Positions 1-64,000 of a stretch of DNA of 64,000 nucleotides are shown in pieces. How positions within the stretch are numbered: the first letter of the stretch is position 1; every line of letters starts with the position of its first letter. The translations under genes were made by a program, and so were the position numbers. The notes below the pieces were generated by a model that worked only from the letters and a program-made list of their open reading frames with translations, searched no databases and was not told the DNA's origin. The stretch comes from Rhabdothermincola sediminis (GTDB lineage Bacteria; Actinomycetota; Acidimicrobiia; Acidimicrobiales; Acidimicrobilacustridaceae). Location of the stretch: positions 124,001 to 188,000 of the forward strand of contig NZ_JACFSZ010000002.1 of NCBI RefSeq assembly GCF_014805525.1, in the 5' to 3' direction.

Positions 1-349
1 CGGTCATCTCGACGAGGTTGGCGGTACCACCGAGCCCCGCGTTGTTCATCATCACGTCGACGTGACCGAGCTCAGCCACCGCCACCTCGAACAGCCGCTG
101 CACGTCTTGCTCGACGGCCACGTTGCACACCACGGTGGGAGGGACTTCGCCGCTGACCTCTCCCAACCGCTCGGCAGCCTCCGCCAACCGGCGCTCGTGG
201 ATGTCACTGATGAGGACCCGGGCACCCTCCTCCGCACAGCGTTTGGCGACCGCGAACCCGATGCCGGTGCCAGCAGCCGCGGTCACCACTGCGGTCTTGC
301 CGTCGAGCAGGCCGTGGGCAGGGACGTACGGTGGCGGGGACGAGGGCAC
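1..349 (-). CDS. Short-chain dehydrogenase/reductase (SDR), N-terminal part only
   Basis: Partial gene: the start is in the window and the 3' end lies beyond base 1. The translation opens with a short leader, then DGKTAVVTAAAGTGIGFAVA, the Rossmann first strand and glycine motif (TGxxxGIG form) of classical SDRs. Further on come SDIHE (cofactor-specificity acidic region after strand 2) and NNAG, the conserved strand-4 motif. About 116 residues are visible. The GTG start lies just after the stop of the upstream acyl-CoA dehydrogenase, so the two are almost certainly co-transcribed. SDR enzymes in such clusters usually oxidise or reduce hydroxyacyl-CoA, steroid or alcohol intermediates; the substrate cannot be read from this fragment. 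Confidence 0.85.
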   Translation of the reverse strand, partial: MPSSPPPYVPAHGLLDGKTAVVTAAAGTGIGFAVAKRCAEEGARVLISDIHERRLAEAAERLGEVSGEVPPTVVCNVAVEQDVQRLFEVAVAELGHVDVMMNNAGLGGTANLVEMT

Positions 350-350
350 C

Positions 351-1538
351 TCAGCCGTTCACCTTCGGTTCAGGCGGGAGCCCGAGGGCACGCTCGCCGA
401 TGATGTTGCGCTGGATCTGGTTGGCGCCGCCGTAGATGGTGTCGGCCCGGCTGTAGAGGAAGAGCCGTTGCGCGGCCGTCGGCTCGAAGGGGGTGCTGGC
501 CGCGATCATGGCCTCGGGACCGAGCACGTCCACCGCCAGCTCGCCGAGATCCCGGTGCAGGCTGGCCCAGTAGAGCTTGGAGATGTAGGCGGGGCCGCTC
601 AGCTCGGGCCGGTCGGCCATGGTGAGCATGCGCAGGGTGTTGAGCCGCATGATCTCCAGCCGGCTCCACATCTCCGCCAGCCGTTGGCGGACCGCCGGAT
701 CGCCGGCTCGACCGTTGCGCCGGCAGGCCTCGAGGACCTCGCGGTACTCCCGCATGAACGCGAACTGCTGGCCGAGCGTCGACGCCCCCCGCTCGAAGGC
801 GAGGAGGCCCATCGCCACCTTCCAGCCGTTGTTCACCCCACCGACGACCAGATCGGCCGGCGTGGGGGTGTCCGAGAAGAAGACCTCGTTGAACTCCGAC
901 GAGCCGGTGATCTGCACGATCGGGCGGATCTCGATGCCCGGGGCGTCCATGGGGACCAGGAGGAAGGAGATGCCCCGATGCTTCGGCGCGTCGCGATCGG
1001 TGCGGGCCAGCACGAAGCACCAGTGCGCCCAGGTGGCGAGCGAGGTCCACACCTTCTGACCGTTGATGACCCAGCGGTCGCCGTCGAGCTCGGCGCGGGT
1101 CTGGATGTTGGCGAGGTCCGATCCCGCGTTCGGCTCCGAGTAGCCCTGGCACCACAGCTCCTGGCCGAGGCGGATCGGGGGGAGGAAGCGTCGTTGCTGC
1201 TCGGGTGTGCCGAAGTGGATCAGCGTCGGCCCGATGAGTCCTTCCCCGATGTGCCCGAGCCGTCCGGGGCCGCCCGCCCGCGCGTACTCCTCGAAGTAGA
1301 TGACCTGCTGATGGAGTGGCAGGCCGCGGCCACCGAACTCGGCCGGCCAGCCGACGCAGGTCCAGCCATCGGCGCCCAGCCGCTGCTCCCAGGCCAGCCG
1401 CTCTTCGAAGCAGGAGTGCTCGTCGCCGGGCCCGCCGCGCCCGCGGATCTCGGCGAACTCCCCGTGGAGCAGGTCGTCGAGGTACGAGCGCACCTCCTTG
1501 CGGAACCGCTCCTGCTCTGGGGTGAAGCTGAGGTCCAT
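351..1538 (-). CDS. Acyl-CoA dehydrogenase family protein (395 aa)
   Basis: FAD flavoenzyme that introduces an alpha-beta double bond into an acyl-CoA thioester. The N-terminus MDLSFTPEQERFRKEVRSYL is the typical helical start. The middle holds the flavin/substrate signature (WCQGYSEPNAGSDL) and the beta-domain segment GDRWVINGQKVWTS. The C-terminal part carries ADTIYGGANQIQRNIIGERALG, where ACADs bind FAD across the dimer. Length is usual for the family. It precedes the SDR and lies downstream of a MaoC hydratase, giving dehydrogenase, hydratase and hydroxyacyl dehydrogenase functions side by side as in a beta-oxidation module. The chain type (fatty acid, steroid side chain) cannot be decided from sequence alone. 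Confidence 0.93.
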   Translation of the reverse strand: MDLSFTPEQERFRKEVRSYLDDLLHGEFAEIRGRGGPGDEHSCFEERLAWEQRLGADGWTCVGWPAEFGGRGLPLHQQVIYFEEYARAGGPGRLGHIGEGLIGPTLIHFGTPEQQRRFLPPIRLGQELWCQGYSEPNAGSDLANIQTRAELDGDRWVINGQKVWTSLATWAHWCFVLARTDRDAPKHRGISFLLVPMDAPGIEIRPIVQITGSSEFNEVFFSDTPTPADLVVGGVNNGWKVAMGLLAFERGASTLGQQFAFMREYREVLEACRRNGRAGDPAVRQRLAEMWSRLEIMRLNTLRMLTMADRPELSGPAYISKLYWASLHRDLGELAVDVLGPEAMIAASTPFEPTAAQRLFLYSRADTIYGGANQIQRNIIGERALGLPPEPKVNG

Positions 1539-1599
1539 GGCAGCGCCGAGCCTACCTCTGACGACCCGTCAGATCCCAGGTGGCGCCACAGATCCGGAC

Positions 1600-1670
1600 C
1601 CCCTCCCCCGAACTGCTCAGCCTCACGTGGCCTCCGACCGCGAATCCATGAACAGTTCGTGGGGGGAGGG
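1600..1670. repeat. Palindromic intergenic repeat, copy 1 (imperfect)
   Basis: Left arm CCCTCCCCCGAACTGCTCA, right arm TGAACAGTTCG followed by a G-run, joined by a loop ending in CGCGAATCCA. It shares the core CGCGAATC..TGAACAGTT with copies near 32.8 kb and 63.9 kb. It lies between the MaoC stop and the acyl-CoA dehydrogenase start on the same strand, so it may act as a terminator or a REP-like structure. Confidence 0.7.
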
Positions 1671-1685
1671 AGTTCGTGGGGGGAG
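1654..1685. repeat. Tandem duplication of the repeat's right arm (period 17)
   Basis: AGTTCGTGGGGGGAG occurs at 1654-1668 and again at 1671-1685, directly abutting the MaoC stop codon. It looks like a local slippage duplication of the end of palindrome copy 1. Confidence 0.75.
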
Positions 1686-1688
1686 TCT

Positions 1689-2147
1689 TCAGACCAGGAA
1701 GCGGCTGAGGGACTCGATCACGCAGGCGGGCTTCTCGCCCCCCTCGATCTCGATGGTCACCAGGATCGTCGTCTGCACACCACCGGCGATCTCCTCCACC
1801 GCCACCAGCTCGGCGCCGGCCCGGATACGCGAGCCGACCTTGACCGGGGCCGGAAACCGCACCTTGTTGACCCCGTAGTTCACCCCCATCGAGATGCCAC
1901 GGACCTCCATGATCTGGGGAAGCAGGGCGTTCGACAGCGAGAGGGTCAGGTACCCGTGGGCGATCGTGGCGCCGAACGGGCCTGCCGCCGCCCGCTCGGG
2001 GTCCACGTGGATCCACTGGTGGTCACCGGTCGCCTCGGCGAACAGGTCGATGCGGTCCTGGGTGATCTCTAACCAGTCGCTGTAGCCGAGGTGCTGGCCG
2101 GCCGCGGCGCGCAGCGCGTCCAGCCCGTCGAAGGTCGTCCGTGCCAT
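1689..2147 (-). CDS. MaoC family (R)-hydratase (152 aa)
   Basis: Hot-dog-fold enoyl-CoA hydratase that adds water to a trans-2-enoyl-CoA. The hydratase-2 signature is clear: residues WLEITQDRIDLFAEATGDHQWIH contain the catalytic Asp/His pair (ATGDHQWIH), followed by PFGATIAHGYLTLSL, the overhang and substrate channel. The ATG at 2147 (MARTTFDGL) is preferred to an upstream frame extension because it matches the family N-terminus. It is co-directional with the acyl-CoA dehydrogenase downstream and divergent from the thiolase-like gene, so it probably supplies the hydration step of the same pathway. Confidence 0.92.
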   Translation of the reverse strand: MARTTFDGLDALRAAAGQHLGYSDWLEITQDRIDLFAEATGDHQWIHVDPERAAAGPFGATIAHGYLTLSLSNALLPQIMEVRGISMGVNYGVNKVRFPAPVKVGSRIRAGAELVAVEEIAGGVQTTILVTIEIEGGEKPACVIESLSRFLV

Positions 2148-2202
2148 GGGCGAGATCATCGCGCTCCCGGCAGGCAGGCCCGGCACCTGTCTCCGGCGGA
2201 CC

Positions 2203-2216
2203 TGACATCCGTGTCA
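2203..2216. promoter_or_regulatory. Inverted repeat in the MaoC/thiolase-like divergent promoter
   Basis: TGACATCCGTGTCA: 5-bp arms with a 4-bp spacer, between the divergent starts at 2147 and 2265. Size and position fit a TetR-type operator, but the arms are short. Confidence 0.4.
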
Positions 2217-2264
2217 TAGTCTGTCGCCCGGGCCGTACGGCCACCGCCGAGACGAGGAGGACGG

Positions 2265-3413
2265 ATGACCCGACGGGTCGCCATCGTGGGCGTCGCGCTG
2301 TCAGACACCGGGCGTGTCGACGACCGCACCAACTGGGAACTGCACGGCCAGGCCGTCCGCCGGGCCATCGCCGATGCGGGGCTGGCCAAGGAGGACATCG
2401 ACGGGCTGGCGTCCAACGGCATCGGCACCCTGCAACCGATCGAGCTGGCCGAGTACCTGGGCCTGCGGCCCACGTGGGTCGACTCCACCCAGGTGGGCGG
2501 GGGCACGTGGGAGGTCATGGCCGGTCACGCCGCGGACGCCATCGCCCAAGGACATGCCGAGGTGGTGGCCCTGGTGTACGGCTCCACCACCCGGGCCGAC
2601 CTCAAGAAGCGGCTGCGAACGGCGAACCTATCCTTCGGCGGCCGCGGCCCCATCCAGTTCGAGGTGCCCTACGGGCACACGCTGATCGCCAAGTACGCCA
2701 TGGCCGCCCGTCGGCACATGCACGAGTACGGCACCACCGTCGAGCAGCTCGCGGAGGTGGCGGTCTCGGCTCGCTACAACGCGCAGTTCAACCCCGACGC
2801 GTACTACCGGGATCCGATCACGGTCGACGACGTGCTCAACAGCGAGATGATCGCCGACCCGTACACCAAGCTGCAGTGCTGCATCCGATCAGACGGGGGA
2901 TGCGCGGTGATCCTCGCCGCCGAGGATCGGGTGCCTGACACCGCGAAGGCGCCGGTGTGGATCCTCGGCCACGGTCAGCACGTCTCGCACACCACCATGA
3001 GCGAGTGGCCCGACTTCACGGTCTCGCCGGCCGCGATCGCCGGCAAGGCAGCATTCGAGCGGGCAGGGGTCACGCCCGAGGAGATCAACGTCTGCACGAT
3101 CTACGACGCGTTCACCTACATGGTGCTCGTAACCCTCGAGGATCTCGGGTTCTGCGGGAAGGGCGAAGGTGGGGCCTTGGCAGAGAGCGGTGCGCTCCGC
3201 CTCGGTGGCTCGTTGCCGACCAACCCGGACGGCGGCGGGCTCTCGGCATGCCATCCCGGCATGCGCGGCCTGTTCCTCCTGGTCGAAGCGACCCGCCAGC
3301 TCCGCCAGGAGCACCCCCCCGAGCGCCTCGTGCCTGATGCCAAGCTGGCTTGTGTGAGTGGCACCGGCGGCTGGTTCTGCTCCAACGGCACGCTGATCCT
3401 CGGCGTCGAGTGA
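2265..3413 (+). CDS. Thiolase-like lipid-transfer protein (Ltp2/SCP-x type, 382 aa)
   Basis: Thiolase-superfamily protein beginning RRVAIVGVALSDTGR, with the C-terminal LSACHPGMRG segment that supplies the family's catalytic-like His. The position that carries the nucleophilic Cys in true thiolases is QVGGGTWEVMAG here (about residues 77-87), with no Cys. That is the pattern of lipid-transfer proteins such as Ltp2, which act as retro-aldolases in actinobacterial steroid side-chain degradation together with a DUF35 (OB-fold) partner. No DUF35 gene is adjacent. It starts an apparent operon with the acyl-CoA ligase 34 bp downstream. ATG start follows an AGACGAGGAGG Shine-Dalgarno. Aldolase or CoA-thioester function is inferred, not shown. 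Confidence 0.85.
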   Translation: MTRRVAIVGVALSDTGRVDDRTNWELHGQAVRRAIADAGLAKEDIDGLASNGIGTLQPIELAEYLGLRPTWVDSTQVGGGTWEVMAGHAADAIAQGHAEVVALVYGSTTRADLKKRLRTANLSFGGRGPIQFEVPYGHTLIAKYAMAARRHMHEYGTTVEQLAEVAVSARYNAQFNPDAYYRDPITVDDVLNSEMIADPYTKLQCCIRSDGGCAVILAAEDRVPDTAKAPVWILGHGQHVSHTTMSEWPDFTVSPAAIAGKAAFERAGVTPEEINVCTIYDAFTYMVLVTLEDLGFCGKGEGGALAESGALRLGGSLPTNPDGGGLSACHPGMRGLFLLVEATRQLRQEHPPERLVPDAKLACVSGTGGWFCSNGTLILGVE

Positions 3414-3447
3414 TCCCCCGGCGGGCCATCGGCTACAACTGCTGCCC

Positions 3448-4908
3448 GTGCTCCGGGAGATCGTGCGGGCGGCAGGCGCCCGTTTCGGCGAGCTCGCCGC
3501 CTTCGTGAGACCCGATGGCTCGGCCCTCACCTATGCCGGGCTCGATCACCGCTCCGACTCGCTCGCCGCGGGCCTCCACGCGGCCGGCATCGGCGAGGGC
3601 GACGTGGTGGCGCTCACCCTCCCCTCGGACGTCGACTACGTGATCGCCTACACCGCCGCGACCAAGGTCGGCGCCATCACCGCCGGGGTCAACCCCCGCC
3701 TCACCGCCGCCGAGCGCGATCGGGTGCTGGCCGTCGCGGAGCCCCGCATCGTCCTGGCCGAGGGTGACGTCGATCGGCTCTCGCGACCCGGCAACCCGGT
3801 GCCCGCACTCGATCCGGATCCTGAGCGGGTCGTCGCCATCGTGTTCACCTCCGGCACCACCGGCACCCCGAAAGGCGCGGTGTTCGGTGAGCGGGAGCTC
3901 GACGCGATCGCCCGCAGCGACGTGCCCGGCTGGGACGATCCCCAGACCTGGGGAGGGGGCGGCCATCAGGTCGCCGCCACCCAGTTCGCACACGTGGGGT
4001 TCATGACCAAGCTCCCCTGGTACCTGCGGCTCGGCACCACCACCCACCTCCTCGAACGCTGGCGGGCCGCGGACGTCCTGCGCCTGGTGAGTGAGCACCG
4101 GATGACCAGCATCGGCGGGGTGGCGCCGCAGCTCGCGCTGCTGCTGCGACACCCCGACTTCGAATCCTTCGATCTGTCGTCGGTGCAGACGATCGTCATG
4201 GGTGGAGCCTTCTCGCCACCGGCGCTGGTGGAGGAGGCCAGACGGCGGATCGGCGCCAGCTACTCGATCCGCTATTCGTCGACCGAGTCGGGTGGGGTGG
4301 GCACGGGCACGGGGTTCGACGCCGACGACCAGGAGGCCCTCCACACCGTGGGCCGCCCCCGCCGCTCGGTCGAGCTCGAGATCCGCTCGGACGACGGACG
4401 GGTCCTCCCATCGGGCGAGGTGGGCGAGGTGTATCTGCGCTCACCGTGCATGATGCGGGGCTACTGGCGCGACCCGGATGCCACCGCGGCCACCATCGTC
4501 GACGGATGGCTGCGCACTGGCGACCTCGGCTGGCTGGACGAGCGCGGTTGCCTGCATCTGGCGGGTCGCAAGAAGGAGATGTACATCCGGGGCGGCTACA
4601 ACGTGTACCCGGTGGAGGTGGAGGGGGTGCTCGCCTCCCACCCGGAGGTCGCCGAGGTGGCCGTGGCCCCGGCCCCCGACCCCGTCATGGGCGAGTTCGG
4701 CGTGGCCGTGGTGGTGCCCCGGAATCCCGAGCGCCCACCCACCCTCCGGGAGCTGCAGGCCTTCGCTGGACGGCAGCTCGCCAGCTACAAGCTGCCCGAG
4801 GCGATCCAGATCGTGGAGGAGCTGCCACTCACCGCCATGCAGAAGCTCGACCGGCAGGCGCTCGCACACCGGGTGGCGGGCCTCACCCGCGACCGCCATG
4901 CGCCGTGA
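3448..4908 (+). CDS. AMP-dependent acyl-CoA synthetase/ligase (486 aa)
   Basis: ANL-superfamily enzyme that activates a carboxylate to acyl-AMP and then acyl-CoA. The P-loop-like motif FTSGTTGTPKGAV is at about residues 131-143. The motif RTGDLGWLDERGCLHLAGRKK marks the hinge region, and GGYNVYPVEVEGVLASHP starts the mobile C-terminal domain. The catalytic C-terminal lysine is in TAMQKLDR. GTG start. It follows the thiolase-like gene on the same strand, consistent with activation of a fatty, steroid-derived or aromatic acid. The domain is slightly short for a fatty acyl-CoA ligase but complete. Confidence 0.92.
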   Translation: MLREIVRAAGARFGELAAFVRPDGSALTYAGLDHRSDSLAAGLHAAGIGEGDVVALTLPSDVDYVIAYTAATKVGAITAGVNPRLTAAERDRVLAVAEPRIVLAEGDVDRLSRPGNPVPALDPDPERVVAIVFTSGTTGTPKGAVFGERELDAIARSDVPGWDDPQTWGGGGHQVAATQFAHVGFMTKLPWYLRLGTTTHLLERWRAADVLRLVSEHRMTSIGGVAPQLALLLRHPDFESFDLSSVQTIVMGGAFSPPALVEEARRRIGASYSIRYSSTESGGVGTGTGFDADDQEALHTVGRPRRSVELEIRSDDGRVLPSGEVGEVYLRSPCMMRGYWRDPDATAATIVDGWLRTGDLGWLDERGCLHLAGRKKEMYIRGGYNVYPVEVEGVLASHPEVAEVAVAPAPDPVMGEFGVAVVVPRNPERPPTLRELQAFAGRQLASYKLPEAIQIVEELPLTAMQKLDRQALAHRVAGLTRDRHAP

Positions 4909-4954
4909 CCGCCGGAGCGGGCGTGCGACCGACAGAGCTCGCCGGCACGCCAGA

Positions 4955-6271
4955 ATGGTGAGCGCTGTGCCCTCCGTCCCCCCGACCCGCAGATCTCCCG
5001 CGCTCCTGCTGGCTGCGATCCTGGCGTCGTTGAGCCTGCTCTCCGCGGCCTGTAGCGAGGCCGCGGGTCGAGGCGGGTCCTCCGGCGGCGCGAGCGGGGA
5101 GCAGGCCGCGGCGAACAGCTCTGACGCCCCGCCCGACCAGGGCCCCGATCCGCTCCCCGATCCCGGGGTGGCTCCCGGGGAGTGCAAGCAGGTCACCTAC
5201 ACTCCGCCCTCCGCGGCGCAGGCCTTTCAGGGCGAGCTGTGCCGACCCGAGAAAGACCAGCGCGACGTGGCGGTGATGGTCGTCCACGGGGGCAGCGGCG
5301 TGAGCGGTGGACCGACCGGAATGCGCCCCTGGGCCAGCCGGTTGCTCGCCGAGGGCTACGTGGTGCTCATGCCCGCCTACCACCTCTTCACACCCGGCGG
5401 CGAGCGTCCGGTGTTCCCCCGCCCCGAGCAGAACATCAAGGCTGCGGTGCAGTACCTGCGAGGGATCGCGAACGCCACCGGCATCCGCCGGGAGCGCATC
5501 GTCGTGCAGGGTATGTCGGCCGGGGCCCGCCTGGGATCGGTCGCCTACACCCACCCGGATGAGCCGTACTTCCAGGGGCCCGAGCTGTGGCCCGACATCT
5601 CCGACGAGGTGAACGGGTTCATCGGCTTCTACCACACCTACGACGGCTCGATGCAGTACTCGACCCAGTACTACGGAGGTCCCGACGACAGCAAGGATCC
5701 CCAGGTGCGAGACCGTTGGGATCACGCCGACGCGATGGCCAGCGCGAGCGCGGCACGAGGCCCGGCCCTGTTCATCACCGGCGACCGGGACTGGAACCTC
5801 ATCATCGAGCACCAGAACGAGTTTGCCGAACGGCTCCGCTCCGCTGGGCAGCAGGCGACCACCGTGGTGATCAAGGGCGGTAGCCACGGGTTCGACTCGA
5901 GTGGCGGCAAGCGGCTGAGCAGGCTGGGCGAGCAGGCTGCATCGGAGGTGCTCCGATGGCTGAACGACCGCTTCCCCCAACGGCCGCCGCGGCCAGCGGA
6001 GGCGTCGTCGATCGACCTGGCCAGCGCCCCGAACTACACCGGTGGACCCCCACCGACCTTCGAGCAGCGCCGGCGGCTGACCCGACCCACGACGACCACG
6101 ACCGCCTCGGCGGGTGGCACGACCACCGTGCCGTCGACCACCACGTCGTCCAGCACGATCCCTCCGCCGCCGACCACCGTGACGACCATCGAGGCCACCA
6201 CGACCACGACACTCGAGCCGCCCACGACGGTCACCACGGCCCCGGCGATCGAGACCGGCAGCGGCGGCTGA
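4955..6271 (+). CDS. Secreted lipoprotein alpha/beta-hydrolase with Thr/Pro-rich tail (438 aa)
   Basis: N-terminal signal with lipobox LLSAAC (Cys33), then a Gly/Ser/Ala linker. The hydrolase core has the oxyanion HGG (about 111-113), the nucleophile elbow GMSAG (Ser188), a likely acid Asp in TGDRDW (about 277-279) and the catalytic His in GGSHGF (His311): a full esterase/BD-FAE-like triad. About 100 C-terminal residues are low-complexity Thr/Pro/Ser (TTTTTA, TTTVPSTTTSSS), probably a wall-spanning or glycosylated stalk. Start ATG 4955; GTG 4958 and GTG 4967 are alternatives. It likely acts on the outer face of the membrane. Substrate unknown. Confidence 0.85.
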   Translation: MVSAVPSVPPTRRSPALLLAAILASLSLLSAACSEAAGRGGSSGGASGEQAAANSSDAPPDQGPDPLPDPGVAPGECKQVTYTPPSAAQAFQGELCRPEKDQRDVAVMVVHGGSGVSGGPTGMRPWASRLLAEGYVVLMPAYHLFTPGGERPVFPRPEQNIKAAVQYLRGIANATGIRRERIVVQGMSAGARLGSVAYTHPDEPYFQGPELWPDISDEVNGFIGFYHTYDGSMQYSTQYYGGPDDSKDPQVRDRWDHADAMASASAARGPALFITGDRDWNLIIEHQNEFAERLRSAGQQATTVVIKGGSHGFDSSGGKRLSRLGEQAASEVLRWLNDRFPQRPPRPAEASSIDLASAPNYTGGPPPTFEQRRRLTRPTTTTTASAGGTTTVPSTTTSSSTIPPPPTTVTTIEATTTTTLEPPTTVTTAPAIETGSGG

Positions 6272-6299
6272 CCGGCCTCACGGGCCACCAGCCGGGTCG

Positions 6300-7250
6300 T
6301 CAAGGCGAGCGCGTCGCCAGGTGCTGGCGCAGCGCGGCCATCTCCGCGAACACCCGGCCCGCGTCGACCGGCGCATCCCAAGGCTCGCCACGAAGCTCGC
6401 GGTAGGCGCGATCGACCTGGAAGGCGAGCCGCTCCGGTTCGCTCCACCCGAGGTAGGGGCCGAGCTCGATGCGCTTGGCCGCCTCCAGGGGTGGCAGACC
6501 CTGGTCGAAGGAGCGCCGGGCCTCGCCGTGGACGTAGGCCAGGTACTCCCGCTGCTGGCGGAGCGAGGACACGTCTCCCAGCGGTCCGTGCCCGGGCACC
6601 ACCACCGCTGGTTCGAGCGCCTCCAGACGCTCCAGCGCGGCGATCCAGCCGGCGAACGTGCCCTCCCAGCCGATCGGGGTGCAGCGGTTGAACAGGATGT
6701 CGCCGGTGAACACCACCCCCTCCTCGGCAAGGTACACGACCACATCGCCCGCGGTGTGCGCCGGCCCCACGTAGAGGAGATGGGCCACGGTGCCGCCGAG
6801 GTCGAGTTCGGTGTCGCGGTCGATGATCGTCGTGGGTGGGGCGGGATCGATCCCCCGGAAGTCGAACCGCCGCAGGGCTCGAACGAACTCGGCCATCGGG
6901 CCGAGGCTGGCGTCGTCCGCGTCGCACAGCGAGACGAAGGTCTCCGGTCGGACGTCTCGGACCATCCAGGCCGCGCACAGCCGGTGCCCGATGATCTCCG
7001 TGCCGAGCTGCGCGAGGAGCTGGTTGCCCCAGCAGTGGTCGCCGTTGTGATGGGTGTTGACCAGCCGACGCGGCGGGCGCGGGTCGATCGAGCCGTAGAG
7101 CGCGAGGAGCTGCCGGGTGCGGGGCAAGTCCCAGAAGGTGTCGACGACGAGCCCGCCGCCCCGGTCGACGAATCCGCTGTTGCTGTAGCCGAGACCTTCG
7201 TCGGGCTGCAGGCAGGCGTGCACGTGGGGTGCCACCTCGACGAGCTCCAC
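6300..7250 (-). CDS. Metallo-beta-lactamase-fold hydrolase (316 aa)
   Basis: MBL-fold hydrolase with the zinc motif THHNGDHCWGN (HxHxDH variant, here HHNGDH), later GPAHTAGD and a C-terminal VVPGHGPLGD. A long C-terminal helical region follows. It probably hydrolyses a thioester, lactone or similar small substrate in the cytoplasm. GTG 7250 (VELVEVAPHVHAC) is chosen because the fold begins there. Starts up to 7349 would leave only 14 bp before the divergent binding-protein gene, too little for two promoters. Confidence 0.85.
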   Translation of the reverse strand: MELVEVAPHVHACLQPDEGLGYSNSGFVDRGGGLVVDTFWDLPRTRQLLALYGSIDPRPPRRLVNTHHNGDHCWGNQLLAQLGTEIIGHRLCAAWMVRDVRPETFVSLCDADDASLGPMAEFVRALRRFDFRGIDPAPPTTIIDRDTELDLGGTVAHLLYVGPAHTAGDVVVYLAEEGVVFTGDILFNRCTPIGWEGTFAGWIAALERLEALEPAVVVPGHGPLGDVSSLRQQREYLAYVHGEARRSFDQGLPPLEAAKRIELGPYLGWSEPERLAFQVDRAYRELRGEPWDAPVDAGRVFAEMAALRQHLATRSP

Positions 7251-7363
7251 GATCGCCGAGCCTAGGGATCGGGAGGCTGCGGTGCCCGACGCGTGACCTG
7301 GCAGGACCACGGGCATCCCCCTAGCGTGGAGCGATCCCGGCACCGTCATCAGTGGGGAGAAGG

Positions 7364-9025
7364 ATGAGCGACGCTGGCCCGACCCGACCCGGCCCGATCG
7401 TCATGGTCGTCTTGATGGCCACAGCCGTGGTCGCGGCGGCCTGCGGGTCAGCGGGCGGGACGCCCCGGACCGAGCAGCTCCAGAACACCGGCGTCATCGA
7501 GGACGACGGCACGGCCGTCCCCGGCGGGCAGATCGTCTACGGCATCGAAGCCGAGTCCGACGGCTGGAACCCGTCGAACAGCAAGTGGGGCCCGGCAGGG
7601 CTCCAGGTCGCTCGGACCTTCTTCGACACCCTCGCCGCCTACGACGCGAACGGCCACGCGCAGCCCGATCTCGCCGAGGCACTCGTCCCGAACGACACCT
7701 ACACGGAATGGACCATCCGCCTACGCCCCGGTGTCAGGTTGCACAACGGCAGAAGGGTCGACGCGGCCCTGGTCAAGGAGAACTTCGACTTCCTCAAGTC
7801 CTCGGTGCTCACCTCCGCGCCGTTCGAGCCGATCGAGTCGTTCGAGGTCCGCGGCCCGCTCGAGGTGCTGGTGCACATGAAGCGACCGTGGGTGAACTAC
7901 CCCTACGCCCTCACCACCCAGATCGGGGTGGTCGCCGACCCGGACTGGCTTCGCAGCGGGTCGAAGACCGACCCTGTCGGCACCGGTGCCTTCGTGTTCA
8001 AAGAGTGGGTGCCCGATGCGCGGCTGATCGTGGAGCGGAACCCGGACTACTGGCGGGTGGACCCCTCCGGCACCCGCTACCCCTACCTGGACCGCATCGA
8101 GTTCCGCCCGCTCTCCGACAACGATTCGCGAGCTGCGAGCCTCGAAGCCGGCAACATCGACATCATGCAGGCCGCCACCGCTCGCCAGCTCGAGCATTTC
8201 GCCGAACTGGGCGAGCAGGGCAAGTTCCAGGTCTTCAACGACGTCAGCGGTGAGACGGCCGAGGTGTTCATCCAGCTCAACACCATGGCTCCGCCGTTCA
8301 ACGACCTGGAGGCCCGCCGGGCTCTGGCCCTCGCGACCGACGCACAGGCCTTCGTGAACACTCTCCACGACGGCTTCTACGAGGTCGCCCGCGGCCCGTT
8401 CTCACCCGGCTCCCCGTGGTACACGGAGACCGACCACCCCAGCTACGACCTCTCGTCCGCGAAGAAGGCGGCCCAGGAGGTCAAGGCACGCCACGACGGC
8501 CGCTTCTCGTTCAAGATCCTCGGCGGCGGGGACGCCTCCTCCCTGAGCGCCCTCCAGCTCCTGGAGAGCCAATGGGAGCAAGCGGGCATCGACGTGCAGA
8601 TCGAGCCGATCGAGCAGGCGCAGCTCATCACCAACGTCGCCACGGGCAACTACCAGGCGACGATCTGGCGGCAGTTCGATTCGCCTCACCCGATCGGCGA
8701 CTCCGTCTGGTGGCACCCGAACACGGCCAAACCGATCCCCGAGGTCGCGCTGAACTTCGCCCGCAACCGCGACGAGCGGATCGGTGCCGCACTCGACGAT
8801 GCCCGGGAGACCACCGACCCGGCTCGCGAGAAGGAGCTCTACCAGCAGGTGCAGCGGTACCTCGCCGAGGATCTCCCCTACATCTGGCTCTACCACGCGC
8901 AGATCTCCATCGTGGCCAGCAACCGGCTGGTCAACGTGGTGAACTACCGGCTGCCGGGAGGCCAGAAGGGCATCGAGCTGCTCGGCGGGAGCCATCCGCT
9001 GTGGCAGGTCTGGCTGCGAAGTTGA
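7364..9025 (+). CDS. ABC transporter substrate-binding lipoprotein, peptide/nickel type (553 aa)
   Basis: SBP_bac_5 family extracellular binding lipoprotein. The signal peptide ends in lipobox VAAAC (Cys27). The mature protein shows family landmarks: GGQIVYGIEAESDGWNPSNS at the start of domain I, WTIRLRPGVRLHNGRRVDA, PVGTGAFVFKEW and YWRVDPSG. ATG 7364 has a GGAGAAGG ribosome site, so it is preferred to GTG 7352. No permease or ATPase genes are adjacent: it is an orphan receptor whose transporter must lie elsewhere. Ligand (oligopeptide, opine, other) unknown. Confidence 0.9.
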   Translation: MSDAGPTRPGPIVMVVLMATAVVAAACGSAGGTPRTEQLQNTGVIEDDGTAVPGGQIVYGIEAESDGWNPSNSKWGPAGLQVARTFFDTLAAYDANGHAQPDLAEALVPNDTYTEWTIRLRPGVRLHNGRRVDAALVKENFDFLKSSVLTSAPFEPIESFEVRGPLEVLVHMKRPWVNYPYALTTQIGVVADPDWLRSGSKTDPVGTGAFVFKEWVPDARLIVERNPDYWRVDPSGTRYPYLDRIEFRPLSDNDSRAASLEAGNIDIMQAATARQLEHFAELGEQGKFQVFNDVSGETAEVFIQLNTMAPPFNDLEARRALALATDAQAFVNTLHDGFYEVARGPFSPGSPWYTETDHPSYDLSSAKKAAQEVKARHDGRFSFKILGGGDASSLSALQLLESQWEQAGIDVQIEPIEQAQLITNVATGNYQATIWRQFDSPHPIGDSVWWHPNTAKPIPEVALNFARNRDERIGAALDDARETTDPAREKELYQQVQRYLAEDLPYIWLYHAQISIVASNRLVNVVNYRLPGGQKGIELLGGSHPLWQVWLRS

Positions 9026-9077
9026 CCGCTCGTGCGCCAGACTCGGCGCGACCCGTCGGCGCGTTCGAGGAGGGACC

Positions 9078-9905
9078 GTGAGCACTCCCCGTGTGGATGT
9101 CGAGCGGTACCGGGTTCCCGCCGGCACGATGGTCGACCTCGCGAGCTGGCCGACCTCCGAGCACGAGCATCACGGGAGTCACAAGAACGGCGCGAGCGGG
9201 CAGTTGGCCGAGTTGAACGAGCAGCTCGCCGACCTGCAGAACCTGCTCGCTGCCGGCGCCCAGCACAAGGTGCTGGTCGTGCTCCAGGGCATGGACACCT
9301 CCGGCAAGGACGGCACGATCAAGCACGTCTTCCGGACCATCAACCCGCTCGGCGTGACCGCGATCAACTTCAAGCGCCCGAACGACACCGAGGCCGCCCA
9401 CGACTACCTGTGGCGGGTGCACCAGCGGGTGCCCGAAGCTGGCCGGCTGACCATCTTCAACCGCAGCCACTACGAGGAGGTGCTGGTGCCGCGGGTCCAC
9501 CGACTCGTCCCGGAGGAGGTGTGGCGGCGCCGCTACGGTCACATCGCGGACTTCGAACGGATGCTCGCCGACGAGGGCACGATCATCCGGAAGTTCTTCC
9601 TGCACATCTCACGCCAGGAGCAGCGCCGGCGGTTGGAGGAGCGGCTCCACAACCCCCGTAAGCAGTGGAAGTTCCAGCACGGGGATCTCGAGGAGCGCAA
9701 GCTCTGGGACGACTACCAGCTCGCCTACGCGGAGGCCATCAGCCGTACCAGCACCGAGCAGGCTCCGTGGTACATCGTGCCCGCGGACCACAAGTCGTAC
9801 CGCAACCTCGTGGTCTCGACGGTGCTGATCGAGGCCCTCGAGTCGCTCGGCATGTCCTACCCTCGGCCGGCCGGCGACCTCGACGGCATCACCATCGAGG
9901 ACTGA
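9078..9905 (+). CDS. Polyphosphate kinase 2 family protein (275 aa)
   Basis: PPK2-type enzyme that transfers phosphate between polyphosphate and a nucleotide. The P-loop GMDTSGKDGTIKHV is at about residues 71-84, the lid/Walker B-like segment is IFNRSHYEEVLVPRVH, and WYIVPADHKSYRNLVV is conserved near the end. The overall pattern is that of the polyphosphate:nucleotide phosphotransferase subgroup (class III-like), which can use both AMP and ADP; that specificity is inferred from the motif style. Start GTG with a GGAGGG site upstream. It converges tightly on the ATP synthase operon (6 bp between stops), although no functional link is implied. Confidence 0.92.
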   Translation: MSTPRVDVERYRVPAGTMVDLASWPTSEHEHHGSHKNGASGQLAELNEQLADLQNLLAAGAQHKVLVVLQGMDTSGKDGTIKHVFRTINPLGVTAINFKRPNDTEAAHDYLWRVHQRVPEAGRLTIFNRSHYEEVLVPRVHRLVPEEVWRRRYGHIADFERMLADEGTIIRKFFLHISRQEQRRRLEERLHNPRKQWKFQHGDLEERKLWDDYQLAYAEAISRTSTEQAPWYIVPADHKSYRNLVVSTVLIEALESLGMSYPRPAGDLDGITIED

Positions 9906-9911
9906 CGGCCC

Positions 9912-10309
9912 TCAGGCCATGGGACGCCCGGCCGCCGCCAGGCGAGCCTGAGCCCGTTGCAAGGCCGCCTGCGCGGTGACGTCGTCACCGCGGCGGATGG
10001 CCTCCTCCGCCCGCTCCTGGGCCCGGCGGGCCCGTTCCACGTCGATCTGGCTACCCAGCTCGGCCATGTCCGAGAGGATCTTCACCTGGTCGTTCGACAC
10101 CTCGATGAACCCGCCGTGCACCGCCGCCTCTTCCTGCCGGCCGTCCGTCAGACGGATCGACAAGGTGTGGATCGCCAGGGCGCCGATGAAGGGTGCGTGA
10201 CCCGGCAGGAAGGCGATGTCACCACCGCCGATGGTGCGCGCCTGGACCATCGTCGCTTCGGCCGACAGCAGCGTGCGCTCCGGCGAGACGAGCTCGACGT
10301 GCAGCGGCA

Positions 10310-10310
<1 letters not shown>
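9912..10310 (-). CDS. atpC: ATP synthase epsilon subunit
   Basis: Last gene of the ATP synthase operon. It codes for the central-stalk epsilon subunit (132 aa) that binds gamma and the c-ring and can inhibit ATP hydrolysis. The N-terminal beta-sandwich PLHVELVSPERTLLSAEATMV and FLPGHAPFIGAL are typical, and the C-terminal half is an Ala/Arg-rich helical hairpin. Its ATG overlaps the last base of the atpD stop (TGATG), indicating translational coupling. Confidence 0.96.
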
Positions 10311-12779
<2,469 letters not shown>

Positions 12780-12782
12780 GGG

Positions 12783-14426
<1,644 letters not shown>

Positions 14427-14437
14427 TGGCGTTCTCC

Positions 14438-14962
14438 TCAGAACGACTCGCGCAGCTTGCTGAGACGGGACCGGACGGAGCCGTCGATGACGGTGTCGCC
14501 GATCTGGGTCACGATGCCCCCCAGGACGTTGGGATCGACGATCACGACGATGTCCACATCCCGTCCCGTGGCTTCCTTGATGGACTCTGCCAGCCGCTTC
14601 TTCTGGTCATCGGTGAGCTCCACCGCGGAGCGCACCTCTGCCACCGACTTGTTGCCCGATGCCGCGGTGCGCGCGAGCAGGCGGTCGACGATGTCGGAGA
14701 GCTCACGGATGCGCCCGGTGCCCACCACGAGCGACACCAGCGCGACGGTGATCGGGCTGGCCTTGCCACCGAGGAGGTCCTCGACGATCTGCTGGCGCTT
14801 CTCCACCGGGAGGTGCGGGTCGCCGAGCGCTTGACGGAGATCGTCGTTGCCCTCGACCACCCGGGCGAAGCGGAAGAGCTCGTCCTGAACCTCGTTGACG
14901 TTTCCCTCAGCGGCCAGGACATCGAGGAACGCATCCGCGTACAGGGCGGTTCGATCGCTCAT
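14438..14962 (-). CDS. atpH: ATP synthase delta subunit
   Basis: Peripheral-stalk delta subunit (174 aa, OSCP type) linking the b-dimer to the top of F1. The N-terminal helical domain starts [17 protein letters not shown]. The C-terminal signature is [36 protein letters not shown], the standard delta motif. Delta is a separate protein, unlike mycobacteria where it is fused to a b-type subunit. ATGA overlap with the atpF stop. Confidence 0.96.
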
Positions 14963-15516
14963 CGGGCGCTCACCCCCGACGACCGCAGGCTGGTGATGTA
15001 GCGCTCGACGAGCTCGGCCTGGGTCTGGCCGTCGAGGTTCCGGGCCACCACCGCTTCGGCCGCTCCCACGACCAGCTCGGCGAGCTCCGCCTTGAGATCC
15101 GCGGCAGCCTGGGCCTTCGAGGCCTCGGCGTCCGCGGCCACTCGTGCCCGCAGCTCCGCGGCGTCCGCTTCGGCCCGCGCCGCGATCTGCTCGGCGAGGG
15201 CGGCCGCGGTCTGGTGAGCCTCGGAGCGGATCCGTGCCCGTTCCTGATCGGCGTTGGCGATCCGACCCTCGACATCGGCCAGCGCGGCTTCGGCCTCCAT
15301 CCGGGCGGTGGCGGCCTCGGAGAGCTCGTTGCTCAGCCGCTCGATGCGCCCGTTCCAGAGGTTGCGGATCGCGGGACCACCCTTCCAGATGAGCAGGGCC
15401 GCGACCACCAAGAACGCGGATGAGCCCCAGATCACCTCATTGAAGTCGTGGGGGAGGATGAAGCCGTTTCCCGCGTGCCCGCCGCCTTCCGCTGCGAGAA
15501 CCAGGAGGTTGACCAT
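14959..15516 (-). CDS. atpF: ATP synthase Fo b subunit
   Basis: Peripheral-stalk b-type subunit (185 aa): one N-terminal membrane span (about residues 28-45, FNEVIWGSSAFLVVAALLIW) and a long, charged Ala/Glu-rich coiled coil. This is the second of two b-like genes in the operon, so the stalk is predicted to be a b/b' heterodimer. Overlaps atpH by 4 bp. Confidence 0.93.
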   Translation of the reverse strand: MVNLLVLAAEGGGHAGNGFILPHDFNEVIWGSSAFLVVAALLIWKGGPAIRNLWNGRIERLSNELSEAATARMEAEAALADVEGRIANADQERARIRSEAHQTAAALAEQIAARAEADAAELRARVAADAEASKAQAAADLKAELAELVVGAAEAVVARNLDGQTQAELVERYITSLRSSGVSAR

Positions 15517-15536
15517 GTCGTGTCCTGCTTTCCTGC

Positions 15537-16097
15537 TCAGTTCTGCGAACCGGCGCGGTTCACGTAGTCCTCGATGATCTGGAGCTGTGCCTGGCGGTCG
15601 AGCGGCTTCTCCACCACCGCGCCGGCGGCCGCGACGACGATGTCGGCCAAGCTCTCGCGAAGCTCGGCTCGGGCCGCGGCCTTGGCGGCAGCCACCTCCT
15701 GCGCGGCCTGGGCCCGTACCGCTGCCGCGTCGGCCTCGGCTTCGGCCATCACCGCCTTGCGCTTCGCCTCGGCCTGGGCCCGGGCGTCCTCGAGGATGCG
15801 CACCGCCTCGGCCTTGGCGCTGGCCAGGCTCGCCTGGTACTCCGCGAGCTTGGCCGCGGCAGCCTCCCTGGCCTGCTCCGCCGCGGCGAGATCAGCGCGT
15901 GCCTTCTCCTCCCGGCGCTCCATGCCCCGCAGGACCGGTGGTAGCAGCACGAACTTCATGAGGATCCACAGCACCGCGAAGGTGACGGCACCCCAGAACA
16001 GCTCGTTCCCGACCGGGAGGATCGGGTTGGCGAGTTCTTCCTCCTGGATCGCCTGCGAGACCTCGGAGGCGACCCGGAGGGCCGTGGCGAAGACCAC
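15537..16097 (-). CDS. atpF: ATP synthase Fo b' (second b-type) subunit
   Basis: b-type subunit (186 aa) with one membrane span (about 30-50, ELFWGAVTFAVLWILMKFV), then a highly charged coiled coil ending in a region homologous to the b C-terminus (RAELRESLADIVVAAAGAVVEK). GTG start behind AAAGGAG. Two different b genes in tandem are usual in photosynthetic bacteria and occur in some actinobacteria. Which copy is b and which is b' is not certain. Confidence 0.92.
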   Translation of the reverse strand: MVFATALRVASEVSQAIQEEELANPILPVGNELFWGAVTFAVLWILMKFVLLPPVLRGMERREEKARADLAAAEQAREAAAAKLAEYQASLASAKAEAVRILEDARAQAEAKRKAVMAEAEADAAAVRAQAAQEVAAAKAAARAELRESLADIVVAAAGAVVEKPLDRQAQLQIIEDYVNRAGSQN

Positions 16098-16119
16098 GTG
16101 ACGCTCCTTTGGTCGGTGA

Positions 16120-17202
<1,083 letters not shown>

Positions 17203-17206
<4 letters not shown>

Positions 17207-17652
17207 GTTGGGGTGTACTCCTGGGTCTTGGGCTTGAGGCCCGGGAAGGCGAGCGAGGCGGAGACGTACTTCATCTCCCAGAACAGCAGGCCGAGATGGG
17301 TCACGATGATGGTCACGCCGAGGGGCACCAGCTCGACCCACCAGGCGTCGCGCACGAGCAGGACGGCGGCGAAGATGATGGCGAGCCGGATCAGGAAGCC
17401 GAACATCGCGGCGACGCCCATCATGGCCACCGAGACCCTCGCCGAGTAGGTCATGGCGGTGGCGGCGAGCACGAAGTTCACGCAGACCAACCCGATCGCG
17501 TAGCTGGTCGACAGCGCGCCCGGCACGCCCCAGATCAGCCCGAACACGGCGATCAGCGCCGGGGCCGCCCACGCGGCCCGGCGCAGCATGTCGCGCACGA
17601 GCTGCCCCTCGGGGGCAGGACCGTGGAGCGTGGTCGTGAGGGCGTCAGTCAT
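17203..17652 (-). CDS. atpI: ATP synthase subunit I-like membrane protein
   Basis: 149-residue protein with four hydrophobic spans (about 28-45, 50-68, 77-97, 104-122), fitting the AtpI/subunit-I family. AtpI assists c-ring assembly or Mg2+ supply in other bacteria. The position directly before atpB matches Rv1303 in the mycobacterial operon. Its start overlaps the AtpZ-like stop and its stop overlaps atpB. Confidence 0.8.
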
Positions 17653-17899
17653 GACGCTTGGCCCATGGCGCGCAGGCCTCGTGCTGTTCCATCTCGAGCT
17701 TGTATCCGTAGTAGAGCTTCACGCTCACTCCCGCGAGCCCGACGACCGCGAAGGTGACGGTGAGGATCGGGGTGATCCCCAGCGAGCGGTCGATGAGCAG
17801 GCCGACCAACGCGAGGAGCACCGGGCTGAGCGCGAGCTCGAACCCTCCGCTGCTCTTGTACATCTGCTGCGTGACTTCGCGCCGTTGCGAAACGTCCAC
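17645..17899 (-). CDS. AtpZ/AtpI-like small membrane protein (84 aa)
   Basis: Two transmembrane helices around residues 22-40 and 44-64 (LALSPVLLALVGLLID, ILTVTFAVVGLAGVSVKLYYG) followed by a charged tail, the pattern of AtpZ/F0F1-ATPase-associated subunits. GTG 17899 begins VDVSQRREVTQQMYKSS. It overlaps atpI by 8 bp and opens the ATP synthase operon, so it probably works with AtpI in assembly or cation supply. Assignment rests on size, topology and location. Confidence 0.72.
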   Translation of the reverse strand: MDVSQRREVTQQMYKSSGGFELALSPVLLALVGLLIDRSLGITPILTVTFAVVGLAGVSVKLYYGYKLEMEQHEACAPWAKRHD

Positions 17900-17939
17900 C
17901 AGACAACCCTGATCCGGAGCTTGTGAAGCAGTTCGCAAA

Positions 17940-19106
17940 CTATTCGGGGTGCCCCTGCTCCGCAAATCCCCGGTCCCCGGCTCCGGCGGGGGCGGCCTGG
18001 GAGTCGGGTCGCGAGCCTCGCAGGCTCGGGTGCAGGATGGTGAACAGCGCCAGCAGGAGGGCGGCGATCCCGATGGGGACGATCCCATCGCCACGGCCCG
18101 AGTACGTGGGGTAGAGCACGAACCCCGACAGCAGCGCGGTCCACGCCCAGAGGATCAGCACGCTGCGCCAGTGACCGTGCCCCAGCCGCATCAGCCGGTG
18201 GTGGAGGTGATCCTTGTCTGCCGTGGCCACCCCGGTACGGCGGGTGGCGCGCCGCACGATGGCCAGCAGCGTGTCGAGGATCGGCACCCCCAGGATCAGC
18301 AGCGGGATGAGCAGCGGGGCGAAGAAGAAGAAGGACTGGCCGCTGAAGGGCTGGTCGGTACGTCCCCCCACCACCATGGTCGAGGCCGCCATCAGCAGGC
18401 CCAGCAGCAGGGCGCCACCGTCGCCCATGAAGATCCGGGCCGGGTGGCGGTTCCATGGCAGGAACCCGAGGCACATGCCCACGATGATCACCGCCAGCAG
18501 GGGGCCGACGTTCCCCGCCTGCAGCAGGCCCGCGTCGGTGAGCTGGAGCGCGTAGAGGAAGAAGGTGCCCGCCGCGATGGCCACGATCCCGGCAGCCAAC
18601 CCGTCGAGCCCGTCGATGAGGTTGATGGCGTTGGTCATGCCCACCACCCACAGCACGCTGACCAGGTAGCTCCAGTCCGGCGAGAGCAGGAAGGTGCCCT
18701 GGAACGGCACGCGCAGCACGAGCAGGCTCACCCCGGAGATGACCAGGACGCTGGCCGAGACCACGATGCCGGCGAGCTTGGCGGGAGCCGAGACCTCGCG
18801 CAGATCGTCGATCACTCCCACGGCGAGGATCAGCAGACCTGCCGCCAGCACACCGAGGGGCTCGGTGTTCCCGGCGAAGACCTCGTCGAAGCCATCGAGT
18901 CGCCAGGCGACCGTCATCCCCGCGACCAGCCCGCCCATCATCGCGACCCCCCCGAGGGTCGGCGTCGGCCGCTCGTGTACTCGGCGCTCGTCAGGCTTGA
19001 CCACCGCGCCGAGGCGCACCGAGAGCCGGCGCACCAGTGGGGTCAGGCCCAGGGTGGTCACCACGGTGACGGCCAGGACCGCGACGTAGGCCTCGAACGA
19101 CGGCAC
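17940..19106 (-). CDS. wecA: Undecaprenyl-phosphate GlcNAc-1-phosphate transferase (WecA/Rfe family)
   Basis: Polytopic membrane enzyme (388 aa) of the MraY/WecA family, which moves GlcNAc-1-P from UDP-GlcNAc to decaprenyl/undecaprenyl phosphate to start cell-wall polymer synthesis. Diagnostic motifs: GVIDDLREVSAPAKL (DDxxD-like), NAINLIDGLDGLAAG, GDGGALLLG and KDHLHHRLMRLGHG (the WecA-type HIHH-like motif). About ten hydrophobic spans. GTG start. Location before atpI mirrors Rv1302 (rfe) in Mycobacterium, supporting the call. Confidence 0.92.
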   Translation of the reverse strand: MPSFEAYVAVLAVTVVTTLGLTPLVRRLSVRLGAVVKPDERRVHERPTPTLGGVAMMGGLVAGMTVAWRLDGFDEVFAGNTEPLGVLAAGLLILAVGVIDDLREVSAPAKLAGIVVSASVLVISGVSLLVLRVPFQGTFLLSPDWSYLVSVLWVVGMTNAINLIDGLDGLAAGIVAIAAGTFFLYALQLTDAGLLQAGNVGPLLAVIIVGMCLGFLPWNRHPARIFMGDGGALLLGLLMAASTMVVGGRTDQPFSGQSFFFFAPLLIPLLILGVPILDTLLAIVRRATRRTGVATADKDHLHHRLMRLGHGHWRSVLILWAWTALLSGFVLYPTYSGRGDGIVPIGIAALLLALFTILHPSLRGSRPDSQAAPAGAGDRGFAEQGHPE

Positions 19107-19121
19107 GGGCCCGGGCTCGCC

Positions 19122-20366
19122 TCAGTGGGGATAGGGGGTGTACTTGGAGCAGAGGGTGGCCACGTCCTCCCGGACGGCGGCCAGCTCGCCTTCGTCGGTG
19201 CGGTGGCGGAGCGCTCGGGCGATGAGGCCGGCGATGGCGACCATCTCCGTCTCCCGCATGCCTTGCGTGGTGACCGCGGGGGTCCCGATCCGCACGCCGC
19301 TGGTGACGAACGGCGAGCGCGGATCGTCGGGGATCGTGTTCTTGTTGAGCGTGATGCCCGCCCGGTCGAGGACCGCCTGCGCCTCCTTGCCGGTCAGCTC
19401 TTCGTCGAAGGGGCGCAGGTCGACGAGCATCAGGTGGTTGTCGGTGCCGCCCGACACCAAGCGGAAGCCCTCGTGGGCCAACGCCTCGGCCAGGGCAGAG
19501 GCGTTGGCCACCACCTGGGCGGCATAGGAGGCGAAGCTCGGGTCCATCGCCTCGCGGAAGGCCACGGCCTTGGCCGCGATCACGTGCTCGAGCGGGCCGC
19601 CCTGCAGGCCGGGGAACAACGCCTTGTCGATGGCCGGCCCGAGCTCGGCCCGCGCCAGGATGCAGCCCCCTCGGGGCCCTCGGAGCGTCTTGTGGGTGGT
19701 GAAGGTGACGATGTCCGCGTGCGGGACCGGGTTCGGGTGCACACCGCCCGCGATGAGCCCCGCGATATGGGCGGCGTCGAACATGAGGAGGGCGCCGACC
19801 TCGTCGGCGATCTCTCGCAGTGGGGCAGGTTCGATGACCCGTGGGTACGCGGTGGCTCCGGCGATGATGAGCTTGGGTCGCTCGGCTCTGGCCACCTCCC
19901 GCACCCGGTCGTAGTCGAGGCGCTCGTCGCTGGGGGTGACGCCGTAGGAGACGAAGTCGTAGTAGCGGCCGCTGATGTTCACCGGCGAGCCGTGCGTGAG
20001 GTGGCCACCGTGGTCGAGGCTCATGCCCATGACCTTGTCGCCGGGCTCCAGCACGGCCAGGTACACGGCCAGGTTCGCGTTGGCACCGGAGTGCGGCTGC
20101 ACGTTGGCGTGCTCCGCACCGAACAGCTCCTTGGCCCGTTCCCGAGCCAGCTCCTCGACCTCGTCGACGAGCTGGTTGCCGCCGTAGTAGCGCTTGCCCG
20201 GGTAGCCCTCCGCGTACTTGTTCGTGAGGACGGAGCCCGTGGCCTCCATCACCGCCGGCGACGTGAAGTTCTCGGAGGCTATGAGTTGCAAGGTGGTGTT
20301 CTGGCGTTCGAGCTCCCGGTCGATCAGCCCGAACACCTCCGTGTCGCGTTCGGTGGGCCAGCTCAT
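19122..20366 (-). CDS. glyA: Serine hydroxymethyltransferase
   Basis: PLP enzyme (414 aa) interconverting serine and glycine with tetrahydrofolate, the main source of one-carbon units. [32 protein letters not shown] is the N-terminal signature. The PLP lysine is in [17 protein letters not shown] ([11 protein letters not shown]). Normal length. ATG 20366 starts [12 protein letters not shown], and longer in-frame starts run into the phosphatase gene. It lies between the phosphatase and wecA, a common arrangement. Confidence 0.97.
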
Positions 20367-20380
20367 GTCGGTCTCCTGGG

Positions 20381-20992
20381 TCAGATGGGGGCGAGGCGGG
20401 AGGCGTCGGGCTCGGGGGCGTTGTGCCACGCGAGCTCGACGAGGGAGTCGACGAGCTCAGCCAGCTCGTCGGCGGTTCGCTCGTAGACGGCCATCCGCTG
20501 GCCGATGGGATCGGCGACGTCGTCGTCCGGTGAGGACCCGAGGTGCGCCAAGGGTGTGCGCCCCGCGTGCATGCGGGCCAGCCAGCCCGCCATGCTCTCC
20601 CCCTCGCCGCGGGGGCCCCGCTCGCGACCGAGCCGCACCAGCTCCTTGAGGGTGAAGGTCCTCGGGAACGCGTCGGGCACCAACACCACGGCTTCGCGCA
20701 CGTGCTCTCGGGCCATGGCCAGGATCAGGTCGGCGCCGGCCACCCGCTCGGGGCTGAGGAGGCTGCTGCGATGCTCGGCGATGCCCAGGCCGAAGTCGGC
20801 CATCACCTCCACCGCGGCGCTCGACGGCGGCCGGCCCTCCGCTGTCACACCGGCGGAGGACACCCGCGCCGCGACCCCCCGCTCGGTGAGTCGGTGCCGC
20901 AGGAGCGCTTCGGCCATCGGCGAGCGGCAGATGTTGCCGGTGCAGACCACGAGGACGTCGATGCTGCGGATTGTAGTGAGGACCCTCGCCAC
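20381..20992 (-). CDS. Low-molecular-weight protein-tyrosine-phosphatase-like protein
   Basis: 203 residues. The catalytic loop [20 protein letters not shown] (CxxxxCRSP form, here CTGNICRS) is at the N-terminus, and a C-terminal [10 protein letters not shown] provides the general-acid Asp region (DP motif). It can dephosphorylate protein tyrosine or arginine residues; those next to glyA/sua5 in other bacteria are often arginine phosphatases, which cannot be proved here. The GTG at 20992 is eight bases from an inverted repeat that also faces the thiolase-like gene. Confidence 0.87.
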
Positions 20993-20999
20993 CGGTACT

Positions 21000-21017
21000 C
21001 TTGACCGACCGGTCAAG
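21000..21017. promoter_or_regulatory. Palindromic operator, 18 bp (copy A)
   Basis: CTTGACCGACCGGTCAAG: 8-bp arms with a 2-bp centre, placed between the divergent phosphatase and thiolase-like genes. It matches the site at 57084 in 15 of 18 positions. Size and symmetry suit a TetR-family repressor of lipid-metabolism genes. Confidence 0.7.
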
Positions 21018-21054
21018 ACGAGTGACAGAGCGATACCCAGAGCGAGGAGGAACG

Positions 21055-22536
21055 GTGGATCCACGGTTGCCGGTGCTGATCGGTGTGGGTCAGATCACCC
21101 AGCGGGTCGACCGTGGTGACGACGCGCTCGAGCCGGTGGACCTCATGGCCGAGGCACTGCGGCGAGCCGAGCACGACGCGGGCAGCAACGGGATCCTGGC
21201 GGGGGCGGACTCCATCCGGGTGATCAACGAGCTGTCGTGGCGGTACCTCGATCCGGGCGCGCTGGTCGCCCAGCGGATCGGCGCCGCGCCTCGCACCACC
21301 GAGTACACGGTGATGGGCGGCAACTACGTGCAGACGGTGGTCAACCGCACGGCCCTCGACATCCAGGCCGGCCGCAACGACCTGGTGCTGCTCACCGGAG
21401 GAGAGGCCTGGCGGACCCGCACTCAGGCCAAGAAGGCCGGCGCCGACCTCGGCTGGACGACCCAACCGCCCGGCACGCCTCCGCCGCTCCAGATCGGCGA
21501 CGACCACGACCTGGTCCACCCCGTCGAGCTGTCCCGAGGCGTGTTCCTGCCCGTCCAGGTGTACCCGATGTTCGACATCGCCCTCCGGGCGGAGCGGGGC
21601 CTGTCGATCGCCGAGCACCGGCGCCAGATCGCCGAGCTGTGGGCTCGCTTCTCCGAGGTGGCAGTAGGCAACCCCTATGCCTGGATCCAGCGTTCCTACA
21701 CCGCCGAGGAGATCGCCACTCCGTCCCCTGACAACCGCATGATCGGCTTCCCGTACACGAAGGTGATGAACTCGAACAACAACGTCGAGCAGGGTGCAGG
21801 GCTGATCCTCTGCTCGGTGGAGCGGGCCCGGGCACTCGGTGTGACCCCCGACCGATGGGTCTTCATCCACGCGGGCGCCGATGCCCACGATCACTGGTTC
21901 CTGTCCAATCGGGCCGACCTGCACTCCTCTCCGGCGATCCGCATCGCCGGTCGAGCGGCCCTCGACCTGGCCGGCGTGACGATCGACGACGTAGCCCACG
22001 TCGACCTCTACAGCTGCTTCCCCTCCGCGGTGCAGGTCGCCGCTCGTGAGCTCGGGCTGAGCCTCCAGCGCCAGCTCACCGTGACCGGAGGAATGAGTTT
22101 CGCCGGGGGCCCGTGGAACAACTACGTCATGCACGCCATCGCCACGATGGCCGACGTCCTGCGCGACGACCCGGGTTCGCTCGGAATGTGCACCGCCAAC
22201 GGCGGCTACGTCACCAAGCACGCATTCGGCATCTACTCCACCGAGCCCCCTCCGTCGGGCCGCTTCCGCCATGCGGAGCCCCAGGACGAGGTCGACGCCC
22301 TCCCGAGCCGCGAACTCGCGGAGGGCCACGACGGCGAGGTGACGATCGAGACCTACACGGTGATGCACGATCGCGACGGCCAACCGGAACGGGCCCTCGC
22401 AGCCTGCCTCACCGCGGAGGGACGGCGGACCTGGGGCGCCACGACCGACCCCTCCACGATGCGAGCGTTCCTCGCCGAGGATCTGGTCGGGGTCAAAGGG
22501 GTGCTCTCCGCCGCCGGGGACCTGGCGCTGGCCTGA
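21055..22536 (+). CDS. Thiolase-like acetyl-CoA acetyltransferase family protein (493 aa)
   Basis: Thiolase-superfamily protein with N-terminal LPVLIGVGQITQR and a C-terminal extra domain (about residues 425-480) containing TIETYTVMHDRDGQPERAL, as in the type-1 thiolase-like proteins with an added OB-like domain. The usual nucleophilic Cys site reads MGGNYVQTVVNRTA, so Cys is missing; a second-half motif is GGMSFAGGPWNNYVMHAIA. It probably handles acyl-CoA condensation/cleavage-like chemistry or binding; catalysis as a true thiolase is doubtful. GTG 21055 follows GAGGAGG. A near-perfect operator sits 38 bp upstream. Confidence 0.85.
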   Translation: MDPRLPVLIGVGQITQRVDRGDDALEPVDLMAEALRRAEHDAGSNGILAGADSIRVINELSWRYLDPGALVAQRIGAAPRTTEYTVMGGNYVQTVVNRTALDIQAGRNDLVLLTGGEAWRTRTQAKKAGADLGWTTQPPGTPPPLQIGDDHDLVHPVELSRGVFLPVQVYPMFDIALRAERGLSIAEHRRQIAELWARFSEVAVGNPYAWIQRSYTAEEIATPSPDNRMIGFPYTKVMNSNNNVEQGAGLILCSVERARALGVTPDRWVFIHAGADAHDHWFLSNRADLHSSPAIRIAGRAALDLAGVTIDDVAHVDLYSCFPSAVQVAARELGLSLQRQLTVTGGMSFAGGPWNNYVMHAIATMADVLRDDPGSLGMCTANGGYVTKHAFGIYSTEPPPSGRFRHAEPQDEVDALPSRELAEGHDGEVTIETYTVMHDRDGQPERALAACLTAEGRRTWGATTDPSTMRAFLAEDLVGVKGVLSAAGDLALA

Positions 22537-22554
22537 TCGGGCGCCGGGGGCGGG

Positions 22555-22983
22555 TCAGCCAGCGCCGCGAGCACGCAGACGCGCCGCGAGGGTCTCCATC
22601 ACCCGGTCGTGCGCCTTCGGCATCTCCTCGAGCAGTTGCTTGAAGTGCTTGGTGTCGAACGCCAGCAGCTTCATCGGGGTCTCGGCGACGACCGTGGCAT
22701 TGCGTGGCCGGTGCTCCACGAGCGCCATCTCCCCCACCATCGAACCGGGGCCCACCGTGGCGATGTGCTCGTCCCCGTAGTACACGCCTGCACTGCCCTC
22801 GAGGATGACGTAGCACTCCAACCCGACCCGCCCCTGATCGACCAGTACGGCACCTGCCTCGGCCTCCACGTCGTCGGCCAGCTCCGCCACCCGCTGGAGC
22901 TCCTCGTCGGTGAAGCCGTCGAAGAACGAGACACCCTTGAGCTTCGCGACCCCGTCGACCGCCTTCTTCCTGCTCCCGAACAT
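22555..22983 (-). CDS. Cyclic-nucleotide-binding-domain protein (142 aa)
   Basis: Single Crp/cNMP-type beta-barrel: FFDGFTDEELQRVAELADDVEAEAG, GAVLVDQGRVGLECYVILEGSAGVY, then PGSMVGEMALVEHRPRNATVVAETPMKLLAF with the phosphate-binding-cassette-like GEMAL...RNATV. There is no DNA-binding helix-turn-helix, so it is a stand-alone effector or regulatory subunit. It stands alone on its strand between two plus-strand lipid/redox genes. The partner is not visible. Confidence 0.88.
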   Translation of the reverse strand: MFGSRKKAVDGVAKLKGVSFFDGFTDEELQRVAELADDVEAEAGAVLVDQGRVGLECYVILEGSAGVYYGDEHIATVGPGSMVGEMALVEHRPRNATVVAETPMKLLAFDTKHFKQLLEEMPKAHDRVMETLAARLRARGAG

Positions 22984-23003
22984 GGTGCGACTCTAGAGCA
23001 CCA
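22983..23003. promoter_or_regulatory. Inverted repeat between the cNMP gene and the dehydrogenase
   Basis: Arms TGGTGC and GCACCA with a 9-bp spacer containing TCTAGA; it touches the cNMP start codon. Short arms, so only a weak operator candidate. Confidence 0.3.
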
Positions 23004-23058
23004 GGCCCTCCGGTGCCCTGGGTGCGGGTACGGTGACCCCGACACGAAAGGGGTGGTC

Positions 23059-24105
23059 ATGCGAGCTGCGGTGATGCGCCAGGGCCAGCTGGTCGTCGAT
23101 GAGATCGCCAATCCGGAGCCGGAACCAGGGCAAGTACTCGTCCGCACGCTCGCATGCGGCATCTGCGGCTCGGACCTGCACACCCTCGACCACGCGGACG
23201 AGATGGTCGAGATGGCCTCGGAAGCCACCGGAGCCGCCCCGGCGGGGATGCCGGCGCCCAAGGTGATGGATCCCTCTCGCGACGTCGTCATGGGCCATGA
23301 GTTCTGCGGTGAGGTGGTCGAGCTGGGCGACAACACCGGCAACTGCCGGGTTGGTGACGTCGTCGTATCCATCCCCGTGACCTTCGACCCCACCGGCCTC
23401 CACGCCATCGGCTACTCGAACGACTACCCCGGCGGTTACGGGGAGCTCATGGTGCTCTCCGACCCTCTGGCGCTCAAGGTGCCCAACGGGCTCGACCCCC
23501 GATCGGCGGCGCTCACCGAGCCGATGGCCGTGGGGATGCACGCCGTGAACAGCTCCCGCTCCGCCCCGGGGACGGCCGCCCTCGTGCTGGGCTGCGGACC
23601 GGTCGGCCTGGCGACGATCGCCGCCCTCGGACTGAAGGGGGTGGAGCCCATCGTGGCCGCTGACTTCTCACCCCGCCGCCGGGAGCTGGCATCCAGACTG
23701 GGCGCGCACGCCACGGTCGACCCCCGCGAGGAGGAGCCCATCGACACCTGGCGCCGTCTCGACGGGCGCAAGCCGCTCGTGCTCTACGAAGCCGTCGGTG
23801 TGCCCGGCCTGCTCGACACCGCGCTGCGCGCCGCTCCACGCCAGAGCCAGATCGTGGTGGTGGGGGTGTGCATGCAACCCGACACCATCCGACCGATGCG
23901 TGGCGTGGTGAAGGAGCTCAACATCCAGTTCGCGTTCGGCTACGACCCCGTCGAGTTCGCCGACACCCTGCGGCTGATCGCGGAAGGCACCATCGACGTG
24001 GCGCCGCTGATCACCGGCCACGTGGCCATCGACGGGGTGCCCGAGGCGTTCCGGGCCCTCGCCAGCCCCGACGAGCACGCCAAGATCCTCGTGGAGCCCG
24101 CCTAG
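23059..24105 (+). CDS. Zinc-binding alcohol dehydrogenase (MDR family, 348 aa)
   Basis: Medium-chain dehydrogenase. N-terminal catalytic-domain motif CGICGSDLHTLDH (Zn Cys), GHEFCGEVVE (Zn His/Glu region) and the Rossmann motif VLGCGPVGLATIAAL. The four-cysteine structural-zinc loop seen in many ADHs is missing; the segment reads SIPVTFDPTGLHAIGYSNDYPGGYGE. There is an insertion after GSDLHTLDHAD (EMVEMASEATGAAPAGM). ATG 23059 with a GAAAGGGG site. Likely NAD(P)-dependent oxidation of an alcohol or hydroxyacyl compound; substrate unknown. Confidence 0.88.
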   Translation: MRAAVMRQGQLVVDEIANPEPEPGQVLVRTLACGICGSDLHTLDHADEMVEMASEATGAAPAGMPAPKVMDPSRDVVMGHEFCGEVVELGDNTGNCRVGDVVVSIPVTFDPTGLHAIGYSNDYPGGYGELMVLSDPLALKVPNGLDPRSAALTEPMAVGMHAVNSSRSAPGTAALVLGCGPVGLATIAALGLKGVEPIVAADFSPRRRELASRLGAHATVDPREEEPIDTWRRLDGRKPLVLYEAVGVPGLLDTALRAAPRQSQIVVVGVCMQPDTIRPMRGVVKELNIQFAFGYDPVEFADTLRLIAEGTIDVAPLITGHVAIDGVPEAFRALASPDEHAKILVEPA

Positions 24106-24169
24106 GGGAACCACTCCGGGTCGCTGCGGTCCCGCCCCCGAGCCCGCGAGCCGCGACTAGTTTTCCTCC

Positions 24170-24910
24170 ATGGCTAAGTACCGCTGTCCCTCATGCGGAG
24201 CGGCCCACAGGGAGGAGGTCGCCCACTGCCGGTTGTGCGGCGCCAGCATGACCGACATGCCGACCCTCCCGGGGAGCGTCAGCGTGCGGCAGGCAGCGGG
24301 CAAGAAACGAGGACTCGGTCCCGTGCTGCTGATCGGCCTCGGTGGGGTGGCCCTCATCGCGGTGATCGCGGTCGTGCTCGGGATGACCGGCGACGACGCC
24401 GCGGTCGTCGACACGGTACGCGACCAGGTGCCGGCCCTCAAAGGGCAGGAATACGACGGTTGGGAGTCCTTCGACGACGCCGACGGCGGCTTCACGGTCA
24501 TGTTGCCCGGTGAGGTGATCGACGGGTTCCAGCCCTACCCACCTGCCGACGACGGTCGGATGGATCGCATCCACACCGACATCGGAGCGGAGACGACCCT
24601 CAGCGTCTCGTACAGCCAGGTTCCCCTCGATGAGAGCACCCCGAAGCAGGAGCAGCTCCGGACCTTCGCCGGATCCTGGGCCGACGCGCTGGGTGGGACC
24701 CTCTCGAAGGACGTGCAGGAGACCACGTTCCGTGGACAGCCGGCGCTGGTCGTCACCGTCAAGGGTCTCAAGCGCAATGGCGAGCTCGCGACGGCCAAGG
24801 CGCTGCTCGTCCTCAAGGGCACGATGCTCTACATCGTCCAGTCGGAGTCGGTGTATGCGGACCACCCGTCCTTCGACCGGCTGGTGAAGAGCATGACCTT
24901 CACGAGTTGA
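24170..24910 (+). CDS. Zinc-ribbon membrane protein of unknown function (246 aa)
   Basis: N-terminal zinc ribbon with Cys6, Cys9, Cys20 and Cys23 (CPSC...CRLC), a basic stretch (KKRG), one transmembrane helix at about residues 51-72, then an extracytoplasmic domain of about 170 residues beginning EYDGWESFDDADGGFTVMLPGE. The outer domain has the look of small actinobacterial secreted proteins with the phrase 'FRGQPALVVTVKG...GTMLYIVQS', but no named family is recognised. Its 3' end overlaps that of prmC by 11 bp on the opposite strand. Function not known. Confidence 0.8.
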   Translation: MAKYRCPSCGAAHREEVAHCRLCGASMTDMPTLPGSVSVRQAAGKKRGLGPVLLIGLGGVALIAVIAVVLGMTGDDAAVVDTVRDQVPALKGQEYDGWESFDDADGGFTVMLPGEVIDGFQPYPPADDGRMDRIHTDIGAETTLSVSYSQVPLDESTPKQEQLRTFAGSWADALGGTLSKDVQETTFRGQPALVVTVKGLKRNGELATAKALLVLKGTMLYIVQSESVYADHPSFDRLVKSMTFTS

Positions 24911-25787
24911 GGCGAGCCACGAGCACCCGCTCCCGTCCAGCCAGGTCGCGCTCCACGCGGGTGTCCGGGTAGCCGAGCTCGACCGCCAGCCGGCACATCT
25001 GCTCGGCTTGCCAGGGCGCGAGCTCCACCACGATCACCCCAGGGCGCGCCAGCCAGCGGGGAGCCTCGCGCAGGAGGTGCTCGAGGGCCTCGGTGCCTGC
25101 GGGGCCGGCGACCAGGGCCGCCCGGGGCTCCCAGCCCGCGACCTCCGCGGGGAGCTCATCCCCCTCCGCCACGTACGGGGGGTTGCTAACCACCAGGTCG
25201 ATCGTGCCGGCCAGGTCCCCGGGCAGCGCCTCGAACCAGTCCCCGGCCGCCAAGTGCACCCGCAGCGCCGGCTGCCCCAGCCCGGCGAGGTTCGCGCCCG
25301 CGACGTCGAGGGCGGCTGCCGAGGCATCGGTGGCCCACACCTCCACCTGCGATCGCTCGGCGACCAGCGAGAGCGCGATCGCTCCCGATCCCGTACCGAG
25401 GTCCACCGCGACCAGAGGTGCCTGCTTGGCGGCCGCCAACCGGTCGAGCTCACCGAGGGCGTGCTCGACCACGATCTCGGTCTCAGGTCGTGGGATGAGC
25501 ACTCGCCGGTCGACCAGCAGATCGAGGGTCCGGAAGCCCCAGCGGCCGAGGACGTACTGCAAGGGCTCGCCGGCGAGCCGTCGCTCGAGCATCTGATCGA
25601 AGAACCCCACGGCTCGCCGGCCCGCAGGCTGGTCCAGCGCACCGAGGAGCTCGACGGGCTCGAAGCCACCGGCCCGCTCCACGATGCGGCGGGCGTCGAC
25701 CTGTGGCGAGCCGACCCCGGCCTGCGCCAACCGCCGCTCCGCCTCCCGGAGGAAGTCGCGCCAGGGCGCCGGCTGCAGCTCGCTCAC
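24900..25787 (-). CDS. prmC: Release factor glutamine methyltransferase
   Basis: N5-glutamine methyltransferase (295 aa) that methylates the GGQ glutamine of RF1/RF2. N-terminal substrate domain ending RWGFRTLDLLVDRRVLIPRPETE, SAM motif I VDLGTGSGAIALSL, and the catalytic motif SNPPYV (about residue 200). GTG 25787 overlaps the prfA stop (GTGA), so it is translationally coupled to its own substrate protein, as in most bacteria. Confidence 0.96.
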   Translation of the reverse strand: MSELQPAPWRDFLREAERRLAQAGVGSPQVDARRIVERAGGFEPVELLGALDQPAGRRAVGFFDQMLERRLAGEPLQYVLGRWGFRTLDLLVDRRVLIPRPETEIVVEHALGELDRLAAAKQAPLVAVDLGTGSGAIALSLVAERSQVEVWATDASAAALDVAGANLAGLGQPALRVHLAAGDWFEALPGDLAGTIDLVVSNPPYVAEGDELPAEVAGWEPRAALVAGPAGTEALEHLLREAPRWLARPGVIVVELAPWQAEQMCRLAVELGYPDTRVERDLAGRERVLVARLNS

Positions 25788-26857
25788 GCCGCGGAGCCGG
25801 CCGCCTGGAGTTGGCGGCTGCGCTCCTCGGCGAGCAGCGCGTCGACGATCTCGTCGAGCTCGCCTCCGAGCACCTTGTCGAGCTTGTACAGCGTCAGGCC
25901 GATGCGGTGGTCGGTGACCCGGTTCTCCTTGAAGTTGTAGGTGCGGATCTTCTCCGATCGGCCACCACCGCCGATCTGGCTCTTGCGGGCCGAGGACTGC
26001 TCCGCGTGCTGGCGTTCCTGCTCCCGCTGCAGGAGCCGGGCCCGCAGGACCTGCATCGCCTTGGCCCGATTCTGCAGCTGGCTCTTCTCGTCCTGCATCG
26101 ACACCACGATCCCCGTGGGCTTGTGGGTGATACGAACCGCCGAGTCGGTGGTGTTCACCGACTGTCCACCGGGTCCGGAGGATCGGAAGACGTCGACCTG
26201 GAGATCGTTCGGGTCGATCTCGACGTCGATCTCGTCGGCTTCGGGCATGACGGTCACCGTCGCCGAGGAGGTGTGGATCCGCCCCTGGGACTCGGTGACG
26301 GGGACCCGCTGAACCCGGTGGGGGCCGGCCTCGTGCTTCATCCGGCTCCACACACCGGGACCTCGGAGCAGGAAGGTGACCTCCGCGAACCCGCCGAGAT
26401 CCGAAGGGCTCGATCCGAGCACCTCCAGGGACCACCCCATCCGAGCCGCGTACGCCCGGTACATCTCGAACAGGTCGCGAGCGAAGAGGTTCGCCTCCTC
26501 TCCCCCTTCCGCTCCCCGGATCTCGACGATCACGTTCTTGCCGTCGTTGGGATCGCGGGGCAACAACAGCACCTTGATCGCCTCGTCCAGCTCGGCGATC
26601 TCGCGCTCGACCGCGTCGATCTCGGCCCGGAGCAGCTCCCGGTCGGCGGGATCGGCCTCGGTGTACAGCTCGCGCGCTGCCTCGAGATCGTTGCGGAGTC
26701 CCCGGAGGCGCCGGTACCGGGTGACGATCTCCTCCAACTCCTTGTAACGACGGGCCACCTCCGCGTAGCGCACCTGATCGGCGAGCACGGCCGGATCGGC
26801 GAGGCGCGCCTCGACCTCGACGTACTCCTTCTCGAGGTCGGCGAGGCGATCGTGCAT
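25784..26857 (-). CDS. prfA: Peptide chain release factor 1
   Basis: RF1 (357 aa) reading UAA/UAG. The GGQ loop is FRSSGPGGQSVNTTDSAVRI (about residues 220-240). The tripeptide anticodon region precedes it as RIHTSSATVTVMPE (domain 2 follows VQRVPVTESQGR). The N-terminal helical domain is complete. The gene is followed by prmC with a 4-bp overlap and preceded by an unknown gene and rpmE. Confidence 0.97.
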   Translation of the reverse strand: MHDRLADLEKEYVEVEARLADPAVLADQVRYAEVARRYKELEEIVTRYRRLRGLRNDLEAARELYTEADPADRELLRAEIDAVEREIAELDEAIKVLLLPRDPNDGKNVIVEIRGAEGGEEANLFARDLFEMYRAYAARMGWSLEVLGSSPSDLGGFAEVTFLLRGPGVWSRMKHEAGPHRVQRVPVTESQGRIHTSSATVTVMPEADEIDVEIDPNDLQVDVFRSSGPGGQSVNTTDSAVRITHKPTGIVVSMQDEKSQLQNRAKAMQVLRARLLQREQERQHAEQSSARKSQIGGGGRSEKIRTYNFKENRVTDHRIGLTLYKLDKVLGGELDEIVDALLAEERSRQLQAAGSAA

Positions 26858-26878
26858 GGATCCCAGGGTAGATGGGCC

Positions 26879-27835
26879 TCAGGCCCGCCAATCGCCGATG
26901 ACCTCGACCAGCTCCGCCGGTTCGTGGAGGGCCCCGGCCAGCCGCCTCGTCACGGGATGGGCGTCGCGCTCGGGCAGCGCGAGCACCAGGCGCGCCCCCG
27001 GGGCGTGCGCAGCCCGGGCGTCGGCGGCCGCGGGGACGAGGTCGAGGTCGATGCCCACCGAGCAGGCGACCACGATCGGGTGCCCGTCGAGGTCCACCCC
27101 GACCGCGACCGCGGCTGCCGTGTCCTTGATGCTCTCGCGGGGCACGGTGGGCTCCACCGGCTCGAGGGAACGGGCGCCGACCCGATGGGGCTCCGTGATC
27201 AGCGCCGCCCGCAACCATCGCTCGGCGGCCAGCCTGGCCAACGGATGACCGAGATCGTCAGGTCGGCGCTGCCGGCGCACGCTGTCGACCACGCTACGCA
27301 GCGCGTCCGTGGTGGGCAGGTCACCGTGCACGAGCGCGAACGCCTCACGGTCGTGGCGGCCTACGCCCACCTCGATCCGAGCATCGGCGCCGTCGACGAC
27401 GATGCGGGCGATCTCGAGACCGAGGATCTCGCCGCGCACCTCACCGTGCTCGATGACGATATCGACACCCTCAGCCGCGAGCAGACCCACCAGATCGAGC
27501 GCCGCCTCGGGGGGAGCCGCCGGCGGCCGGAGGGGCTCGGGCTCGGCCCGCTCCACCGATCGGCCGTCGACCTGCCACACCGTCGCCGGCAACCGGAAGT
27601 ATCGAGCCTGCCGGGCGAACACGCCGGCGTGGTCCTCGGTCAGGAGGTGGACCTCTCCCGCGCCCTGCTGGTCGGCCCAGGCGATCGCCTTGCCCAACCC
27701 GCGTCCGCGGGGCGCGTCCAGGAGGACGAAGGCTCGATCGTCGTGCCGGGCCGCGGCACCTCCGGGGAAGCCGACCGCCTCCGGCGTGGCGCCCGCAGAA
27801 TCGGCGAGGCCCGCCTCAGCGAGGAGGGCGCGCAA
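26879..27835 (-). CDS. Unknown protein between rpmE and prfA (about 318 aa)
   Basis: Not recognised. Starts as annotated with TTG (LRALLAEAGLADSAG), but the frame is open further upstream with sensible sequence ([20 protein letters not shown]) reaching into the 3' end of rpmE, so the real start may be a rare codon (CTG at a nearby position) or overlap rpmE. Contains GKAIAWADQQGAGEVHLLTEDHAGVFARQARYF (alpha/beta look), a middle 'LDLVGLLAAEGVDIVIEHGEVRGEILGLEIARIVVD' and a C-terminal half rich in Ala/Arg/Val. Rv1298-Rv1299 are adjacent in Mycobacterium, so this gene is an insertion in the conserved block. No signal or membrane span. Confidence 0.72.
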   Translation of the reverse strand: MRALLAEAGLADSAGATPEAVGFPGGAAARHDDRAFVLLDAPRGRGLGKAIAWADQQGAGEVHLLTEDHAGVFARQARYFRLPATVWQVDGRSVERAEPEPLRPPAAPPEAALDLVGLLAAEGVDIVIEHGEVRGEILGLEIARIVVDGADARIEVGVGRHDREAFALVHGDLPTTDALRSVVDSVRRQRRPDDLGHPLARLAAERWLRAALITEPHRVGARSLEPVEPTVPRESIKDTAAAVAVGVDLDGHPIVVACSVGIDLDLVPAAADARAAHAPGARLVLALPERDAHPVTRRLAGALHEPAELVEVIGDWRA

Positions 27836-27893
27836 CTTGGCCTGGAGCAGGCGCGCCTTCTGCTCAGGATCGAGAGGAACAGTGGCCTCCCGG

Positions 27894-28103
27894 TCAGCCC
27901 TTGCGGCGCTTGCCGTAGCGCTTCTCGAACTTCTCGATCCGGCCGCCGGTGTCGACCAGCTTCTGGGTGCCCGTGTAGAAGGGGTGGCACTCGTTACAGA
28001 GCTCGACGTGGAGATCAGCCTTCGTCGAGCGGGTCGTGAAGGTGTTGCCGCACGAGCACCGCACCGTGGCGGTGACGTACTCGGGATGGATGTCTGCCTT
28101 CAT
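27894..28103 (-). CDS. rpmE: 50S ribosomal protein L31 (zinc form)
   Basis: Complete 69-residue L31. Zn-binding cysteines are kept (CSCGNTF ... [10 protein letters not shown]), marking the zinc (C+) version. C-terminal basic tail [20 protein letters not shown] is typical. It follows rho as in Mycobacterium. Confidence 0.97.
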
Positions 28104-28185
28104 CGCAGGGGCTCCAGTCGGGGAGACGGGGACGGGTCAGTGTGCCGGGAATCGCCGGGAACCAGCAACTCCCGTCCAGGCGCAC

Positions 28186-29919
28186 CTACGCGCCAGCCGA
28201 CGGCGCCTTGGCCACCTCGGCCAGGAACTCGTCGTTGCTCTTGAACGTGGAGAGGCGGTCGATGAGCATCTCGAGGCCGGCACCGCCGCCGCCTTCGCCG
28301 AGGCCGCTGAGCACCCGCCGCAGCTTCCACACCATCTGGAGCTGCTTGCGATCGAACAACAGCTCTTCGTGCCGGGTCGAGGACCCGTCGACATCGATGG
28401 CCGGGTAGATGCGCCGCTCGGCCAGCTTGCGGTCGAGGCGCAACTCCATGTTGCCGGTGCCCTTGAACTCCTCGAAGATCACCTCGTCCATCTTCGATCC
28501 GGTCTCCACCAGCGCGGTGGCGAGGATGGTGAGCGACCCGCCTTCTTCGATGTTGCGAGCCGCGCCAAAGAACTTCTTCGGCGGGTAGAGCGCACCAGTG
28601 TCGATGCCCCCCGACATGATGCGACCAGTCGCCGGCGCCGCCAGGTTGTAGGCCCGCGCGAGGCGGGTGATGCCGTCGAGGATGATGACGACGTCCTTGC
28701 CCTCTTCGACCATCCGCTTGGCCCGCTCGATGGTCAGCTCGGCGACCATGGTGTGCTCGTCGGAGGGACGGTCGAACGTGGAGGCTGCCACCTCGCCCCT
28801 CACCCACCGGCGCATGTCGGTGACCTCTTCGGGTCGCTCGTCCACCAGGAGCACGATCAGGTGCACCTCGGGGTTGTTCGTCTCGATGGAGCGGGCGATC
28901 TGCTTCATCACCGTCGTCTTCCCCGCCTTCGGAGGTGACACGATCAACCCGCGCTGGCCCTTGCCGATCGGGGCGATGAGATCGATGATCCGCGCCGTCA
29001 TGTTGGTCGGATCGTTCGGGGTCTCGAGCCGCAGCTTCTCGTCGGGGAACAGCGGGGTGAGGTCCTCGAAGCGCGGCCGCTGGCGCGCCTGCTCCGGATC
29101 GGCACCGTTGACCAGATCGATGCGAAGCAAGGCGGGGTTCTTCTCGTTGCGGCCTGCGGGCCGGGCTGCACCCTTGATGTGGTCGCCCTTGCGCAGACCG
29201 AACTGGCGGACCTGCTTGACCGAGACGTAGGCATCATCCTTGCTCGGCAGGTAGCCGCGCAGGCGCAGGAAGCCGTACCCCTCGTCGCGCAGATCGAGGT
29301 AGCCCTCGACCTCCACCGGCTCGCCCTGCCACGCCTCCTCCTGACGCTCGCCCCGATCCCGATCGCGGTCCCGACCTCGACGCCGGCGCCGGCGGTTGCC
29401 CGGCTCCGGCTCCTCCCGCTGACCTTCACCGCGGTTGCCCTGGCCTGGTGCGCGCCGTTCGCGATCACCGTTGTCTGCCCGACCTTCCTGCCCTTCAGAG
29501 GCCGCCGGCGACTCCTGCGAGCTCCGCTGAGCGGTGCCGGCATCCTCTTCGCCCGCCGACGCCGACGGCGCGGCGGTGTCGACCTGCCCCTCAGGGGTCG
29601 CCGCCCCGGCGGGCTCGGCGTCCGCCACGGTGGGCTCACCCTCGCCGGCAGCCGCCAGATGCTCGGCATCTCCAGGCTCCTCCGCGGTTTCGGCCTTGGC
29701 CTTCCGGGTGCGCTTCGGCTTGGCCTCGGTGGATCCGTTGCCGGTCGTCTCGGACGCCGGAGACGTCACGCCGGTCAGCTCGAGGATGAGATCGACGATC
29801 TCGGCCTTCCGGGCTCTGGAACTCGGCTTGCCACCCAGCGCGATCGCGATGGTGCTCAGCTCCTCTCGATCCTTGCGCTCGAGCGCCGTCCGTTCGAGCT
29901 GCTGGGAGTCCACGCTCAT
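28186..29919 (-). CDS. rho: Transcription termination factor Rho
   Basis: Hexameric RNA helicase (577 aa from ATG 29919; GTG 29925 is alternative). N-terminal Rho-N helices ([22 protein letters not shown]), then a low-complexity Arg/Glu/Gly insertion of about 150 residues ([31 protein letters not shown]), typical of actinobacterial Rho. RNA-binding OSB domain starts [29 protein letters not shown]. Walker A is [15 protein letters not shown], Walker B is [15 protein letters not shown]. All helicase motifs are present. No suspicious changes. The insert probably adds RNA contacts. Confidence 0.96.
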
Positions 29920-30312
29920 GGGCACCTCTCTCGCTTTCTGTCAGTGGGGATCTGCTCGGGAGGCCCGCCTGGGTGCTCAGGCGCCACCCGCCGTGAGAAG
30001 GAGATCAAGGGGCACGTGCGACCGCCGTGAAACCGGCCATCCGTTTCGGCACGGTGCTCAGAGGAGCGGGAAGACCTCGCCGTGGTTCACGAACATGCGG
30101 TGAGCGGCGGTGCTGCCGCAGCTGCTCACCCGACCTCGCTCGACCGAGCGGATGCAGCCCCCTTGCGACGCAAGAAATGGTACCGGCCTGCCCCAGCCCG
30201 AAGCAACCTCCCCACAGCGGGGACCGGCCTCGTGAGCGCGGTGTCATCCGCGAGCCCGCACGCCTCCGTAGTCTGCTTTGGAAGGCACCTATTTAGCACT
30301 AACTCAGGATCC
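29920..30312. other. Long rho leader / intergenic region (393 bp)
   Basis: Between divergent rho and the secreted protein. No gene seen. It contains an inverted repeat (30099-30130) that may form a leader hairpin in rho mRNA; long leaders are usual for autoregulated rho genes. A run (TTTGGAAGGCACCTATTTAG) near 30276-30295 is AT-richer than its surroundings and could be a promoter for the downstream gene. Confidence 0.45.
30099..30130 (-). promoter_or_regulatory. Hairpin in the rho leader
   Basis: Arms GGTGAGC (30099-30105) and GCTCACC (30124-30130) pair fully; between them GCGGC and GCCGC can extend the stem. On the minus strand it would fold in the 5' leader about 180 nt upstream of rho. 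Confidence 0.35.
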
Positions 30313-31108
30313 ATGTCCACACGGACTCGAACCCTCGGCGTGGCCGCCGCTGCCGCGCTCACACTCGGGCTGGCGTCGACGCTCGTCGCGCTCCCCTCGT
30401 CACCATCCGGTGCGCAGACCCAGGCCACGGTCCAGGTGGTGCACGGTATCCCCAGCGTGGGCGCGGTGGACGTGTGCGCGAACGGGACCATCGAGCTGCT
30501 CTCCGACGTGCCGTTCGGCACCGTGGCCACGCTCGAGGTCGCCGCAGGGACCTACGACCTGACGGTGCATGCGGCGTCCCCGGGTACCTGCGACGGCGCG
30601 ACGCTGATCACCCTGAACGGCGCAGAGGTGCCCGCCGGGGCGAACATCTCGGTCGTCGCGAACCTGACCGGTGGCAGCCCCAACCTAGCGGTCTACCCCA
30701 ACGATGTGAGTGCCGTGCCAGCGGGCACCGGCCGGGTCGCGGTCTACCACGCGGCCGATGCCCACGGTCGACATCCTGGTCAACGGCGGCCCAGGGCTCG
30801 ACGATCTGGCTCAAAGAGAGGTCCTGACGGCCGACCTGCCCGCGGGGTCCTACGACTTCACGGTCACCTCAGCCGACGGATCGGTGACGGTGACCACGCT
30901 TTCCGGCGTGCAGGTCCCAGCGGGCAAGCTGCTCCAGGTCTTCGCGGTCGGCGCATTGCCCGACCCCAGCAGCACCAATCCCTTCCAGACCGTGGTCAAC
31001 GTCGTCGATCTCCCCATCTCGAGCTCCCCGACGAGCTCGGCGTCGAGCGGGCCGGCGACCACCGCCGGGGCGCAAGCGCACACCGCGCAGCCCCGGGTCA
31101 CGGGCTGA
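30313..31108 (+). pseudogene. DUF4397 secreted protein, split by a frameshift
   Basis: Starts ATG 30313 with a Sec signal peptide (MSTRTRTLGVAAAAALTLGL, cleavage near SGA-QTQ). Then come DUF4397-type repeats: VQVVHGIPSVGAVDVCANG, GTYDLTVHAA, and a second RVAVYHAADA. At about 30758-30765 the frame breaks: the sequence should read on as PTVDILVNGG, but that continuation is in the frame ending at 31108 (TVDILVNGGPGL, AGSYDFTVTSADGSV, ending ...TAQPRVTG). The junction GCCGATGCCCACGGTCGAC lacks two bases (or has one extra) relative to the expected ADAPTVD. Either a real inactivating mutation or an assembly error; both halves are otherwise well preserved, favouring a recent change or an error. Confidence 0.75.
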
Positions 31109-31135
31109 GCATCCCTGAGCTCGAAGGGCACTTCT

Positions 31136-31172
31136 CACCGCGGGCCGCCGGTCTCACCGGCGGCCCGCGGTG
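31136..31172. terminator. Strong hairpin terminator after the DUF4397 gene
   Basis: Perfect 16-bp arms: CACCGCGGGCCGCCGG at 31136-31151 and CCGGCGGCCCGCGGTG at 31157-31172, loop TCTCA. No U-tract follows, as is usual in GC-rich actinobacteria. Confidence 0.8.
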
Positions 31173-31237
31173 CGCGCCAAGCCATGCGATCCCGAAATGC
31201 CTCGCGGTGACCACCGCCCCACGGGCAGACTGCGGCG

Positions 31238-31978
31238 GTGGGGATCCTCGAGGCGACGGGTCTGAGCAAGGCCTACAAGGGCATGGTGGCCGTGGACCAT
31301 GTCGACGTCACGATCGCCAGCGGCGAACGGGTGGCGCTGCTCGGTCCAAACGGGGCCGGCAAGACCACCACGTTGCTCATGCTCCTCGGGGCGATCACGC
31401 CCGACCGGGGCACGGTGAGCATCAACGGTCTGGCGCTGCCCAGAAAACGCAGCCAGGCCCTGGCCCACGTCGGGTTCGTTGCCGGCTACCTACCGCTGCC
31501 TGACCGGCTCCGGGTGCGCGAGGCGCTCGACCTGTTCGGCCGCTTCTACGGTTTGCGCAAGACCGGGCCACACATCGACGAGGCGCTCGAGCGGTTCCAC
31601 ATCGGCCACCTCGCCGGGCGCATGTGCGCCGAGCTCTCCTCCGGCCAGCGCACCCTGGTCGGGATCTGCAAGGCCGTCCTGCATCACCCTGGCCTGCTGG
31701 TGCTCGACGAGCCGACCGCCTCGCTGGACCCGGACGTGGCGTTGCGGGTGCGGGCCGGCCTGCTGGACCTCGCAGCCGACGAGGGCACCGCGCTGCTGGT
31801 CACCAGCCACAACATGGTCGAGGTGGAACGCCTCTGCGAGCGGGTGCTGTTCATGTCGGCGGGCCGGATCGTGGTCGACGGGGCGCCGGCCGAGATCGCC
31901 GGGGCATACGGCCACGGCTCGCTGGAGGACGTGTTCCTCGAGTTGGCGAGCACGCCACACGACAAGGGCAGCCGGTGA
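31238..31978 (+). CDS. ABC transporter ATP-binding protein (246 aa)
   Basis: ATPase of an exporter with Walker A LGPNGAGKTTTLLMLLG, signature LSSGQRTLVGICKA (LSSGQ), Walker B LLVLDEPTASLDPDV and the H-loop TSHNM. GTG start. It overlaps the downstream permease gene by GTGA (31975-31978), so the two form one complex. The cargo is unknown. The ABC-2 permease next door suggests export of a lipid, polysaccharide or drug. Confidence 0.92.
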   Translation: MGILEATGLSKAYKGMVAVDHVDVTIASGERVALLGPNGAGKTTTLLMLLGAITPDRGTVSINGLALPRKRSQALAHVGFVAGYLPLPDRLRVREALDLFGRFYGLRKTGPHIDEALERFHIGHLAGRMCAELSSGQRTLVGICKAVLHHPGLLVLDEPTASLDPDVALRVRAGLLDLAADEGTALLVTSHNMVEVERLCERVLFMSAGRIVVDGAPAEIAGAYGHGSLEDVFLELASTPHDKGSR

Positions 31979-32766
31979 GCTGGTTGCGGATCCGGGCAGT
32001 GGCCCGCCGGCACGCCTTCGTGTTGTGGCGCAGCCCTCACCGGCTGTTCGACGTGCTCGTCTGGCCTCTGGTCGACGCGCTCCTGTTCGGGTCGCTCGGG
32101 GTCTTCGTCGCTCGCCAGGCCGGCGGGGACACGCAGGCGGGCGTGGCCTACCTGCTCGCCGGCATCCTGCTGTTCCACGTGATCTACCAGTCGCAGATCG
32201 CCGTCTCGACCGGCTTCCTCGAGGAGACCTGGTCCCGCAACATCTTGAACCTGATGGCCACCCCGCTGAAGGAGATCGAATACGCCTGCGGGGTCGCCCT
32301 GTTCGGCATGGCCAAGCTCGCGATCGGGATCGGTGTGGTGGCGCTGGCCGCCGTCGGCTTCTACTCGTTCAACATCCTCGACGTCGGCTGGGGGCTGCTT
32401 CCCATCGGCGCGCTGCTGCTCGTGGCCGGGTGGTCGATCTCGCTGTTCGTGATCGGGTTGGTGCTGCGATTCGGGCAGAGCGCCGAGGTCTTCGCCTGGG
32501 GGATCCTCTTCGTCGTCATGCCGCTCTCGGGCGTCTTCTACCCCGTCGAGTCGCTCCCGGGGGTCCTTCAGCCGGTCGCCCGGCTGCTGCCCACCACACA
32601 CGCGTTCGATGCAGCCCGCACCCTCCTCGACGGTGACCCGATGCCCTGGGACGAACTCGCCTACTCCCTCGTCGGTTGCATCGCCGTGGCTGCGCTTGGG
32701 TTGCTCTTCCTCACCCGGATGCTGGCCGTGTTCCGCCGGCGCGGCTACGTGACCCGGTTCAGCTGA
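31975..32766 (+). CDS. ABC-2 type transporter permease (263 aa)
   Basis: Six hydrophobic spans: LFDVLVWPLVDALLFGSLGV, LLAGILLFHVIY, IGIGVVALAAVGFYSF, LLLVAGWSISLFVIGLVL, ILFVVMPLSGVFYPVESL and YSLVGCIAVAALGLLFLTRM. Nodulation/drug-export-type ABC-2 family, with the characteristic FYPVESLPGVLQPVARLLPTTHAFDA near the end. GTG 31975 overlaps the ATPase stop. Cytoplasmic N-terminus likely. The two-gene operon has no accessory protein. Confidence 0.9.
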   Translation: MSWLRIRAVARRHAFVLWRSPHRLFDVLVWPLVDALLFGSLGVFVARQAGGDTQAGVAYLLAGILLFHVIYQSQIAVSTGFLEETWSRNILNLMATPLKEIEYACGVALFGMAKLAIGIGVVALAAVGFYSFNILDVGWGLLPIGALLLVAGWSISLFVIGLVLRFGQSAEVFAWGILFVVMPLSGVFYPVESLPGVLQPVARLLPTTHAFDAARTLLDGDPMPWDELAYSLVGCIAVAALGLLFLTRMLAVFRRRGYVTRFS

Positions 32767-32784
32767 GCGGGCCATCGACCGGAT

Positions 32785-32830
32785 CGTTCACCGAGGCGCG
32801 GCCCCGAGCCGCGAATCGCTGAACAGTTGG
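32785..32830. repeat. Palindromic intergenic repeat, copy 2 (degenerate)
   Basis: CGTTCA at the left and the shared core GCGAATCGCTGAACAGTT on the right. The left arm is shortened relative to copies 1 and 3. Lies between the convergent ABC permease and ApgM-type genes. Confidence 0.6.
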
Positions 32831-32951
32831 GTTCAGGTGGGGTTCGGGCGCGGGTGTGGTTCGCGCGGGTGTGGTTCGCGCGGGTGTGGTTCGCGCAGGT
32901 GGGGTTCGGGCGCGGGTGTGGTTCGCGCGGGTGGGCTGCCCGCGCAGGTGG
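32830..32951. repeat. Tandem repeat array, about 7 units of 15-17 bp
   Basis: Units of the form GGTTCGCGCGGGTGT repeated seven times with single-base variants (GGTTCGGGCGCGGGTGT and GGTTCGCGCAGGTGG also occur). It begins at the end of palindrome copy 2 and runs up to the ApgM stop codon. No spacers, so not CRISPR. Confidence 0.85.
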
Positions 32952-32952
32952 G

Positions 32953-34098
32953 TCAGAGGCCGACGAGGCGTGGCATCAACTCGTGGCCGGGAACCGCCGG
33001 CAGGCCGGCCACCGCCCGCTCGCTGTAGGTGCCGCCGGGTCCGGGCCGGACCGAGTCGACGAGGAGGTACGGCACCGGATCGGGAGTGTGGGTCTTGAGT
33101 CGCAACGGCGTGGCGTGGTCGGGCAGCAGCAGCAAGCGCCACGACCCGAGCCGATCCAGACCATCGACCAGGTCGCCCAGCACCAGCGAGTCCCAACGCT
33201 CCAGGGACCGCACCTTCTCCTCGACGTCGCCCGCGTGGCCGGCCTCGTCGGTGGCCTCGATGTGGATGATGAACAGGTCCGCCCCGTCGGCGAGGGCATC
33301 GAGCGCGCACTCCCGCTGCGCGGCGTAGTCGGTGTCGTAGCCGGGCGTCATCCCCTCGACGTCCACCACCTCGATGCCGGTGAGCACCCCCAGCCCGCGC
33401 ACCAGGTCGACCGCGCTGCACAGCGCGGCGTCCAGCCCGAACCGTTCGGTGAACGGTGGCATCTGGGGCTGGAACCCCTGACCCCACAGCCAGACCTGGT
33501 TGGCCTCCAGCCCGAAGCGACCCACGATCCGGCGCGATGCCTCCATGACCGCCTGCAGGTCCGGCGCGGCGGGGCCGGTCGGCCCGACGGCCGGCTTGTC
33601 GGTCAGGTCGTGAGGTGGGATGCAGGTCGCATCGGACCATGCGGCCGGTGCCACCATGATGTGGCGGTACTCGACCCCGGCGTGGAACTCGAGCCCGCTG
33701 CCGCCCAACTCGTCATCGAGGGCCTCGATCACCTTGCGGGCCTCGTCGGAGGACGGATGGCCACCGGCGAAGTCGACCATGGTGCCGTCAGCGCCGATCG
33801 TCACCAGGTTGCATCGGTAGGCGACCTGGTCGGGCCCCAGCTTCAGGTTCAGCGCCGCGGCCTCGATGGGGGCTCGCCCCGTGTGGTACCGGGCGGGGTC
33901 GTACCCGAAGATCGACATGTTCCCCACGTCGCTGCCCGGCGGCAACCCCGGTGGGATCACCGCGGCCCGGCCCAGCTCGCCCCGGGCGGCGAGGGACCGC
34001 AGCGTAGGCATGTCGGCCACCTCGAGGGGGGTACGTCCATCAAGCGCGTCGACCGGTTCGTCGGCGCACCCGTCCGGCACGCACACAACGTACTTCAT
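32953..34098 (-). CDS. ApgM-type AP-superfamily enzyme in the thrB position; probable homoserine kinase analog (381 aa)
   Basis: Alkaline-phosphatase-superfamily member similar to archaeal-type cofactor-independent phosphoglycerate mutase. Start MKYVVCVPDGCADEPVD gives the first metal Asp; the region PPGSDVGNMSIFGYDP holds the nucleophilic Ser (PGSDVGN), and HIEATDEAGHAGDVEEKV plus LPDHATP give the remaining metal Asp/His. It lies directly after thrC, where Mycobacterium has thrB, and no GHMP-type ThrB is in the operon. Families like this have been annotated as functional analogs of homoserine kinase when they cluster with hom/thrC. A plain phosphoglycerate mutase is the alternative. Confidence is high for the family and moderate for the kinase role. 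Confidence 0.8.
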   Translation of the reverse strand: MKYVVCVPDGCADEPVDALDGRTPLEVADMPTLRSLAARGELGRAAVIPPGLPPGSDVGNMSIFGYDPARYHTGRAPIEAAALNLKLGPDQVAYRCNLVTIGADGTMVDFAGGHPSSDEARKVIEALDDELGGSGLEFHAGVEYRHIMVAPAAWSDATCIPPHDLTDKPAVGPTGPAAPDLQAVMEASRRIVGRFGLEANQVWLWGQGFQPQMPPFTERFGLDAALCSAVDLVRGLGVLTGIEVVDVEGMTPGYDTDYAAQRECALDALADGADLFIIHIEATDEAGHAGDVEEKVRSLERWDSLVLGDLVDGLDRLGSWRLLLLPDHATPLRLKTHTPDPVPYLLVDSVRPGPGGTYSERAVAGLPAVPGHELMPRLVGL

Positions 34099-34149
34099 CG
34101 CTCGATCATGCCAGGAAAACGGGCTCGGCGGCGCGGGAAGGCTCGGGGC

Positions 34150-35547
34150 TCAACGGGCGGCGAGCACCTGTTCGAGGTAGCGCTTCACCGTGGTGGGCTC
34201 CGCGGGGAGGATCTCGTAACGCTCTGGGCGCTCGAGCAGATCGGCCAGCGGACCGGGCAGAGGCGGCCGCACGCCGGTCGCCTGCTCGACCGCGTCGGGG
34301 AACTTCGCCGGGTGGGCCGTAGCGTGCACCACCATGGGCACGGAGCGATCGCGGCGCAGCACCCGGGCAGCGCCCAGCCCCACGGCGGTGTGAGGGTCGA
34401 TGAGGAGCCCGAGCTCCCGGTGCACGTCCGCGATGACCCGGAGGGTGGCGTCGTCGTCGATCCTGGCGCCCGACCAGTGCTCGCGCAGCAGCGCCAGCCG
34501 ATCCGGGTCGATGGTCACGGTGCCCTCTGCCCGGAAGCGCAACATCAGCTCGGCGACCTGCGCGCCGTCGCGGCCGTAGAGCTCGAACAGCAACCGCTCG
34601 AGGTTGCTCGACACCTGGATGTCCATGCTCGGGCTGAGCGTGGGGTGGACCTCGTGGATGGTCATCGTCCCCGAGGCCAGGAACCGGGTGAGGATGTCGT
34701 TGCGGTTGCTGCCCACGACGAACTGCGAGATGGGAACGCCCATGCGCTGGGCCGCATAGCCCGCGAACACGTTTCCGAAGTTGCCGGTGGGCACGGAGAA
34801 CGCCACCGGGGCGGCGCCCCGCTCGAGCTTCGCGGCGGCGACCACGTAGTAGACGATCTGGGCCATCACCCGGGCCCAGTTGATCGAGTTGACCGCGGCC
34901 AGATGCAGGCGGTCGCGCAGCTCCTGGTCGGCGAAGAGCGCCTTGACCAGGTCCTGGCAGTCGTCGAAGGTCCCCTCGATGGCGACGTTGTGCACGTTCG
35001 CCGACCCGACGGTGGTCATCTGCCGGCGCTGCACCTCGCTGACCCGGCCGGCGGGGTGGAAGATGAAGATCTCGATGGACTCCCGGTCGCGGCAGGCTTC
35101 AATCGCGGCGGAGCCGGTGTCGCCCGAGGTGGCACCGACGATGGTCACCCGCTCGCCACGCCGGCGCAGTTCGTGGTCGAAGAGCCGGCCGACGAGCTGC
35201 AGGGCGACGTCCTTGAAGGCGAGGGTCGGACCGTGGAACAGCTCGAGGAGCCACAGGCCGTCGCCGAGGTCGTACAGCGGCGTGACCTCGGGGGTGTCGA
35301 AGGTCGAGTAGGCGTCGCGCACGATCGCCTCGAACGCGTCGCGCTCGATGCTGTCCTCCACGTAGGGCCACATCACCTCGAGCGCGGTGTCGGGATACTC
35401 GGCCTCGGCGAAGCGCTCGAGCGCACCCGGACCCAGCGACGGCCAGCTCTCGGGCACGTACAGGCCGCCGTCTCGGGCCAGCCCGGTGAGCAGCACGTCA
35501 CCGAAGGCCAGCACCGGGGCCGCACCGCGGGTGCTGACGTACTTCAC
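34150..35547 (-). CDS. thrC: Threonine synthase
   Basis: PLP enzyme (465 aa) converting O-phosphohomoserine to threonine. The N-terminal VKYVSTRGAAPVLAFGDVLLTGLARDGGLYVPE is the long (E. coli/yeast-like) class rather than the short type of Mycobacterium. The PLP lysine is in HGPTLAFKDVALQLVG (FKD), and the phosphate-binding region is GATSGDTGSAA. GTG 35547 lies 13 nt after the hom stop. Needs O-phosphohomoserine, supplied by the neighbour ApgM-type protein if that is the kinase. Confidence 0.95.
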   Translation of the reverse strand: MKYVSTRGAAPVLAFGDVLLTGLARDGGLYVPESWPSLGPGALERFAEAEYPDTALEVMWPYVEDSIERDAFEAIVRDAYSTFDTPEVTPLYDLGDGLWLLELFHGPTLAFKDVALQLVGRLFDHELRRRGERVTIVGATSGDTGSAAIEACRDRESIEIFIFHPAGRVSEVQRRQMTTVGSANVHNVAIEGTFDDCQDLVKALFADQELRDRLHLAAVNSINWARVMAQIVYYVVAAAKLERGAAPVAFSVPTGNFGNVFAGYAAQRMGVPISQFVVGSNRNDILTRFLASGTMTIHEVHPTLSPSMDIQVSSNLERLLFELYGRDGAQVAELMLRFRAEGTVTIDPDRLALLREHWSGARIDDDATLRVIADVHRELGLLIDPHTAVGLGAARVLRRDRSVPMVVHATAHPAKFPDAVEQATGVRPPLPGPLADLLERPERYEILPAEPTTVKRYLEQVLAAR

Positions 35548-35560
35548 CGCCGACCGCCCC

Positions 35561-36865
35561 TCATGCCCCGCCCTCCTCGCCGAGGAGCCGGATGAGGCTG
35601 CCCACCCGGCGGACCGCGTCGAGGTCACCCAGCTCGGTCACCGTCGACTGCATGTCACGCTCCCGCGCGGTGTGGGTGATGAACACCAGGCGGGCCTCGT
35701 CCCCCCGGCCCTCCTGCTCCATCGATGCGATCGACACCCCGTGGCGACCGAACACCCCGGCGACCGCGGCCAGCACTCCGGGACGGTCGACCACGTCGAG
35801 GCCCAGGTAGTACTCGCACTCCAGGTCGTCGATGGGGCGGATGCGGGCCGGCGCCAGCGCGCCGACACCGGCGTGGGTTCCCTTGCGTAGGTTGACCGAC
35901 GCGTCGATCAGGTCACCCAGCACCGCGCTGGCGGTCGGGTCGCCGCCCGCTCCCCGTCCGTAGAACATGAGGTCACCCACCGCCCCGCCCTGGACGAACA
36001 CCGCGTTGAAGCTCTCCCGGACCGACGCCAGGGGATGGGTGCTCGGCAGCAGCACCGGGTGCACCCGCACCGCGACCTGACGGTCGTCGCCGGCGAACTG
36101 CTCGGCGATGGCCAGCAGCTTCACCACGTAGCTCCTCCGGACGGCGTAGGCGATGTCATCGGCGGTGAGGGTGGCGATGCCCTCGTGGTAGACGTCACCC
36201 GCCACCACCTTCACCCCGAACGCGATGCTGGCCAGAATGGCGATCTTGGCGCCGGCGTCGAAGCCCTCCACATCTGCGGTGGGGTCGGCCTCCGCGAACC
36301 CGAGACGCTGCGCCTCCGCCAGCGCCTCGGCGTAGGAGGCACCGGCCTCGGTCATGCGGGTGAGGATGTAGTTGGTGGTGCCGTTCACGATGCCGAGCAC
36401 CCGGTCGACCGGCTCACCGAGCAGCGATTCCCGCAACGGCCGGACGAGGGGGATACCTCCTGCCACCGCCGCTTCGAAGAGCACGTCGACCCCTGCCGCC
36501 TCGGCCGCGGCGAACACCTCCGCGCCCACGTTGGCCAGGAGCTCCTTGTTGGCGGTGACCACCGGCTTGCCGGCCTTCACCGCCTCGAGCACGAGCGAGC
36601 GGGCCGGCTCGATGCCCCCCATCACCTCGACCACGACGTCGACGTCGCCGGCGGCGACCACCTGCTGGGGATCGTTGGTGAAAACGTCGGGGGAGAGGTC
36701 GACCCCGCGATCCCTGGAGGCGTTGCGCACCGCCACCCGCTGGACGACCAACCCGATCCCGGTGCGGGCCTCGATGCTCGAGGCCTGCTGGTGCAGCAGG
36801 CGGATGAGGGCCGAGCCGACGGTGCCGCAGCCGAGCAGCCCGACGCGCACCTGGGAACCGTCCAT
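35561..36865 (-). CDS. hom: Homoserine dehydrogenase with ACT domain
   Basis: 434 aa. NAD(P)-binding motif VRVGLLGCGTVGSALIRLL, catalytic domain with the conserved GIVNGTTNYILTRM segment and EADPTADVEGFDAGAKIAIL (catalytic Lys/Asp region). C-terminal ACT domain begins YYLGLDVVDRPGVLAAVAGVFGRHGVSIAS, which senses threonine by feedback. Part of the lysA-lacZ-hom-thrC operon. Intact. Confidence 0.96.
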   Translation of the reverse strand: MDGSQVRVGLLGCGTVGSALIRLLHQQASSIEARTGIGLVVQRVAVRNASRDRGVDLSPDVFTNDPQQVVAAGDVDVVVEVMGGIEPARSLVLEAVKAGKPVVTANKELLANVGAEVFAAAEAAGVDVLFEAAVAGGIPLVRPLRESLLGEPVDRVLGIVNGTTNYILTRMTEAGASYAEALAEAQRLGFAEADPTADVEGFDAGAKIAILASIAFGVKVVAGDVYHEGIATLTADDIAYAVRRSYVVKLLAIAEQFAGDDRQVAVRVHPVLLPSTHPLASVRESFNAVFVQGGAVGDLMFYGRGAGGDPTASAVLGDLIDASVNLRKGTHAGVGALAPARIRPIDDLECEYYLGLDVVDRPGVLAAVAGVFGRHGVSIASMEQEGRGDEARLVFITHTARERDMQSTVTELGDLDAVRRVGSLIRLLGEEGGA

Positions 36866-36874
36866 GTGCCGAGG

Positions 36875-41255
<4,381 letters not shown>

Positions 41256-41256
<1 letters not shown>

Positions 41257-42863
41257 CACATCGATTCCGGCGCGTCCACGCCGAGCAGGTCCAAGCCGAT
41301 CGCCAGCCCGATCTCGGCGGCCTCCACGAGCCACAGTCGGGCCTGGGTCAGCGCAGGGGGAACCTGGTCGCTGAGCACGTAGCAGTCGTGGTAGAAGCCG
41401 TGGAACGCGCCGGCCAGCTCGCGCACCCAGGTCGTGATCCGGTGCGGGGCCCGGTCGTGGCACGCGGCGAGCACGGCGTCGGGCAGCTCCGACAGCGACC
41501 GCAGGACGCCCAGCTCGCGCTCGTGGGTGAGCAGCGACAGGTCGGCATCCGCCAGCGGCACCCGATCGACGCCCCGCTCGGCGGCGACCCGCTTGATGGA
41601 GCGGATGCGGGCGTAGGCCATCTGGACGTAGAAGACCGGGTTCTCCATGGCCTGGCTCTTGACCACCTCGAAGTCGAAGGTCTGGGGGCTGTCGATCGAC
41701 TGCAGGAGGTAGGTGAGCCGGGCCGCGTCGGGCCCGACCTCGTCGAGCACGTCCCGCAGCTCGATGATGTCGCCCGCTCGCTTCGAGAGCCGTACCGGCT
41801 CACCGCCCCGGAGGAGGTTGACGAGCTGGGTGATCTCCACGTCGAACTCGGCGGGGTCGTGGCCCAGCGCCTGGAGCGCGGCTCGCATCCTCGGCACGTA
41901 GCCGTGGTGATCGGCTCCCCACACGTCGATGAGCAGGTCGAAGCCTCGGGCGAACTTGTCGCGGTGGTAGGCGATGTCGGGCAGGAGGTAGGTGTACTCA
42001 CCGTCGCTCTTGATGAGCACCCGGTCCTTGTCGTCGCCGAAGTCGGTGCTGCGCAGCCAGGTGGCGCCGTCCGCCTCGTAGATCACGCCGCGCTCGGAGA
42101 GATCGGCGAGGGTCTGGATGATCGCACCGGAGTCCACGAGCGAACGCTCGCTGAACCAGGTGTCGAAGTGCACGTGCATCCGGGCGAGCGTGTGGCGGTG
42201 GTCCTCCACCGCGCGGGCCTCACCCCACTCGAGTACGTCGACCCCCTCGGGCATCTCGGCCGCCCACTCGGCGATGTACTCACCCTGATAGCCGCCCTCC
42301 GGCACCTCCCGACCCTGGCGCCGGGCTTCGAGGGAGGCAGCGAACAGCTGCATCTGGGTGCCGCGGTCGTTGAGGTAGTTCTCCCGGTGGACCTCGTAGC
42401 CGCAGCGGGCCATCACCCGGGCGAGGGAGTCGCCGTAGGCAGCACCCCGCCCGTGCCCGGCGTGCAGGGGACCGGTGGGGTTGGCGCTCACGAATTCGAT
42501 GTTCACCCGGGTGCCGGCGCCCACGTCGTGGCGGGCATAGCCGGTGATGCCCTGCTCGACGACCTCCACGAGCAGATCGTGCAGCCACGATTCCGCCAGG
42601 TGGAAGTTGACGAAGCCGGGGCCGGCGATCTCCACCCGTTCCACGTGCGCCGGCCGGTCGGCCTCCAAGCGCTGGGCGATGGCCTGGGCCAGCTCCCGGG
42701 GCTTCCACCCGGCCTTCTTCGCCGTGGCGAGGGCCACGTTGGTGGACCAGTCGCCATGCTCCCGCCGGGCCGGCCGCTCCAGGTGGATCTCGCCGGGCAT
42801 GGGCTCCACCTCGAGCGTGGCCAGGGCTCGTCGCAGGGCCTCGCCAAGCTGGTCACGGATCAC
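41256..42863 (-). CDS. argS: Arginyl-tRNA synthetase
   Basis: Class I aaRS (535 aa). N-terminal additional (Add1) domain up to NFHLAESWL, the HIGH motif as PTGPLHAGHGRGAAYGDSL, and the C-terminal DALR anticodon domain at PVFYVQMAYARIRSIKRVAAERG. KMSKS is degenerate (VRLSKRAGD), as is common for bacterial ArgS. GTG 42863 is chosen; the -10-like TACGAT ends 6 nt upstream, suggesting a leaderless transcript. Divergent from tRNA-Arg. Confidence 0.96.
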
Positions 42864-42868
42864 CGGGC

Positions 42869-42936
42869 GATCGTAGCGGTGGCCTCTCGGCTCCTTCGAA
42901 GCCGTTGCAGCCACGCCACGTGGCACCGCTACGATC
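42869..42936. promoter_or_regulatory. Mirrored divergent promoters of argS and tRNA-Arg
   Basis: A 13-bp inverted repeat: GATCGTAGCGGTG at 42869-42881 and CACCGCTACGATC at 42924-42936. Each copy carries the -10 hexamer TACGAT for transcription outward. Putative -35s lie 19 bp away: TTGCAG (42905-42910) for the tRNA and TTCGAA for argS. Confidence 0.6.
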
Positions 42937-42945
42937 CAGGTTCCC

Positions 42946-43017
42946 GCCCTCGTAGCTCAGGGGATAGAGCATCGGCCTCCGGAGCCGTGTGCGCAGGTTC
43001 GAATCCTGCCGAGGGCG
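42946..43017 (+). tRNA. tRNA-Arg (anticodon CCG)
   Basis: 72 nt. Acceptor GCCCTCG pairs with CGAGGGC, discriminator G; D-arm GCTC/GAGC; anticodon loop CTCCGGA gives anticodon CCG (reads CGG); T-arm GCAGG-TTCGAAT-CCTGC. The anticodon stem TCGGC/GCCGT has a T-T mismatch at the 27-43 pair. No CCA is encoded. Confidence 0.95.
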
Positions 43018-43037
43018 CTCGAGACACGGGCTGACCT

Positions 43038-43060
43038 CCCGGTTCTCGTTCACGACCGGG
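43038..43060. terminator. Possible terminator after tRNA-Arg
   Basis: CCCGGT and ACCGGG arms with an 11-nt loop, 20 nt after the tRNA. Short stem, no U-tract. Confidence 0.4.
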
Positions 43061-43104
43061 CCGCGCTCCCGATCGTCGTACGGCCACCACGGAGGTTCCG
43101 CACC

Positions 43105-43512
43105 TCAGGTGGTGTCGAGCCGCTCCGCGCGCTGACCGGTGATGCCGGCGATCAGCTCGAAGTCCTCGTCGGCATGCAGCACGGTGAGATCGGCGAACTC
43201 GGCCGTCGCGGCGATCAACAGGTCGGGTACTGACGGGGCCCGGTGCTGGCCGCGCTCGGCCAGCACGGCCTGCACCTCGACCGCGCGGTCCTCGATCCTC
43301 GGCGTCAGGTATTCGACAGGCATCGATGCGATCGGCGGCGCGCCCAGAAGCGACCGATGGTCGGACGCCGACCGGGCGGAGTAGCCGACCTCCAAACGGG
43401 TCACCGTCGAGATCCGCACCAGACCGCGCTCGATCCGATTCGCCCACTCCCCTGCATTCGACGCGAGGTGCAGCCGAACGATGGCCGACTTGTCGATCAG
43501 CCAGCCTGTCAC
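43105..43512 (-). CDS. vapC: PIN-domain toxin, VapC family (135 aa)
   Basis: Ribonuclease toxin of a type II toxin-antitoxin pair. PIN acidic residues: Asp7 (WLIDKSA), Glu41 (RLEVGYS), then Asp in [12 protein letters not shown] and LHADEDFE, a full set of four. GTG 43512 overlaps the vapB stop (GTGA). The partner antitoxin is immediately upstream. Likely cleaves a tRNA or rRNA, as VapCs do; target unknown. Confidence 0.92.
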
Positions 43513-43730
43513 GACCAAGCGCCCGACATGACTTCGGGGTCATCCAGATCGCGGGCCAACGAAGCCACCCGCTCGAGCTGCTCGACCGTGACGGCTCCCT
43601 CATCCTGGACACGTTCTCGCTCGAGTGCCCTCCGCAGATACTCGGTTCGCGAGAGCCCCAATCGCTTCGCCTTGGCATCGATCGCCGCCACGACCTCCTC
43701 GGGCACGTCCCTGATCAAGATGTCCGTCAT
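43509..43730 (-). CDS. vapB: Antitoxin VapB-like, ribbon-helix-helix (73 aa)
   Basis: Starts [39 protein letters not shown], a FitA/VapB-type ribbon-helix-helix DNA-binding region. The acidic C-terminal tail ([10 protein letters not shown]) would wrap the toxin. ATG 43730 has GGAGGTGG upstream. It carries an operator palindrome just upstream and overlaps vapC, as in standard autoregulated modules. Confidence 0.9.
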
Positions 43731-43740
43731 CTCCACCTCC

Positions 43741-43764
43741 AGGTGATATCTAACGATATCACCT
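43741..43764. promoter_or_regulatory. VapBC operator palindrome
   Basis: Perfect 10-bp arms AGGTGATATC and GATATCACCT separated by TAAC, 11 bp upstream of the vapB start. It is AT-rich against the local background. Confidence 0.8.
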
Positions 43765-43875
43765 CAAGGGCCGACAGGCCGAACTCACGACTGCCAGACG
43801 GGGCGCCTGCATCCTGCCGTCCGCCCCGCCAACGGGGATACGACCGGTCTGGCGCGCTTCGAGCCGGCGGGCGGA

Positions 43876-44364
43876 TCAGCTCCGCTCGCCGTGGGCGTCG
43901 ACCACCTTGGCCACCAGGGCTCTGAGCCGCTCGCGCTCGGTGGGGGTGAGCGGCGCGAGCACCGCGTCCTCCGCTTCAGCGGCGATGGCGTCGTAGCGGC
44001 AGAGCGCTGCACGGCCCCGATCGGTGAGGGTGAGCTGGTGCCGGCGACGGTCGGCGGGATCCCGGTCCCGCCGCACCCAACCTGCCTGTTCGGCGCGGTC
44101 GATGACCTCCACCAGATCGGTGGGGTGGACCCCGATCAGCTCGCTCACCTCACGCTGGGAGATCGGGCCCCGGTGGGCGACCACGCGCAACAACCCGTAG
44201 GTGGGAGGGCGCACCCCCGACTCGACGACCCAGTCCTCGGCCAGCACCCGGGTGGCGAACTCCCTGCGGAACAGGCCCACGAGGCGCGTCAGCGACGTGA
44301 GCTGGTCGACCACCGCGCCGGCCTTGGCATCCGTCTCGCCCGATCGGGACCGCTCGCGCCCCAC
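43876..44364 (-). CDS. MarR-family transcription regulator (about 162 aa)
   Basis: Winged-helix regulator: GPISQREVSELIGVHPTDLVEVIDRAEQAGWVRRDRDPADRRRHQLTLTDRGRAALCRYD is the MarR helix-turn-helix and wing. The N-terminal dimerisation helix starts VVDQLTSLTRLVG. GTG 44364 is used; ATG 44409 is possible. It is divergent from the drug-type ABC exporter, with an inverted repeat between them, so it probably represses that exporter. Ligand unknown. Confidence 0.88.
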   Translation of the reverse strand: MGRERSRSGETDAKAGAVVDQLTSLTRLVGLFRREFATRVLAEDWVVESGVRPPTYGLLRVVAHRGPISQREVSELIGVHPTDLVEVIDRAEQAGWVRRDRDPADRRRHQLTLTDRGRAALCRYDAIAAEAEDAVLAPLTPTERERLRALVAKVVDAHGERS

Positions 44365-44407
44365 GGAGCCAGCGTAGCCCCCACCCTTGCTAGAGTTCTG
44401 ATATCTC

Positions 44408-44428
44408 ATCGTTTGGTGAACCAACGAT
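44408..44428. promoter_or_regulatory. Inverted repeat between the MarR gene and the ABC exporter
   Basis: ATCGTT arms at the outside (44408-44413) and AACGAT (44423-44428), with an inner TTGGT-GA-ACCAA element. Position fits a MarR operator for the divergent pair. Confidence 0.55.
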
Positions 44429-44496
44429 CTGATCGGCAGGAGCTCTCAGATGGCACCGCCCGTCCCGCATCGCGCCGACACGGCCCAGAGCAACCG

Positions 44497-45537
44497 ATGA
44501 CCGCGCCCCGACGCAGTCCCCACGACCGGCCGGCCGGCACGGCCCTCCCCACCCCCGATGACGCCGGCCGCTCGGCGGTGCTCGTCCGCGGGCTCGAGAA
44601 GTCCTATGGGTCGATCCGGGCGGTCGACGGCATCGACCTCGACGTGGGCACCGGCGAGACCTTCGGGTTCCTGGGGCCCAACGGTGCCGGCAAGTCCACC
44701 ACCATCAAGATCCTCTGCACGCTGGCGGAGCCGACCGGTGGACACGCTCGGGTGGCCGGTCACGACGTGGTCACCGACCGTGGGGAGGTCCGCCGGCACA
44801 TCGGTCTGGTGTTCCAGGACACGACCCTCGACACCTACCTGAGCGCCGAGCAGAACCTCCGGTTCCATGCCGAGCTGTACGGGCTGCCCCGGGAGGTGAT
44901 CGGGCCGCGGCTCCAGCAGGTCCTCGAGATGGTGGGCCTGTGGGAGCGGCGGCGCGACAAGGTGCTCACCTTCTCCGGTGGCATGAAGCGCCGGCTCGAG
45001 ATCGCCCGGGGGCTGATGCACTCCCCGCGGGTGCTGTTCCTCGACGAACCGACGGTGGGCCTCGACCCGCAGACCCGGGCCTCGATCTGGGACTACATCC
45101 ACCAGCTCCGCCGGCAGGAGGACATCACGATCTTCCTGACCACCCACTACATGGACGAAGCCGAGCACTGCGACCGCATCGCCATCATGGACGCGGGCCG
45201 CATCGTGGCCCTCGACACGCCGGAAGCCCTGAAAGCGTCGGTGGGCACCGACCGGATCCAGATCGGCACCGAGGACCCGCAGGCCGCGATCGAGCTGCTC
45301 GCCGGGCGCTTCGACATCGAGGCGGCCATCCACGACGATCTCGTCACCTTCGCGGTGGCGGGAGGGGAGGCCTTCGTGCCCCGCCTGTTCGCCGAGCCGG
45401 GCCTGTCGATCCGCTCGGTGCACGTGGCCCGGCCCTCGCTCGACGACGTGTTCCTGAGCTACACGGGGCGAACGATCCGCGATGCCGAGGCAACCCCCGC
45501 CGACAACATGCGGATCGGGCCATGGGGTCGAAGGTGA
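44497..45537 (+). CDS. ABC transporter ATP-binding protein, DrrA-like (346 aa)
   Basis: ATPase of a drug/lipid exporter: Walker A LGPNGAGKSTTIKILC, signature TFSGGMKRRLEIARGLM, Walker B VLFLDEPTVGLDP, H-loop LTTHYMDEAE. The C-terminal extension (about 90 residues: DALDTPEALKASVGTDRIQI...SLDDVFLSYTGR) is the daunorubicin-resistance-type tail. ATG 44497; earlier starts in this frame have no family similarity. It is the operon partner of the permease that follows. Confidence 0.93.
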   Translation: MTAPRRSPHDRPAGTALPTPDDAGRSAVLVRGLEKSYGSIRAVDGIDLDVGTGETFGFLGPNGAGKSTTIKILCTLAEPTGGHARVAGHDVVTDRGEVRRHIGLVFQDTTLDTYLSAEQNLRFHAELYGLPREVIGPRLQQVLEMVGLWERRRDKVLTFSGGMKRRLEIARGLMHSPRVLFLDEPTVGLDPQTRASIWDYIHQLRRQEDITIFLTTHYMDEAEHCDRIAIMDAGRIVALDTPEALKASVGTDRIQIGTEDPQAAIELLAGRFDIEAAIHDDLVTFAVAGGEAFVPRLFAEPGLSIRSVHVARPSLDDVFLSYTGRTIRDAEATPADNMRIGPWGRR

Positions 45538-45539
45538 AC

Positions 45540-46445
45540 ATGGCAGAGCAGACACCAGCCGTCCGAGTGGGCCCCGAGGCGGGCGCAACACCCGTCCCAC
45601 AGGTCCTCGGGGTCCGGGTCGCGGAGGCCGGCTTCAGCCAGGACGTGCGGGCCGTGAAGGTGGTGCTCCAGCGGGAGCTCATCCGGTTCGGTCAGGACCG
45701 CACCCGCATGATCTCGGCGCTGGTCCAGCCGGTACTGTTCCTGTTCGTCCTCGGGACCGGCCTGTCGTCGCTCACCGGGTCGTCCACCGGTGGCATCAAC
45801 CTGCGGACCTTCATGTGGCCCGGCGTGCTGGCCACCTCGACGCTGTTCACCGCCATGTTCTCGGCCATGTCGATCGTCTGGGATCGGGAGTTCGGCTTCC
45901 TGCGCGAGATGCTCGTGGCCCCCGTCCGGCGCAGCTCGATCATCATCGGCAAGGCGCTCGGCGGTGCGGTGGTGGCGACGCTGCAGGGGTGCCTCGTGCT
46001 CGTGCTCGGTCCCGTGGTCGGCGCCCCGATCACCCCACTGCTGGTGGTCGAGCTCATCGGCATGCTGCTGCTGCTGTCGTTCATGCTCACCGCTCTCGGG
46101 CTGGTGATCTCCGCCCGGGTCCAGCAGATGCAGTCGATCATGGGGATCATGCAGATGCTCCTGCTGCCCATGTCGTTCCTGTCCGGCGCGCTCTACCCGC
46201 TCTCGGGGCTGCCCGCATGGTTGAACGTGCTCACCCACCTCAACCCCATCACCTATGCGGTGTGGCCGGTGCGCAACGCGGTGTTCCAGCGCCTCGACGC
46301 CCCGGCCGCCGCCAAGGCGGCACTCAACCCCCCGATGACCTGGTTCGGCTGGCCGGTGCCCGTCTGGCTGCAGCTGCTGCTCGTCGCGGTGCTCGGCGGC
46401 ATCTTCCTCGCGGTCGCGGTCCGGCAGTTCGAGCGGGTCGAGTAG
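45540..46445 (+). CDS. ABC-2 permease, DrrB-like (301 aa)
   Basis: Six hydrophobic spans, with the ABC-2 signature SMSIVWDREFGFLREMLVAPVRRSSIIIGKALGGA and LLPMSFLSGALYPLSGLPAWLNVLTHLNP. It pairs with the DrrA-like ATPase (stop at 45537; GTG 45534 would overlap it as GTGA). ATG 45540 has GAAGG upstream. Likely exports a hydrophobic compound under MarR control. A long N-terminal cytoplasmic segment of about 50 residues. Confidence 0.9.
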   Translation: MAEQTPAVRVGPEAGATPVPQVLGVRVAEAGFSQDVRAVKVVLQRELIRFGQDRTRMISALVQPVLFLFVLGTGLSSLTGSSTGGINLRTFMWPGVLATSTLFTAMFSAMSIVWDREFGFLREMLVAPVRRSSIIIGKALGGAVVATLQGCLVLVLGPVVGAPITPLLVVELIGMLLLLSFMLTALGLVISARVQQMQSIMGIMQMLLLPMSFLSGALYPLSGLPAWLNVLTHLNPITYAVWPVRNAVFQRLDAPAAAKAALNPPMTWFGWPVPVWLQLLLVAVLGGIFLAVAVRQFERVE

Positions 46446-46449
46446 CGCC

Positions 46450-46465
46450 GAGGCCAGGAGGCCTC
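46450..46465. terminator. Hairpin between convergent genes
   Basis: GAGGCC-AGGA-GGCCTC, 6-bp perfect stem 5 nt after the permease stop, upstream of the converging TauE/SafE gene end. Confidence 0.45.
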
Positions 46466-46509
46466 CACGGAGGAGGTCGATCGGTTCGCTGCGACCCCAC
46501 CGGCACCCG

Positions 46510-47367
46510 CTAGCCAGACAGGACCGCCACACCGGCGGTGAGGATGACGTAGGCGGCGAGCGCGACCAGCACCCCCACGAACCAGCGCACGAGGGTGACG
46601 GTCGGCAGGCGGTCAGCGACGGACTTGCCGACCGATGCACCGACGAGCGCGGCGACGGTGAAGGGCACAGCGGCCGCCCAGTCGATCGAGGTGGCGCCCA
46701 GCCGCCCGGCGAGCGCCACCGCGGCGTTGATGAAGATCACCAGCAACGAGGTGCCGACCGCATCGGGCATGTCGAAGCCGAGAGCCAGCACCAGAGCGGG
46801 CACGACCACGAAGCCCCCACCGACCCCGAAGAAGCCGGTGACGAACCCGACGATCGTCCCCGCGAGGAGGACCTTGGCCGCGGTGACGAGCACCTGGCCC
46901 GGCTCCACCCGGGCACCGACGAGCACCCCGCCGGCGCTGGAGGTGCCGCGTCGGGGGACCGCGGGTGGGTCAGGATCCCGATCGACACGGCGGCCCGGGG
47001 AGCCCGCGGTACTCGACCACATGCGCCAGGCCACCACGAGCATCAGGCCGGCGAACGCCAGCAGCAGGACGTCAGCGTCCGCGGCCCGGTTCAGGGCGGT
47101 CCCGAGCATCGATCCGCCGATCCCGGCGAGACCGAACACCACCCCGGGCACGATCCGCACCCGTCCCGCTCGATGGTGGGCGAGCATGCCCAGTAGGGCG
47201 GCCGACCCGACGACGATCAACGAGGTGGTGGTCGCCACCTGGGGGCTCTCCCCCGCCGCGTACACCAGCATCGGTACCGCCAGGATGGAACCCCCACCGC
47301 CCAGGGCGCCGAGCGAGATCCCGATGAGGAACCCGAGCGGCGAGACGAGCAGGGGTCGCAGGTTCAT
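46510..47367 (-). CDS. TauE/SafE family sulfite exporter-like permease (285 aa)
   Basis: Membrane protein with about eight hydrophobic spans in two homologous halves: LGFLIGISLGALGGGGSILAVPML and IVGFVTGFFGVGGGFVVVPALVL carry the family's GGGG/GGGF repeats. A hydrophilic loop (GRRVDRDPDPPAVPRRG) joins the halves. ATG 47367 (MNLRPLL). The family moves sulfite, sulfoacetate or organosulfur anions; some members serve persulfide/copper stress operons. Two CsoR-like operators lie upstream. Confidence 0.9.
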   Translation of the reverse strand: MNLRPLLVSPLGFLIGISLGALGGGGSILAVPMLVYAAGESPQVATTTSLIVVGSAALLGMLAHHRAGRVRIVPGVVFGLAGIGGSMLGTALNRAADADVLLLAFAGLMLVVAWRMWSSTAGSPGRRVDRDPDPPAVPRRGTSSAGGVLVGARVEPGQVLVTAAKVLLAGTIVGFVTGFFGVGGGFVVVPALVLALGFDMPDAVGTSLLVIFINAAVALAGRLGATSIDWAAAVPFTVAALVGASVGKSVADRLPTVTLVRWFVGVLVALAAYVILTAGVAVLSG

Positions 47368-47515
47368 CGCCGCCACCTCGACCCTGCGGCCGCGAGCCGC
47401 GGTCGGTGGATACCGGCGCCCGAACACCCCACCCGAGCACATCGTCCGGCCAGCGTGGCGGTCCAGGTGACGTGGGCGTGCATGCTCGGTCCTCCCGGGG
47501 CACAGCCGATCTAGC

Positions 47516-47529
47516 TACCCCGGGGGGTA
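47516..47529. promoter_or_regulatory. CsoR/CstR-like operator 1
   Basis: TACCCC-GG-GGGGTA, a TA-flanked C/G-tract palindrome as bound by CsoR-family repressors. It abuts a -10-like TATGAT (minus strand) of the TauE/SafE gene. Confidence 0.6.
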
Positions 47530-47548
47530 TCATAGCACATTGTTCGCC

Positions 47549-47564
47549 ATACCCCATTGGGTAT
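47549..47564. promoter_or_regulatory. CsoR/CstR-like operator 2
   Basis: ATACCC-CATT-GGGTAT, a second TA-flanked palindrome 20 bp from the first, on the upstream side of the same promoter. Confidence 0.6.
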
Positions 47565-47609
47565 GTGGCCCGCTTCCGGCAGCGGTGATCCCGGGTCCTG
47601 GATCGGTCG

Positions 47610-49778
47610 CTACCCGCCGCGGCGGACCCGGACCGAGATGGTCGAGTAGCACATCTCGTCCTCGGTACCCTCGGCCCAGGTCACGTACCGGGGAACCGGT
47701 GAGGTGATGAGGTCTCGGTCCCAGGAGCACTCGACCCGCACCACGTCGGTGGGTTTCAGATCGATCCGGTCCCGGGGTCGGTAGACCAGCTGCCAGTTGA
47801 AATCCCAGCTCGGGATGTCGAGCAGGACCTTCTCGTCCGGCGTGCCCGGGTTGAGGGTCATCCGGAAGGTGCGCCCGATCTGGTGCTCGTGCCCGAGGAC
47901 CCCGACGATCTCCCCCGGCGTGACCACCCGGTGGTCACAGCCCGAGCGGGCGACCCCGTCCGCGTCGAGGACCGCGAGCTCCGCCAGGCTCCGCCGGCAC
48001 AGCATGATCAACCCGTCGGGGATGGCACTCGCGGCCGGCCCGAACTGCCGGGTCAGCTCGTCGATGGCCGCGTTGCGATCGCACAGCGGCGCCTTCTCCC
48101 CGGACCGACACGGGATCTCGGCAGGAGCCAGGTAGGTGTTGGTCACGATCTCATCCAGCACACCGCCGGCCTGCATCTCGAGCGCCAGCTGGGAGCGGTC
48201 CGGCGGCGCCTCGTGGGCGAAGTGGTAGTGCACCTGGACCACGAAGAAGTCGCCCGGCGCCAGCTTGATGCCCGATCCCTCCGGCAACCTGTTCGGGCGT
48301 TGCCCCGGCACCCACCCGGCGATCAGCTCCGAGCCTCTCGTCCGGCCCGTGGGGCTCTGCTCCCCACCCGGACCGGCGGTCCCGAAGAAGCAGTGCCAGC
48401 CCGCACCGGCGTCCGCGGTGTCGAGCGCCTCGACCTGCGACCGCAGCGATGCCGACACCTTGAACACGAGGGCGTGGTGGACCACCGGGAGTTGGTCGGG
48501 GAGGAACTCGAAGCCGGTCACCCAGGTCCGCTCCTGCACCTGCGGGTCGTAGGCGAAGCACCGGTAGTCGTTGGTCAGACCGGTCGAGCCCTGATACGGC
48601 TCCGGCGGTGCCAGGACCCGATCGTGGCGGATGCTGAAGGTCTGCTCCAGATCGTCCGCCGGCGGCCGGATCGGGGTCGAGGGGTCGACGTCGAGAGGAC
48701 CACCTGCTCGCGCCCATCGGGCGATCACTCCGATCTCGGCGTCGCTGAGCCGCCGCTCATGCATGAGCGGCACCCCGACCGGAGACGCCGGCCAGGGTGG
48801 CATGTACCGGGACTCCACGACCTTGTCGATGCTGTCCGCGTGCTTGGCGACGTCCGCTGCCGTGTCGAGCCGCCAGGCGGACTCCCCGGCCTGACCGGGG
48901 TTGTGGCAGGTCGCGCAATTGCGCTCGAGGATCGGTTGCACCGTCGCGGCGAACGACGGGTCCGAGCCCATCACCAACTCCGCGAACCGCCCGTTCGCGC
49001 CTGAGCCCGGCTGGTACGGCAGGCCCTTCGCTTCGTCGATCGCCCGCACGTCGATGATCAGGGTGGCGTCCCGGCCGGTCCGCGCCAGCGGACCGAGGCT
49101 GATCGGCCCGATCCCCCAGTCCGCCAGCTGCACGGTGGTGCGGGCGTTGACCACCACGTCGTCACCTTCGATGCCGGCCTCGGCGTCGAGCACGATCGGC
49201 TTGCTCACCCCCTTGACCTCGAGGTCGGCCTCGATCCGCAGGGGATACCTCGCCCCTTCGCTGATCCGGGCGGGCAGCCCGTCGATCCGTGACGCTCGCA
49301 GGTGGGCGAGCGGGTACTCGCTCGATTCCAGGAAGTCGTGCCGGATCCGGTCGTCGCGCAGGGACTGGTCGCTCGTGAGCTGCTCGACGTTGATGACCAC
49401 CTCGCCGAGCTGCGAGGCCGAGGGATCTGCCCGGTCGACCAAGATGTCGCCCGCCACGCCGCTGGTCGAGCCTCTCGCCGTGTTGCTCTTCCCGGCGAGG
49501 ATCTCCTCGACCTCGTAGGTGACCGAGGAACGGGTGGCGTCGATCCGGTAGACCGTCTGGCCCGGCCGGGTGGCGATCAGCCTCGGCGCGTCGGGCACCG
49601 CCATCGAGACCTCGACCGAAGGGGTGCTGGCCCGCAACCACCACCAGGTGCCGACAACGGCGATCGCCGCCACGCCGGCCAGCACGACGACGAAGCTGAA
49701 CAGCCGTCGAGCAGCGGAACGACCTCCCGCTCGGCCGATCGGCTCACCCTCCACGTGGCCGGGCGAACGCTCCGGCAT
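47610..49778 (-). CDS. YceI - cytochrome c - copper monooxygenase fusion membrane protein (722 aa)
   Basis: Three domains in one chain after a transmembrane anchor (about 27-46). Residues 75-246: YceI-like lipocalin (TVYRIDATRSSVTYEVEE, VVINVEQL...RIRHDFL). Residues 275-345: c-type cytochrome with haem motif CATCH (Cys288, Cys291, His292) and a likely Met326 ligand (SRYMPPWP). Residues 405-722: Cu type II monooxygenase-like domain with VVHHALVF (434-435), HYH (517-519), GHEHQIG (630-632) and EMC (Met709), the complete Cu-H and Cu-M ligand set of PHM-like enzymes. Predicted: extracytoplasmic copper hydroxylase receiving electrons through the haem. No homologous operon partner is visible. ATG 49778 lies just after a G-rich sequence. 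Confidence 0.85.
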   Translation of the reverse strand: MPERSPGHVEGEPIGRAGGRSAARRLFSFVVVLAGVAAIAVVGTWWWLRASTPSVEVSMAVPDAPRLIATRPGQTVYRIDATRSSVTYEVEEILAGKSNTARGSTSGVAGDILVDRADPSASQLGEVVINVEQLTSDQSLRDDRIRHDFLESSEYPLAHLRASRIDGLPARISEGARYPLRIEADLEVKGVSKPIVLDAEAGIEGDDVVVNARTTVQLADWGIGPISLGPLARTGRDATLIIDVRAIDEAKGLPYQPGSGANGRFAELVMGSDPSFAATVQPILERNCATCHNPGQAGESAWRLDTAADVAKHADSIDKVVESRYMPPWPASPVGVPLMHERRLSDAEIGVIARWARAGGPLDVDPSTPIRPPADDLEQTFSIRHDRVLAPPEPYQGSTGLTNDYRCFAYDPQVQERTWVTGFEFLPDQLPVVHHALVFKVSASLRSQVEALDTADAGAGWHCFFGTAGPGGEQSPTGRTRGSELIAGWVPGQRPNRLPEGSGIKLAPGDFFVVQVHYHFAHEAPPDRSQLALEMQAGGVLDEIVTNTYLAPAEIPCRSGEKAPLCDRNAAIDELTRQFGPAASAIPDGLIMLCRRSLAELAVLDADGVARSGCDHRVVTPGEIVGVLGHEHQIGRTFRMTLNPGTPDEKVLLDIPSWDFNWQLVYRPRDRIDLKPTDVVRVECSWDRDLITSPVPRYVTWAEGTEDEMCYSTISVRVRRGG

Positions 49779-49866
49779 CCCTTCCCCCCCGACGAGCACG
49801 AGCCCAGTATGGCAGCGGGGATCCGGTGGCTCGCGAGCGCGGCCGGGCGTGGGCCGGCGCGCCCGC

Positions 49867-51513
49867 TCAGACCCGCTCGACCCGTGGGGGCTTGCCGGGG
49901 GTGACCTCGAAGGTCGCCACCGTGGACACCGGCGAGCTCGGGTCCTTGACGTCGGCGATGCCACGGAAGCGGGCCACGATCCGGTCGCGCCCGATCTCCG
50001 TATCGAGATAGCCATGGTGGCTGCCGTCGAACCACTGCACCTGAGGGTTCTTCGCCCGGTAGTCGTGGACGTCGAGCCCCGAGCTGACCGACGTGGCGAG
50101 CAGTTCGGGGGCTGCCACGGGCGAGGCGGGGTCCCACGGATCGGGCTTGACCACGTTGACGAAGGCCGCGTGGTAATCGCCGGTGAGCACCACCGGGCTC
50201 GGCACCCGCGGATCAGCCAGGCGCTCCACGAGGGCCCGGCGCTCGGCTGGGTAGCCGTCCCAGACCTCGAGGAAGTACTCAGGCTGCTCCCCGGGGTCGG
50301 AGACGTCGAGACCGGCCAACAGGACCGGGTTGCCGAGCACCGTCCAGATCGCCTCGCTCCGCACCAACCCGTCGAACAGCCACTCCCGCTGCTCGGCACC
50401 CAGGGCGCTTCGCCCGGGCTCCAGGCGCTCCGGGCAGCCCGGCCCCTGGTCGAAGGTCGAGGTGGCCCGGCAGGGCGGCACGTCGGCCTCCTGGCGGGTC
50501 TCGATCACGAAGAGGTGCGCGAGGTCTCCCCACCGAACATCCCGGTGGACGCGCACCGTGTCACCCTCGGGCGGCGGGGTGCGGACGGGCATGTGCTCCC
50601 ACCACGCCCGGTAGGCCGCGGCCCGGCGGGCGGCGAAGGTCGGACCGGTGCCGCCGAGGGCGCCGTCGCCACCCGCATAGTTGTTGATGACCTCGTGATC
50701 GTCGAAGGTCACGATCCACGGGCACGACGCGTGCGCAGCCTGCAGGTCGGGGTCCAACCGCGCCCGGGCGTACCGGGCCCGGTACTCCTCCAGCGACTCC
50801 GGGAAGCGGGCCCCGAGGTACTTGCGCTCCGCGAGGGCCTGGTCGGGATCGTCGACACCCGGCACCTCGTAGATGTAGTCACCGAGGAAGAGCACCGCGT
50901 CGAAGCCCTGCACGGCGATGTCGCGGTGGGCGATGTAGTAGCCCCCCTGGAGGTCCTGGCAGTTGGTGACCGCCAGCCGAAGGCGATCCGGCGAGTCCTC
51001 GGCCGCGGGAGCGGTGCGGGTCCGGCCGGCGGGGCTGGTGTGCTCGCCCACCCGGAAGCGGTAGGCGTACCACCGGTCGGGCTCCAGCCCCGAGACCTCC
51101 ACGTGCAGGGCATGGCCGTCGTGGGGCGTTGCCGTCGCCACCCCGCGGGCGATCACCTCGTCGAACGTCTCGTCGGTGCCCACCTCCCATTCGACGTCCA
51201 CGTCCAGCGACGGCATGCCCCCGCCCCGCAGCGGATCCGGCGCGAGGCGGGTCCACAGGACCACCCCGTCAGGCGTGGGATCACCGGAGGCCACCCCCAA
51301 GCTGAACGGGGAGCGCGGCAGCGGCGGTGGCGGCGCAGCCGCCCTGCCCACGGTCGTCGTGGAACCCGCACCCCCCGCCGTCCCGGAAGACCCACCGGAA
51401 CACGCCATGGAGCCTGCGGCCATCGCCCCCACCAGGAACGCCCGACGGCTGATCGGGTGTGCAACGCGATCGGCGATCGGTCCCTCCCCCTTCGTGCGGC
51501 TGCGAGCCGCCAC
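49867..51513 (-). CDS. phoD: Alkaline phosphatase D family protein (548 aa)
   Basis: PhoD-type phosphodiesterase/phosphatase with a twin-arginine signal, SRRAFLVGA (Arg23-24), and a lipobox-like MAC at residue 38, so probably exported folded and lipid-anchored. N-terminal Ig-like domain (FSLGVASGDPTPDGVVLWTRL), then metal-binding FLGDYIYE, TFDDHEVINNY and TGDYHAAFVNV. Calcium/iron-dependent in characterised members. GTG 51513. Likely scavenges phosphate from phosphodiesters outside the cell. Confidence 0.92.
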   Translation of the reverse strand: MAARSRTKGEGPIADRVAHPISRRAFLVGAMAAGSMACSGGSSGTAGGAGSTTTVGRAAAPPPPLPRSPFSLGVASGDPTPDGVVLWTRLAPDPLRGGGMPSLDVDVEWEVGTDETFDEVIARGVATATPHDGHALHVEVSGLEPDRWYAYRFRVGEHTSPAGRTRTAPAAEDSPDRLRLAVTNCQDLQGGYYIAHRDIAVQGFDAVLFLGDYIYEVPGVDDPDQALAERKYLGARFPESLEEYRARYARARLDPDLQAAHASCPWIVTFDDHEVINNYAGGDGALGGTGPTFAARRAAAYRAWWEHMPVRTPPPEGDTVRVHRDVRWGDLAHLFVIETRQEADVPPCRATSTFDQGPGCPERLEPGRSALGAEQREWLFDGLVRSEAIWTVLGNPVLLAGLDVSDPGEQPEYFLEVWDGYPAERRALVERLADPRVPSPVVLTGDYHAAFVNVVKPDPWDPASPVAAPELLATSVSSGLDVHDYRAKNPQVQWFDGSHHGYLDTEIGRDRIVARFRGIADVKDPSSPVSTVATFEVTPGKPPRVERV

Positions 51514-51528
51514 GATGGTACGACCAGA

Positions 51529-53028
51529 TCAGCTGCAGCTCACGCCATCCGGTGGCTCACCCGGGACCACCCCGACGGGCTCCGGCTCGGGCGGGACGGC
51601 GGTCGCGGTCGCGGACCCCGCGAGCGAGGTGCCCGTCGAGCTCCCGGCGTTCGGGCCTCCGGATCCAGCGGCGGTGGATCCCGCGGCGGTGGCCGTCGTC
51701 GTGCCGGACACCTTGAAGTCGCTGCCGGTGATCACGACGACCTCTCCCGGATCCAGCCCGGCGTCCTCCTGCAGAGCGGCTCCGTTGGCGAGCACCCGGG
51801 CGATCTCGGTGGCGGGGACCTCGGATCCCGGCGCGTAGCGGACGGTGGTGTGCCGTACCCGGGACGGCGCGTCCCCCGTGGACACCACACTGAAACCGAG
51901 CGCCTCGAGCGCCCTGCTCGCCTGGCCGGCCTGGCCGGACACCCCGCTGCCGTTCTGCACCACCAACGACACCCGCTCCGATGACCGGCCGCTACCACCC
52001 CGGAAGATGTCGAGGATAGGCTCGGCGGCCACCTCGTCGAGACGCACCACCGCCGCACCGCCAGCAGTGGTGAACTGCTCGACGGGCAGGGTGTGGGTGC
52101 GGAGCTGGTCGCCGCCGAACTCCTTGAACTGCTTGGACAGGTTGAGCAGCTTGCCCGTCTCCAGGCCCTTGTCGACTTTGAGGTTCGGCGCGATCGACGA
52201 CAGGAGCTGGTTCATCGTCTTGAGGTCGTAGCCGTTCGTGGCTGACGCGGCCCGGTCCACGAGGCGCCGCATGAAGACCTGCTGGCGGCTGATGCGGCCG
52301 AGGTCTCCGGTCGGATCGTCGAGCCATCGCCCGCGGGCATCCTGGTACTCCAGGTGCCGCGCACGCGAGAACGCGAGTGCCTGCTCGCCGTCGAGCTTCA
52401 CGCACCCGGGCTCGTCGACGTACAGACCGGAGTTCCGGTCACGCATCGGCCGGTCGAAGTACATCGGCACCCCGCCGACCGCTTCCACCACCCCTTTGAA
52501 GCTGCGGAAGTCGACCTCGATGTAGTGGTTGATCTCGATCCCGAAGTTCTGGTGGATGGTGTCGATCAGCCGCTGCGGGCCGTCGTCGTAGCCGTAGGCG
52601 GTGTTGATGCGCTCCCGCCCGTCGGTGCGGGCGATCGGCAGCCACAGATCCCTGGGGAACGACACCATGTCGATGGTGCCGGCCGTGGGATCGACCCGCA
52701 CGATCATGATGGTGTCGCTGCGCCGGCCGCTGCTCTCGCTGCCGTCGCCGATGAACGCGCTGGCATCGGGGGCGTTCTGGTCGACGACCTCGCGGGAGTC
52801 GGAACCCACCACCAGGTAGTTCTTGGGCTCCCGGTCCCCCGCATCGGCCACCGCCAGGTCCTCCCGCTGGATCTGGCTGAAGCGCCACCAGACGTAGCCG
52901 ACCACGACGACGCCAGCGAGGAGGGCGACGACGACCGCGACGCCCGAGCCGAGCAGGAGATGCTGCCGCCAGCTCCGGCGGGGCTGCGCGCGTTCGCCGT
53001 CCCCGGCGGGGATGGGAGGACCGGACAT
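51529..53028 (-). CDS. LytR-CpsA-Psr (LCP) family cell-wall ligase (499 aa)
   Basis: Cytoplasmic tail, one membrane anchor (about 25-48), then the LCP domain: NYLVVGSDSRE, GRRSDTIMIVRVDPTAGTIDMVSFPRD, INTAYGYDDGPQRLIDTI and DRNSGLYVDEPGCVKLDGEQALAFSRARHLEYQD. C-terminal LytR_C domain (SLVVQNGSGVSGQAGQASRALEALGF) and a Ser/Thr/Ala/Gly-rich tail. Such enzymes attach polymers (arabinogalactan, teichoic acid) to peptidoglycan. Functionally related to wecA in this window. ATG. Confidence 0.92.
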   Translation of the reverse strand: MSGPPIPAGDGERAQPRRSWRQHLLLGSGVAVVVALLAGVVVVGYVWWRFSQIQREDLAVADAGDREPKNYLVVGSDSREVVDQNAPDASAFIGDGSESSGRRSDTIMIVRVDPTAGTIDMVSFPRDLWLPIARTDGRERINTAYGYDDGPQRLIDTIHQNFGIEINHYIEVDFRSFKGVVEAVGGVPMYFDRPMRDRNSGLYVDEPGCVKLDGEQALAFSRARHLEYQDARGRWLDDPTGDLGRISRQQVFMRRLVDRAASATNGYDLKTMNQLLSSIAPNLKVDKGLETGKLLNLSKQFKEFGGDQLRTHTLPVEQFTTAGGAAVVRLDEVAAEPILDIFRGGSGRSSERVSLVVQNGSGVSGQAGQASRALEALGFSVVSTGDAPSRVRHTTVRYAPGSEVPATEIARVLANGAALQEDAGLDPGEVVVITGSDFKVSGTTTATAAGSTAAGSGGPNAGSSTGTSLAGSATATAVPPEPEPVGVVPGEPPDGVSCS

Positions 53029-53099
53029 GACCGGACGAGGCTAACCGGAGCCCGGCGAGCGGCGATGGCGACCCGCCAGCTCAGAATCCGTGACCTCAG

Positions 53100-53627
53100 T
53101 CACAACTGGGAGACGTAGCGGTCGACGCCCCGCACCAGCCGCTCCAGTAGGTCGGCCAGCTGGGCGCGCTCGGCCGGCTCGAAGCCCTCCAGGACCGTCA
53201 GCAACATGGCCCGGCGCCGCTTCGAGAGCCGCTCGTGGAGCCGGCGGCCCGCGGCGGTCAGCTCCACCACGACCACCCGGCCGTCGTCGGGTGCCGACCT
53301 GCGGCGGAGCAGCCCGGCCTCCACCAGCCGATCGACCGTGCGGGTGGCGGTGGAGGCATCGACCCGCAGGGCTTCGGCCAGCTCGCTCATCCGCCTGGCG
53401 CCGGCCTGTACCACGTCGAGGGCGTCGACCTGGGCGGGCTCGAGCAGGTCACCGTAGAGACGGTCCCTCATGGACTGCATCGACGCACCCCGCCGCAACT
53501 CGCGCCAGGAGACCCCGATGCGCGCTTCGGGGCTCTCGGGACCGAGCGGCGGCACGGCACGCCGCTGCCGCCCGGGAGCGCGACGGGCACGGGCCGCGGG
53601 GGAGGAAGTTGCGCTGGGCGGAAGCAT
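53100..53627 (-). CDS. MarR-family regulator (175 aa)
   Basis: Helix-turn-helix core ARRMSELAEALRVDASTATRTVDRLVEAGLLRRRSAPDDGRVVVVELTAAGRRLHERL, with a C-terminal dimerisation helix (EGFEPAERAQLADLLERLVRG). The N-terminal 50 residues are Arg/Pro-rich and atypical. ATG 53627 lies inside the operator region. Divergent from the MFS pump and two near-identical palindromes lie between, so it is the local repressor. No ligand inferred. Confidence 0.88.
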   Translation of the reverse strand: MLPPSATSSPAARARRAPGRQRRAVPPLGPESPEARIGVSWRELRRGASMQSMRDRLYGDLLEPAQVDALDVVQAGARRMSELAEALRVDASTATRTVDRLVEAGLLRRRSAPDDGRVVVVELTAAGRRLHERLSKRRRAMLLTVLEGFEPAERAQLADLLERLVRGVDRYVSQL

Positions 53628-53629
53628 CA

Positions 53630-53644
53630 CTTGTAGACTACAAG
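53630..53644. promoter_or_regulatory. MarR operator 1
   Basis: CTTGTAG-A-CTACAAG, perfect 7-bp arms around one base, immediately upstream of the regulator start. Confidence 0.75.
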
Positions 53645-53651
53645 AACTTTT

Positions 53652-53666
53652 CTTGCAGTCTACAAA
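53652..53666. promoter_or_regulatory. MarR operator 2
   Basis: CTTGCAGTCTACAAA, a second copy of the same palindrome with two mismatches, 7 bp from the first, on the MFS side. Confidence 0.65.
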
Positions 53667-53690
53667 TAACCTTCGCCGGGAGCACACGTC

Positions 53691-55370
53691 TTGGCCGCCG
53701 ACGCACCTGCCACGAACGACAACCGTCTCAGCCATCGCCAGATCCTCCTCGTCTTCCTCGGTCTGGGCACCGGCATGCTCCTCGCCGCGCTCGACGGGAC
53801 CATCGTCGCCACCGCGCTGCCCACCATCGTCGGTGAGCTCGGCGGGCTCGATCACCTCTCCTGGGTGGTCACCGCCTACCTGCTCACCTCCACCACCAGC
53901 ACCCTCCTGTACGGCAAGATCAGCGACCTCTACGGGCGCCGGATCGTGTTCCAGGCAGCCATCGTGATATTCCTCGCCGGCTCCGTGCTGGCGGGCCTCT
54001 CCCAGAACATGACCCAGCTCATCGTGTTCCGCGGCGTGCAGGGCATCGGCGGCGGGGGCCTGATGGCCATGGCCTTCGCCATCGTCGGCGACATCCTCTC
54101 GCCGCGCGAACGAGGCCGTTACACGGGTTACCTGGGCTCGGTGTTCGCCCTGGCGAGCGTGATCGGGCCGCTCATCGGCGGGTTCTTCGTCGACCACCTC
54201 ACCTGGCGGTGGATCTTCTACATCAACCTGCCCCTCGGGCTCGTCGCCCTGGTGGTCACCTCCGCCGTGCTGCGCCTGCCGTTCCCCCGCCGCGAGCACC
54301 GCATCGACCTCCTCGGCGCGCTGTTGGTCGTGGCCGGCGTGACCTGCCTGCTGCTCGTGGCGGTGTGGGGTGGCAAGGAGCACCCGTGGGGGTCGGCGAC
54401 CATCGTGGGGCTCGCCGCAGCGGGGGTGATCCTGCTCACGCTGTTCGTGCTCTGGGAGCTGCGGGCCAGCGAACCCATCCTGCCGATGCGCCTGTTCCGC
54501 AGCGACGTCTTCCGGGTCACGACCCTGCTGGCGCTGCTGATCGGCGCAGCCATGTACGGCGGCATCGCGTACCTGCCGCTGTTCCTGCAGGCGGTCACCG
54601 GCGCCTCGGCGACCATGTCCGGGTTGCTGTTGCTGCCGCTGATGGCCGGCATCATGGCCACCTCGATCGCGTCCGGGCGGGTGATCGCCCGCACCGGTCG
54701 CTACCGCGCCTGGCCCATCACCGGCATGGCAGTCAGCGCGATCGGCATGGTCCTGCTCAGCCTGATGGACGTCGGCACCCCACGATGGCAGTCCTCGCTG
54801 TCGATGCTGGTGCTCGGCGTCGGCATCGGCATGGTGATGCAGGTGCTGATCCTGGCGGTGCAGAACGATGTGGAGTTCCGCGACCTGGGCGTGGCCACCT
54901 CTGCTTCGACGTTCTTCCGCCAGATGGGCGGCTCGTTCGGGGTGGCCATCTTCGGCGCCATCCTCAGCACCACCGTCTCCCGAGAGCTGCCCGCGCTGCT
55001 CCCCCCGGACCTCCCCACCGGCGACCCGGGAGCGATGGCCGGGTTGCTCAACAGCCCCGAGCGCATCCACACCCTGCCCGCACCGATCGCTGAGGCGGTG
55101 GTAGAGGCGCTGTCTCGAGGGATCCACGCCGTGTTCGTCTGGGCGATCCCGGTCCTGGTGGTCGGGTTCGTGGTGGCCTGGTTCCTGCGGGAGGTGCCGC
55201 TGCGCGACACCGTCCACGTCGGCAAGCTGGCCGAGGAAAGCGAGTCGACCCTCGAGCGGGCCGAGCACGAGCTGGCCCAGGGAGTCGCCGAGGTCGGCGA
55301 CAGCATCGCGCTCGGCCTCGACCCCGACCTCGACCCCGAGGAGCTGCCCGCTCCCCTACACCCCCGCTGA
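53691..55370 (+). CDS. MFS multidrug transporter, DHA2 (EmrB/QacA-like) family (559 aa)
   Basis: Twelve to fourteen membrane spans. Motif [20 protein letters not shown] (motif C/D1 type) in helix 1, then [14 protein letters not shown] (motif A), [47 protein letters not shown] (motif C). The C-terminal tail is hydrophilic and acidic (about 50 residues). TTG start with a GGGAG site 10 nt upstream. Proton-driven export of drugs or metabolites, regulated by the divergent MarR. Confidence 0.92.
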
Positions 55371-55399
55371 GCGCGGCCCGGCCCGCGGAGGACCAACCC

Positions 55400-55822
55400 T
55401 CAACGGGCCGACCACCACTGCCAGCGCACCGGCTCGATCACGATGGCCGGGCCCTCCGGGCGCTGCTCCCGGTACTGCGGGTACTTCGCCACCAGCGCGT
55501 CGACCGCCCGGCCGTGCGCGCCGGCGTCCTGACGGCGGTCGATCACCTGAGCGAGCCCTCGGATCCGCACCCACCACAGCGACGACCAGTCCCCGTCGTC
55601 GTAGTGGTCGAACAGCAGACCGACCTCGGGGTTGGCCCGGACGTTCGCCAGCCGCTTGAGGTTCGTCGTGGTCTTCGGCTTGTGGTCGACGGCAGTCACC
55701 ACACGACCCCGCTCGAAGGCGAAGGTGATGGGCACCACCTCCACCCGTCCCGTGGCGGTGAGCGTCGCCAGGCGGGCCACCCGGGCCCGCTCCGCCAGGG
55801 CACGGGCCGCCGCCTCGTCCAC
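55400..55822 (-). CDS. PPOX-class pyridoxamine-oxidase-like (F420-type) protein (140 aa)
   Basis: Small split-barrel flavin/F420 protein: ARVARLATLTATGRVEVVPITFAFERGRVVTAVDHKPKTT, LKRLANVRANPEVGLLFDHY and the C-terminal VRWQWWSAR. It matches the Rv0121-like F420-binding PPOX subgroup by pattern. GTG start, 8 bp downstream of the acyl-CoA dehydrogenase stop, so co-transcribed. Together with the FrhB-type gene nearby it hints that coenzyme F420 is used here. Confidence 0.83.
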   Translation of the reverse strand: MDEAAARALAERARVARLATLTATGRVEVVPITFAFERGRVVTAVDHKPKTTTNLKRLANVRANPEVGLLFDHYDDGDWSSLWWVRIRGLAQVIDRRQDAGAHGRAVDALVAKYPQYREQRPEGPAIVIEPVRWQWWSAR

Positions 55823-55830
55823 GGGAGCGC

Positions 55831-57075
55831 TCAGGCCGAGACCGCTTTGGGCTCCTTGGGAAGCCCGAGCACCCGCTCGCCGACGATGTTGCGCTGGATC
55901 TGGCTCGTGCCACCCCAGATCGTCTCCGACCGGCTGAAGAAGAAGGACGACTGCAACACCGATGCCGGATAGCGGGCGCTGGTGCGCCGAGCCCCGTAGC
56001 CGGGGACCGCCTCCTCCCTCGAGGGATCACCGGTGAGGATCTGGCCCTCAGGACCGAGGATGTCGATGGCGAGGTTCATCACCTCTTGGTGGTACTCGCT
56101 CCAGAACATCTTGTTCGTGGCGCCGAGCGCGGCGACCCCGAAGTCCTTGCGGTCCTGCACGACCGCGGTCAGGGTGCGCAGGCCGTTGATGCGCATGATC
56201 TGCACCTTCGACCACGCCTTGGCCAGTGCCTGGCGCACCAGCGGATCACGGTTCCGGCCGTTCTCGCGAGCCTTGTCGATGATGGCCTCGAGCTCCTTCT
56301 CGAAACGGCGATAGCCGGTCGTGGCGGAGGTGCCACGCTCGAAGCCCAACGTGGTCATGGCCACGTTCCACCCGTTGTTCACGCCCCCGACCACGTTCTC
56401 CTTCGGGCAGCGGGCGTTGGTGAAGAACACCTCGCAGAACTCCGCCGACCCGTCGATCTGCTCGATCGGGCGGACCTCGATGCCCTCCTGGCGCATGGGG
56501 CACAGCAGGTAGGAGATGCCCTTGTGCTTGGGAGCCTCCCGGTCGGTGCGGCAGAGCACGAAGATGTAGTCGGCGATGAAGCCCTGCGTCGTCCAGATCT
56601 TCTGGCCGTTGATCACCCACTCGTCGCCGTCGAGCTCGGCGGTGGTCTTGAGCGACGCCAGGTCCGAGCCGGCGTCGGGCTCGCTGAACCCCTGGCACCA
56701 GGCGATCTCGCCCTTGAGGATCTTGGGCAGGAACTCCTTCTTCTGTTCCTCCGTACCCCACTGCAGGATCGTGGGCCCCACGAGGGTGTCGCCGAAGAAG
56801 TCGGCGCGCATGGGGGCGTTCGCCTTGTGGAACTCCTCCGCCAGCACCACCGCTTCCATGGTGGACAGGCCCTTGCCCCCATACTCCTTGGGCCAGCTCG
56901 CGCAGATCCACCCGCCCTCGTACAGCTTGGCGGTCCATTCCTTCTGGAACTGCACCTTCTCCTCCGGTGAGAGCTCGAAGCCCGGCTCGAACCAGCCGTC
57001 AGGCAGGTTGTCCTCCAGCCACGCTCGGATCTCCTTGCGGAAGTCTTCGGCTTCGGGCGGGTAGGTCAGGTCCAT
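55831..57075 (-). CDS. Acyl-CoA dehydrogenase family protein (414 aa)
   Basis: ACAD with N-terminal MDLTYPPEAEDFRKEIRAWLEDNL, active-site WCQGFSEPDAGSDLASLKT, GDEWVINGQKIWTT and the C-terminal SETIWGGTSQIQRNIVGERVLGLP. Same subgroup style as the enzyme at 351-1538. It is unlinked to beta-oxidation neighbours but preceded by the shared operator. Probably oxidises an acyl-CoA in a steroid or fatty acid pathway. ATG. Confidence 0.92.
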   Translation of the reverse strand: MDLTYPPEAEDFRKEIRAWLEDNLPDGWFEPGFELSPEEKVQFQKEWTAKLYEGGWICASWPKEYGGKGLSTMEAVVLAEEFHKANAPMRADFFGDTLVGPTILQWGTEEQKKEFLPKILKGEIAWCQGFSEPDAGSDLASLKTTAELDGDEWVINGQKIWTTQGFIADYIFVLCRTDREAPKHKGISYLLCPMRQEGIEVRPIEQIDGSAEFCEVFFTNARCPKENVVGGVNNGWNVAMTTLGFERGTSATTGYRRFEKELEAIIDKARENGRNRDPLVRQALAKAWSKVQIMRINGLRTLTAVVQDRKDFGVAALGATNKMFWSEYHQEVMNLAIDILGPEGQILTGDPSREEAVPGYGARRTSARYPASVLQSSFFFSRSETIWGGTSQIQRNIVGERVLGLPKEPKAVSA

Positions 57076-57083
57076 GCCCGTAT

Positions 57084-57101
57084 CTTGACTTCCCGGTCAA
57101 G
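57084..57101. promoter_or_regulatory. Palindromic operator, 18 bp (copy B)
   Basis: CTTGACTTCCCGGTCAAG, 6-bp perfect arms, 9 bp from the acyl-CoA dehydrogenase start. It matches the site at 21000 in 15 of 18 positions; the CDF gene ends immediately next to it. Confidence 0.7.
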
Positions 57102-58070
57102 TCAGAGGCGAGTCGATGACGGGGCGTCAGATCCGGGCCGGGCCGACGGGGGGACGGCTACCCGGTCGAGATCCTCGTCGGCGAAGGAGCGGGGATCCTC
57201 GAGCGGTTCCACGTGCGCCTCGATCGTCAGCCCGGGGAGCACCCGGTGGAGGTCCGCCTCCACCCGCTCGGCGAGGTCGTGGGCCTGCTGCACCGACCAG
57301 GCTCCGGGTACCAGCAGGTGGAACGACAGGAACGAGCGCGGACCGGCCTGCCGGGTGCGCACCGCGTGGAACTGCACCGACGGGCCCGAGTACGACGCCA
57401 GCACGGCGTCGATCGCCGCCCGCTCCTCCGCCGGCACGGCGACGTCCATGAGCCCCAGCGCCGAGCGCCGCACGAGCGACCACCCGGCCACCATGACGTT
57501 GGCGGCCACGGCGATGGCGATGACGGGGTCGAGCCGCAGCCATCCGGTCAGCGCGACCGCCCCGACCGCCACGACCACCCCCGCCGAGGTCCACACGTCG
57601 GTCATCAGATGCTTGCCGTCGGCCTCGAGGGTGATCGAGCGGTGGCGGCGGCCCGCCCGCAGCAACACCATCGCCACCGCCAGGTTCACCAGTGCCGCCG
57701 CCACCGACACCGCGAGGCCGATCCCCACGCGCTCCAGCTCCACCGGACGCACCAGACGCTGAACCGCGGCGTACACGATCGTGCCCGCGGCCACCAGGAT
57801 CATTCCCCCCTCGATCGCCGCCGAGAAGTACTCGGCCTTGGCATGGCCGTAGGCGTGGCGCTCGTCGGGCGGTCGGGCCGCGACCCGCAGGGCCACCAGC
57901 GCTACCAGCGCCGCCACAAGGTTGACCGTCGACTCCAGCGCATCCGACAGGAGACCCACCGAACCGGTGAGGGCGTAGGCCAGTGCCTTCATGCCCATGG
58001 TGATCAGCGCGGCGGCGACCGACAGCCACGCGTACCGCGTGAGCGACGGGCGACCGGCCATGCCGGACAT
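57102..58070 (-). CDS. Cation diffusion facilitator (CDF) family transporter (about 322 aa)
   Basis: Divalent-metal exporter with six spans: [39 protein letters not shown] (TM1-2, with the metal-site Asp in SDALES), [20 protein letters not shown] (the HxxxD-like His/Tyr), [24 protein letters not shown] (HxxxD in TM5). C-terminal cytoplasmic domain. Zn/Mn/Fe/Co specificity is not evident. ATG 58070 is used; GTG 58073 and ATG 58061 are alternatives. Confidence 0.9.
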
Positions 58071-58099
58071 CACAGCACACGCACCTGCGGATCGCGTGG

Positions 58100-58116
58100 G
58101 CGAACGACTCGTTCGC
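58100..58116. promoter_or_regulatory. Palindrome upstream of the FrhB-type gene
   Basis: GCGAACGA-C-TCGTTCGC, perfect 8-bp arms around one base, 14 bp before the FrhB start and between divergent genes. TetR-like operator candidate. Confidence 0.6.
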
Positions 58117-58130
58117 TAGCCTCCCGAACC

Positions 58131-59315
58131 ATGACCACCACGGAGCCCGCGGCCGCCTCGGCGACGAAGCAGCGATGGTCGTTCCAATGGAAAGAGCTCT
58201 ACGAGGAGGTCATCACCTCGGGCCTGTGCACCGGCTGCGCTGGTTGCGTGGTCTCCTGCCCCCACGACGTCATCGGATACGACCACGCCCAGGGCGGGTA
58301 CCGGCCCTTCCACCTCGAGGACGAGCTGGGCCCGAGCGATTGCATCCACGGGCAGAAGGGCTGCACGACCTGCACCCGGGCCTGCCCCCGGTTCCGCGCC
58401 TGGGAACCGGAGGCGAACGAGCACCTCTTCGGCCACGATCGCGGCCCCGAGGAGGTGGCGGGCATCTACTCGGACATCCTCCTCACCCGCGCCACCGACG
58501 AGATGGTGCACCGCATGGGCCAGGACGGCGGGCTGGTCTCCGCCATCTTGATCTGGGCGATGGACGAGGGCTACATCGAGGGCGCGCTCACGTCGTTCCT
58601 CGACGGCGAGGCCGGCGACTGGAAGGCCATCCCCGGGGTGGCCACGAACCGGGACGAGGTGCTCGCTTCAGCCGGCAGCCGGTACACCTACTCGGCCAAC
58701 ACGCTCGCCATCGACCAGGCACTCGAGCGAGGACTGACCAAGCTGGCTCTGGTCGGCATGAGCTGCCAGTCGTCGGTCCCACCGGTGATGTGGCATCGCA
58801 AGGCCGGCAAGATCAGCAAGCCCATCGTGTTCAACATCGGGTTGCTGTGCTCCAAGACCTTCGACGACGCGATCTTCGAGGAGCTGTTCTGGGCCAAGTA
58901 CGGGCTCGACAAGCGGGACATCGCGAAGATGAACATCAAGGGCGTGTTCCAGATCTGGATGCGCAACGGCGACTACCACGAGATCAACCTCAAGGAGTGC
59001 CACGCCTGGACCCGTGAAGGGTGCAACCACTGCCCCGACTTCGCGGCCGAGCACGCGGACATCTCCTGCGGTGGCATCGGCGAGCACAACGACTGGACAC
59101 TCACCATCGTGCGCACCGAGCTGGGCCGGGAGATCATCACCCGGATGATCGCCGACGGCTCGATCGAGGCCCGCCCGGGCGACAGCGACCCCGGGGCCAT
59201 CGCCCTGATGCGCAAGCTGGCGGTCAAGAGCCGCGAGCGTTGGCCCGCCTGGGCCGAGCCAGCGGTCCGGGTGGGGCTCCCGGAGCCGAAGAAGCCAGTC
59301 GCGACCAGCGGGTGA
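58131..59315 (+). CDS. Coenzyme F420 hydrogenase/dehydrogenase beta-subunit (FrhB) family protein (394 aa)
   Basis: Iron-sulfur flavoprotein of the FrhB/FpoF family. Two N-terminal [4Fe-4S] motifs: CTGCAGCVVSCP (Cys33, 36, 39, 43) and GCTTCTRACP with a preceding Cys. The middle has the family's GQDGGLVSAILIWAMDEGYI, and later GMSCQSSVPP, GLLCSKTFDD and GCNHCPDFAAEHADISCGGIG. In this family it passes electrons from F420H2 to another acceptor; similar bacterial proteins are stand-alone. The partner is not visible. Divergent from CDF, with a palindrome 14 bp upstream. Confidence 0.9.
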   Translation: MTTTEPAAASATKQRWSFQWKELYEEVITSGLCTGCAGCVVSCPHDVIGYDHAQGGYRPFHLEDELGPSDCIHGQKGCTTCTRACPRFRAWEPEANEHLFGHDRGPEEVAGIYSDILLTRATDEMVHRMGQDGGLVSAILIWAMDEGYIEGALTSFLDGEAGDWKAIPGVATNRDEVLASAGSRYTYSANTLAIDQALERGLTKLALVGMSCQSSVPPVMWHRKAGKISKPIVFNIGLLCSKTFDDAIFEELFWAKYGLDKRDIAKMNIKGVFQIWMRNGDYHEINLKECHAWTREGCNHCPDFAAEHADISCGGIGEHNDWTLTIVRTELGREIITRMIADGSIEARPGDSDPGAIALMRKLAVKSRERWPAWAEPAVRVGLPEPKKPVATSG

Positions 59316-59317
59316 GC

Positions 59318-59352
59318 GGACACGCGGGCCGGGTGGGACCGGCCCCGCGTCC
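59318..59352. terminator. Hairpin between the FrhB-type gene and a lipoprotein
   Basis: Arms GGACACGCGGGCCGG and CCGGCCCCGCGTCC with a short loop, lying between convergent stops. Strong stem with one bulge. Confidence 0.6.
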
Positions 59353-59358
59353 CGCGGG

Positions 59359-59769
59359 CTACTGCGGCACCGAGGTCGTGGGGCCCGACCCCGCGGTGGT
59401 CGGTGGGGTGGCCGCCGCTTCCCCCCAGCCGGGGCACGCCTGGCGGATGCCGTCCACCACCTCACGCGGAAGGACGTCCGCCGCGGCCGCGTCCTCACCC
59501 CCCTTGGTGTCGATCTCCTGGAACTGGTCGAACGGCACGTTCTCGGAGATCCACGTGTAGGCACACTCGCAGACCGGCCTGCTCGAGCCGCCAGCGATCG
59601 TGCTGGTGGTACCGCCCACCTCGTAGATCCCGGTGCAGCCCTCGATGAAGTTCTCCCGGGTCACGTCGTCGTAGGCGGTCGGTGTGTTGCTCGGGTGCGC
59701 GCACGCGGCGAGCGAGAAGGCCAGGGCCAAGGCGCCGAGGGCGCGCCAGCGCCGGTGAAGTCGGAACAT
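59359..59769 (-). CDS. Small lipoprotein of unknown function (136 aa)
   Basis: Signal MFRLHRRWRALGALALAFSL followed by lipobox SLAAC (Cys23). The mature part has two conserved-looking cysteine pairs (FIEGCTGIYEVGG and RPVCECAYTWISENVPFDQF), later QACPGW, and a Thr/Pro tail. Not recognised beyond that; secreted and lipid-anchored. Confidence 0.78.
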   Translation of the reverse strand: MFRLHRRWRALGALALAFSLAACAHPSNTPTAYDDVTRENFIEGCTGIYEVGGTTSTIAGGSSRPVCECAYTWISENVPFDQFQEIDTKGGEDAAAADVLPREVVDGIRQACPGWGEAAATPPTTAGSGPTTSVPQ

Positions 59770-59854
59770 CCGGTCGAGCGTCCTTTGGGTCGGGACAGGA
59801 ACCGGCGGTCACGGTAGTCGCCTGGTCGGGCGATCCACCATCCCGCCCCGGCGC

Positions 59855-60151
59855 TCAGGCCGAGCGGCGCAGGTTGCGGTAGTCGTCGAGCGCGATGACC
59901 TCGGCTCCCCGCGACGCGGGCGAGAGCCCCGCCGGCGGTGACCCCTCGCCGAGCCGGGCGAGGTAGGCGAGATGGGCGGTCTCCCGCTCGCTGCGCTCCC
60001 CGAGGTCGGGGCCGGCCAGCGCCGCCGCGAGCGCCTGCCAGAGACCGCGTGGGCCTCTGAACACGGGGCCCGTCACCGGATCGCTCGTCACTCGCTGCAC
60101 GACACAGACATCGCAGATCCCGCTCGTTCCGACCTGAGCCGTCCGGCTCAT
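59855..60151 (-). CDS. Hypothetical small protein with N-terminal CxxC (98 aa)
   Basis: MSRTAQVGTSGICDVCVVQRVT has one CDVC pair, then RGLWQALAAALAGPDLGER and RETAHLAYLARLGEGS, mixed alpha. No family recognised. Coding potential is modest, and the reading frame ends at 59855. Confidence 0.5.
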   Translation of the reverse strand: MSRTAQVGTSGICDVCVVQRVTSDPVTGPVFRGPRGLWQALAAALAGPDLGERSERETAHLAYLARLGEGSPPAGLSPASRGAEVIALDDYRNLRRSA

Positions 60152-60176
60152 TCGGGCCCCAAATGATCCGCGCGTC

Positions 60177-60884
60177 TCACCCGCAATAGGTCGAACAACC
60201 TGCCCCGCCAGGGGACGCCGCGAGGGATGCGGCCCGGGCGAAGACCTCGTCGAGCATCGCCTCCGTGAGCCGCCCGGTGAAGGTGTTCTGCTGGCTGGGG
60301 TGGTACGAGCACAGGACCGTGCGACCGTCCGCGAGGGCGACCTCCCGCCCGTGGGCGAACGCCGGCCGGGGGCGCAGCGCGAGCTCCCGGCACAACGTCT
60401 GGTAGGCGAACTGCCCGAGAGCCACGAACACCCGGACGTGGCGGAGCAAGGACAACTCTCGCCGCAGGAACGGCGCGCAGCGGTCCCGCTCCTCGGGGGT
60501 GGGCTTGTTCCCGGGCGGGGCGCAGCGAACGGCCGCGGTCACGTACGCCCCTAGCAGACGCAGACCGTCGTCACGGCCGGCGCTCACCGGCTGGTTGGCG
60601 AGCCCGGCTCGGTACAGCGCCCGGTACAGCCAGTCCCCGCTGCGATCGCCGGTGAACATGCGGCCGGTGCGGTTGCCACCGTGGGCCGCTGGCGCCAGGC
60701 CGACCACCAGCACCCGCGCCCGGGGGTCGCCGAAACCGGGCACGGGGCGGGCCCAATAGTCCTGGTCGCGATACGCGGCGCGCTTGGTCGCGCCCACCTG
60801 CTCGCGGTAGGTGACCAGGCGGGGGCAGGCCCGGCAGCTCACCACCTCCGCTTCGAGGCGTTCGAGCGAGTCGCCGGTGCTCAC
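60177..60884 (-). CDS. Uracil-DNA glycosylase, family 5 (UdgB-like, 235 aa)
   Basis: Iron-sulfur UDG removing uracil (and other deaminated bases) from DNA. Motif A is [26 protein letters not shown], motif B is [14 protein letters not shown], both in the family-5 form (Ala in place of the Asp/Asn of family 1). Four Cys for the 4Fe-4S cluster are in SCRACPRL and VRCAPPG...DRCAPF. GTG 60884. Divergent from the phosphomutase gene. Cytosine deamination pressure fits GC-rich DNA. Confidence 0.9.
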
Positions 60885-60958
60885 GCACGGCAGACTACGG
60901 CGCGGCGCCGTGCGGGCCGTCGGTCGGCCGCCCCGCACGGGTAGGTTGTCCGGCACGC

Positions 60959-61606
60959 ATGGCCAGAACGAGAACCGCTCCTGCCGCCACCCTGGTGCTG
61001 TTCGTGCGCCACGGGCTCACCCCCACCACCGGTGATGTCCTCCCCGGCCGAGCGAGAGGCCTGCGGCTCTCCGAGCAGGGCCGCGAGCAGGCCGAGCAGG
61101 TGGCCCGGCGCCTGGCCACGGTCCGCAAGGTCGCGGCGGTCTATGCGTCGCCGCTGGAGCGCACCCGTGAGACCGCCAAGCCGATCGCCCGGATGCTGGG
61201 GCTGCCGGTGCGCGTCGAGCGGGGCTTGCTCGAGTGCGACTTCGGAGCCTGGACCGGTCGCCAGCTCAAGGAACTGCGCCGGCTACCCGAGTGGCGGGTG
61301 GTGCAACGCCATCCGAGCGGCTTCCGGTTCCCCGGCGGGGAGTCGTTCCTCGAGATGCAGGCCCGCATGGTGGGCACGGTCCAGCGCCTCGTAGCGGCTC
61401 ACCCCGGCGAGGCGATCGTGGCGGTCTCCCACGCTGACCCGATCAAGGCTGCGGTGGCCCACGCCGTGGGCTCCCACCTGGACCTGTTCCAGCGCGTCGT
61501 CATCTCACCCTGCTCGGTCACCGCCGTCTGGTACGGCAGCGGTGGGCCGACGGTGCTGACCACCAACTCGACCGGCGACGACCTCGGCCAGCTGGCACGC
61601 TCATGA
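60959..61606 (+). CDS. Histidine-phosphatase (MSMEG_4193-like phosphomutase) family protein (215 aa)
   Basis: Phosphoglycerate-mutase-like fold: catalytic RHG (LFVRHGLTP), [15 protein letters not shown], and the second His in [17 protein letters not shown]. This is the member usually found next to DUF3090 and SCO1664-type genes in mycothiol-producing actinobacteria; those three genes follow in the same order here. It overlaps the next gene (ATGA). Substrate unknown; the name comes from that family. Confidence 0.88.
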
Positions 61607-62115
61607 ACGCTTCGTACGACCTGCATCCCGATCGCTTCGCCACCGGCGCGATCGGTGAGCCCGGCCAACGCGTGTTCTTCCTCCAGGCGGTCGAGGACGA
61701 CGAGGTGGTGACCCTCCGAGTGGAGAAGCAGCAGGTGGCCGCGCTGGCGGAGTACCTGGCGGGCATCCTCGCGGATCTCCCCCCGACCGATCCCGTGTCC
61801 CCCACCGAGGCCGACCTGGTCGAGCCTCTCACCCCGGCATGGACGGTGGGGGCGCTGGCGGTGGCCTACGACGAGAGCTCGGACCGGGTGCTCATCGTGG
61901 CCGAGGAGCTCGTGGCCCTCGACGAAGACACCGGCGAGCCCGAGGGGGAGCCGGCGAGCGCCCGGTTCCACGTCACCCGCGCCCAGGTCAACGGCTTCAT
62001 CCGTCGAGCGGTCGAGGTCGTTCGGGCCGGCCGGCCACGATGCGTCATCTGCGGCCGGCCGATGGACCCAAGTGGGCACGTATGCCCCCGCAGCAATGGG
62101 CACTCGAGCCGGTAG
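61603..62115 (+). CDS. DUF3090 family protein (170 aa)
   Basis: Conserved actinobacterial protein. VFFLQAVEDDEVVTLRVEKQQVAALAEYLAGILADL and AFATVGALAVAYDES-type core (here TPAWTVGALAVAYDESSDRVLIVAEELV), then a CVICGRPMDPSGHVCP zinc-type cysteine cluster at the C-terminus. Function unknown; always in the phosphomutase/SCO1664 cluster. Confidence 0.88.
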   Translation: MNASYDLHPDRFATGAIGEPGQRVFFLQAVEDDEVVTLRVEKQQVAALAEYLAGILADLPPTDPVSPTEADLVEPLTPAWTVGALAVAYDESSDRVLIVAEELVALDEDTGEPEGEPASARFHVTRAQVNGFIRRAVEVVRAGRPRCVICGRPMDPSGHVCPRSNGHSSR

Positions 62116-62125
62116 AACGCAAGAC

Positions 62126-62827
62126 ATGCTCCCCGAGCGGCACGAGATCCTGCGACGGGGCACGATCGAGGTGCGCGGCCGCCTGCCCTGGAGCAGCAAC
62201 GCCACGTTCCTGGCCCGAGTGTGCCTGGAGGGTGCCGGGTGCGACGCGGTGTACAAGCCGCTGCGTGGCGAGCGCCCGCTGTGGGACTTCCCGCGGAAGC
62301 TCTACCGCAGGGAGGTCGCGGCCTACGAGCTGTCCGAGGCGCTCAGCTGGGGCATCGTTCCCTTCACGGTCGAGGTCGAGGACGCGCCGCTAGGTGAGGG
62401 GTCGCTGCAGGAGTTCATCGACGCGGAGCTCGAGCAGCACTACTTCACCCTCTACGACGATCGGGCGCTGCACGACCAGCTCCGCACCATCTGCGCGTTC
62501 GACGTGATCGCCAACAACACCGACCGCAAGAGCGGGCACTGCCTACTCGACCGGAACGGCAAGGTCTGGGCCATCGACAACGGGCTGTCGTTCCACCGGG
62601 AGTTCAAGCTGCGCACGGTGATCTGGGAGTTCGCCGGCGAGCCGCTGCCCGCCTCGGTCGTCGACAGCCTGGCAACGCTGGTCGACCACGGGCTGCCCGC
62701 CAGCCTCGATCGGCTGCTCGACCTCCACGAGCGCGAGGCGGTGGTCGCCCGCGCCCGCGCTCTGCTCGACGCCGGGACGTTCCCGACCGACCCCACGGGT
62801 CGCCGCTACCCCTGGCCGCTGGTTTGA
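62126..62827 (+). CDS. SCO1664 family protein, PI3K/PI4K-like kinase fold (233 aa)
   Basis: ATP-grasp/kinase-like family: VYKPLRGERPLWDFPRKLYRREVAAYELSEAL carries the nucleotide-binding Lys region, ANNTDRKSGHCLLDRNGKVWAIDNGLSFH the catalytic/metal HRD- and DFG-like Asp motifs (NNTDRKSGH and IDNGLSF). Only the cluster context (next to phosphomutase and DUF3090) gives a clue; in many genomes mshC, a mycothiol gene, is also adjacent. Function not established. ATG 62126. Confidence 0.85.
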   Translation: MLPERHEILRRGTIEVRGRLPWSSNATFLARVCLEGAGCDAVYKPLRGERPLWDFPRKLYRREVAAYELSEALSWGIVPFTVEVEDAPLGEGSLQEFIDAELEQHYFTLYDDRALHDQLRTICAFDVIANNTDRKSGHCLLDRNGKVWAIDNGLSFHREFKLRTVIWEFAGEPLPASVVDSLATLVDHGLPASLDRLLDLHEREAVVARARALLDAGTFPTDPTGRRYPWPLV

Positions 62828-62841
62828 AACTCGATAGCGGC

Positions 62842-63840
62842 ATGGGCACCGGGCGGTCGGTCAACGAGGAGCTGGTCGAGCTGGGCGACCTCGACGAGCT
62901 GGTGCGCCACATCGACCGCTTGTGCTGGGCGGCCGACTGGGACGGGGTGCTCGACGTGCGGGACCGCTGCCGAGCGGCGCTCGAGCGGGGCAAGCAGTTG
63001 TGGCCCGCGGCCTCACACGGCGAGTACCGGCTGGCATTGGAAGCACCGGGCCCGATCGCCGCCCGGGTGGTGGTGCCGGGCGCCGGCCACCTCTCGCTCG
63101 GCCCCCTGACCGAGGTGGCGGCATCGACCCACCGGTGGGCGGAGCTGGCCGACCACCTGCCCGATGGCCCGACCCGGGCGATGACCGCACACGAGCGGGT
63201 GGTCCGTGGCGAGGACCTCACCGGCGACGACCGCATCGACCGCCAGGTCATCGACCTCCCGCTCGCCCTGCAGCCGTGGGAGCCCAGCTACCCCGTGGCC
63301 GAATACCTCGCGCACGAGGCGCACTTCCCCCCACCGCCCCTGCCGGACCGTCATCCGGTCGTGCTGCCCGCGCCGAGCCTGGCGGTCGAGCGGGTCGAGG
63401 ACCAGGAGACGATCCATGCCCTCGCCGAGCTCACCCGGGCATGGACCGCGGAGTCGAACGGGCGATCGGAGGTGGTCGCGGTGCGCGGTGACGCCCGCTG
63501 CGCCATCGCTGCGCTCGGGCCCCCGCGGGCCCGCCTGGCGGAGCTCAGCGGGGCGGAAGCCCTGGCGTGGATGGCCTGGGTCGCGGCCTCGGGCGGTGCA
63601 CATGGGCGCCGGCGCGGCATGGCCCGTGGCCGCTTCGACGCCTGGTGGGCTCTGGCCTCGGTGGCCGGCCTGGTCGAGGACTGGCCGCTGCCACCCGACG
63701 AGCTGGGGGCCGCGGCCGCGGAGCTGCGCTGGTTCGTGTGGGATGCGTGGGAGCCCGACACCGGATGGCGGTTCCACCTGGCGGTCGAGGACCCCCTCGA
63801 GGGCCTGGCCTGGGCGGTGGCAGCGACCGACGCAGCCTGA
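62842..63840 (+). CDS. Hypothetical protein downstream of SCO1664 (332 aa)
   Basis: Not recognised. Acidic, Trp- and Ala-rich: NEELVELGDLDELVRHIDRLCWAADWDGVLDVRDRCRAALERGKQLWP, later AGHLSLGPLTEVAASTHRW and a C-terminal RFDAWWALASVAGLVEDWPLPPDELGAAAAELRWFVWDAWEPD. It may belong to a family common downstream of SCO1664. TTG 62824 would overlap the SCO1664 stop as TTGA, but ATG 62842 is simpler. Soluble; function unknown. Confidence 0.75.
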   Translation: MGTGRSVNEELVELGDLDELVRHIDRLCWAADWDGVLDVRDRCRAALERGKQLWPAASHGEYRLALEAPGPIAARVVVPGAGHLSLGPLTEVAASTHRWAELADHLPDGPTRAMTAHERVVRGEDLTGDDRIDRQVIDLPLALQPWEPSYPVAEYLAHEAHFPPPPLPDRHPVVLPAPSLAVERVEDQETIHALAELTRAWTAESNGRSEVVAVRGDARCAIAALGPPRARLAELSGAEALAWMAWVAASGGAHGRRRGMARGRFDAWWALASVAGLVEDWPLPPDELGAAAAELRWFVWDAWEPDTGWRFHLAVEDPLEGLAWAVAATDAA

Positions 63841-63864
63841 CCCCCGCCACCGCCCCCGCCCCCG

Positions 63865-63923
63865 CCCCCGAACTGTTCACCCACACGCGCCCGAAACCCG
63901 CGCATCGCTGAACAGTTCGGGGG
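63865..63923. repeat. Palindromic intergenic repeat, copy 3 (perfect)
   Basis: 15-bp arms CCCCCGAACTGTTCA (63865-63879) and TGAACAGTTCGGGGG (63909-63923), 29-bp loop ending GCGCATCGC. It lies between convergent genes at 63840 and 63926 and is the best copy of the family, preceded by a C-rich run. Confidence 0.8.
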
Positions 63924-63925
63924 GG

Positions 63926-64000
63926 TCAACCGCCGACGGGTCCGAGGACCCGCTCGACATACGGGGTGGTGAACACGCCACCGGGGTCCAAGCGGGTGCG
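63926..64000 (-). CDS. FAD-linked oxidase, C-terminal end only (lactone-oxidase-like)
   Basis: Partial gene; only the last 24 residues are visible: RLDPGGVFTTPYVERVLGP and the stop at 63926. The pattern (LDPxGxF, then YVxRVLG) is the C-terminal signature of D-arabinono-1,4-lactone oxidase/L-gulonolactone oxidase-type FAD enzymes. Its start is outside the window. Confidence 0.65.
   Translation of the reverse strand, partial: RTRLDPGGVFTTPYVERVLGPVGG

Follow-up and report, generated by a model that had tools for sequence, protein, structure and literature searches.

A membrane-anchored protein that joins YceI-like, haem c and PHM-like copper domains in Rhabdothermincola sediminis and other Acidimicrobiia

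A single open reading frame in the window (the whole stretch of 64,000 nucleotides of Rhabdothermincola sediminis DNA that we analyzed) encodes a membrane anchor, a YceI-like domain, a c-type haem domain and a copper domain with the fold and ligands of PHM. We consider it rather probable that the product is a membrane-tethered, extracytoplasmic dicopper monooxygenase of the PHM type that is fed through its own haem c instead of by ascorbate, with YceI as a dispensable isoprenoid module. Electrons would enter from the respiratory side, from menaquinol either directly or via a bc-type complex, and would pass from haem c to CuH and then to CuM, where activation of O2 would lead to hydroxylation of an exported substrate at a C-H bond.

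The frame runs on the minus strand (49778..47610) and encodes 722 amino acids plus a stop, starting from an ATG. The proposal in an earlier note on this DNA that three domains are fused in one 722-residue chain is confirmed for the whole frame (47610..49778) by the reading frame itself, Pfam, AlphaFold2 and VIA. The AlphaFold2 model, for which the input alignment held 67 sequences (66 natural homologues plus the query), has a pLDDT of 87 and a pTM of 0.80. In that alignment the putative haem and copper ligands C288, C291, H292, M326, H434, H435, H517, H630, H632 and M709 are invariant in all 67 sequences, as are eight cysteines. The chain begins with a membrane anchor helix at residues 21–49 (49632..49718, minus strand), which is evident from the sequence and is helical in the AlphaFold2 model, with low confidence there, and homologues likewise start with a hydrophobic N-terminal segment. 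Export to the extracytoplasmic side is implied by this helix, and the earlier description of a membrane-anchored, extracytoplasmic protein is supported.

The copper domain was compared with PHM by sequence and by fold. Its N-terminal, CuH half (residues 384–552; 48123..48629, minus strand) matches Pfam Cu2_monooxygen over 412–519 with an E-value of 2.4e-5, and its C-terminal, CuM half (residues 553–718; 47625..48122, minus strand) matches Cu2_monoox_C over 623–712 with an E-value of 0.01, both below the gathering score. When the AlphaFold2 model was placed on rat PHM with VIA-align, residues 384–722 superimposed with a Z of 22.7 over 259 residues at 2.6 A (6ala_A), and 1sdw gave a Z of 21.6. 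The protein therefore shares with PHM and DBH one fold over the whole of 384–722, both copper sites and all six copper ligands, whereas identity is only about 18% and the chain also includes haem c and YceI domains. In the CuH half, VVHHALVF falls on TVHHMLLF of rat PHM and VQVHYHF on VLQVHYG in a profile alignment, so that His434-His435 (48474..48479, minus strand) correspond to PHM His107-His108, and within H517-Y-H519 (48222..48230, minus strand) His517 corresponds to PHM His172 and is followed by His519, which is typical of haem-bearing homologues. The HMM alignment is unreliable over the CuM half, for which the match to PHM comes from the fold and from the motifs HxH and DEMC; its ligands are His630 and His632 in HEH (47883..47891, minus strand) and Met709 in DEMC (47652..47654, minus strand), the last corresponding to PHM Met314, and all three are present in 138 of 138 copper-domain rows. 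The full set of copper ligands claimed earlier thus stands as six PHM ligands, invariant in the alignment and consistent with the fold, except that HYH contributes one ligand (H517) and not two.

PHM and DBH are animal copper enzymes whose electrons are supplied by ascorbate, and how electrons are transferred between their two distant coppers is still debated. The fusion protein has no known ascorbate-fed partner. In PHM, Arg240, Asn316 and Tyr318 are the contacts that bind the carboxylate of the glycine-extended peptide substrate; at these positions, placed relative to HxH and DEMC, the fusion protein has L628, Y711 (F or Y in homologues) and T713 (T or S). Peptide amidation is therefore unlikely as judged from these residues, and the name PHM does not suit the protein because Arg240, Asn316 and Tyr318 are not kept. 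This loss, together with the lack of a known substrate and of a conserved neighbour from a substrate pathway, might suggest that the domain, no longer a monooxygenase, now serves to bind copper, to handle peroxide or NO, or to sense redox state. We regard such a conversion as quite improbable, and against it stands the invariance of all six catalytic copper ligands (H434, H435, H517, H630, H632 and M709) in 138 sequences, including the CuM methionine, which is required for PHM activity. A dicopper site of the PHM type with an intramolecular haem c is the supported reading of the protein.

The haem domain spans residues 275–370 (48669..48956, minus strand) and matches Pfam Cytochrome_CBB3 over 279–331 with an E-value of 1.7e-4, below the gathering score. 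It carries the attachment motif CATCH at 288–292 (48903..48917, minus strand), with both cysteines and the histidine invariant in 67 of 67 sequences, and a probable distal haem ligand, the equally invariant Met326 of an MPP motif (48801..48803, minus strand), so the earlier assignment of a haem CATCH with a methionine ligand holds. Modelled alone, the domain gave a best VIA Z of 5.8, with the monohaem cytochrome PccH and with YhjA, which is a weak match; the six VIA rows all belong to c-type haem proteins, none with a Z above 5.8, and Foldseek returned no significant match for the haem-domain model. Of the three folds, two are thus clear and the cytochrome fold is weakly indicated by the model. 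At 17–20 loci of relatives the genes ccmC, ccmE, ccmF, a ccmG-like thioredoxin, ccmH and a TPR (ccmI-like) gene immediately precede the fusion gene, a gene content that was established by a Pfam run on one locus; examples are L089:150-7903, L092 and L094-L097, among others. This System I linkage fits a covalently attached haem. In R. sediminis CcmF is encoded elsewhere, on the same contig as the window.

The haem c would relay single electrons and would in turn depend on a donor, and no flavin or NAD(P)H reductase domain is present in the chain, so the earlier description of the enzyme as self-sufficient is not supported. Residues that differ between haem-bearing and haem-less copper domains may bear on this relay. 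H519 is found in 94 of 96 YceI-bearing forms and in 30 of 30 YceI-less haem-bearing forms, and is Asn in 12 of 12 haem-less forms; over the same comparison of 126 with 12 sequences, W658 and W662 are mostly Y in haem-less forms, R688 is replaced by P and E554 mostly by D. A role for H519 in transfer from the haem to CuH is a fair guess from its position, because a CuH ligand stands two residues before it. The signature as a whole is no proof, because the haem-bearing forms make up a single clade; it represents roughly a single independent change in evolution and could be due to the substrate rather than the haem. The haem-less homologue of Nonomuraea gerenzanensis, from outside the class, carries Asn at position 519 and Tyr at position 658. 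This homologue (L182:2501-3436) looks like a lipoprotein, and its gene is left unannotated in the record.

The YceI-like domain forms a lipocalin barrel at residues 75–250 (49029..49556, minus strand). Pfam YceI (PF04264) matches 77–245 with an E-value of 5.5e-22, above the cut-off, and comparison of residues 75–250 with ligand-binding YceI structures by VIA gave Z scores of 18.9–16.8, among them BcnA (5ixh, 18.9), TT1927b (1wub, 18.6), E. coli YceI (18.2) and a polyisoprenoid-binding domain of Saccharophagus (2x32, 17.0); the earlier call of a YceI-like fold is upheld by both. The strands alternate in hydrophobicity, so that the barrel interior is hydrophobic as in lipocalins, and the conservation of the domain (0.47) lies within that of the other domains (0.45–0.53), with the family hallmark residues R141, D142 and L150 invariant. 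Because it is conserved like the other domains and has a hydrophobic interior, the domain probably binds an isoprenoid, as this sequence pattern suggests. Polyisoprenoid binding by YceI proteins is stated in the structure titles of 1wub and 2x32/2x34 and in PMC9113575, where YceI lipocalins are also linked with cytochrome b561 and ubiquinone-8. Stand-alone YceI proteins such as E. coli YceI, TT1927b and BcnA have the same fold (Z 17–19), and some are encoded beside a cytochrome b561 gene (LcoA), so that they are tied to a redox haem protein (PMC9113575) as in the fusion; these YceI proteins are, however, stand-alone or operon partners and are not fused to an oxygenase.

A precedent is found in Cellvibrio japonicus, where Cbp2D and Cbp2E carry a YceI-like X158 domain and Cbp2D adds the c-type cytochrome domains X183 and X132. 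Cbp2D resembles the fusion in that one exported chain combines a YceI-like isoprenoid or ubiquinone domain with c-type haem and is linked to a copper monooxygenase (PMC8981238, PMC12542752). In the Cellvibrio system, by contrast, the copper enzyme (an LPMO of AA10) is a distinct protein with a different fold, and there is a cellulose-binding module. One c-type haem of Cbp2D reduces copper LPMOs in vitro (PMC8981238), although what it does in the cell is not settled (PMC12542752). By analogy, this precedent and the link of YceI lipocalins with cytochrome b561 and ubiquinone-8 (PMC9113575) would favour a quinol store that feeds the haem over a substrate carrier as the role of YceI. A specific form of this idea, in which YceI extracts menaquinol from the membrane and passes electrons to haem c and CuH so that the quinone pool replaces ascorbate, is possible, though we hold it to be less probable than not.

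Natural proteins without YceI bear on its role. Three architectures occur in the order, namely the copper domain alone, a lipoprotein in which a linker precedes haem c and the copper domain, and the TM-YceI-haem c-copper domain fusion. In the second group (L127, L128, L134, L142-L167) the haem and copper domains are identical in kind to those of the fusion, whereas a lipobox-like signal and a low-complexity linker replace its TM helix and YceI domain. When 109 copper-domain rows were placed in a maximum-likelihood tree, with the haem-less forms as a distant outgroup for the root, YceI-bearing forms came out basal in the haem-bearing clade and YceI-less forms nested within it at several places; forcing the YceI-less forms into one clade was rejected by 248 log units (p-AU 1.4e-49). 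The fused YceI domains form one clade, separate from stand-alone YceI (98/98). Because the fused YceI domains are monophyletic and the YceI-less forms polyphyletic, the history is read most simply as a single fusion and, later, three or more losses, in an order that depends on the root. YceI would thus not be essential to the chemistry, because the same two domains, haem and copper, persist on a lipid anchor in lineages from which it has disappeared, and its repeated loss speaks against either a quinol store or a substrate carrier being indispensable.

The earlier note had proposed that YceI presents a hydrophobic substrate, and in its full form this means that YceI captures an isoprenoid-like molecule and passes it on, within one chain, to the copper site for hydroxylation. 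The hydrophobic barrel interior and the polyisoprenoid binding of YceI proteins stand in its favour, and the changes at L628, F/Y711 and T/S713 relative to PHM mean that the substrate need not be a peptide. The presenter role is nevertheless weakened by the YceI-less homologues and the three or more losses of the domain: we found no copper-domain columns that consistently separate YceI-bearing from YceI-less forms, and the flanking sequence available for 29 YceI-less loci contained no YceI gene. We therefore rate such a hand-over as unlikely. That a low-complexity linker on a lipid anchor can stand in for YceI would also agree with the domain being a mere spacer or docking module above the membrane, its ligand irrelevant to the reaction; this too is doubtful, since the domain is as conserved as the catalytic domains, down to its invariant hallmark residues, which exceeds what a spacer needs. 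We thus return to YceI as an accessory isoprenoid-binding module, which would most likely serve as a local (mena)quinol electron supply or a lipid holder.

The R. sediminis genome (3.29 Mb) contains three YceI domains and a single PHM-like gene. Seven genomes of the same family carry the fusion in full or nearly so, and the search for the same domain architecture that the earlier note had called for recovered the full-length fusion in at least 51 of 397 sampled genomes, all of the same order (Acidimicrobiia). Across 396 genomes sampled throughout the phylum the fusion occurred only within that order, and among the best 80 matches listed, named relatives were mostly Acidimicrobiia. Homologues are 39–57% identical across the whole length, each in a single open frame without stops, and isolate genomes such as the finished Aquihabitans sp. 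G128 and IMCC26207 carry the fusion. An artefact of assembly or gene calling was rejected as next to impossible, given the presence of the fusion in at least 51 genomes and in isolates and the stop-free frames of the homologues. Two or more copies occur in G027, G028, G041, G055 and G349, and tandem triple fusions lie at G223:C1:1519851-1521932 and 1522448-1524559 (L032). Three MAG records, two under the title Bifidobacterium breve (L059, L064) and one under Acidobacteria (L084), also carry fusions of the Acidimicrobiia type; probably these records are mistitled, or their contigs are misplaced. Plasmid records gave YceI-only matches and one haem-less PHM homologue, that of Nonomuraea.

In the window the fusion gene is preceded by a PhoD-like phosphatase gene and followed by a TauE/SafE-type permease gene, beyond which an LCP protein is encoded. 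No conserved operon that might serve as a clue to the substrate was found across relatives, in which the neighbours vary by lineage except for the ccm cluster. Elsewhere in the window a PIN-domain protein (43105-43518, minus strand) with a small ORF just upstream is probably part of a VapBC-type toxin-antitoxin pair, and a protein like the beta subunit of Coenzyme F420 hydrogenase/dehydrogenase, with 4Fe-4S motifs, is encoded at 58128-59309 on the plus strand.

Each part of the protein is already known, and the literature searched yielded no account of their combination. A search for this fusion, or for bacterial PHM-cytochrome fusions, in literature that included few subscription journals returned nothing relevant, in line with the earlier remark that the architecture had no known description. 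If our reading is true, a coloured haem wired into a chain of the PHM type would allow electron entry to be tracked optically, and the repeated natural removal of YceI offers ready comparisons for its role. The finding would also point to an unrecognised extracellular oxidation in widespread, poorly cultured actinobacteria.
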